Below are positions 1 to 33,241 of a stretch of DNA of 33,241 nucleotides, piece after piece. This DNA is from a virus. A model generated the notes under the pieces. The model worked only from the letters and a program-made list of their open reading frames with translations. It did not search any database and was not told the origin of the DNA. The stretch spans positions 1-33,241 of the IMG/VR virus record IMGVR_UViG_3300043470_002221. The stretch is one strand, 5' to 3'. Numbering within the stretch: the stretch's first letter is position 1; every line of letters begins with the position of its first letter. The translations under genes were made by a program, and so were the position numbers.

Positions 1-100
1 ACCTACAACTGTTTATTCTACCACAACATATAGCAAGGTCGCACCTGACACTAACGTAACAGTAGACGGGCAATATAATATAATGTCTAAACTTTTCTAA
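1..100 (+). CDS. 3' end of a small fibre-cassette protein (5' end outside window)
   Basis: The reading frame enters at position 2 and closes with TAA at 98-100. The 32 visible residues match, with two substitutions, the C-terminal part of the 69-aa protein encoded at 1500-1709 (shared ends TVYSTTTYS and DTNVTVDGQYNIMSKLF). This is therefore the tail of a second copy of that gene, cut off by the window edge. It lies 4 nt before the next ORF, exactly as in the second copy. The function is unknown. Its fixed place before a fibre-like gene suggests a small virion or fibre-associated protein. Confidence 0.8.
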   Translation, partial: PTTVYSTTTYSKVAPDTNVTVDGQYNIMSKLF

Positions 101-497
101 AACTATGGCAACAGGACCACTAACAATAAATAATTATTTAATAAATAACAATACAACGATAACTGGTGACTTAACAGTTGATGGAACTATTATTACAACA
201 TTTGATTCGACTATAACTGGAAGTGGTAAAACTTTTAGCAATGCTGATTCTGGTAAAACATTTCAAGTCTCTGGAACAAATACATTAGTTCTCCCTACCT
301 ATGCATCAGCAAAAACTGGATGGAGCATTGGCATTGTAAATGTAGGCGGAAATACACTTACTGTTAATATTGCTGGGGGATCTGGAAATACAATTAATGA
401 TGTTACAACATTTAACAATACAGTAAAATATTCTTTAGTTAATATCTATAAATCTGATATATCTGGTAAATTTATTGCAATAGGTGTCTTGTATTAG
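2..497 (+). repeat. Tandem cassette repeat, copy 1
   Basis: Nucleotides 2-497 are nearly identical to 1613-2109 across the gene end, the 4-nt gap and the next gene. The differences are a few substitutions and small in-frame length changes near the 5' end of the fibre-like gene. Confidence 0.88.
105..497 (+). CDS. Short fibre-like structural protein, cassette copy 1
   Basis: A 130-aa protein rich in T, N, G and S with short alternating beta-strand patterns (TTITGDLTVDGTIITT, then SGKTFSNADSGKTFQVSG), typical of tail-fibre and appendage proteins. It has no signal peptide, membrane segment or enzymatic motif. It is nearly identical to the 131-aa product at 1714-2109. The two differ mainly in the N-terminal part: this copy has an extra NYLIN-like stretch, while the other has an extra KSDLTV repeat. 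It is followed 2 nt later by the protease gene, so it may act as carrier or stem for that protein. Role as a virion component is inferred from neighbours and composition. Confidence 0.75.
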   Translation: MATGPLTINNYLINNNTTITGDLTVDGTIITTFDSTITGSGKTFSNADSGKTFQVSGTNTLVLPTYASAKTGWSIGIVNVGGNTLTVNIAGGSGNTINDVTTFNNTVKYSLVNIYKSDISGKFIAIGVLY

Positions 498-499
498 TC

Positions 500-1492
500 A
501 TGAATATACGAAATATTAATCTTGCAGCAGCATCGAGCAATATTATTAATCCTGCATTTGGCGCGATGCGTTCTAAAACCGATGCAGAAATGCTTTCTAT
601 GTTAGGAACAAAGCCAGGCGGTGCAGTTAACATGGAATTATGGTCTGCTAGAAACTCAACAGCTAATCCTCCAACATACACTCGAAACCCAAATTTATGG
701 TGCAATGAACTTGTGTCTCAACTTACTGCTGCCGTAGCTTATAAAGATGATGTAACTGGTGGTAAACAAAGCTATGGCGGCATATTAATAAGCCCGCGAC
801 ACGTTCTTTATTGTGATCATGCTCACCCTCATGCAAAAAACACATGGGAAGTAAATTATAATAGTAATAAAGAATGTAAGTTGCACTTTGTTCTTGAGAA
901 CGGAAATGTAGTAGAAGCTATACAAATTGCGCAAACTCTAGTTAGGTCTACTCGCGATAGGCCTGGAGCATACACCCCGGCCGATTGGCCAAGCGGAGTG
1001 GCACCTGCCCAAGATTTGTGTGTAGCAGTACTTGATAGAGACGTTCAGGCGCTTGGTGTGCATGTTATGCCAATACCAAAATTAACATTGCAAGACTTGG
1101 GTTATATCGCAACTCCTGTTATCTCACATATTCATGTCACGCAGGGATACGAAAGAACTACTTCTATAATCCCACCGACACCACGTTCTGATTATCCACA
1201 ATATCATAATTCAATGGTTGCGGTAGGATATGGTGGTATGTCAGACCCTCCATTAAATTCAACACTAAAAACTATTGATTATGCAGTATGGAACGGAGAC
1301 AGTGGCACACCGTCAATGATACTATTAAATGGAAAATTATATTTACACAGACTTATAGGAGCATCAAATATTCCCAATAACATTGGTCATATTAACGCAA
1401 TGATTGCAGTCGCTGAAGACGATGCTATATCTCGTGGAAGGTTAGCCGCACGTACTGGAATAACAGTTCCACTAGTGCCAGTTTTAATTTAA
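500..1492 (+). CDS. Trypsin/chymotrypsin-like serine protease in the fibre cluster
   Basis: A 330-aa protein with all three signatures of the chymotrypsin (PA clan) fold in correct order and spacing. GGILISPRHVLYCDHAH at about 93-109 corresponds to the strand leading into the catalytic His (H107). DLCVAVLDRDV at 172-182 gives the catalytic Asp (D172). WNGDSGTPSM at 264-273 gives the nucleophile S268 within GDSG. There is no signal peptide, so it would be made in the cytoplasm and probably loaded on the virion. The first 70 or so residues precede the fold and may be an attachment region. Position inside a tail-fibre operon, 2 nt after a fibre-like gene, suggests it degrades a surface protein or matures neighbouring fibres; the substrate is inferred. 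The usual second Gly after GDSG is Thr here. The triad makes protease ancestry convincing; activity is likely but unproven. Confidence 0.8.
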   Translation: MNIRNINLAAASSNIINPAFGAMRSKTDAEMLSMLGTKPGGAVNMELWSARNSTANPPTYTRNPNLWCNELVSQLTAAVAYKDDVTGGKQSYGGILISPRHVLYCDHAHPHAKNTWEVNYNSNKECKLHFVLENGNVVEAIQIAQTLVRSTRDRPGAYTPADWPSGVAPAQDLCVAVLDRDVQALGVHVMPIPKLTLQDLGYIATPVISHIHVTQGYERTTSIIPPTPRSDYPQYHNSMVAVGYGGMSDPPLNSTLKTIDYAVWNGDSGTPSMILLNGKLYLHRLIGASNIPNNIGHINAMIAVAEDDAISRGRLAARTGITVPLVPVLI

Positions 1493-1499
1493 ATATAAT

Positions 1500-1709
1500 A
1501 TGTCTACTACATCTATTAATATTATACCTCAAAACGGTAACTCTTCTGTAGTTGCTATTGATTGCGGCACTTCAACTCCAAAATTAGGCGGTACAGTAGA
1601 TATATCCGAACCTACAACCGTTTATTCTACCACAACATACAGCACTTTCGCGCCTGACACTAACGTAACAGTAGACGGGCAATACAATATAATGTCTAAA
1701 CTTTTCTAA
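1500..1709 (+). CDS. Small fibre-cassette protein (69 aa), copy 2
   Basis: A complete 69-aa protein without recognised family, rich in T, S and V with beta-strand-like alternation. Its C-terminal 32 residues are almost the same as the truncated ORF at the window's left edge. The ATG lies 4 nt after a degenerate late-promoter-like TTTAAATA at 1488-1495. It is followed 4 nt later by the fibre-like gene, the same spacing as in copy 1, so the two genes travel as a unit. Function unknown; a small structural or assembly partner of the following fibre is the best inference. Confidence 0.7.
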   Translation: MSTTSINIIPQNGNSSVVAIDCGTSTPKLGGTVDISEPTTVYSTTTYSTFAPDTNVTVDGQYNIMSKLF

Positions 1710-2109
1710 AACTATGGCAACAGGACCACTAACAATAAATAACAACACAACAATAACTGGTGACTTAACTGTTAAGTCAGACTTAACAGTTGATGGTAAT
1801 ATTATTACGTCAATCGATTCGACTATAACAGGAAGCGGTAAAACTTTTAGCAATGCTGATTCTAGTAAAACATTTCATGTTTCTGGAACAAATACACTAG
1901 TTCTTCCTACCTATGCATCCGCTGATACTGCATGGAGCATTGGCATTGTAAATGTAGGCGGAAATACACTTACAATTAATATTGCAACAGGTTCAGGAAA
2001 TACAATTAATGATGCAGTCACAATAAGCAATACAGTAAAATATTCATCAATTTATATCTATAAATCTGATATATCTGGTAAATTTATTGCAATAGGCACG
2101 TTATATTAA
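1613..2109 (+). repeat. Tandem cassette repeat, copy 2
   Basis: Second copy of the cassette at 2-497; the complete 69-aa gene begins at 1500, so the real repeat is probably longer and extends left of the window for copy 1. Confidence 0.88.
1714..2109 (+). CDS. Short fibre-like structural protein, cassette copy 2
   Basis: 131 aa, close homologue of the protein at 105-497. The C-terminal two thirds are almost identical, including TLVLPTYASA, WSIGIVNVGGNTLT and the terminal YIYKSDISGKFIAIG. The N-terminal stem differs: an added TVKSDLTV repeat replaces the NYLIN-like segment of copy 1, i.e. length change by short repeats. It precedes the beta-propeller gene by 1 nt, whereas copy 1 precedes the protease gene. 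A structural or carrier role is inferred. Confidence 0.75.
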   Translation: MATGPLTINNNTTITGDLTVKSDLTVDGNIITSIDSTITGSGKTFSNADSSKTFHVSGTNTLVLPTYASADTAWSIGIVNVGGNTLTINIATGSGNTINDAVTISNTVKYSSIYIYKSDISGKFIAIGTLY

Positions 2110-2110
2110 C

Positions 2111-3319
2111 ATGAATATCAGTGATTTTAGAAAAGTAGTATTATCTAACCAAACTATAATACTAGACTCACCAATGCTAAACGCAATTGCGGCAGGTGAT
2201 GATTTTGGGTTTAGCGTTGCGATGAATGCTACCGGTACAGTTTGTATAATAGGCGCTCCAAATTTTGATACAAATAATAAAGGGCGAGCAGTTGTCTATG
2301 CATTCAATGCAACTGCTAAATTATGGGAACAGCGAGGAGCTCCATTCCTTGGAGCTCTTAGCGGTCAAAAGCTTGGTTATTCTGTTGCTATAAATGGTGA
2401 TGGAACCAGAATAGTTATTGGCAGTCCAGGAAATTCTAATGTTCAAGTTTATTCTTGGAATGAAACGTCATATACTGTTATAAGAAATAGTACTGCAACT
2501 GCAACCGCTGCTGGTTGGAGCGTTGCGATAAATTCTGCTGGAAATCGTATTGCAGTTGGAGCACCAACAAATAGTGCCACTGGAACTGATAGAGGAGCAG
2601 TTGAAATATTAGATTATTCTGGAAGCGGAACAACTTGGAATTCACATGGAATAATCGCATATGGAGAGGCAAATGGAGATAAATCTGGTTGGTGTGTATC
2701 ATTAAATTCGAGTGGAAATAGAGTTGCAATTGGTGCACCATTTAACGATATTGGAGGAACAATTACTCAAGCAGGTCATACTAGAGTTTATCATAATACA
2801 TCCGGAACAAGTTGGATCAAATTAGGAATAGATCTAGATGGTTCCAGTATAAATGAACAGTCTGGATTTAATATCTCGTTAAATGATGTTGGAGATATTG
2901 TTGCGATAGGAAATATACAGGATGACACCAGCGCAAACAACGATGCTGGAACGACTAGAGTGTATAAATGGAGCGGTGGTGCTGGCACATCTGGATCATG
3001 GTCTCAGCAAGGACTAGATTTAAATGGAAATCCTGGAGACTTACTTGGCTATTCAGTGTCACTAAATTCTGAAGGAAATATATTGGCAATTGGAGCTCCA
3101 TTTAGAGACAATGCTAGTGGAATCGACTCGGGAGGGGCCCAAGTTTATGAATTTGATAATACTAATGTCATTTGGAAACAAATACGTCCATTATTACAAG
3201 GACAATCTGTCGGTGAACAATCTGGGCTTTCTGTATCTCTTAGTAAAAATTCTAAAAAAATAATAGTTGGCGCGCCATATACATCTACTGGAGGAACTGC
3301 TAGAATTTATTCAATATAA
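2111..3319 (+). CDS. Seven-repeat FG-GAP-like beta-propeller protein
   Basis: A 402-aa protein built from seven repeats of about 50-60 residues with the core G-x-S-V-[AS]-[LMI]-N-x-x-G-[ND]-x-[VI]-[AV]-I-G-[AS]-P. Clear cores include FGFSVAMNATGTVCIIGAP, LGYSVAINGDGTRIVIGSP, GWSVAINSAGNRIAVGAP, GWCVSLNSSGNRVAIGAP, GFNISLNDVGDIVAIGN, LGYSVSLNSEGNILAIGAP and GLSVSLSKNSKKIIVGAP. This is the pattern of FG-GAP/integrin-alpha type propellers, and seven units would close one seven-bladed ring. No membrane segment or signal peptide. In a fibre operon it is most likely a receptor- or glycan-binding tip. It ends in a TAA that overlaps the late promoter of the next gene. Fold confidence is high, the ligand unknown. 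Confidence 0.82.
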   Translation: MNISDFRKVVLSNQTIILDSPMLNAIAAGDDFGFSVAMNATGTVCIIGAPNFDTNNKGRAVVYAFNATAKLWEQRGAPFLGALSGQKLGYSVAINGDGTRIVIGSPGNSNVQVYSWNETSYTVIRNSTATATAAGWSVAINSAGNRIAVGAPTNSATGTDRGAVEILDYSGSGTTWNSHGIIAYGEANGDKSGWCVSLNSSGNRVAIGAPFNDIGGTITQAGHTRVYHNTSGTSWIKLGIDLDGSSINEQSGFNISLNDVGDIVAIGNIQDDTSANNDAGTTRVYKWSGGAGTSGSWSQQGLDLNGNPGDLLGYSVSLNSEGNILAIGAPFRDNASGIDSGGAQVYEFDNTNVIWKQIRPLLQGQSVGEQSGLSVSLSKNSKKIIVGAPYTSTGGTARIYSI

Positions 3320-3322
3320 ATA
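3315..3322 (+). promoter_or_regulatory. T4-type late promoter TATAAATA
   Basis: Exact TATAAATA, overlapping the stop codon of the propeller gene and ending 7 nt before the ATG of the S74 fibre gene. Predicted transcription start is at about the ATG. Confidence 0.7.
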
Positions 3323-3329
3323 AGCTTAT

Positions 3330-4898
3330 ATGTCAACACCAATTAATTTAGGTCCATATTTACTAAATGCTCCCACAGAAGTTGAAAAGGGGCATATACG
3401 TGATAGTTTAGATCTTGGATCTGCATCACTCCTACAGGGGGAATTTTTGGACATCAATAGATTAAAATTTACTGACCCCACCAACTCTACGCGTAGTATT
3501 ATTCTTGATAAGACTCTTTTTGGATCTGCAGTGGCGGATCGCTTACGTTTTGCTCGTGCCATAAATGTTACTGGAGAAGTTACTACATCTTCTCCAATTC
3601 CTCTTTTTGATGGCACCGAAAATATTAATATACCAATAAGCATTAATGCTGGTGCAATTACTGAATCTAAACTTGCAACAGACGCTGTAGTTGCTATAAA
3701 AATAAAAGATGGTGAAATTACTCCGGCAAAACTTTCTGCGGGTGGTCCAAGTTGGACTAATACTACTACACTTTTAACAAGAGCTTTAGAACTTGGAAGT
3801 GGAATTACAAGTAATGATAATTCTTTTATAGATTTTCATTCATCTGTGCCACTAGTTGATTATGACGCCCGCATTATACGCAGCCCTGGGGTAGATGGAG
3901 CATTAAGCATCCTTAATGCTGGTGCTGGTGCTATAAACATTCGAGGGCTGTCAGTAGCGTCAGACAATACTGTGACATCATCACGTCAAATAATTGGAGC
4001 CATAGAAATTATTGGAAATCAAATTAATACGACTTTTGCAAATAACGCAGAAATTGCGCTTAACTTTGAAAGCAGTGATAGCACAGTTACAAACTTTTTA
4101 AACACTACAATATTCAATGGCAAGCAAGAAATTTCTGCAAGGTTTTTTGGTGACACAAAAACACTTGAAACATATGGGCCGTGTCGTTCAGTAACAAACG
4201 GACAAGTTGGGTGGGCTACCGCTGGACTTGAAACGCGCAGCACATCTGGAAATACATTGCTAGCATTACATGCTGTTGGTTCAACTGCAACACTGCTAAA
4301 ACATGTTCGTGGCGGATCAGGATTAGAAATACGTGACGCGGGAGACACCGCCTTTGCTCCGCTAAAGGCTTCAACATTTACAGGTAATAATGCGCTCTAT
4401 TTAAACTACGAAACTCCAACAATATATCTTCAAGACACAAATCATCGTGGTTCGATGATATATGTAGACAACAATATATTTTCTATACGTCGTTCGTCTG
4501 GCAATAATTCTACAACGATGCAAGATCTTAATGGTCGTTGGCCATTAGACATTAACTTAGAGACCAATAATGCGACCTTTGGTGCAGATGTAAATGCTGC
4601 TTCATTTACATCTCGTTCTTCGATTCGTTATAAGAAAGACATACGCCCGCTACAAGATTCGCTGGCTAAAGTAAACTCGTTAAACGGAGTTTCATATGTT
4701 TGGAAAGAAACTAAAAAGGCTGATCTTGGATTAATAGCAGAAGAGGTGAATGAGGTTTATCCAGAACTTGTGCATAAGACAGAAACTGACGAGGTTGAAG
4801 GCATAGATTATGGAAAATTGACTGCAGTACTCATTGAAGCAGTAAAAGAGTTGACTGGTCGTGTGCAGACACTCGAAAAACAATTAGAACAACGATAA
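3330..4898 (+). CDS. Tail fibre with C-terminal S74 intramolecular chaperone
   Basis: 522 aa. The body has fibre-like repeats, e.g. ITESKLATDAVVAIKIKDG followed by EITPAKLSAGG at about 108-141. The last 93 residues (430-522) are a Peptidase_S74 domain: SSIRYKKDIRPL, then LNGVSYVWKE, LGLIAEEVNEVYPELV, GIDYGKLTAVLIEAVKEL and a coiled-coil end. In this family the domain trimerises, helps fold the fibre, then cuts itself off through a Ser-Lys mechanism. The SS at 430-431 and KK at 435-436 fit the cleavage region. The gene has its own late promoter and sits 3 nt before the next gene. It is very likely a trimeric host-contact fibre. Confidence 0.9.
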   Translation: MSTPINLGPYLLNAPTEVEKGHIRDSLDLGSASLLQGEFLDINRLKFTDPTNSTRSIILDKTLFGSAVADRLRFARAINVTGEVTTSSPIPLFDGTENINIPISINAGAITESKLATDAVVAIKIKDGEITPAKLSAGGPSWTNTTTLLTRALELGSGITSNDNSFIDFHSSVPLVDYDARIIRSPGVDGALSILNAGAGAINIRGLSVASDNTVTSSRQIIGAIEIIGNQINTTFANNAEIALNFESSDSTVTNFLNTTIFNGKQEISARFFGDTKTLETYGPCRSVTNGQVGWATAGLETRSTSGNTLLALHAVGSTATLLKHVRGGSGLEIRDAGDTAFAPLKASTFTGNNALYLNYETPTIYLQDTNHRGSMIYVDNNIFSIRRSSGNNSTTMQDLNGRWPLDINLETNNATFGADVNAASFTSRSSIRYKKDIRPLQDSLAKVNSLNGVSYVWKETKKADLGLIAEEVNEVYPELVHKTETDEVEGIDYGKLTAVLIEAVKELTGRVQTLEKQLEQR

Positions 4899-4901
4899 AC
4901 T

Positions 4902-6236
4902 ATGCCAACCGGTTATACAATAAACGGTACTGACTTTGATGATATGTTTAAACCACGCGTAGGAACTGCTGGGGCAGCGTGTGGTTATAATGTAGTGACC
5001 TCTACAAACCCATACGTGACTCAAGATTTAGCGAGCCGCTATGAGCCTAGTCGAGGAGCAGGGGATCGAATACCTGAACTTACAGGACTTAAAAATTCTG
5101 CTGGCATTGACTTGCGTGACTTGTTTATGAATGACGGTTTTGAAATTATTCCTACATACACAATTGTCGCAAATAAAACTTCAATCAATGAAACGACTGA
5201 CCGAACTGTCACCTTTACATTAACCACAACTGATGTGCCTAATGGAACAGTCCTGTATGTGTCACTGTCTAGAACTGACTTAACATTAAGCGCAAGTACA
5301 ATTACAGTAAACTCTAGCACAGCAAGTTTTAGTGCGACTGCATCTACTGATGCAACTGCCGAAGGATATGTTACATTTCAGGCGATTCTTCGTACTGGTT
5401 CTCAATCTGGCCCAGAAGTCAAGCGTAGCGATGCAATTGGGTTAATTGACTCTTCAATTCCAATTCCAACATATTCTATTGCGCCTTCATTATCTGCTAT
5501 TAATGAAGGGGGTTCGGTAACATTTAATGTCTCTACTACAAATGTTAACCCTGGCACGACGCTATATTGGACACTCTCTAGGTCTGACTTGACGCCTAAT
5601 AATGGAAGTTTTGTTGTTTCTAGTGGCAGCAACTCATTCGCAGTGACTGCAAACACTGACTCATTTACTGAAGGGCCTACAAGCTTTACTGCAAGTATAC
5701 GTACTGGAAGTACAAGTGGGGGAATACTTGTGACGAGCTCGGCGGTTGGAATAAATGACACATCACTAGACCCAATAAATTATAGTATTGGTCTTAGAGT
5801 TGATGTATATCGAGATGTTGGTACAGCGACGTGGGGTAAGAAAGGTGGGTTTATTAGAGTTTTAATAAAACGTGATAGCATACTACAGTACGGATCTGAT
5901 GGTAAATGTAATGTTACTGTATCATTTGCAAATAACTCAATGAGTAGTATTCCAAATTGGAATACTACATTACGCATAACTCAAAATGAATTATTAAACT
6001 CTGTTCCTAACACTATAACAGGTATTGTCCCAGCAACTGATGCAGGATATTATGACATAACCGGTGTATTACCGCGTCCTTCTACAGCTGGATGGAAGGA
6101 AACAAGAGGGTGTATACCATCAGGATCAACTACAACTGTAACTTTAAGAGATACTCTCGCTGGCACAACAAAATCCGGTAGTGTCGGAACACATTCAAAT
6201 GGTCTTACTGGCCAAGCATATCCAAAATATTTTTAA
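4902..6236 (+). CDS. Virion/fibre protein with tandem Calx-beta/Ig-like repeats
   Basis: 444 aa. The N-terminal 80 residues (TINGTDFDDMFKPR, then LTGLKNSAGIDLRDLF) look like an attachment module seen in phage tail proteins. Two repeats of about 100 residues follow (about 84-188 and 190-287). They share TYxIxxxxxxINE, a stretch of alternating strands, [TS]LYxxLSRxDLT and xxTGSxSG, resembling Calx-beta or Ig-like surface domains. A third, divergent domain fills 291-444. The repeats are common in adhesive surface proteins; host binding is inferred. The start lies 3 nt after the preceding stop. Confidence 0.65.
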   Translation: MPTGYTINGTDFDDMFKPRVGTAGAACGYNVVTSTNPYVTQDLASRYEPSRGAGDRIPELTGLKNSAGIDLRDLFMNDGFEIIPTYTIVANKTSINETTDRTVTFTLTTTDVPNGTVLYVSLSRTDLTLSASTITVNSSTASFSATASTDATAEGYVTFQAILRTGSQSGPEVKRSDAIGLIDSSIPIPTYSIAPSLSAINEGGSVTFNVSTTNVNPGTTLYWTLSRSDLTPNNGSFVVSSGSNSFAVTANTDSFTEGPTSFTASIRTGSTSGGILVTSSAVGINDTSLDPINYSIGLRVDVYRDVGTATWGKKGGFIRVLIKRDSILQYGSDGKCNVTVSFANNSMSSIPNWNTTLRITQNELLNSVPNTITGIVPATDAGYYDITGVLPRPSTAGWKETRGCIPSGSTTTVTLRDTLAGTTKSGSVGTHSNGLTGQAYPKYF

Positions 6237-6245
6237 TTATCATAT

Positions 6246-6253
6246 TATAAATA
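6246..6253 (+). promoter_or_regulatory. T4-type late promoter TATAAATA
   Basis: Exact octamer, 6 nt before the ATG at 6260, in the short gap after the Calx-beta-like gene. Confidence 0.75.
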
Positions 6254-6259
6254 GACTAT

Positions 6260-6655
6260 ATGGCGACGTATAGCAACATTTATATCGATCAAGGCAGCAC
6301 CTATGCGTCAACTATAGACGTAAAAGACAGCAACGGATTGCCAACAGATCTAACAGATTATTTTGTTAGAGGTCAAATGCGTAGAACATATAATTCTACT
6401 CTTTTTTATGATTTTATACTAGATATACCAAATCCAACAAATGGAAAAATTGTAATATCACTATCAAATAACATATCTGCTACATTAAAACCGGGCAGAT
6501 ATGTTTATGATATTGAAATTGTACATTCTACTTTAGGTGATGTTAGACGAGTAGCCGAAGGACAAGTTGATGTATCACCTAGCGTCACGAGTAATGATTA
6601 TAACCCAGAAAATAATTCCAATCAAACAATAGTCTATACTGGAGGAACATTTTAA
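6260..6655 (+). CDS. Small beta-rich structural protein (BppU N-domain-like)
   Basis: 131 aa. The arrangement YIDQGSTYASTIDVKDSNG, then LTDYFVRGQMRR, IVISLSNNISATLKPGRYVYDIEI and a VxxVAEGQVDVSP end is that of small Ig-like connector or baseplate domains in phage virions (similar in pattern to the N-terminal domain of BppU-type proteins and to short proteins preceding fibre genes in cyanophages). No catalytic motif. It directly precedes the largest fibre gene, so a fibre connector is the best inference. Family assignment is by pattern only. Confidence 0.55.
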   Translation: MATYSNIYIDQGSTYASTIDVKDSNGLPTDLTDYFVRGQMRRTYNSTLFYDFILDIPNPTNGKIVISLSNNISATLKPGRYVYDIEIVHSTLGDVRRVAEGQVDVSPSVTSNDYNPENNSNQTIVYTGGTF

Positions 6656-6666
6656 TTTAATAATAT

Positions 6667-9645
6667 ATGCCAACTATATCAACTACATTTATTCTAAAAA
6701 ATTCCTCAATAATTGGAAAAGTACCATTAGAATCAGATTTAACTTATGGAGAAGTCGCGTTAAATTATGCCGACGGTAGATTATACTATAAAAATGCTAA
6801 TAATAATATTAGTCAATTAAATCCAATACTCACTGGAGCGGCGTCATCTATTTCTACTGAAAACTTGACGTCATCAAGAGCATTGGTGTCAAATGCGTCC
6901 GGTAAAGTTGCAATATCAAATGTAACTTCTGATGAATTGGGGTATTTATCTAGTGCCACTTCGAATATACAAAATCAACTGAATAACAAAGCAAACCTTG
7001 CAAACCCAACATTCTCTGGAACAGTTGGTGGTATCACAAAGAGTATGGTTGGACTCGGCAACGTGGACAATACAAGTGACCTAGATAAACCAATATCTAC
7101 TGCAACTGCGACTGCATTAAACAATAGAGTTGATTTAAGTGAATCACAAACTATAACTGGAACAAAAACAATAAATGCTCCAATAACGGTTAATAATAAA
7201 TTCGTTACTATTCGTGGAACACCAACAGAATCACAATATGGGTTAAATATTATAAATAATGGCAACTTTGACCCAGGCACTCCATTGGTAGTTGATGGTA
7301 GAGCGCGGGTTGTTCATGGTATGACATTTGCCGCAGGTATACCAAACTTTACAAATGGCAGTGATCATACTCACGTTCAGTGGACAACGCAAAATCGTCA
7401 AAGTTGGCAAATGATTCAAAATGGCGGAGCAAGTACTACTAATGCAAATACTTTTACGTTGACTACTGTAATGACTACTGCGTCTTTACAATTTTTTAAT
7501 GAGTCAAATATACACAGCATCGACACACGAGAAGTTGTGGTGACAAACAATGTATTTCCATTTCTTGCGACTGGTTTAAAAATAAATTATAACGCTAATG
7601 CAACTGGATTAAATGTTGGTGATTTTATTCAAATAACTATGAATCCAGCTCCTCCTGGTGTAGTAGCAAATACCTACAACGGGATCGTTACTGCTGGTCC
7701 TACAACAGTAACGATCGATGGGCAATCTAAAATTCAATATACCTTTTCGTTAGAAGGATTTAATAGCGTAAATTGGACTCCAAGTTTAGCAAGTTTTTCA
7801 ACTACATTTGTTAATCCAGTAAGTGGTTTTAATAATATTAGAGTTTCATTTGCACCAACAGAATTAACCGGAACACGAGTGTCATTGACTGGAGCATGGT
7901 CTGGTATAGGCAGATATGTTAAAGTTGAAATGACAGGACATAATGCATTTGAGGGACTACCATTAGTATTTACTGTTGCTGGAAGCACTAAAATTGGATT
8001 AGTAGTTGGAAGTTATAATACATTTGTTAAAAAAGTCATTGATGCCAATACGTTTATAATTTCTGTTGGAAATGCTATTAGCGGGTTTAATACTACTAGT
8101 GGAACTTATGTGGGAGCCACTGGTTGGACATTATATAGAGGATCTACTGATGCAATTCACCAATATACTCCATCAACATCACATTTTATTTTCCATCGTT
8201 TTCCAACTTCTAATACGACCCCTACAACAACTGGTGGTAGTAAAGCAATATCTTTAGGAAATTGCGCAGAAGTTGAAGGAAACTTTTCATATTCTTTTGG
8301 TCATAAGGCAGGAGTGTTTGCTGATCATTCTATGGCACTTGGCGGAGAAGATAGTTTTATTAATGCTAATTATAGCACTACAGTTGGAGGTCAAGGACTT
8401 GTTTCATCTGGTGTATATCAAACAATTATTGGCAAATATAATACGATTGATACATCAAACACAAAACCATTTATTGTTGGTTGGGGATCGAGCGACTCTA
8501 GTCGATCGAACCTTTTAGAGTTATCAAATACGACTCTTACGCTAAACACTGCAATAAATGCAAGTGGTTCAGCAACTGCTTCATCATTCATAAGATCTGG
8601 CGGCACAAGTGCACAATTTTTAAAGGCTGATGGAAGCACTCAAGAATTAGTCACCAGTAGGACAATATACGTTGACACAAACGGAACAGACACAAGAGGA
8701 TCGTTAAGCCAGTACAGTATTTCCGTGCCGTTCGCCACTATCGGCGCAGCTATGGCTGCATCAGTAATCGGTGACACAGTGCGCGTCCGTGCTGGCAACT
8801 ACACCATCACGCAAACAATCCTCCTTAATGGTAGAGGCAACCTGCATCTTGAAGAGGGAGCCGTTGTTACGTGTAGCGTTTCTGGTAATCCTGTATTTTT
8901 GCTACTCGCAAACGAATCCAAATCAATTAGCGGAGGCGGTCAGTTTATCATAACAGGAAGCACAAACGGATTTTGGGTTCAATCTGGAGGCGACCTGCAA
9001 ACACAACTGTGCTCAGTTGAATGCGCCACTATAAGCACCACAACGTCACCACTGAATGCTGCGACAATTTTTGATGTGTCAACTGGAGTTCTGGTTGTAA
9101 ATGCTGAAACTGTTTACGCGCTGGCATCAACCATAATTAGCTGCGCTGGTACAAGCAGCAACCTACACTACGCTGTAAAGTTTACCTATTGCTCGCGATT
9201 TGCATTTTTCCCAACTTCAGGATCATCGGCGCAGATGTCTTGCGACTGCTGGACAATCGCATGTTACGGTCCTAAATGTTTTCAGATTGTTGGTGGTGTG
9301 GTTGGAGCGAAATACGAAACATTGATAGATAATTTCGGTAACGGCACGTTATTCTCGTTGGAATATGGAAATGATTCCACCCCAAATGCGTTGGTAATCA
9401 GAGGTGGACGGGCAATAACATATTCAACAAATCCGTGTATTAGATTCACCACAACAACGGGAACTGGTAAGTCCGTCCGCCTTATTGGTGATCCTTTTTT
9501 CCATACTGCTGGAGATAATTCCATTTTTTCTGAACCTTCAAATCCAAGGACGGTTCTTTCGTCATTTGCAAGCTCGAATAAACCAGTTGGTGGAGGTGTT
9601 AGTATTACAGGAAATTATTCTGTAAATGCTGGATTCACCTCTTAA
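6667..9645 (+). CDS. Large mosaic tail fibre with YadA-head-like and beta-helix modules
   Basis: 992 aa. The N-terminus has the phage fibre attachment pattern LTYGEVALNYADGRLYYKN (about 25-43). At about 526-594 glycine-spaced repeats (ISLGNCAEVEG, YSFGHKAGVFAD, MALGGEDSF, TTVGGQG, TIIGKYN) match the left-handed roll of trimeric adhesin heads (YadA type). A GGTSAQFLKADGS linker (about 643-655) joins to a distal module at 660-992. That module opens with RTIYVDTNGTDTRG, then PFATIGAAMAAS and DTVRVRAGNYT, the start of a right-handed parallel beta-helix of pectin-lyase type. DNA of this last module (about 8650-9645) is visibly richer in G+C, with different codon choice, suggesting a tip acquired by recombination. 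It is a likely receptor-binding fibre; possible glycan depolymerase activity is unproven. Confidence 0.85.
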   Translation: MPTISTTFILKNSSIIGKVPLESDLTYGEVALNYADGRLYYKNANNNISQLNPILTGAASSISTENLTSSRALVSNASGKVAISNVTSDELGYLSSATSNIQNQLNNKANLANPTFSGTVGGITKSMVGLGNVDNTSDLDKPISTATATALNNRVDLSESQTITGTKTINAPITVNNKFVTIRGTPTESQYGLNIINNGNFDPGTPLVVDGRARVVHGMTFAAGIPNFTNGSDHTHVQWTTQNRQSWQMIQNGGASTTNANTFTLTTVMTTASLQFFNESNIHSIDTREVVVTNNVFPFLATGLKINYNANATGLNVGDFIQITMNPAPPGVVANTYNGIVTAGPTTVTIDGQSKIQYTFSLEGFNSVNWTPSLASFSTTFVNPVSGFNNIRVSFAPTELTGTRVSLTGAWSGIGRYVKVEMTGHNAFEGLPLVFTVAGSTKIGLVVGSYNTFVKKVIDANTFIISVGNAISGFNTTSGTYVGATGWTLYRGSTDAIHQYTPSTSHFIFHRFPTSNTTPTTTGGSKAISLGNCAEVEGNFSYSFGHKAGVFADHSMALGGEDSFINANYSTTVGGQGLVSSGVYQTIIGKYNTIDTSNTKPFIVGWGSSDSSRSNLLELSNTTLTLNTAINASGSATASSFIRSGGTSAQFLKADGSTQELVTSRTIYVDTNGTDTRGSLSQYSISVPFATIGAAMAASVIGDTVRVRAGNYTITQTILLNGRGNLHLEEGAVVTCSVSGNPVFLLLANESKSISGGGQFIITGSTNGFWVQSGGDLQTQLCSVECATISTTTSPLNAATIFDVSTGVLVVNAETVYALASTIISCAGTSSNLHYAVKFTYCSRFAFFPTSGSSAQMSCDCWTIACYGPKCFQIVGGVVGAKYETLIDNFGNGTLFSLEYGNDSTPNALVIRGGRAITYSTNPCIRFTTTTGTGKSVRLIGDPFFHTAGDNSIFSEPSNPRTVLSSFASSNKPVGGGVSITGNYSVNAGFTS

Positions 9646-9789
9646 TACTACCAATAACCCTTGATTAAACCCTAACCTCTGGATAGACTCCTATTATGAC
9701 TGACACAATCCTCAAACAAAATGTTGGATGTGACGATAATACTGTATCTAGATCAATAATTGTATTTTGACAGTCAAACCATTTATAAC
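9646..9789. other. Non-coding gap after the fibre cluster
   Basis: 144 nt between the fibre stop and the 3' end of a minus-strand gene. It contains only a 24-codon ORF without support and a 13-nt palindrome, TTTGACAGTCAAA, at 9766-9778. No clear hairpin-plus-T-run terminator is visible. It may be a remnant of a lost gene. Confidence 0.4.
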
Positions 9790-9975
9790 CTAGGCGCTTA
9801 GTTGTACCTCTTCAAACTCTTCTTTTGAAAGATGTAAACGTGCAGAGTTTGCTTTAAAAAATACTTTGTCGCCTTCAATTTTGTAGACAACAATGTAGTC
9901 GACAATGCCAACATTCATACTGCGGAGAAGATCCTTAAATTCGCTTTTAATATAGACTTTTTCATTTAATTTCAT
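9790..9975 (-). CDS. Small uncharacterised protein, divergent from glf
   Basis: 61 aa on the minus strand, one of very few such genes here. The product (MKLNEKVYIKSEFKDLLRSM..., with IVDYIVVYKIEGDKVFFKAN and HLSKEEFEEVQLS) has a normal globular-protein composition and resembles small phage proteins with an SH3- or KOW-like beta core; no family is assigned. An AATAAATA late-promoter-like octamer lies 7 nt upstream of its ATG on the minus strand, the same spacing as the + strand late genes, which supports it as real. It shares a 53-nt divergent region with glf. Confidence 0.6.
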   Translation of the reverse strand: MKLNEKVYIKSEFKDLLRSMNVGIVDYIVVYKIEGDKVFFKANSARLHLSKEEFEEVQLSA

Positions 9976-9982
9976 ATAGATA

Positions 9983-9990
9983 TATTTATT
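9983..9990 (-). promoter_or_regulatory. Late-promoter-like AATAAATA (minus strand)
   Basis: On the minus strand the octamer reads AATAAATA, one mismatch to TATAAATA. It ends 7 nt before the ATG of the 61-aa gene. Confidence 0.5.
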
Positions 9991-10006
9991 GTGTACAACT
10001 ACACAA
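9989..10006. promoter_or_regulatory. Palindromic operator-like site in divergent promoter region
   Basis: Inverted repeat TTGTGTA-CAAC-TACACAA: perfect 7-nt arms around a 4-nt centre. It overlaps the minus-strand late-promoter-like box by two bases. It also covers a possible -35 (TTGTGT, 9989-9994), 15 nt before TATGAT (10010-10015), upstream of glf. Position suits a regulator binding site or a short RNA hairpin; function is inferred. Confidence 0.4.
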
Positions 10007-10028
10007 ATTTATGATAAAATGATTTAAT

Positions 10029-11027
10029 ATGAAAAAAAGTGCTAAAATAATTGGATGCGGGTTATCTGGAATTACTGCTGCGGTGCTCCTAAAAGAAAAA
10101 GGATACGCCGTAGAGATTTATGAAACACGACCACATATTGGTGGAAACTGTGCTGATGCTTATATAACAAATACACTTGTACATCAATATGGTCCTCATA
10201 TTTTTCATACCGACGATGAAGAGGTCTATGAGTTTCTTAGTCGTTATACCGAATGGACCCCGTTTGCGCTGCGTCCAAAGGGAGACACCCGACTTGGCCA
10301 AGTAAGTTTGCCATACAGCAAGAAAACAGTATCTGAACTTGGTCGTGAGCTGTCTCAAGAAGAGATTGTAGAATATATCTTTAAGGAGTATAGCGAAAAG
10401 CAATGGGGAGTGCCGTTCGACGAGATTCCAAGCACAATTACAAATCGAATTCCAAAGACTGCAGAATGCGAAGATCCAACCTGGTTTGAAGGTCAAAAGT
10501 ATCAAGCTGTACCAAAAGATGGTTACTCTGCAATGTTTACAAAGATGCTCGAAGGGGTCACAGTACATCTAAATTGTGGAGAAGATGATTGGATGTACAA
10601 GCGAGAGGCGGGTGATTTGATTGTCTATACTGGCAAGATTGATAGCTATTTTGGCACGATATATGGACGTTTGCCATATCGTTCACTTGAGTTTAAACAT
10701 CATGTGTTGTGTGAAAAGCAAGACACATTTATTGTAAATCAAAACAATAGCACAACCGACTATACACGAATCTATGATCACAGTTATTTTATGCCAGATC
10801 ATGTCGGTCCAACAGTAGTCACGTCTGAACACCCGAAAGAATGTGGGCCGGGAGACATTCCGTTTTATCCTATTCCTTGGGGTGAAGGACAGGAAACATA
10901 TCGACTCTATGAATCACTAGCAAAGGCAGAAAAGGGAGTGATTTTTGTTGGCCGACTTGCAACCTATAAATACCTAGACATGTGGATGGCAATTAAACAC
11001 GTCATGTTAAAGTTAAAGGATCTATGA
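10029..11027 (+). CDS. glf: UDP-galactopyranose mutase
   Basis: 332 aa flavoenzyme that interconverts UDP-galactopyranose and UDP-galactofuranose. The N-terminal FAD-binding motif is IIGCGLSGITAAVLL (7-21), followed by the acidic end of the second strand (VEIYETRP) and HIGGNCAD (36-43). Other family blocks are QYGPHIFHT (53-61), EKQWG, GRLPYRSLEF, TTDYTRIYDHSYF, FYPIPWG and the C-terminal FVGRLATYKYLDMWMAIKHVM. It is somewhat shorter than typical bacterial enzymes (about 370-390 aa), but the conserved core is intact. It overlaps the next gene by ATGA, so both are probably co-translated. In a phage it could supply galactofuranose for decorating the virion, host surface sugars or DNA; which one is not shown. 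Confidence 0.92.
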   Translation: MKKSAKIIGCGLSGITAAVLLKEKGYAVEIYETRPHIGGNCADAYITNTLVHQYGPHIFHTDDEEVYEFLSRYTEWTPFALRPKGDTRLGQVSLPYSKKTVSELGRELSQEEIVEYIFKEYSEKQWGVPFDEIPSTITNRIPKTAECEDPTWFEGQKYQAVPKDGYSAMFTKMLEGVTVHLNCGEDDWMYKREAGDLIVYTGKIDSYFGTIYGRLPYRSLEFKHHVLCEKQDTFIVNQNNSTTDYTRIYDHSYFMPDHVGPTVVTSEHPKECGPGDIPFYPIPWGEGQETYRLYESLAKAEKGVIFVGRLATYKYLDMWMAIKHVMLKLKDL

Positions 11028-11701
11028 AACTAGCATTATGCATACGTGGGCACCTAAGAGGCGGGCTACAAGACACGCGCTTAAATGACTATATAAATCT
11101 GTTAAAACAAAACGGTCACACGGTTGATCTTTTTCTTCATACATGGAGTGAGTCAGAGGCAAAAAGCTCATATCGTAAATTAGACTATAGCACCGCATTT
11201 GCAGTTGAAAAAACTCATCTAGTTGATTATTTCCATAATCAAACTATAAAACGAGTGTGTATTGAAGATGACTCACATTTAAAATTACACGGCAACTTAG
11301 AAGGTGTCATTCCTGGCAGTCCTTGTCCAATATTGGCATGGAAACGCATGTGGGCCGGAAAGTTTAATCTGGTGTCTCACCTGTATCATAATCATACCTA
11401 TGACTATGATCTTGTAGTTAATACACGTTACGATAAATTTACTACGCAAGTGTGCTATACACCAACTAAAAATCTCTTGAAAATGACAACAGTTGGAAAT
11501 GGATTGAGTCTAAAATATCCTCAATATTACAGACAATTTAAGGGCATAGACAACTACTATGCAGGAGACATAAAAAGCATGTATGACATAACTTCAGCGT
11601 TTCATTATTCTTTAGATGATATTGTTAAAAAATATAAGGTAAGAGCCCTCCAGGAAGAACTCTTTTATAAATATGCAGTTGATCATGCCTTGACCCGTTA
11701 A
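11024..11701 (+). CDS. Putative glycosyltransferase
   Basis: 225 aa. The start MKLALCIRGHLRGG and VDLFLHTWSESEA (about 35-47) follow the pattern of viral and bacterial sugar-transferase-like proteins that begin with a beta strand and a CIRGxxR loop. YDLVVNTRYDKF (about 129-140) supplies an RxD motif at the place where such enzymes bind nucleotide sugar or metal. It overlaps glf by 4 nt, so it is the natural user of UDP-galactofuranose. No membrane segment. The exact family and acceptor are unknown; glycosyltransferase is a pattern- and context-based call. Confidence 0.6.
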   Translation: MKLALCIRGHLRGGLQDTRLNDYINLLKQNGHTVDLFLHTWSESEAKSSYRKLDYSTAFAVEKTHLVDYFHNQTIKRVCIEDDSHLKLHGNLEGVIPGSPCPILAWKRMWAGKFNLVSHLYHNHTYDYDLVVNTRYDKFTTQVCYTPTKNLLKMTTVGNGLSLKYPQYYRQFKGIDNYYAGDIKSMYDITSAFHYSLDDIVKKYKVRALQEELFYKYAVDHALTR

Positions 11702-11712
11702 AACGGTGTTTT

Positions 11713-11720
11713 TATAAATA
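11713..11720 (+). promoter_or_regulatory. T4-type late promoter TATAAATA
   Basis: Exact octamer in a T-run just after the glycosyltransferase stop, 55 nt before the holin-like ATG. A longer leader would result than at most other sites here. A weak hairpin (about 11693-11707) immediately upstream may be a poor terminator. Confidence 0.6.
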
Positions 11721-11775
11721 CATTTAGATTGATAGTCATATTGTGATGATTCACACTTTAAAAGTATAATTATAA

Positions 11776-12096
11776 ATGGAACCAGAAAGATCGATGCTAA
11801 AAGAGTTTCTAGAGGGTGGTTGGATAATTCCTCTAGTTGGAGCGGCGGGGATGCTTGCCCGACTCATGACAGCAAAAAAAGAATATACCATTCTCGAGCA
11901 GTTTAAAAATATAATGTCTGCCGCCCTAGCTGCATCAATCGCCTGGTTTATACTAGAACAGACCGACATTTCAAGTTTTTATAAAGCGATTACCTATGGA
12001 ATTATAGGCGTCGTATCTCCAGAGATTATTGGAGGAATTATAAAGCTTGCAAAGCAGTTTGAACGCTCACCAGAAAAATATGTGAAGAAGCCATGA
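11776..12096 (+). CDS. Holin-like membrane protein (LydA/holin superfamily III type)
   Basis: 106 aa with three hydrophobic helices at about 15-30 (GGWIIPLVGAAGMLARL), 47-62 (AALAASIAWFILE) and 71-90 (AITYGIIGVVSPEIIGGIIKL). It has an N-terminal amphipathic head and a charged C-terminus. The pattern FxxGGWxxPLxGAxGMLARL resembles LydA-type phage holins, which form inner-membrane lesions timing host lysis. It overlaps the next small membrane protein by ATGA. Holin identity is inferred from topology and pattern. No endolysin lies in this window. Confidence 0.6.
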   Translation: MEPERSMLKEFLEGGWIIPLVGAAGMLARLMTAKKEYTILEQFKNIMSAALAASIAWFILEQTDISSFYKAITYGIIGVVSPEIIGGIIKLAKQFERSPEKYVKKP

Positions 12097-12248
12097 AAAC
12101 CGCAGCATGGTTAGCACTAGCACTTATCGCTATTATACAAATAATAGCAGTTAATGCTGTCGTTAATACAAATGAAGTCATTTCTCACTATGTCATATTG
12201 ATTGCGCTTGGTCTTTCGCTATACACCGGAATCTCTATAAGAGAATAA
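12093..12248 (+). CDS. 51-aa two-helix membrane protein
   Basis: A short ORF beginning at the ATGA overlap with the holin-like gene and ending in TAA at 12246-12248. MKTAAWLALALIAIIQIIAV forms one hydrophobic segment (about 4-22) and YVILIALGLSLYTGISI a second (about 33-49), joined by a short polar loop. The size, overlap and topology suggest an antiholin, pinholin or lysis accessory. It could also be just a small envelope protein. The late promoter of the next gene starts 1 nt after its stop. Confidence 0.6.
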   Translation: MKTAAWLALALIAIIQIIAVNAVVNTNEVISHYVILIALGLSLYTGISIRE

Positions 12249-12256
12249 TATAAATA
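12249..12256 (+). promoter_or_regulatory. T4-type late promoter TATAAATA
   Basis: Exact octamer 5 nt before the ATG at 12262, filling most of the 13-nt gap after the 51-aa gene. Confidence 0.75.
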
Positions 12257-12261
12257 AGACT

Positions 12262-12546
12262 ATGAGTACTAACGTTTACGAAAAAGGTTTAATACACCAA
12301 AACTCCTCTGCTGTTGCATATGAAGCATTAACTTTTACTGGTGGTTATTATACGCCAACGGTTGGCAAAGTATTTGCTGGACTCTATATTGCGCCTGGTA
12401 CTGCTAATGGAACCATTGAAATTGAAGGAGTAAATGGCCAGACACGTGTACTTACATTGAGTCCAGGAGTATGGCCTCTTGGTGGTCAGCGTATAGTCCA
12501 AAGCGGAACCGCTATATCTGCAGCTGCAGTAACAGTATTATTCTAA
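12262..12546 (+). CDS. Uncharacterised small virion-like protein
   Basis: 94 aa, beta-rich, with VFAGLYIAPGTANGTIEIEG and TRVLTLSPGVWPLGGQRI. This looks like a small capsid-decoration or tail-associated beta-barrel, but no family is recognised. It has a late promoter at leaderless spacing and lies 4 nt before the next unknown gene. No catalytic motif, signal or membrane segment is visible. A structural role is inferred from late expression and the neighbouring neck genes. Confidence 0.6.
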   Translation: MSTNVYEKGLIHQNSSAVAYEALTFTGGYYTPTVGKVFAGLYIAPGTANGTIEIEGVNGQTRVLTLSPGVWPLGGQRIVQSGTAISAAAVTVLF

Positions 12547-12550
12547 TTTT

Positions 12551-12970
12551 ATGTTTCAAGGAGTTAGATTTGGCCTTGGAATGGATTTGTCATACAAGTA
12601 TGTCAATCCAGTTGCTACTATTGGTAGTGATAATCCAGCAAATGCTGCTGAACCAGATGCTACAGCTAATGTATTGATGGATGGACCATTTTTCAGCGGA
12701 CAAAGTTGGAGAAATCTACAAAAAACCAGCTATGCGCCTTATGGTTCTAGCACTACTCCCGCCGGCGGTGGGTTTAATTACGAGTATGGCGATGAAGTTG
12801 TAAGATTTGACGGAAGTGCGTGGATCTATGAAACTAGCGGTAGTGAAATAGCCAGAGCTTGGAGCACTGAACCATATCCTTGGTTGGCAACAACATGGAA
12901 TAATAATTTTTACGCAGCAAAAGTTATTTCCTCATATGCAAAGACGACTAATTATCCTGAGGTTCCATAA
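12551..12970 (+). CDS. Uncharacterised virion-like protein
   Basis: 139 aa, rich in aromatic residues, G, S and N, with a distinctive C-terminal half (YEYGDEVVRFDGSAWIYE, then EIARAWSTEPYPWLATTW). No known motif is recognised. It is translated 4 nt after the 94-aa protein, probably from the same late transcript, and lies just before gp13. A small structural protein is plausible; no function is assigned. Confidence 0.6.
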   Translation: MFQGVRFGLGMDLSYKYVNPVATIGSDNPANAAEPDATANVLMDGPFFSGQSWRNLQKTSYAPYGSSTTPAGGGFNYEYGDEVVRFDGSAWIYETSGSEIARAWSTEPYPWLATTWNNNFYAAKVISSYAKTTNYPEVP

Positions 12971-12976
12971 TAGTCT

Positions 12977-12984
12977 TATAAATA
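12977..12984 (+). promoter_or_regulatory. T4-type late promoter TATAAATA
   Basis: Exact octamer, 7 nt before the gp13 ATG at 12992. Confidence 0.75.
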
Positions 12985-12991
12985 ATATATT

Positions 12992-13738
12992 ATGGCAAAA
13001 CCAGCATCACGTCAAGAATTAGCAGACTATTGTTTAAGAGCACTTGGTGCTCCAGTGCTTGAAATTAATATTGACGAAGATCAGATTGAGGATCGTATTG
13101 ATGAGGCACTTCAGTTTTATCAAGAATATCATAGTGACGCGGTCGTACGCACATTCGTAAAGCATCAGGTCACACAAGCAGACTATGACAACAACTATAT
13201 TACTCTACCCGATCAACTGCTTAGTGTGCTTCGTGTCCTAAACTTGAGCAGCGGTGATGCTGCTGATATGTTTAGTGTTAAATATCAGATGTTTTTAAAT
13301 GATCTTTATGGACTACGCAAACCCGACTCACTCATTAACTATGAGATGACAAAACAGTATATGAACTCGATTGAGCTTATACTTACAGGCTCAACTCAGC
13401 AGATTATATTTACTCGTCACATGAATCGTCTGAGCATTCAAGACGACTGGAAAACTTATGTAAATATTGGTCAGTATATTATAATTGAAGGTTATCAAAC
13501 CATCAACCCAAATGATTTTACTGACGTGTACAATGATATGCTTCTTAAAAAATATCTCACAGCATTGTTGAAACGTCAATGGTCAATAAATTTATTAAAA
13601 TTTGATGGCATGCAACTTCCAGGTGGTGTTACAATCAATGGTAGAGCTATGTATGAAGATGCTCTTAATGATATTGAAAAGATTGAAACAGATTTTGATC
13701 TTAAGTATCAAATGCCCCCAGACTTTTTCTGCGGCTAG
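12992..13738 (+). CDS. 13: Neck protein gp13 (head completion)
   Basis: 248 aa, shorter than T4 gp13 (about 309). The N-terminal block LADYCLRALGAPVLEINIDEDQIEDRIDEALQFYQEYH and the LPDQLLSVLRVL and MNRLSIQDDW segments are the conserved signature of T4-type gp13. The family joins the filled head to the tail together with gp14, which follows here. Synteny (13, 14, 15, 16, 17) supports the call strongly. It is driven from its own late promoter. Confidence 0.9.
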   Translation: MAKPASRQELADYCLRALGAPVLEINIDEDQIEDRIDEALQFYQEYHSDAVVRTFVKHQVTQADYDNNYITLPDQLLSVLRVLNLSSGDAADMFSVKYQMFLNDLYGLRKPDSLINYEMTKQYMNSIELILTGSTQQIIFTRHMNRLSIQDDWKTYVNIGQYIIIEGYQTINPNDFTDVYNDMLLKKYLTALLKRQWSINLLKFDGMQLPGGVTINGRAMYEDALNDIEKIETDFDLKYQMPPDFFCG

Positions 13739-13760
13739 TGAATTCTATATAGCTTAATTA

Positions 13761-13768
13761 TATAAATA
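13761..13768 (+). promoter_or_regulatory. T4-type late promoter TATAAATA
   Basis: Exact octamer 32 nt before the ATG of the small NUMOD-like ORF; a GGAG box follows at 13786-13789. Confidence 0.6.
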
Positions 13769-13800
13769 GAAAAGGTAAAGGATCTGGAGAAAATAATGCA

Positions 13801-13953
13801 ATGTCTCGTGAAGAATGCCGAAATAAGGTTAGAGATAGTAAAATTGGTTTACGAAAATTAATTCATCCAGAATATGGTAATAAATTAGCTCGTCCAAATT
13901 CTGATAAATGGAGTAATTTAATATCTCAAGGATATATACCACTCAATAGTTAG
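13801..13953 (+). pseudogene. Homing-endonuclease-like remnant (NUMOD-type tail) between gp13 and gp14
   Basis: A 50-aa ORF (MSREECRNKVRDSKIGLRKL...) preceded in the same open frame by codons reading GKGSGENNA. The join GENNAMSREECRNKVRDSKIG resembles the NUMOD3 helix motif (G-x-N-x-M..., E-x-R-x-K-[VI]-x-x-[SA]-[KR]-x-G) found in the C-terminal part of GIY-YIG and HNH homing endonucleases. The rest (NKLARPNSDKWSNLISQGYIPL) looks like the end of such a protein. No catalytic domain is present between the gp13 stop and this ORF. It is therefore probably a decayed mobile endonuclease, though with promoter and GGAG site it may still be expressed as a small DNA-binding protein. AT-rich, as for the intact endonucleases downstream. 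Confidence 0.55.
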
Positions 13954-13964
13954 ATTAAGTTTCC

Positions 13965-13972
13965 TATAAATA
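13965..13972 (+). promoter_or_regulatory. T4-type late promoter TATAAATA
   Basis: Exact octamer, 6 nt before the gp14 ATG at 13979. Confidence 0.75.
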
Positions 13973-13978
13973 CATATT

Positions 13979-14908
13979 ATGCCTCGTAGTGTATATTTTA
14001 GCCAACGTTACAGACCTGAGCAAAATCTTCTTGAAGATTTGCTTATCGAGTCTATGAAAATTATGGGGCATGACGTCTTTTATATTCCACGTAAGATTGT
14101 AAAGCAAGACTTTATCCTAAACGAAGACGTTATATCAAGCTTTGACACATCATTTCTTATTGAAATGTTTGTTGAAAGTGTTGATGGCTTTGAAGGTGAC
14201 GGTGACCTTATGACAAAATTTGGTCTTGAAACACGAGATCAATTGACACTTGTGTGCAGTCGTCGTCGATGGAACTCACTTATAGGTCGTCATGGTTATA
14301 CAAATGACAGCGTTCGGCCGCGTGAAGGTGATCTCATCTATGTACCATTCAGTGGCGGACTCTTCGAAATCAAATTTGTTGAAGACAAGAGTCCATTTTT
14401 CCAACTTGGAGGCAGTGGCGATACAAAGGGGACTATACCTACATTTAAACTTACATGTGAACTCTTCGAATACAGCGGTCAAGAGATTGATACTGGAATA
14501 GCAGAGGTTGACTTGATACAAGTCGGTCATACTCAAGGCTCACGCGCCCTACTTGACTTTGATGGAGGAGATGTACACGATCTTGGTGAAACTCTAACAA
14601 TTGAGTTGCCATCAGGAATCCTTGGAGAAGCAGAGTTATTGCAATATGAACATACCACAAATGGTAGCATTGCAACATTTGGTACCTTAACATTTAATGA
14701 TGGAGAGTTTCATACATTGACAGTTGGCACTGAGTTAACAGGTCAAACTTCTGGCACCACATCAACGGTAACTTCTGTAATTGATTTAAACGATGGAGAT
14801 GCAGCACTATTTGTTAATGATGATCTCACTCAAAATAGTTCTTTTGATATTATAGGAAATGACTATATTGACTTTAGTGAAAGTAACCCGTTTGGAGACC
14901 CGTCATAA
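13979..14908 (+). CDS. 14: Neck protein gp14
   Basis: 309 aa (T4 gp14 about 256). The N-terminal block SVYFSQRYRPEQNLLEDLLIE, IMGHDVFYIPRKIV and the central RPREGDLIYVPFSGGLFEIK with FEIKFVEDKSPFFQLG are hallmarks of T4-type gp14. With gp13 it forms the neck that closes the packaged head. Extra length lies in the C-terminal half (about 185-285), a beta-rich acidic stretch before the conserved end DYIDFSESNPFGDPS. It is spaced 3 nt from gp15. Confidence 0.92.
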   Translation: MPRSVYFSQRYRPEQNLLEDLLIESMKIMGHDVFYIPRKIVKQDFILNEDVISSFDTSFLIEMFVESVDGFEGDGDLMTKFGLETRDQLTLVCSRRRWNSLIGRHGYTNDSVRPREGDLIYVPFSGGLFEIKFVEDKSPFFQLGGSGDTKGTIPTFKLTCELFEYSGQEIDTGIAEVDLIQVGHTQGSRALLDFDGGDVHDLGETLTIELPSGILGEAELLQYEHTTNGSIATFGTLTFNDGEFHTLTVGTELTGQTSGTTSTVTSVIDLNDGDAALFVNDDLTQNSSFDIIGNDYIDFSESNPFGDPS

Positions 14909-14911
14909 GCC

Positions 14912-15688
14912 ATGTTAAATTCATCATACTATTATAATGGAAATCTTAAAAAGATTGTAGCAGTGTTTGGCACAATCTTTAATGATGTTTCTATTGCGAA
15001 AAAAGTAAATGGCAAGATGACTGGCATTCAACGAGTGCCTATATCATATGGCCCACACCAAAAGTTTTTGGCGCGACTGTCAAGCCAACAAAATGAAGAG
15101 TTTGGAGACGTAGCAATCAAACTACCTCGTATGAGTTTTGAGATTACTTCAATAGCCTATGATTCAACAAGTAAACTAAATAAACTTAATAGCAAATTAT
15201 ATTTGGTTGAAGGTGACTCTGATACAAAGACCAAAATATATCAAGGCATTCCATATAAAGTCAGTATTCAATTGAGTATACTTGCGCATCATCAGGATGA
15301 CGCACTCCAGGTGTTTGAACAGATTGTTCCGTACTTTACTCCAGACTATACGGTTGCAGTAAAAGATCTTGAGGGTCCTGGCAGCATTACTGATGTGCCT
15401 ATACTGTTAACAAGCACAAACATGCAAGATGACTATGAAGGTGACTTTGGAAACAGTCGTCGTACAATCATCTACACATTGGATTTTGACATTAAATTTA
15501 AGTTTATGGGCATACAGTCTGGCCCAGCAAAAATTATTAAAGTTGTTGATGTTGACCTCTATGACACGCCTATAACACCAGACGCATTACCAGTTGATGG
15601 TGTGCGTGTTGAACTAGGCAATCCAGAGACTGACACTCCAGAAAACTATACAGTAGTTACAACCTACGGATTTGATGAGGACCCATAA
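14912..15688 (+). CDS. 15: Tail completion / sheath stabiliser gp15
   Basis: 258 aa (T4 gp15 about 272). Typical blocks are YYYNGNLKKIVAVFGTIFND, VPISYGPHQKFLARL, LPRMSFEITSIAYD and GIPYKVSIQLSILAHHQDD, followed by FEQIVPYFTPDYTVAVK. The protein caps the contracted-tail end and connects to the neck. It sits between gp14 and the terminase small subunit with 3- and 2-nt gaps, a translationally coupled row. Confidence 0.93.
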   Translation: MLNSSYYYNGNLKKIVAVFGTIFNDVSIAKKVNGKMTGIQRVPISYGPHQKFLARLSSQQNEEFGDVAIKLPRMSFEITSIAYDSTSKLNKLNSKLYLVEGDSDTKTKIYQGIPYKVSIQLSILAHHQDDALQVFEQIVPYFTPDYTVAVKDLEGPGSITDVPILLTSTNMQDDYEGDFGNSRRTIIYTLDFDIKFKFMGIQSGPAKIIKVVDVDLYDTPITPDALPVDGVRVELGNPETDTPENYTVVTTYGFDEDP

Positions 15689-15690
15689 TT

Positions 15691-16140
15691 ATGAAAAAAG
15701 ACAAAGATACCATACTGGCATCTCTTGAAAAAAACGTCTTACCGGTAAAACATGAAATTGCAGTCTCAACTGGATCTCCAGTCGGGCCATCACACGATGA
15801 AATTGTATTGCATGCCGAAGAAGATTATAAATTTGCACGAGAGCGTATTAAAAAACTTATTGATACGAGTGACGAGGCTATAAGCACAATGCATGCTCTT
15901 GCAAGTGACGCTGAGCATCCTCGTGCATTTGAAGTGCTTGCTGGCATGATAAAAACTGCAGCTGATATAAATGGACAACTGCTAGGATTACAAAAAGAGC
16001 GTAAAAAAATTATACAGGTTGAAGATAAGCGTGGACAACCTGCTGCTCAAAGTACTACAAATAATGCTATATTTGTTGGTACCACTACAGAACTACAAAA
16101 ATTATTAAAAGGCTCACATGATGAAACACTTGATGTATAA
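15691..16140 (+). CDS. 16: Terminase small subunit gp16
   Basis: 149 aa (T4 gp16 about 164). Mostly helical, with the conserved core DYKFARERIKKLIDTSDEAI, EHPRAFEVLAGMIKTAADINGQLLGLQKERKKI. Gp16 rings recognise phage DNA and stimulate the ATPase and cutting activity of gp17. The stop overlaps the terL start by one base (TAATG), a strong coupling signal. Confidence 0.9.
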   Translation: MKKDKDTILASLEKNVLPVKHEIAVSTGSPVGPSHDEIVLHAEEDYKFARERIKKLIDTSDEAISTMHALASDAEHPRAFEVLAGMIKTAADINGQLLGLQKERKKIIQVEDKRGQPAAQSTTNNAIFVGTTTELQKLLKGSHDETLDV

Positions 16141-17738
16141 TGACTGCACCAGACTCTTATAACGGAAATCCATACATAAAGAGAGATGGAGTACAACAAC
16201 ATTTTACTGCTCATGAAATAAGTGAGTATAAAAAATGTATGTCAAGTGTATCATATTTTGCTGAGCATTATGTAAAGGTAATTAATCTTGACCGCGGACT
16301 TGTAAACTTTAAGTTGCGTGGTTATCAAGAAAAAATGGTAGAACATTTTTCTGATAATCGGTTTTGTATTGTATTGGCGTGTCGTCAGAGTGGTAAGTCT
16401 GTGACAAGTGTTGCCTGGTTGTTACACTATGCAATATTCAATCCTGACAAAAAAATTGGCATACTTGCAAACAAAGGAGCGACTGCTCGTGAAATGCTGT
16501 CTCGAATAACACTGATGCTAGAAAATTTACCATTTTTCCTGCAACCAGGGTGTAAAATATTAAATAAGGGAAACATAAAATTTAGCAACAACTCTGAAAT
16601 TATTGCGGCGGCAACAAGTGGTTCAAGTATTCGGGGACTTTCAATGAATGTGATCTTCCTTGATGAATTTGCATTTGTTCATGGTGCAAACGAATTTTAC
16701 ACCAGTACCTATCCTGTTATTTCATCTGGTAAGGACACAAAGGTTATAATTACAAGCACGCCTAATGGAATAGGCAATATGTTCTATAAACTATGGGAAG
16801 GTGCAATACAGAGTGCAAATGAATTTAAGCCGTTTACAATTAAGTGGAATGATGTGCCTGGACGCGATGAAGAATGGAAACGTCAGACCATAGCAAACAG
16901 CAGTGAACTTCAATTTCGTCAGGAATTCTCATGTGATTTTATTGGCAGTTCGCAAACATTAATAGGCTCTGATGTGTTGTTGGGTCTACAAGCTCGAACT
17001 CCATTAAAGACGCAATATGACATACACTATTATGCTGAACCTGTCGAAGGTCATGACTATATAATAACTGCAGACGTCAGTAAAGGACGAGGCCAAGACT
17101 ATAGCACATTTACTGTATTTGATATATCAGGTGTTGATGGTGTTTTTAAACAGGTTTGTACCTATAGAGACAATCTCGTGTCTCCGCTTATGTTTCCAGA
17201 GTTTATTGTTCGTGCTGCAAAAACATATAATGATGCACTTGTAATAGTTGAAAACAATGATGCGGGACAAGTTGTATGTAATGCAATCTATTATGACTAT
17301 GAATATGACAATACTTTTGTGCAAAGCTCAGTAAAGAGCAGCGGGATTGGTGTGACTATGACAAAACGTGTAAAACGTATTGGTTGTAGCAACTTGAAAG
17401 ACTTACTTGAAAGTGGCAAACTTCAACTTTGTGATGCTGACACGATAGTTGAACTTAGCGGTTTTGAACCAAAGGGAGACAGTTATGCTGCTCGCGGAAA
17501 CACTCATGATGATATGGTTATGAATCTTGTGCTATTTGCATGGTTTGTAAGTACAGATGCGTTTGGTGGACTGAGTAATATTGAGTTAAAATCATTGCTT
17601 TATAGCGAAAAGATACGAGAAATGGAAGAAGACTTGCCCCCATTTGGTATATTTGATACTCCGCAAACATCACAAACTCCAAGCATGATTGACTATGAAC
17701 GTCAAATATCATCACTTCAGGAGTGGAATGCGCTGTAA
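16140..17738 (+). CDS. 17: Terminase large subunit gp17 (packaging ATPase/nuclease)
   Basis: 532 aa (T4 gp17 about 610). ATPase: Walker A CRQSGKS (81-87), Walker B VIFLDEFAFV (171-180, D175/E176) and the coupling motif TSTP (205-208). Nuclease, RNase H-like: first Asp in ADVSKGRGQDYS (D312), second acidic site in VIVENND (368-374) and third in NTHDDMVMN (D457/D458). It packages concatemeric DNA into the prohead and makes the headful cut. All catalytic residues are present. It is shorter than T4 mainly at the ends. Confidence 0.97.
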   Translation: MTAPDSYNGNPYIKRDGVQQHFTAHEISEYKKCMSSVSYFAEHYVKVINLDRGLVNFKLRGYQEKMVEHFSDNRFCIVLACRQSGKSVTSVAWLLHYAIFNPDKKIGILANKGATAREMLSRITLMLENLPFFLQPGCKILNKGNIKFSNNSEIIAAATSGSSIRGLSMNVIFLDEFAFVHGANEFYTSTYPVISSGKDTKVIITSTPNGIGNMFYKLWEGAIQSANEFKPFTIKWNDVPGRDEEWKRQTIANSSELQFRQEFSCDFIGSSQTLIGSDVLLGLQARTPLKTQYDIHYYAEPVEGHDYIITADVSKGRGQDYSTFTVFDISGVDGVFKQVCTYRDNLVSPLMFPEFIVRAAKTYNDALVIVENNDAGQVVCNAIYYDYEYDNTFVQSSVKSSGIGVTMTKRVKRIGCSNLKDLLESGKLQLCDADTIVELSGFEPKGDSYAARGNTHDDMVMNLVLFAWFVSTDAFGGLSNIELKSLLYSEKIREMEEDLPPFGIFDTPQTSQTPSMIDYERQISSLQEWNAL

Positions 17739-17749
17739 AAGTGACTTTT

Positions 17750-17757
17750 TATAAATA
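17750..17757 (+). promoter_or_regulatory. T4-type late promoter TATAAATA
   Basis: Exact octamer, 71 nt before the sheath ATG. Unlike most sites here it gives a leader of about 65 nt, carrying a purine-rich GAAGAAAGAAAA stretch at about 17811-17822 ahead of the start. Confidence 0.7.
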
Positions 17758-17828
17758 TCGATAGATTGAAATTTTCTTATTATGATCTCTTAAAACTTAT
17801 AATTAACAACTGAAGAAAGAAAAAATAT

Positions 17829-19937
17829 ATGGCAACCTTACAAAGCGTAGGTGTACAAGTTACAGAAACCGACTTGACACCAGTAACACAACCGGTATCG
17901 GCATCAATTGGAGCATATGTTGGACATTTTAATTGGGGTCCAGTAGATGAGCTTACAAATGTTGGTTCTGAAACAGAATTAGGAAAAATATTTGGCACAC
18001 CAAGTAAAAGTAATGATGTTAATGCAGCATCATTCTTAACAGCTGAAAGTTTCCTTAAATATGGCAACTCATTGAGAGTAATTCGTACTATTGATAATAA
18101 TTCAACTGGCGCAAAAAATGCCGCAGGTTTTGTCGACACATCTGGAGATATAAATGAATTTGCCACATTAATTAAAAACAAAACAGCCTTTGATAATTTA
18201 TCAACAGATGAATTACAAGCTCCATTGTACTCACGCTACCCTGGTGAACTTGGTAATTCATTAAGTGTACAAATTTTTCATAAAGATAATAGAAGTACTA
18301 CATCAACTGAATCTAAAAAATTCTTCTCAGTTTTAGCTGATACAACACTTTGGGCATCCGACGTAGCTGAAACCGAATTAGTTGAAGACGAAATTCATAT
18401 TGCAGTTTATGACGAAAAAGGATTAATTACTGGAACAAAGGGGACAGTACTTGAAACCTGGCAAGGTCTTTCATTGCATCCAGACGCTCGTAATACAAAT
18501 GGTTCTAATAACTACTGGGCCGATGTAATCAACAGTGGTTCAGAATTTATCTATGCATCCCAGAGAAATGGTACAACACAACAAGTCCAAGCCTCAGTTG
18601 AAATTGGTACAGGTAACTCTAAACTTAAATTTACCGCAAATCCAATTTCATTTCCAGGTGTGGCCGGAAACGCTTGCAGGGTTCGTGCCGTAAATCCCGG
18701 AACTCCGAATGCCAACCTTTCTATTTCACAGGTTGGTAGTGACCTCACGATCAATCTTGCGACTAACTCAAGCAGTGCCGTGATTAGCACAGCAACGCAA
18801 ATCAAAAATTTTATCACAGACTCGTTATTGCCCCAAATCTTATGCGATTTGGGAACTGGGTCTAACGGGACTGGGGTGTATGCTGCTCACAACTACATAC
18901 AATTAACAGGGGGAGTGAATGGCTTCACTGGGTTAACCATTGCAACATTAACAACTGATACAACGACAGAAGTATCATCGTATTCTTTGGTTGGATCCGG
19001 ACTTTATTACTTTGTTGATGGTGCTAATGGAACAAGAGACATTGATAATGTAGTTAATTCTTTAAGCATGCTAGAAGACACTGATAATATTGATGTTAAT
19101 TTGATATTTGCTGAAGCATTTATTGGTAATAATGCAAATGAAATTAATGCTGCATTAATTTCTGTTGTTGAGAATCGCAAAGATTCTATTGCATTTTTAT
19201 CAGCTCCACTTGACTTATACACACTATCAACAGATAGTGCAAAGAAAACTGCACTTAAAACTGCAAAGGACTCATTTTCATCTACACCTAATACAGTTTT
19301 AAGTTACACAGTATTTGACAGTACTCCTGTATATGTGTACAATAAGTATGCTGATCGTTATGAGTGGATTCCAGCATGTGGTCATATGGCAGGTCTCTGT
19401 GCATACACTGATGAAATCTCTGATCCATGGTTCTCACCAGCAGGATTTAATCGTGGTCAATTGCGTGGAGTCACTAAGTTGGCATACAATCCAAAAAGTA
19501 TTGATCGTGATGATTTATACAACTCTAACATCAATCCAATTGTGAACGTTACTGGCCAAGGGATTATTCTCTATGGAGACAAAACCGGCCAAACGCGTCC
19601 AAGTGCATTTGATCGTATAAACGTGCGTCGTCTTTTCATCACAATACAACGTGTGTGTGCACAAGCTGCTAAATTCCAGTTGTTTGAATTAAACGATGAA
19701 TTTACTCGTAATGCATTTATCAATACGATTGATCCATACTTACGAGACGTTCAAGGACGTCGTGGTATTACTGACTATAAGGTTGTATGTGATGAAACAA
19801 ATAATACACCACAAGTAATTGATACCAATCGTTTCGTGGCTGACATCTATATCAAACCTGCTCGTTCGATTAATTATATTTCACTTAATTTTATTGCAAC
19901 ACGCACCGGTATATCATTCACTGAAATTGGAGCATAA
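17829..19937 (+). CDS. 18: Tail sheath protein gp18 with an inserted beta domain
   Basis: 702 aa (T4 gp18 about 659). Conserved start SVGVQVTETDLTPVTQPVSAS, FNWGPVDE, and the conserved C-terminal core (FNRGQLRGVTKLAYNPKSIDRDDLY, INPIVNVTGQGIILYGDKT, RINVRRLFITIQ, ISLNFIATRTGISFTEIG). It forms the contractile sheath around the tube. Residues about 262-366 form an extra domain (FPGVAGNACRVRAVNPG, LTINLATNSSSAVISTATQIK, GSNGTGVYAAHNYIQLTGG) of a type common in phage virion proteins. It is encoded by DNA of higher G+C than its flanks. This likely decorates the sheath exterior. Confidence 0.95.
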   Translation: MATLQSVGVQVTETDLTPVTQPVSASIGAYVGHFNWGPVDELTNVGSETELGKIFGTPSKSNDVNAASFLTAESFLKYGNSLRVIRTIDNNSTGAKNAAGFVDTSGDINEFATLIKNKTAFDNLSTDELQAPLYSRYPGELGNSLSVQIFHKDNRSTTSTESKKFFSVLADTTLWASDVAETELVEDEIHIAVYDEKGLITGTKGTVLETWQGLSLHPDARNTNGSNNYWADVINSGSEFIYASQRNGTTQQVQASVEIGTGNSKLKFTANPISFPGVAGNACRVRAVNPGTPNANLSISQVGSDLTINLATNSSSAVISTATQIKNFITDSLLPQILCDLGTGSNGTGVYAAHNYIQLTGGVNGFTGLTIATLTTDTTTEVSSYSLVGSGLYYFVDGANGTRDIDNVVNSLSMLEDTDNIDVNLIFAEAFIGNNANEINAALISVVENRKDSIAFLSAPLDLYTLSTDSAKKTALKTAKDSFSSTPNTVLSYTVFDSTPVYVYNKYADRYEWIPACGHMAGLCAYTDEISDPWFSPAGFNRGQLRGVTKLAYNPKSIDRDDLYNSNINPIVNVTGQGIILYGDKTGQTRPSAFDRINVRRLFITIQRVCAQAAKFQLFELNDEFTRNAFINTIDPYLRDVQGRRGITDYKVVCDETNNTPQVIDTNRFVADIYIKPARSINYISLNFIATRTGISFTEIGA
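18612..18926 (+). other. Inserted domain within the sheath gene
   Basis: Codons for sheath residues about 262-366. The composition is visibly more GC-rich than the AT-rich sequence on both sides. The protein pattern (GNACRVRAVNPGTPNANLSI, SDLTINLATNSSSAVISTA, GSNGTGVY, LTGGVNG) is that of a portable beta domain seen in many phage structural proteins. Boundaries are approximate. Confidence 0.65.
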
Positions 19938-19944
19938 TAAAACG

Positions 19945-19952
19945 TATAAATA
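19945..19952 (+). promoter_or_regulatory. T4-type late promoter TATAAATA
   Basis: Exact octamer, 21 nt before the tube gene ATG at 19974, leaving a leader of about 14-15 nt. Confidence 0.7.
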
Positions 19953-19973
19953 CTAAATATATAGAAAAATACA

Positions 19974-20513
19974 ATGAGTAATTTATCACAATTTAAAAAT
20001 CAATTTTTAGGCGGAGCTCGTCCAAATCTATTTGAAGCAGAAATTTATTTTCCACGCAATGTTGCTGATGGCGCTATGGCAACATTAAAGTCACGTTTCT
20101 TAGTTAAGGCTGCACAACTTCCAAGTAGCGTCATTGCTCCTATTGAAGTACCATATCGTGGACGCAAATTAAAAGTTGCTGGAGATCGTACATTTGAACC
20201 ATGGACAATCACGGTAATTAATGACAGTAAAATGGAAATTCGCAATGCTTTTGAAAACTGGATGAATTTGATTAATCGTCATGCTTCAAACACAAGTGCG
20301 TACACTGCTGCTCCACTTGATTACTATAAAGACCTACACATCAAACAATTAACGCGTGAAAATGCAAACCCTACGAAAAAATATACATTCGTGGGCGCAT
20401 TTCCAACAAATATAGGTGCAATTGAGCTTAATTACGAAACTAATGATACTGTAGAAGAATTTACAGTTGAATTAAACTATCAGTATTGGACTTCTAATAG
20501 TACTATTGGGTAA
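19974..20513 (+). CDS. 19: Tail tube protein gp19
   Basis: 179 aa (T4 gp19 about 163). Conserved features: N-terminal GGARPNLFEAEIYFPR, VKAAQLPSSVIAPIEVPYRGRKLKVAGDRTFEPWTITVIND, NAFENWMNLINRH and the C-terminal TFVGAFPTNIGAIELNYETNDTVEEFTVELNYQYW. It polymerises into the inner tail tube through which DNA passes. It is placed directly after the sheath gene as in all T4-type phages. A second protein of the same fold is encoded at 25965-26417. Confidence 0.95.
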   Translation: MSNLSQFKNQFLGGARPNLFEAEIYFPRNVADGAMATLKSRFLVKAAQLPSSVIAPIEVPYRGRKLKVAGDRTFEPWTITVINDSKMEIRNAFENWMNLINRHASNTSAYTAAPLDYYKDLHIKQLTRENANPTKKYTFVGAFPTNIGAIELNYETNDTVEEFTVELNYQYWTSNSTIG

Positions 20514-20526
20514 TTAGTTTTTGCAC

Positions 20527-20534
20527 TATAAATA
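20527..20534 (+). promoter_or_regulatory. T4-type late promoter TATAAATA
   Basis: Exact octamer, 6 nt before the portal ATG at 20541. Confidence 0.75.
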
Positions 20535-20540
20535 TATATT

Positions 20541-22085
20541 ATGAAGCTATTTGGCTATGAAATATCCAAGGTAATCAATAAAAAAGATACCTCAGAACTT
20601 AATAAAGTACCGTCATTTTCTGCGCCAGTGGAAAATGACGGTACTTCTGTCATAACATCTTCGGCTACGGCCGGTTATTATGGACAGGTACTTGACATTG
20701 ATGGTACTGCGCTGACAAACGAAAAGGATCTGATTTTAAAATGTCGTGCAGCAGCAACTCAACCAGAGTGCGACTCTGCGATATCTGACATTATAAATGC
20801 ATCTATTGTTTCTGACTCTGACGGCGCTCCAATCAATCTAGTACTTGATAAACTAGAGCAACCAGAAAGTATAAAGAAAAAAATACTTGAAGAGTTTGAC
20901 ACAATAACAAGGTTGTTGTCGTTTAATTATAACGGTCAGGATATTTTTAGAAAGTGGTATATTGACGGTAAGTTATATTACCACATGATGATTGACCCAA
21001 AAAAGCCAAAAGAAGGCATAAAGGAGTTGAGAGCAATTGATCCGCTAAAGATCAAAAAGGTTAAAGAAATAACAAATAAGATAGATAAGAATACTGGAGT
21101 AAAAACTTCAGATGTCACAGCAGAATATTTTTTGTATTCAGATGACTTTAATAGCAACAGTGGCTTTAAGATTGATCCAAACAGCATAGTTTATGCTCCG
21201 TCTGGATTGCTTGATGAAAGCAATAAGTTTGCGGTTTCATATCTACACAAGAGTGTAAAATTGGTAAACCAGTTGCGTATGATGGAAGACGCCCTCGTAA
21301 TCTATCGTATATCTCGTGCACCAGAACGTCGTATCTTCTATATCGATATTGGTAACTTGCCAAAGGGTAAGGCTGAAGAGTATGTTCAAGGCATTATGGC
21401 AAAGTATCGTAACAAACTTGTTTATGATGCAAATACTGGCGAGATTCGTGATGATCGCAAGAGTATGAGTATGCTTGAAGATTTTTGGTTGCCTCGTCGT
21501 GAAGGTGGTCGTGGTACAGAAATTACTACACTCCCGGGCGGAGACAATCTCAGCCAGATTGAAGACGTAATTTTCTTTCAAAAGAAACTATATCGTTCAT
21601 TAAATGTGCCAGTTAATCGACTTGAGAGTGAAACTGGATTTAATATTGGTCGCGCAAGCGAGATATCACGTGAAGAGGTCAAGTTTCAAAAGTTCATCAA
21701 CCGGTTACGTAAAAAGTTTTCAATGCTCTTTATTGAAGCACTGCGAGTGCAGTTGTTATTAAAAGGAGTGTGTACAGCAGACGACTGGGAAACCATACGC
21801 GAAGGCATTTCGGTTGACTATATTGAAGACAACTATTTTTCGGAATTAAAAGACTTTGAGATTATGCGGGAACGTATAAACATGCTTGATACTATAAGTT
21901 CTCATATTGGCAAATACTATAGTGACAAGTGGGTGCGCAGCAATGTACTTAACCAGTCTGAAGCTGATATTGAGCGCATGAACACCGAGATCTCTGAAGA
22001 AAAACCTGAAGAAGAGCCAACAGATGCTGAAACGCCGCCTGAAGGTGAAGCGTCAGACGATCAGTTTGGCGAAGTTGAAATGTGA
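20541..22085 (+). CDS. 20: Portal protein gp20
   Basis: 514 aa (T4 gp20 about 524). Diagnostic segments: PECDSAISDIINASIVSD, WYIDGKLYYHMMIDP, LRAIDPLKIKKVKEI, YRISRAPERRIFYIDIGNLPKGKAEEYVQ, DFWLPRREGGRGTEITTLPGG, LYRSLNVPVNRLESE and GRASEISREEVKFQKFI. The dodecameric ring sits at one head vertex, starts capsid assembly and is the channel for packaging by gp17. The C-terminus is acidic (about 480-514). Own late promoter; the core gene follows after 21 nt. Confidence 0.97.
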   Translation: MKLFGYEISKVINKKDTSELNKVPSFSAPVENDGTSVITSSATAGYYGQVLDIDGTALTNEKDLILKCRAAATQPECDSAISDIINASIVSDSDGAPINLVLDKLEQPESIKKKILEEFDTITRLLSFNYNGQDIFRKWYIDGKLYYHMMIDPKKPKEGIKELRAIDPLKIKKVKEITNKIDKNTGVKTSDVTAEYFLYSDDFNSNSGFKIDPNSIVYAPSGLLDESNKFAVSYLHKSVKLVNQLRMMEDALVIYRISRAPERRIFYIDIGNLPKGKAEEYVQGIMAKYRNKLVYDANTGEIRDDRKSMSMLEDFWLPRREGGRGTEITTLPGGDNLSQIEDVIFFQKKLYRSLNVPVNRLESETGFNIGRASEISREEVKFQKFINRLRKKFSMLFIEALRVQLLLKGVCTADDWETIREGISVDYIEDNYFSELKDFEIMRERINMLDTISSHIGKYYSDKWVRSNVLNQSEADIERMNTEISEEKPEEEPTDAETPPEGEASDDQFGEVEM

Positions 22086-22090
22086 AAATA

Positions 22091-22098
22091 TATAAATA
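22091..22098 (+). promoter_or_regulatory. T4-type late promoter TATAAATA
   Basis: Exact octamer, 8 nt before the ATG of the 56-aa core protein at 22107. Confidence 0.75.
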
Positions 22099-22106
22099 GT
22101 TAAAGT

Positions 22107-22277
22107 ATGGAAAAAACAAAAGAATTTATTGACAGCTTAATGAATGGTCAAAAAGAGACCTCAGATTCATTATTCTCTGGCATGATACGTGATAAAGTTC
22201 GTACAGTATTAGATATCAAAAAGGTTGAACTATCAGCAAACATCTACAATGCTCCGGCTGAAAAAGTTGAAGCATAA
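22107..22277 (+). CDS. Small prohead core protein (gp67/gp68-like)
   Basis: A 56-aa ORF between portal and prohead protease, where T4 has genes 67 and 68. The sequence MEKTKEFIDSLMNGQKETSD, then FSGMIRDKVRTVLDIKKVELSANIYN, is helical. It has the pattern of short T4-like core proteins (a D-x-L-F-x-x-[IV]-x-x-[KR]-V-x-x-x-L-x-x-K-K-x-E-x-[AS] helix). It would be an internal scaffold component that helps fix head shape and is later degraded by gp21. Own late promoter and synteny support it; whether it equals T4 gp67 or gp68 cannot be decided by reading. Confidence 0.75.
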   Translation: MEKTKEFIDSLMNGQKETSDSLFSGMIRDKVRTVLDIKKVELSANIYNAPAEKVEA

Positions 22278-22288
22278 ATGTTAATTTT

Positions 22289-22296
22289 TATAAATA
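22289..22296 (+). promoter_or_regulatory. T4-type late promoter TATAAATA
   Basis: Exact octamer, 16 nt before the gp21 ATG at 22313. Confidence 0.7.
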
Positions 22297-22312
22297 AATA
22301 CACAACAGTCTA

Positions 22313-22957
22313 ATGAAGTTAATTACTGAACATTCAGAAGATTTAAGATATATCTCAGAAGCTGCCGATAATGGTGAAAAGAAATTCATCATTGACGGTA
22401 TTTTTATGCAAGCTGAGCAGGTGAATCGTAATCGCCGTATATATCCAAAAACAGTTTTAGAAAAAGCCGTGCGTAAATACGTATCGGAATATGTTAATAA
22501 AGGACGTGCTGTAGGTGAACTTAATCACCCAGAAGGTCCTACTATTAATCTTGATAAAGTTTCACATCGCATTACCGAACTGCAATGGAACGGCAATGAT
22601 GTTGTTGGAAAGGCGCTTATACTTGACACACCGATGGGTAAAATTGTGAAAGGACTTTTAGAAGGTGGTTGTCAACTAGGCGTCTCTAGTCGTGGTATGG
22701 GAACCGTTGCGAGTAAAAACGGCCAATCCTTTGTTAATGACGACTTTGTGTTGTCAACAGTTGATATTGTTCAAGACCCAAGTGCTCCATCTGCTTTTGT
22801 AAATGGAATTATGGAAGGTGTCGAATGGATCTGGGATAATGGTTTGTTAAAGGCGCAACAGCTTGAAAAGTATGAGACAGAAATCAAAAAGGCCTCTTCT
22901 GCAAGTCTTGCCGAAGCACAAACAAAAATCTGGACTGATTTCCTCTCCAAACTCTAA
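22313..22957 (+). CDS. 21: Prohead core protease gp21
   Basis: 214 aa (T4 gp21 about 212). Serine protease of the herpesvirus-assemblin-like fold. VNRNRRIYPKTVLEKAV (38-54) and GELNHPEGPTI (68-78) carry the catalytic His (H72). QLGVSSRGMG (121-130) carries the Ser (S125 or S126). STVDIVQDPSAPSAFVNG (148-165) carries the downstream Asp. It is activated on assembly and cuts scaffold and capsid N-termini at (L/I)-x-E motifs; a matching LSE-G lies in gp23 here. It is placed between core and scaffold genes as expected. Confidence 0.96.
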   Translation: MKLITEHSEDLRYISEAADNGEKKFIIDGIFMQAEQVNRNRRIYPKTVLEKAVRKYVSEYVNKGRAVGELNHPEGPTINLDKVSHRITELQWNGNDVVGKALILDTPMGKIVKGLLEGGCQLGVSSRGMGTVASKNGQSFVNDDFVLSTVDIVQDPSAPSAFVNGIMEGVEWIWDNGLLKAQQLEKYETEIKKASSASLAEAQTKIWTDFLSKL

Positions 22958-22977
22958 ACAATAGAAAAAAGTAATAT

Positions 22978-24570
22978 ATGGAAAATACACAAATTGAAAA
23001 CACAGAAGATGTCGTCATTGAAGACATCAACGAAGAAACATTACTTTCTCTTGACGAAACCTTAGAGCTTGATCAGGAACAAACTGAGATTGCAGAAGGC
23101 AAGTGTAAGAAAGAGGGAGAAGACATGGAAGATGAAGAAGAGTCTGATGAAGACGAAAAAGATGATGAAGAAGAGTGTGAAGATGACGAAGAAGAAATGA
23201 CTGAAGCTAAAAAGATGACTGAAGCTATAAATGCATCACGTAAAAAACAAATTTATGCTATTGCAAAGAAATTAGGAATAACTGAAGACGAAGTCAATAA
23301 ACTCGTAATTAAAAGCATAAAAGTCTATGGCGCTGCTGGAAGTGACTGGGGATGGATAAGTTTACATCATATTCTGGAGTTTATACGTGATGAAGCAACA
23401 GGTAATACACAAAAAAAATTAATTAGTCTTGCTAAATCAGGAGACTTTAAGAAGCTTGATAAAGAAGCTAGTGATGGTTATGATCCAGAAATAGATGATT
23501 TAGAATATCATTATGAAGCTAAAAAGATGACTGAAGCTGAAGTAAGCTCTGATGAAGAGTTTACCTCATACGCTAAAGGTATTCTTAAGGCTGCTCATGG
23601 AGACAACTATGATGAAGCCAAGGCAATGGCCGCAATCGAAGGCATCCTTAAAAAGGCTGATGGAGATTATGGTGCAGCTGTTGGTATGATCACAAGTGGA
23701 CTTGGCGAAGAAGAAATGGAAGATGAAAAAGAAGTTGAGATGAAAGAAGAAACTGAAGAAGTTATTGAAGAAAACACAATCTCAATTGATACATCTGACA
23801 TTACTCGTCTTGTTGAAAGTGAAACAGGATTGACTGAAGAGTTTAAAGAAAAAGCTACTACAATCTTTGAAGCTGCTGTTAAGAGCAAGATCAAAGAAAC
23901 TGAAGAAACTCTTAAAGAAAGCTATGCAGTCGCTCTTATTGAAGAAGTAGAAACAATTAAAAACGAACTCGTTGAAAAGATTGACAACTATCTTACCTAT
24001 GCAGTTGAAAGCTGGGTAGAAGACAACAAGGTTGCAATCGAAGGCGGACTCCGTACACAAATTGCTGAAAACTTCATTCAATCACTCAAGACAGTATTTG
24101 TTGAAAACTATATTGAAGTGCCTGAGTCCAAGCAGGATTTGGTCGCTGAGATGGAAACTTCAATCGCTCAACTTCAAACTGAGTCTGCCGAGTTAGAAAA
24201 CACAGTGCTTGCCCTCAACGAAAAGGTTAATAGCCTTACTCGTGAAAAGGTAATCTCTGAGTCTACAACAGATCTTGCTGACACCCAAGTTGAAAAACTC
24301 AAGTCATTACTTGAAGATATCGAATGCACATCAGAAACATCATTTCGCAAGAAGGTAGCTACCATCAAGGAATTTTACCTTAATGGCGCTGCAGTCGAAG
24401 AAACAGAAACATTGGTTGAAGAAAATGCCAATGAATCTTCCTATATAACAACCGAAACAGTTATAGAAAATGAAACAATTGCAGAAGAAACAGTTTCGCC
24501 TGCAATGCAAAAATACTTGACCGCATTATCCCGCTTAAACAAGGCAAACGAAGCTACTGTTGCAGCATAA
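22978..24570 (+). CDS. 22: Scaffold (prohead core) protein gp22 with inserted domain
   Basis: 530 aa, about twice T4 gp22 (about 269). N-terminal residues 1-75 are extremely acidic. Residues 76-187 contain a separate domain bounded by two copies of EAKKMTEA (76-83 and 180-187). Residues about 190-240 hold a second module (DEEFTSYAKGILKAAHGDNY, ADGDYGAAVGMITSGLG) seen in other phage scaffolds. The helical C-terminal half (about 260-480; LVESETGLTEEFKEKATTIF, NYLTYAVESWVEDNKVAIE, YIEVPESKQDLVAEM) is the gp22-type core. The scaffold guides capsid assembly and is removed by gp21. The doubled length and insertion are unusual. Confidence 0.9.
   Translation: MENTQIENTEDVVIEDINEETLLSLDETLELDQEQTEIAEGKCKKEGEDMEDEEESDEDEKDDEEECEDDEEEMTEAKKMTEAINASRKKQIYAIAKKLGITEDEVNKLVIKSIKVYGAAGSDWGWISLHHILEFIRDEATGNTQKKLISLAKSGDFKKLDKEASDGYDPEIDDLEYHYEAKKMTEAEVSSDEEFTSYAKGILKAAHGDNYDEAKAMAAIEGILKKADGDYGAAVGMITSGLGEEEMEDEKEVEMKEETEEVIEENTISIDTSDITRLVESETGLTEEFKEKATTIFEAAVKSKIKETEETLKESYAVALIEEVETIKNELVEKIDNYLTYAVESWVEDNKVAIEGGLRTQIAENFIQSLKTVFVENYIEVPESKQDLVAEMETSIAQLQTESAELENTVLALNEKVNSLTREKVISESTTDLADTQVEKLKSLLEDIECTSETSFRKKVATIKEFYLNGAAVEETETLVEENANESSYITTETVIENETIAEETVSPAMQKYLTALSRLNKANEATVAA
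23203..23226 (+). repeat. 24-nt direct repeat, left copy (scaffold gene)
   Basis: Encodes EAKKMTEA in frame; identical to 23515-23538. The repeats start 312 nt apart, i.e. 104 codons, and bracket an AT-rich in-frame domain. Confidence 0.85.
23515..23538 (+). repeat. 24-nt direct repeat, right copy (scaffold gene)
   Basis: Identical to 23203-23226. One copy with the intervening DNA could be deleted by recombination without breaking the reading frame. Confidence 0.85.
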
Positions 24571-24582
24571 GGATAAAGGTTC

Positions 24583-24609
24583 CAACCCCAAACAACAACA
24601 AACAACAAA
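24583..24609 (+). promoter_or_regulatory. CAA-rich unstructured leader before the major capsid gene
   Basis: The leader between scaffold and capsid is almost only A and C in CAA/ACA repeats (27 nt), 14 nt before the gp23 ATG. It contains almost nothing that could pair, so it may keep the start open for high translation. No TATAAATA lies in this gap, so gp23 probably relies on upstream late promoters. Confidence 0.45.
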
Positions 24610-24623
24610 GAAAAAATACTATT

Positions 24624-25892
24624 ATGTTTAATTCAGAAACACTAGAAAAAAAGTGGGCCCCAATTCTTGAGGCTCAAGACGCCCCTAAGTTCAAGGACAA
24701 CTATCGTAAGTCAATTACTGCAGTTCTTCTCGAAAACCAAGAAAAAGCACTCAAGGAAGAAAATTCCCAAGCTGCTTATCTGTCAGAAGGCACGGCAACA
24801 ACAGCTGTACAAAACTGGGACCCAGTTCTTATCAGCCTCGTTCGTCGTGCGATGCCAAATATCGTTGCTTATGATATCGCTGGTGTTCAGCCAATGACTA
24901 TGCCAACTGGCTTGATCTTCGCGATGAAGAGCAACTATCAAAAGCAAGCAAATGCAAATGCTGCATTCACAAACACAGAAGCTCTCTTCAATGCGCCTGA
25001 CACATCATTCTCTGGTCCAGTTACTACTGCCAAGGGCGAAACACTCAGCGGCAATTCTACCGACTACACAAATGGTTACACTGCTGCTGACGGCGGTTTC
25101 GGTAATATGGGCTTTACAGTTGACAAAACAACTGTTACTGCTAAGACACGTGCTCTTAAAGCAGAATACTCAATGGAACTTGCTCAAGACCTCAAGGCAG
25201 TTCACGGTCTCGATGCAGAAGCTGAGCTTGCAAACATCCTCAGCACTGAAATCCTTGCTGAAATCAACCGCGAAGTTATCAAAACTGTCAGAGACAAAGC
25301 AGTTGTTGGTGGTGTAAACGGTGGTTTTGACCTTGATCAAGATGCTGATGGTCGTTGGGCTGTTGAAAAGTTCAAGTCACTTCTCTTCCAAATTGAAGTT
25401 GAAGCTAACGCAGTTGCTAAGGCAACACGCCGTGGCAAGGCAAACTTCGTACTCTGCAGCAGCAATGTTGCAAGTGCTCTTGCCGCTGCTGGTGTTCTTG
25501 ACTATGCTCCGGCTCTTGCAACCAACCTCAACGTTGACGACACGGGCAACGTATTCGCGGGTGTTATCAATGGCCGCATGAAGGTATTCATCGACCCATT
25601 TGCAACTGACGACTATGTAACTGTTGGCTATCGTGGTTCAAACGCATATGACGCAGGTCTTTTCTATTGCCCATACGTTCCACTCACAATGGTTCGTGCA
25701 GTTGATCAAAACACATTCCAACCAAAGATTGGCTTCAAGACTCGTTATGGTCTCGTTGCTAACCCATTTGCTCTTCAATTCAGCAATGGTCAAGCTACAA
25801 ACGAACTCGGAGCAGATGGTGCAAACCCATACTTCCGTAAGTTCACAGTAACTGGTATCGGCGGTTCTACTTACAACTCAATCGATATGTAA
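24624..25892 (+). CDS. 23: Major capsid protein gp23 (precursor)
   Basis: 422 aa (T4 gp23 about 521). The conserved block ISLVRRAMPNIVAYDIAGVQPMTMPTGLIFAMK (about 71-103) and TVTAKTRALKAEYSMELAQDLKAVHGLDAEAEL are T4 capsid signatures. A likely gp21 cleavage site is YLSE-G (between E55 and G56), just before the conserved mature N-terminal region. The hexamer-forming shell protein. Codon choice is biased towards C-ending codons compared with neighbours, as expected for the most strongly made protein. A rho-independent terminator follows. Confidence 0.97.
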   Translation: MFNSETLEKKWAPILEAQDAPKFKDNYRKSITAVLLENQEKALKEENSQAAYLSEGTATTAVQNWDPVLISLVRRAMPNIVAYDIAGVQPMTMPTGLIFAMKSNYQKQANANAAFTNTEALFNAPDTSFSGPVTTAKGETLSGNSTDYTNGYTAADGGFGNMGFTVDKTTVTAKTRALKAEYSMELAQDLKAVHGLDAEAELANILSTEILAEINREVIKTVRDKAVVGGVNGGFDLDQDADGRWAVEKFKSLLFQIEVEANAVAKATRRGKANFVLCSSNVASALAAAGVLDYAPALATNLNVDDTGNVFAGVINGRMKVFIDPFATDDYVTVGYRGSNAYDAGLFYCPYVPLTMVRAVDQNTFQPKIGFKTRYGLVANPFALQFSNGQATNELGADGANPYFRKFTVTGIGGSTYNSIDM

Positions 25893-25918
25893 GTTATTGG
25901 TTAATTAACCTTTAAATT

Positions 25919-25950
25919 AGAGGCTATCCGAAAGGGTAGCCTCTTTTTTT
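25919..25950 (+). terminator. Rho-independent terminator after gp23
   Basis: Stem AGAGGCTATCC / GGGTAGCCTCT (one T-G wobble) closed by a GAAA tetraloop, followed by a run of T (25944-25950). It ends capsid transcription; the next gene's promoter begins 2 nt later. Confidence 0.92.
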
Positions 25951-25951
25951 G

Positions 25952-25959
25952 CATAAATA
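25952..25959 (+). promoter_or_regulatory. T4-type late promoter variant CATAAATA
   Basis: One mismatch to TATAAATA, directly after the terminator and 5 nt before the ATG at 25965. Confidence 0.7.
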
Positions 25960-25964
25960 CCATT

Positions 25965-26417
25965 ATGATAAACTCAAATTTATTAGCATTAACTGGGTTC
26001 AAACTCTACATACATGCTGAAGACTTTAAGCATACCCAATATTTTGCGGTAAGTGCAAGTTTTCCTTCTGTGTCATTGCCAGAAGTAACTACTGGATTTC
26101 GAAACTTACAAGGGTTTGTTCCAGGTGATAAATTAGCGTATGATCCACTAACTGTACGTATTGCAATAGATGAAAGTTTGGAATCATATCGAGAGATTTT
26201 TAATTGGATCTATGCTAATACATCATCCAATACACTAATTAACCATGATATGACGTTACACTTTTTAACAAATCATAACAATATATCTCGCAGTGTACGT
26301 TTTGCAAATGCATTTCCTACAAATATAGGAGGGCTAGAGTTTAATGTACAACAAACCGAATCAGAATATGCCTATGTAGATGTTACTTTTCGTTATGATT
26401 ATTTTGAATTTTTATAA
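25965..26417 (+). CDS. Second tail-tube-fold protein (T4 gp19 family; gp3-position gene)
   Basis: 150 aa. Its C-terminal half, RFANAFPTNIGGLEFNVQQTESEYAYVDVTFRYDYF, aligns directly with the gp19 end of this window (FVGAFPTNIGAIELNYETNDTVEEFTVELNYQYW). The middle (SLPEVTTGFRNLQGFVPGDK, DPLTVRIAIDES) also fits the tube fold. It is thus a tube paralogue, likely a tube-terminal or completion protein. In related T4-like phages the gene between 23 and uvsY is called gp3 (tail completion). Position supports gp3, fold similarity to gp54/gp48-type initiators is the alternative; the exact role is inferred. Confidence 0.7.
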   Translation: MINSNLLALTGFKLYIHAEDFKHTQYFAVSASFPSVSLPEVTTGFRNLQGFVPGDKLAYDPLTVRIAIDESLESYREIFNWIYANTSSNTLINHDMTLHFLTNHNNISRSVRFANAFPTNIGGLEFNVQQTESEYAYVDVTFRYDYFEFL

Positions 26418-26433
26418 TGATATATAATATATT

Positions 26434-26883
26434 ATGATGCAACTTGAAGATATACTTAAATTATGGGAAACTGACAGCGTTATTGATGAGATTAATTTAG
26501 ATGAAACGAGTGTCAAAAGTGCAAGTCTCCATTCTAAATATCTAGAACTCTATAGCATTGCAAAGTTAAATCTCAAAAAGAAAGAGCTCTCTATGGCTCA
26601 TTTACGCAAAGATAAATGGCTCTACTACAATGGTAAGATGACTAAAGATGAAATGGATGCCAAAGGATGGCAATATGATCCATTCTTTGGTATGAGCAAA
26701 CCACTTAAAAGTGATATGGAGTTATTTTACTCTACCGATTCTGACATTATGAAACTTCAAGGACAAATAGAATATCAATCTACAATTGTTGAGGCACTCA
26801 AAGATATTATGGACAATATAAAGTGGAGACAGTCTACAATTAAAAATATCATAGATTGGAAGCGATTTACTAGTGGGATGTAA
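26434..26883 (+). CDS. uvsY: Recombination mediator UvsY
   Basis: 149 aa (T4 UvsY about 137). The helical sequence with LEDILKLWETDSVIDEINLDETS, HSKYLELYSIAKLNLKKKE, RKDKWLYYNGKMTKDEM and IKWRQSTIKNIIDWKRFTSG is typical. UvsY loads the UvsX recombinase on gp32-coated single-stranded DNA. Two ATGs stand in a row (26434 and 26437); either could start. It lies in the usual place between the gp3-position gene and uvsW. Confidence 0.93.
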   Translation: MMQLEDILKLWETDSVIDEINLDETSVKSASLHSKYLELYSIAKLNLKKKELSMAHLRKDKWLYYNGKMTKDEMDAKGWQYDPFFGMSKPLKSDMELFYSTDSDIMKLQGQIEYQSTIVEALKDIMDNIKWRQSTIKNIIDWKRFTSGM

Positions 26884-26910
26884 TGTCTACAGCATTAAAG
26901 TATGAGATAA

Positions 26911-26918
26911 TATAAATA
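26911..26918 (+). promoter_or_regulatory. T4-type late promoter TATAAATA
   Basis: Exact octamer, 4 nt before the ATG of the first homing endonuclease (26923). A late promoter in front of a mobile gene is unusual. Confidence 0.7.
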
Positions 26919-26922
26919 TATA

Positions 26923-27495
26923 ATGATTTATATTTATTTAAAAACTCATAATATTACAGGTTTAAAATATTTAGGTAAAACTATAAAAAATCCTAATGAA
27001 TACGCAGGTTCAGGAGTATACTGGAAACGACACCTTAAAAAATATGGAGATGATGTAACTACTACAATACTTTTTCAATCAGAAGATATAACCGAAATTA
27101 AAGAATATGGATTACATATATCAACCAAATTAAATATAGTAGAATCTAATGAATTTGCTAATCTTATGCCTGAAAATGGTATAGGAGGAATTACTTCAAC
27201 AACTTGGAAAAAAGGATCTATTGCCCATAATAAAGGTAAAAAATGTCCTAATATATCAAAAGCAAAAAAAGAATATTGGATAAAATGGAAAGAAGCTAAC
27301 CCAAATTATAAAAATAATTGGAAAAAATATATTCCTAAAGGAAAAGAAAATTGGATTAGGGTTGATAACACATCTGAGCTAAATAGAACAATTCTTAAAT
27401 GTCCATATTGCAATAAGGAAGGGAATGTTGGTAATATGAAAAGATGGCATTTTGATAAATGTAAAAATAAAAATGACGATATTAAACATCAATAA
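26923..27495 (+). CDS. GIY-YIG homing endonuclease (Seg-like), inserted between uvsY and uvsW
   Basis: 190 aa. The N-terminus IYIYLKTHNITGLKYLGKT (2-20) is the GIY-YIG strand pair. YAGSGVYWKRHLKKYG (27-42) and the Glu-containing EYGLHIS helix with NLMPENGIGG complete a Seg/MobE-type nuclease domain. The C-terminus carries a two-Cys/His-Cys motif (CPYCNKEGNVGNMKRWHFDKC), a zinc-finger-like DNA-binding end nearly the same as that of the endonuclease at 28856. The gene is strongly AT-rich compared with uvsY and uvsW. Its last 23 nt overlap the uvsW start, so it is fitted between genes without damage. Expected to cut alleles lacking it. Confidence 0.9.
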   Translation: MIYIYLKTHNITGLKYLGKTIKNPNEYAGSGVYWKRHLKKYGDDVTTTILFQSEDITEIKEYGLHISTKLNIVESNEFANLMPENGIGGITSTTWKKGSIAHNKGKKCPNISKAKKEYWIKWKEANPNYKNNWKKYIPKGKENWIRVDNTSELNRTILKCPYCNKEGNVGNMKRWHFDKCKNKNDDIKHQ

Positions 27496-28834
27496 AATTG
27501 ATGAAACTTCATTACGGGTTTCATCATCTGATTCTGGAGCACTTATGGAGCTTTCAGAACATTTTACATTTTATGCTGAAGGCTATAAGTTTATGCCAGC
27601 GGTACGGAATAAGATGTGGGATGGCAAGGTGCGTCTCTACGATTCACGTACTGGTCGCTTGCCATATGGATTGTTGTTTGAAGTGTTAAAGTTTGCAAAC
27701 TCTCATGGTTATAGTTATGAATTGCATCCTAGCATAACTGAACGAGATGTACCAACATCACAGTCATTGTTAGACTATGCAAATAGTTTACATATTACGG
27801 GTGGTGAAACACGGATAACACCACGAGACTATCAACTTGAAGCATATGTACATGCATGCACTGAAGGACGCAGTCTTGTAATATCACCTACTGGCTCTGG
27901 AAAAAGTTTAATCATCTACTTATGTGTTCGTTGGTTTTTAGAACATCACGATGAAAGTGTTCTCATCGTTGTTCCAACGACAAGTTTGGTCGAGCAAATG
28001 ACAAAAGACTTTGCAGACTATTCGCAGCATGATGTATCATTTGATGTTGACAGCGAAGTGCATAAAATATATTCAGGCAAAGAAAAGCATAACATAGAGT
28101 CTCGTGTTATTATTACTACATGGCAAAGCGCAATCACATTACAAAAATCCTGGTTTAAAAGCTATGGCATGGTCATAGGAGATGAAGCACATCTCTTCAA
28201 AGCAAAAAGTTTAAATACGATTATGTCTGCATGTGTTAATGCATGTTATCGCATAGGCACTACTGGCACCCTTGATGGCAGTCTTTGCAATGAACGAGTA
28301 CTTGTTGGCAATTTTGGTCCAACTCATCGAGTAATTACAACAAAAGAGCTTATTGATAACGATACTCTTGCTGCATTAAAAATTAAATGTATTGTATGCA
28401 ACCACAGTGATGAACTTAAAAAGGTAATCTCTAAAGCCGACTATCAAACTGAGATAGATGCAATTGTGACTCATGCTGGTCGAAACTCTTTTATAGCAAA
28501 CCTTGCACTCGATCAAAAGGGCAATACACTCGTACTCTTTAATCTAGTTCAGAAACATGGCAAACCTCTTTTTGAACTTATAAGTAGTATTAATGGTGAT
28601 TCTGATAGACATATATTCTATGTAAGTGGTGAAGTGAATGCATCTGATCGTGAAAATATCCGAGAAATAACAGATAAACATACCAATCAAACCATTTTAC
28701 GATTTGGTAAAAAGAAGATTAAAATTAATAATGATAGTATGGTAAATTTATCAAATGGAACCACAAAATTTGCTAAAGACATTACTATTGATGATGATGT
28801 ATGTGATAAGTGGATATCTGCATGGGTGCAATAA
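27473..28834 (+). CDS. uvsW: UvsW helicase, N-terminal fragment (fractured gene)
   Basis: 453 aa from the ATG at 27473. This start is chosen over 27452 because MTILNINKIDETSL is the usual UvsW beginning. SF2 helicase: Q-motif region RITPRDYQLEAY, Walker A SPTGSGKS (138-145), IVVPTTSLVEQM, DEAH at 237-240, motif III-like GTTGTLDG, then IFYVSGEV. Homology stops at about residue 403; motifs V and VI are missing and are encoded at 29613-29936. The last 40-50 residues (GKKKIKINNDSMVNLSNG, TTKFAKDITIDDDV) are foreign and end in TAA. UvsW unwinds branched DNA and shifts T4 to late replication. The two pieces may work as a two-subunit enzyme or the gene may be inactive. Confidence 0.88.
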   Translation: MTILNINKIDETSLRVSSSDSGALMELSEHFTFYAEGYKFMPAVRNKMWDGKVRLYDSRTGRLPYGLLFEVLKFANSHGYSYELHPSITERDVPTSQSLLDYANSLHITGGETRITPRDYQLEAYVHACTEGRSLVISPTGSGKSLIIYLCVRWFLEHHDESVLIVVPTTSLVEQMTKDFADYSQHDVSFDVDSEVHKIYSGKEKHNIESRVIITTWQSAITLQKSWFKSYGMVIGDEAHLFKAKSLNTIMSACVNACYRIGTTGTLDGSLCNERVLVGNFGPTHRVITTKELIDNDTLAALKIKCIVCNHSDELKKVISKADYQTEIDAIVTHAGRNSFIANLALDQKGNTLVLFNLVQKHGKPLFELISSINGDSDRHIFYVSGEVNASDRENIREITDKHTNQTILRFGKKKIKINNDSMVNLSNGTTKFAKDITIDDDVCDKWISAWVQ

Positions 28835-28842
28835 GTGATTTA

Positions 28843-28850
28843 TATAAATA
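28843..28850 (+). promoter_or_regulatory. T4-type late promoter TATAAATA
   Basis: Exact octamer, 5 nt before the ATG of the second homing endonuclease at 28856 and just after the uvsW N-fragment stop. It could also supply the C-fragment with transcript. Confidence 0.75.
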
Positions 28851-28855
28851 TCAAT

Positions 28856-29626
28856 ATGCTGCACACACCATATACATATTTAATTGGCTGGTCGACATTA
28901 AATAAATGGTATTATGGAGTAAGAACAGCAATATCATCATTTTGCCTATACGAAAATGGTTGTCACCCAGATGAGTTATTTGTTACATATTTTACGTCAT
29001 CAAAATATGTTAAAGATTTCATTGTTAAAAATGGTCCTCCCGATATAATTCAAGTTCGAAAAATCTTTGTTAATGATATGACAGCTGCAAAAAGATGGGA
29101 AAGTATAGTTATTAGACGCATGCGATGTATGGAATCAGATATTTGGTTAAATAAGGGCAATGCAGCAGGTGAATATATTATGGATGATGCAGTAAAAGTA
29201 AAAAGAAAATTAGCTATACAAAAAGCATTATCTGGTAAATCTCGTCCAGAAGAAGTGCGAAATAAAATAAGAAATTCACGTCTAGGAAAACCTCTAAGCG
29301 ATAATCACAGAAAAAAATTATCTGAATGGCAAAAAGGAAAACCCAAAATTCCATGTTCAGAGCAAACTAAAAGAAAAATTAGTGAAAAAACTAAAGGACT
29401 AAAAAGATCAGAAGAAACAAAGGAAAAAATGTCTAAAGCAAAGACAAATATAAGTTTTTGGCCAAATGGTAGAAGCGAAAAAGATATTTTAAAAATAAAA
29501 CAAACATGGGAAAATAAACCGTTGATTGAATGCCCACATTGTGGATTACAGTCTAAGAATATGAGTTCATTATCGCGTTGGCATTTTAATAATTGTAAAT
29601 ATAAAAAAGATAATGAAACCAGATGA
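28856..29626 (+). CDS. Homing endonuclease (GIY-YIG-like, NUMOD3 repeats) interrupting uvsW
   Basis: 256 aa from the ATG that follows the late promoter. An upstream in-frame ATG at 28835 would start before the promoter and is less likely. The catalytic domain starts YTYLIGWSTLNKWYYGVRTA and includes DELFVTYFTSSKYVKDFI, PPDIIQVRKIF and AAKRWESIVIRRM with the expected Glu. Three or four NUMOD3-like repeats follow (ALSGKSRPEEVRNKIRNSRLG, KPLSDNHRKKLSEWQKG, SEQTKRKISEKTKG, SEETKEKMSKAK). The C-terminal zinc-like motif is CPHCGLQSKNMSSLSRWHFNNC, a close match to the endonuclease at 26923. Strongly AT-rich. Its last 14 nt overlap the uvsW C-fragment start. Confidence 0.88.
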   Translation: MLHTPYTYLIGWSTLNKWYYGVRTAISSFCLYENGCHPDELFVTYFTSSKYVKDFIVKNGPPDIIQVRKIFVNDMTAAKRWESIVIRRMRCMESDIWLNKGNAAGEYIMDDAVKVKRKLAIQKALSGKSRPEEVRNKIRNSRLGKPLSDNHRKKLSEWQKGKPKIPCSEQTKRKISEKTKGLKRSEETKEKMSKAKTNISFWPNGRSEKDILKIKQTWENKPLIECPHCGLQSKNMSSLSRWHFNNCKYKKDNETR

Positions 29627-29936
29627 AGTTAAAGTTGGTGAAGGTCGTGTTATTATTGTTGCATCAAGTGGGTGTTTCAGTACTGGAATTAACATCAAAA
29701 ATATTCATTCTATTATATTCGCTGCGCCAACAAAGAGTCAAATACGTGTATTACAAAGTATTGGTCGAGGACTACGAAAATCTGATGATGGTCGACCAAC
29801 AACAGTCTATGATATATCAGACAACTTCTCCTGGAAAAAGAAAAAGAATTACACGCTGCAACACGCAATAGAGCGTACCAAAATGTATGCAAAGGAAGGG
29901 TTTAACTATAAACTATATGAAATACCACTGCAATGA
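29613..29936 (+). CDS. uvsW: UvsW helicase, C-terminal fragment (fractured gene)
   Basis: 107 aa: GEGRVIIVASSGCFSTGINIKNIHSI (motif V region), IRVLQSIGRGLRK (motif VI, with the arginine finger) and a C-terminal FNYKLYEIPL as in UvsW ends. Together with the N-fragment it rebuilds a full SF2 helicase of ordinary length. The ATG (29613) lies inside the end of the endonuclease gene, giving coupled translation; a second in-frame ATG does not occur before the conserved block. It overlaps the next gene by ATGA. It has no binding motif of its own, so activity needs association with, or joining to, the N-fragment. Confidence 0.88.
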   Translation: MKPDEVKVGEGRVIIVASSGCFSTGINIKNIHSIIFAAPTKSQIRVLQSIGRGLRKSDDGRPTTVYDISDNFSWKKKKNYTLQHAIERTKMYAKEGFNYKLYEIPLQ

Positions 29937-30391
29937 TTGATGGATTATATTCAAAAGTAAAAGATCTTGACATACGGGTCTTTACATTGTCGAGTGGTAA
30001 AGTCCTTATAGGAGAAGTTGTGCATGCCTATGAAGATGGGGTACAACTAAACTGCCCTCTAGAAATAAGAAAAGCACTTGTAAAGTCTGGAACCTATGCA
30101 GAGATTATGTTACCGCTTGTTGCAGGCAACGACACAGAAAATTGTATTGTCTATGATCGTAGTATTGAAACAGAATCTGATACATCTGATGAGGTTAAAC
30201 GTAAATATACAGAAGCACTTATATATCAAAGACTTCTACAGTTGATGGCAAAACCTTCTGAAACAGATGAGAATGAAATGGATGAATCAGAAGATTTAAA
30301 TTATCCCATTCCTGAAATTGATCCACCAGAAGAATCACAATCTGACGAAGAATTATGGAATATTTTCTTAGATCGTTGGAAGAATGTATGA
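29933..30391 (+). CDS. Uncharacterised acidic protein with Sm-like N-terminal half
   Basis: 152 aa, overlapping the uvsW C-fragment stop by 4 nt. Residues about 13-60 (IRVFTLSSGKVLIGEVVHAYEDGVQLNCPLEIR) have the strand and turn pattern of Sm/LSm-like small beta-barrels (V-x-x-x-[SD]-G-x-x-x-x-G-x-V, ... D-x-V-x-L). The C-terminal third is very acidic (DENEMDESEDLNY, ESQSDEELW). Genes of this kind lie between uvsW and 55 in related phages. The Sm-like comparison is a weak pattern inference; the function is unknown. Confidence 0.65.
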   Translation: MIDGLYSKVKDLDIRVFTLSSGKVLIGEVVHAYEDGVQLNCPLEIRKALVKSGTYAEIMLPLVAGNDTENCIVYDRSIETESDTSDEVKRKYTEALIYQRLLQLMAKPSETDENEMDESEDLNYPIPEIDPPEESQSDEELWNIFLDRWKNV

Positions 30392-30406
30392 TGACTATCA
30401 AACAAT

Positions 30407-30439
30407 CATAGATTATTATACACTCTTTTATAATCTATG
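30407..30439 (+). repeat. Hairpin 1 upstream of gp55 (arms A and B)
   Basis: Perfect 10-bp inverted repeat CATAGATTAT (30407-30416) / ATAATCTATG (30430-30439) with a 13-nt loop; no T-run follows, so a classical terminator is unlikely. Its right arm is shared with hairpin 2. Confidence 0.6.
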
Positions 30440-30462
30440 TAAATAACAAAATTCACATAGAT
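30433..30462 (+). repeat. Hairpin 2 upstream of gp55 (arms B and C)
   Basis: Perfect 8-bp inverted repeat ATCTATGT (30433-30440) / ACATAGAT (30455-30462). It uses part of hairpin 1's right arm, so the two cannot form together. A third short repeat, ATGTAAA (30461-30467) / TTTACAT (30474-30480), follows. Confidence 0.55.
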
Positions 30463-30473
30463 GTAAAAAAGTA

Positions 30474-30501
30474 TTTACATTTGCAAAATATAGTATATAA
30501 T
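30474..30501 (+). promoter_or_regulatory. Early-type sigma70 promoter for gp55
   Basis: TTTACA (30474-30479), 16-nt spacer, TATAAT (30496-30501). This is close to the bacterial consensus and to T4 early promoters, fitting early or middle expression of the late sigma factor. The ATG at 30508 begins 6 nt after the -10, so a transcript from here would be leaderless or almost so. Confidence 0.65.
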
Positions 30502-30507
30502 GAAGCT

Positions 30508-31110
30508 ATGAAAACTGAAAAGACAAAACGAAAATCACGCGGTGATGACTATGTCAACAATAAAGATTTCTCTACTGCTGTTGTTGAGTATGTAAGTGCA
30601 GTTACAGAGGATAAAGCAAGTGGTCGAGAACCTCGACAAATTACCAACTATATTGGTGAATGCTTTATGAAGATTGCAAACGGACTGTCACGTAGCCCAA
30701 ACTTTATGAATTATAGTTATCGTGAAGACATGGTTATGGATGCAGTAGAAAATTGTATCAAGGCCATTATGAATTATGACATCAATAAGCCAACGCGCAC
30801 TGGCAATCCAAATGCATTTTCTTACTTTACTCAAATTTCATGGTATGCATTTTTACGCCGTATTGCAAAAGAAAAGAAGCAGGCTGATATCAAGCAACTA
30901 CTAATCGAAAAAGGCGGCATTGGAAACTTTGCTGAGTTTGAAGACGATTCAGACTATGGTGAATCACTTGTTGAAAAGATGCGCCAGCGTAATGACGCTT
31001 TTTATAAAGAAAGTAACGAAGTTGCTGAGACAAGTGAAAAGCCTCGAGCACAGAAAAAAGTCAAAGAAGAATCACAAAAGATTGGTGCTCTTGACAGTTT
31101 TATCTCATGA
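30508..31110 (+). CDS. 55: Late-transcription sigma factor gp55
   Basis: 200 aa (T4 gp55 about 185). Blocks: RGDDYVNNKDFSTAVVEYV, PRQITNYIGECFMKIANGLSRSPNFMNYSYREDMVMDAVENCI (sigma region 2-like) and FSYFTQISWYAFLRRIAKEKKQ, with the C-terminal IGALDSFIS resembling the clamp-binding end. It binds the host polymerase and reads TATAAATA late promoters, so it links the recombination region to the structural genes upstream. The start 30508 is chosen because the frame further upstream has only TTG (30481). Stop and next start overlap (ATGA). Confidence 0.93.
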   Translation: MKTEKTKRKSRGDDYVNNKDFSTAVVEYVSAVTEDKASGREPRQITNYIGECFMKIANGLSRSPNFMNYSYREDMVMDAVENCIKAIMNYDINKPTRTGNPNAFSYFTQISWYAFLRRIAKEKKQADIKQLLIEKGGIGNFAEFEDDSDYGESLVEKMRQRNDAFYKESNEVAETSEKPRAQKKVKEESQKIGALDSFIS

Positions 31111-32171
31111 AAATAGCAATACTCACTGACACCCATACCGGTGTTAAAAATGGTAGCGACGTCTTTATAGATTACACTGAGCGGTTCTATTCTGAGGTCT
31201 TTTTTCCGACCTGTCAGGCTCAGGGTATTACTCAGATACTTCATCTCGGTGATTACTTTGATCATCGTAAATATCTTAACTATAAAGTATTGGCACGTAA
31301 CCGTGCTATGTTTCTTGACAAACTTGAAGAGTATGACATGACCATGGATATTATTCCTGGCAATCATGACACATTTTTTAGAAATACAAATTCACTTTGT
31401 AGCCTTACTGAGTTATTGCAATATCATAGTAAGAATGTAAATGTGATTATGTCTCCTACGGTGCGAGACTATGATGGCCTCTCAGTTGCGTTGCTGCCAT
31501 GGATTACGCCTGAAAATTATGCAGAGTCATGTGCCTTTATTGAAAAAGCGCACGCACCAATAATTGGAGCTCACTTGGAACTTGCTGGTTTTGAAATGAT
31601 GAAGGGCGCTCCAGCAGTCAGCCATGGCATGTCAGCAGATTTGTTCTCTCGATATGAGATGGTTCTCTCTGGTCACTATCACACAAAGAGCAGTCGTGGC
31701 AACATTCATTATCTTGGTGTACCATATGAGATTACTTGGGCAGACTGCAATGACCCCAAATATTTTCATATATTAGACACAAACACCCGTGAACTTTCAG
31801 AGATTCGCAACCCGCTTTCACTCTTTAAAAGATTAACCTATGACGACACCCTTGGTCCTGTCACCCCAGTTGAACCAAGTGAAGTCTCTGGAACATATAT
31901 AAAGGTTGTTGTCACATCTAAAAAAGATCCATATGCTTTTGATAAGTATATTGATTCTATAAACGCTGGTGAGCCATTTGACTTGAAAATAGTTGAGTCA
32001 TTTGTAGAATATTCTGCTGATAGTATTGATGACGAATCTATTGAAATATCTGATACCTCTTCTTTATTAAACAGTTATGTTGATGCTATTGAAACAGACC
32101 TTGATAAGACCCGCATAAAATCTAAACTACAAGAACTCTATCTTGAATCTCAACTAATTGATGGCATATGA
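31107..32171 (+). CDS. 47: Recombination endonuclease subunit gp47 (Mre11-like)
   Basis: 354 aa (T4 gp47 about 339). Metallophosphoesterase motifs: ILTDTHTG (D8, H10), LHLGDYFDHR (D49), IIPGNHDTFFRN (N86, H87), IIGAHLEL and VLSGHYHTKSSRG. With gp46 it makes the Mre11-Rad50-type complex that resects DNA ends to start recombination-dependent replication. It overlaps both neighbours by ATGA, giving one coupled row 55-47-46. Confidence 0.96.
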   Translation: MKIAILTDTHTGVKNGSDVFIDYTERFYSEVFFPTCQAQGITQILHLGDYFDHRKYLNYKVLARNRAMFLDKLEEYDMTMDIIPGNHDTFFRNTNSLCSLTELLQYHSKNVNVIMSPTVRDYDGLSVALLPWITPENYAESCAFIEKAHAPIIGAHLELAGFEMMKGAPAVSHGMSADLFSRYEMVLSGHYHTKSSRGNIHYLGVPYEITWADCNDPKYFHILDTNTRELSEIRNPLSLFKRLTYDDTLGPVTPVEPSEVSGTYIKVVVTSKKDPYAFDKYIDSINAGEPFDLKIVESFVEYSADSIDDESIEISDTSSLLNSYVDAIETDLDKTRIKSKLQELYLESQLIDGI

Positions 32172-33241
32172 TTATTTTTACTTCTTTAACATATTGTAAT
32201 TTTTTAAGCGTAGGAGACAAAGAGATTACGATGAATCTAAATGATTCTCGTTCTACCTTGATTGTAGGTCATAATGGTTCAGGCAAATCACTTATGCTTG
32301 ATGCATTGTCATTTGTACTTTTTGGCAAGCCTCATCGTAACATAAACAAGCCACAACTCGTTAACAGTATTAATGGTAAAAACTGTCTTGTGACTGTTGA
32401 GTTTAAATTAGGGCCATCACAATATAAGATTATTCGTGGTCTAAAGCCAAACATTTTTGAAATTTGGCAAAACGGAATACTCATAAATCAAGAGTCACAT
32501 TCGCGTGACTATCAAAAGTTACTTGAGACAAATATCTTAAAGTTGAATCACAAGAGTTTTCACCAGGTTGTTGTGCTTGGTAGCAGCAACTTTATTCCAT
32601 TTATGCAACTTAGCAGTCATCACCGTCGTGAGGTTATTGAAGACCTACTTGATATTGGGGTGTTTAGTAAAATGAATGCAGTATTAAAGGAGAACACTGC
32701 AAAGCTTAAGGATAATTTAAAGGACACAGAAAACCAACTGTTTACCTTAAAAGAAAAAGTTGATTTACAAAAAAAGCATATCTTACGACTGCAGCAACTA
32801 AATGAAAGTAATGCAGCAAAATATTCTGAAGAGATAGTAAATCTTCGAAATAACATTGATGAGATGATGACAGAAAATTTATCTCTTAGCTCGGAATATA
32901 GCGAGGCATATGGCAAGACTCAGCAGCAATTGCAACGTCATGAAAAAACAAAGGCTTCATTGCTTTCGTATGAGAGACAAATAAAAGACAACATTAAAAA
33001 AATTGTGTCTGACTCTCAATTTTATGAAAATAATACAGAGTGTCCAACATGTAACCAAACTATAGGCTCGGAGATTCGTGAACATAAAATTAGCGAATGC
33101 AAACATAGCGCGCAAGAATTAAATTCTGGATATGACAAGCTTAAAGAGTCTTTAGCTCAAACCGGAGATTCTATACAAGAAGTGTCAAGTGAGTTGCAAA
33201 GACTAAACTCTCTACATAATAAAATACACAGCAATCAAAAC
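32168..33241 (+). CDS. 46: Recombination endonuclease subunit gp46 (Rad50-like), 3' end outside window
   Basis: 358 residues are visible, with no stop before the window edge (T4 gp46 about 560 aa). Walker A GHNGSGKS (34-41) is followed by SLMLDALSFVLFGKP, then VVLGSSNFIPFMQLSSHHRREVIEDLLDIGVFSKM, the conserved Rad50/SbcC block. A long coiled coil runs from about 170 to 285. The zinc-hook CPTC lies at 292-295, followed by the returning coil. The C-terminal ATPase half (signature and Walker B) lies beyond the window. It starts in the gp47 stop (ATGA). Confidence 0.96.
   Translation, partial: MIIFTSLTYCNFLSVGDKEITMNLNDSRSTLIVGHNGSGKSLMLDALSFVLFGKPHRNINKPQLVNSINGKNCLVTVEFKLGPSQYKIIRGLKPNIFEIWQNGILINQESHSRDYQKLLETNILKLNHKSFHQVVVLGSSNFIPFMQLSSHHRREVIEDLLDIGVFSKMNAVLKENTAKLKDNLKDTENQLFTLKEKVDLQKKHILRLQQLNESNAAKYSEEIVNLRNNIDEMMTENLSLSSEYSEAYGKTQQQLQRHEKTKASLLSYERQIKDNIKKIVSDSQFYENNTECPTCNQTIGSEIREHKISECKHSAQELNSGYDKLKESLAQTGDSIQEVSSELQRLNSLHNKIHSNQN

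Follow-up and report, generated by a model that had tools for sequence, protein, structure and literature searches.

By its length, the window (the whole 33,241-base virus record analysed here) covers only part of the genome of a T4-like phage. It encodes portal, sheath, terminase, neck and capsid proteins, and among cultured phages C48C1 has the closest portal (57%). A cyanophage host (psbA) was considered and rejected; a Photo_RC family gene is absent from the nine records searched. The glf and gt genes lie on the plus strand and share an ATGA overlap (Table 1). An earlier reading of this DNA from its letters (the sequence-only reading) had claimed a UDP-galactopyranose mutase (UGM) gene overlapping a second ORF in this way and fibre genes beside the pair; the overlap is confirmed and the fibre genes are real, as judged from phrog matches. 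Both genes of the pair are under purifying selection, with dN/dS of 0.06-0.12 for glf and 0.10-0.19 for gt. The pair should be a galactofuranose enzyme pair of aquatic T4-like phages, the Glf activity being predicted from sequence. The small divergent ORF upstream of glf marks the boundary between the fibre genes and the glf unit. An ATAAATA element is located immediately upstream of the start of this ORF.

Table 1. Features at and around the glf-gt locus of the window
Feature	Position	Strand	Basis
Tail fibre protein (neighbour, variable among relatives)	6667..9645	+	phrog tail-fibre matches
Small divergent ORF, 61 aa	9790..9975	-	start region kept in relatives (upstream alignment)
sigma70-type promoter TGTACA-N17-TAAAAT, extended -10 (TGATAAAAT)	9992..10020	+	scan; 8 nt before glf ATG
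glf, compact UDP-galactopyranose mutase (predicted), 332 aa	10029..11027	+	ATG start; Pfam GLF, PDB UGMs, model
gt, putative GT-A-fold glycosyltransferase, 225 aa, gtB paralogue	11024..11701	+	ATG start; fold, glf adjacency, gtA/gtB tree
T4-type late promoter TATAAATA, directly after gt	11713..11720	+	motif; kept in 13/13 loci checked
Holin-like protein (neighbour)	11776..12096	+	phrog_785 holin 0.002; LydA/holin III 2e-4, below cut-off
gp55-gp47-gp46 replication/transcription genes	30481..33241	+	phmmer with T4 proteins

The late promoter motif TATAAATA occurs 17 times on the plus strand of the window and never on the minus strand (3.8 expected for the two strands together). Many of the copies lie 4-7 nt ahead of the start codons of structural genes. 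The 420 nt preceding glf are free of it in the window and in 17 relatives, as are the 300 nt preceding gt in nine loci in which gt comes first or glf is missing. A copy within glf, 51 nt 5' of gt, was considered as a late promoter of gt and rejected, as it is conserved in close relatives only. The copy that follows the last gt, at a distance of 11-13 nt in the loci checked, putatively drives the downstream holin-like and neck genes. The conserved element before glf is TTTACA/TGTACA-N17-TGATAAAAT, that is TTTACA/TGTACA-N17-TGnTAAAAT, of which TGATAAAAT is kept in 13 of 18 aligned loci with a variable spacer. In G001, a near relative of 174 kb with a 97% identical Glf, the strict form of this sigma70-type element is found seven times on the coding strand (two expected), with one copy directly ahead of DNA polymerase gene 43 and another ahead of glf. 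We infer that glf-gt is transcribed early or middle in infection, because a late promoter is absent and the sigma70-type promoter is conserved. The late TATAAATA and the sigma70-type -10 elements finish as little as 4-9 nt ahead of start codons, and a Shine-Dalgarno motif is mostly missing, which suggests that the phage group of the window uses leaderless mRNAs. Such close start sites are located at 3315, 6246, 12249, 12977, 13965, 20527 and 26911 and at the glf promoter in the window, and at 76967 in G001.

UGM (Glf) is the enzyme that interconverts UDP-galactopyranose (UDP-Galp) and UDP-galactofuranose (UDP-Galf). Glf matches Pfam GLF (PF03275) at 1.8e-53 and the UGMs of the PDB at 1e-58 in sequence searches, and its model (pLDDT 93) is superimposed on the PDB UGMs with TM of 0.89-0.92 and E about 1e-35. 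Compared with the bacterial UGMs of E. coli (1i8t) and Klebsiella (3gf4/3int/2bi7), which consist of 367-399 aa, Glf is alike in fold (TM about 0.9), FAD-binding N-terminus and residues of the substrate and flavin sites, but differs in that it is shorter, lacks a helical-domain segment of approximately 31 residues behind the conserved LP(Y/F)..T stretch and has Trp at the position of Tyr181. Glf misses the equivalog cut-off of NCBIfam TIGR00031 (248 versus 303.75 bits), probably because this internal segment is missing. The residues corresponding to E. coli Trp156, Arg170, Arg278, Tyr311, Arg340, Tyr346, Asp348, His56 and His59 are identical in all 31 compact Glfs. In contrast, E. coli Tyr181 (Klebsiella Tyr185), which is located in the mobile loop, is replaced by Trp in 28 of 28 phage-clade sequences of the tree set and retained in all the other UGMs, including the three bacterial compact ones; this replacement is a within-family substitution, with the fold not lost. 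Thus, the claim that Glf makes UDP-Galf, as put forward from the sequence only, is well supported by the Pfam and PDB matches, the active-site columns and the model, and the 10029-11027 product is predicted with good support to be a UDP-Galp/UDP-Galf mutase.

The compact UGMs are monophyletic (local support 0.995) and almost exclusively viral. The intact viral relatives from the first scans all consist of 320-349 aa and the bacterial UGMs of 360-390 aa, except for four among the best 80 genome matches; the contig of one of these four short UGMs looks phage-derived. At least 261 viral contig stretches contain a Glf relative in one pattern scan. Rare compact UGMs with the tyrosine residue retained are present in Opitutales and proteobacterial MAGs (L147, L148 and L149), and bacterial UGMs of this type are a possible source of the phage clade. 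The UGMs of the C48C1 type (L094, L398-L408) form a lineage separate from that of the window Glf, in which the same segment of the helical domain is absent, suggesting that phage UGMs have been shortened independently more than once.

The gt protein gives no sequence match in Pfam, NCBIfam or the PDB and only a weak match to phrog_13607 (3e-5). Its AlphaFold model, built from an alignment with 28 relatives, has a pLDDT of 89.8. The best 50 PDB fold matches of this model are all GT-A enzymes of the GT6 family, so that the structure search does not place the protein outside the glycosyltransferases; these matches are weak, with E of 1.4e-3 at best, TM of 0.37-0.46 and identity of 9-14%. The fold matches in BFVD are stronger (7e-8 at best) and are mostly unannotated proteins of cyanophages and giant viruses, with a glycosyltransferase of Cafeteria roenbergensis virus among them (1.5e-7). 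The gt protein is likely a glycosyltransferase, and putatively one of the GT-A, GT6-like type. The label of sugar transferase in the sequence-only reading was a guess, and it is now supported by the fold only. The protein resembles ABO transferases, alpha-1,3-galactosyltransferase and bacterial BoGT6a in fold, with a sequence match absent, and this fold suggests a retaining enzyme of the UDP-Galp/GalNAc type rather than a known Galf transferase or DNA transferase. Arg135-x-Asp137, a candidate for the acidic metal/nucleotide-binding motif at the end of a beta strand, follows the strand 130-135 and is invariant among the 28 sequences, as are other residues; the classical DXD motif is absent.

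The gt family is found in 40 viral contigs, and glf is directly adjacent in 39 of them, in either gene order. The exception is a 98-kb record (L020) with neither glf nor gp42. No member is found in cultured phages or, by a pattern scan of low sensitivity, among 84,980 bacterial genomes. According to the tree, gtA and gtB arose by duplication; most relatives carry gtA between the other two genes, in the usual order glf-gtA-gtB, and the window retains gtB alone.

Candidate genes for DNA modification are present in long relatives. As in T4 hmC glucosylation (gp42, a-gt and b-gt), G001 combines a gp42-like dCMP hydroxymethylase (1.3e-97 to T4 gp42, with the RNDYAWQ motif of T4) with a gene at the b-gt position, between uvsX and gp42, which encodes a phrog_14998 protein of 342 aa. 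Only one glf is detectable in G001, within glf-gtA-gtB, and therefore the Glf of this unit is likely the donor source there. In G005 and L125, gt-glf is located directly upstream of gp55-gp47-gp46, as T4 a-gt is located between genes 55 and 47. In G005, gp42 is present on the gt-glf contig and phrog_14998 is not found, so that gt could be the DNA transferase there. G001 and G005 are the only gt-family contigs testable for gp42, and both are positive; the window itself, with its 33 kb, contains neither gp42 nor phrog_14998. In six further cases (IMG 42389, 42868, 44639, 27659, 27759 and 10885), contigs with glf-gt share a sample with contigs that have gp42 and phrog_14998. The system differs from that of T4 in that the window clade encodes a donor-making Glf and transferases of other families. 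Homologues of a-gt and b-gt are not found in G001 by phmmer, and no match to Pfam AGT or T4-Gluco-transf passes the cut-off in 10 records, which is a weak absence as control genomes are also unmatched. Weak AGT matches were discarded, as they are located in gp46 frames. G001 also has a second glycan cassette (L131:9435-11421) with Nucleotid_trans family (GT-like), DUF6492 (GT-like) and FkbM methyltransferase genes.

The genomic company of phrog_14998 was analysed at 27 loci of IMG/VR. The gene lies next to gp42 at 16 loci and overlaps glf at nine, with both neighbours at L404, and the three loci with neither neighbour are at contig ends. A further locus from the gp42 scan (L333) has gp42, phrog_14998 and glf in a row. 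Among cultured or complete phages, Aeromonas phages, Erwinia FBB1, DSL-LC01 and C48C1 have phrog_14998 next to glf, and Erwinia FBB1 and Aeromonas AS-gz have gp42 in addition. In C48C1 (L094:6552-9999), the genes for Tet_JBP (3.3e-17), phrog_14998 and Glf form an overlapping operon in this order, as in TET/JBP hypermodification operons, and a gp42 relative is not found. Dioxygenases of the TET/JBP class hydroxylate methyl groups of DNA bases, and this operon is a candidate for a complete DNA-hypermodification cassette. It differs from the arrangement in the window relatives, which have gp42 instead, and its Glf belongs to the other UGM lineage. This clustering of phrog_14998 with gp42, Glf and TET is the pattern expected of a furanosyltransferase for hydroxymethylated bases with Glf as its donor enzyme. 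A transferase function of phrog_14998 would fit both its gene context and the names given by depositors. This protein has no detectable relation to T4 b-gt, RB69 ORF003c or any PDB sequence, and homology between it and gt is not found.

In Gualtarvirus, Morganella phage Rgz1 and Providencia phage PSTRCR_121, phrog_14998 is located between homologues of RB69 ORF055c and ORF053_052c, the homology having been computed for the Morganella phage. ORF055c and ORF053_052c are the proposed producers of UDP-arabinose for arabinosyl-hmC in RB69 (PMC6024577). A phage-made nucleotide sugar is common to both systems, and phrog_14998 lies inside the homologous module of Rgz1 and PSTRCR_121; the systems differ in that RB69 uses an arabinose-5-phosphate pathway and the window clade uses Glf, for a hexofuranose, and in that phrog_14998 is not detectably homologous to ORF003c. 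In DSL-LC01 (L297:3884-7505), the order is phrog_14998, glf, a second phrog_14998 copy and a dUTPase_2 family gene. Two phrog_14998-type genes per phage are also present in Gordonia phages L298 and L301, the second copies matching at 1e-18 to 1e-23, and dUTPase-family genes lie near the paired copies in all three phages. The two Gordonia phages have phrog_14998 without Glf; their hosts presumably make UDP-Galf themselves, for arabinogalactan.

From these results, we give an even chance to the reading that Glf supplies UDP-Galf for glycosylation of 5-hydroxymethylcytosine (hmC) in phage DNA, with gt adding or extending the sugar. According to this pathway, Glf would isomerise host UDP-Galp to UDP-Galf early in infection, and hmC would be present in the phage genome owing to a gp42-type dCMP hydroxymethylase, as expected from the closest long relative. 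UDP-Galf would then be the donor from which phrog_14998 at the b-gt position, the gt protein(s) of the glf unit, or both transfer the sugar onto the hydroxymethyl groups. The gtA and gtB proteins may attach first or further sugars, and where phrog_14998 is present they could extend the sugar, which is the least certain step. The product would be galactofuranosyl-hmC DNA, which would be shielded from restriction and CRISPR nucleases. We infer the presence of gp42 and phrog_14998 in the phage of the window, DNA as the acceptor and the step assigned to gt here. In a wider form, the reading holds that unrelated phage lineages put Galf on hydroxymethylated bases by gp42 or TET, a phage UGM and phrog_14998, with an extension by the virus-only gtA/gtB in the window clade; this form is plausible, if somewhat short of an even chance.

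Among the three acceptors proposed from the sequence only, DNA has gained the most evidence, the host surface is possible and the fibres are least supported. The main rival of the DNA pathway is modification of the host surface, in which Glf and gt would be made early and cap or alter LPS or capsule with Galf, or with Gal on Galf, so that the receptor is hidden and superinfecting phages are excluded. Galf is a frequent surface sugar, the sigma70-type promoter is compatible with early superinfection exclusion, GT6-like enzymes act on glycans, and the gain and loss of gtA paralogues match antigen-like variation. Glfs of the same clade are also found in cassettes that resemble those for surface polysaccharides: many have GT, FkbM methyltransferase, sulfotransferase, RmlA-like and GDP-mannose-dehydratase-like genes as neighbours (names read from sequence), and a related compact Glf from an Opitutaceae MAG has a heptosyltransferase-like gene in its vicinity. 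G009 (207 kb) and G010 (162 kb) have a Glf of the compact clade, but relatives of gp42, phrog_14998 and TET are undetected in them. These genomes and the sugar-gene cassettes indicate that the compact Glf clade also serves non-DNA roles, and the glf-gt pair of the window could likewise work in a surface- or virion-glycan-like setting. However, phage Glf is repeatedly clustered with base-hydroxylating enzymes and phrog_14998, flippase and polymerase genes are not seen adjoining glf-gt, and gt-glf adjoins gp55-47-46 in one lineage. Modification of the host surface is rather unlikely as the role of the pair.

It is also unlikely, to a slightly greater degree, that gt uses UDP-Galp or another donor and that glf is merely co-transcribed, with Glf alone feeding phrog_14998, an arrangement which is compatible with glycosylation of DNA. 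The GT6 enzymes matched by fold use UDP-Galp or UDP-GalNAc, and L020 has gt without glf; however, a shared pathway is otherwise hard to avoid for two genes that are neighbours in nearly all gt contigs regardless of their order. It is improbable that Glf yields a different furanose nucleotide, such as UDP-arabinofuranose, owing to the Tyr181-to-Trp substitution. This substitution throughout the phage clade and the occurrence of phrog_14998 in the RB69-type arabinose module are consistent with such a product, but the remaining substrate residues are all as in UGM, and His, not Arg, at E. coli position 59 speaks against GalNAc specificity. Just as improbable is transfer of Galf by gt onto tail fibre, capsid or other virion proteins, because glf-gt of the window clade, although located between fibre and holin/neck genes, forms a separate sigma70-type transcription unit without the late promoter of many structural genes of the window, stays 95-100% identical while the upstream fibre families swap between relatives, and lies as gt-glf among the replication genes, away from fibres, in G005. 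Virion glycosylation is known for phages of other systems. Fibre decoration as the default reading is weakened by the promoters, the fibre exchange and the gp55-47-46 location.

The sugars known on phage DNA are glucose and arabinose. Galactofuranosylation of hmC by the proposed pathway would probably be a new, as yet unproven, sugar variant of phage DNA glycosylation. If it is true, the sugars known to modify phage DNA are joined by a furanose hexose with a donor pathway encoded by the phage, with consequences for escape from restriction and CRISPR. This pathway gives a testable role to two unassigned families, phrog_14998 and the gt family, and the former is paired with Glf in cultured phages (Aeromonas phages and Erwinia FBB1). 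The locus also illustrates that a sugar gene adjoining fibre genes need not target fibres. Phage UGM genes have already been annotated and were interpreted as host cell-wall genes (PMC6630229, PMC10611076); in the open-access literature, no paper was found that ties phage UGM or galactofuranose to DNA modification. In G007 (L432:9601-13891), several long unassigned genes, which possibly encode base-hypermodification enzymes, are located between uvsX and gp42, and Glf lies approximately 2.5 kb from gp42, together with one GT-like and one methyltransferase-like gene.
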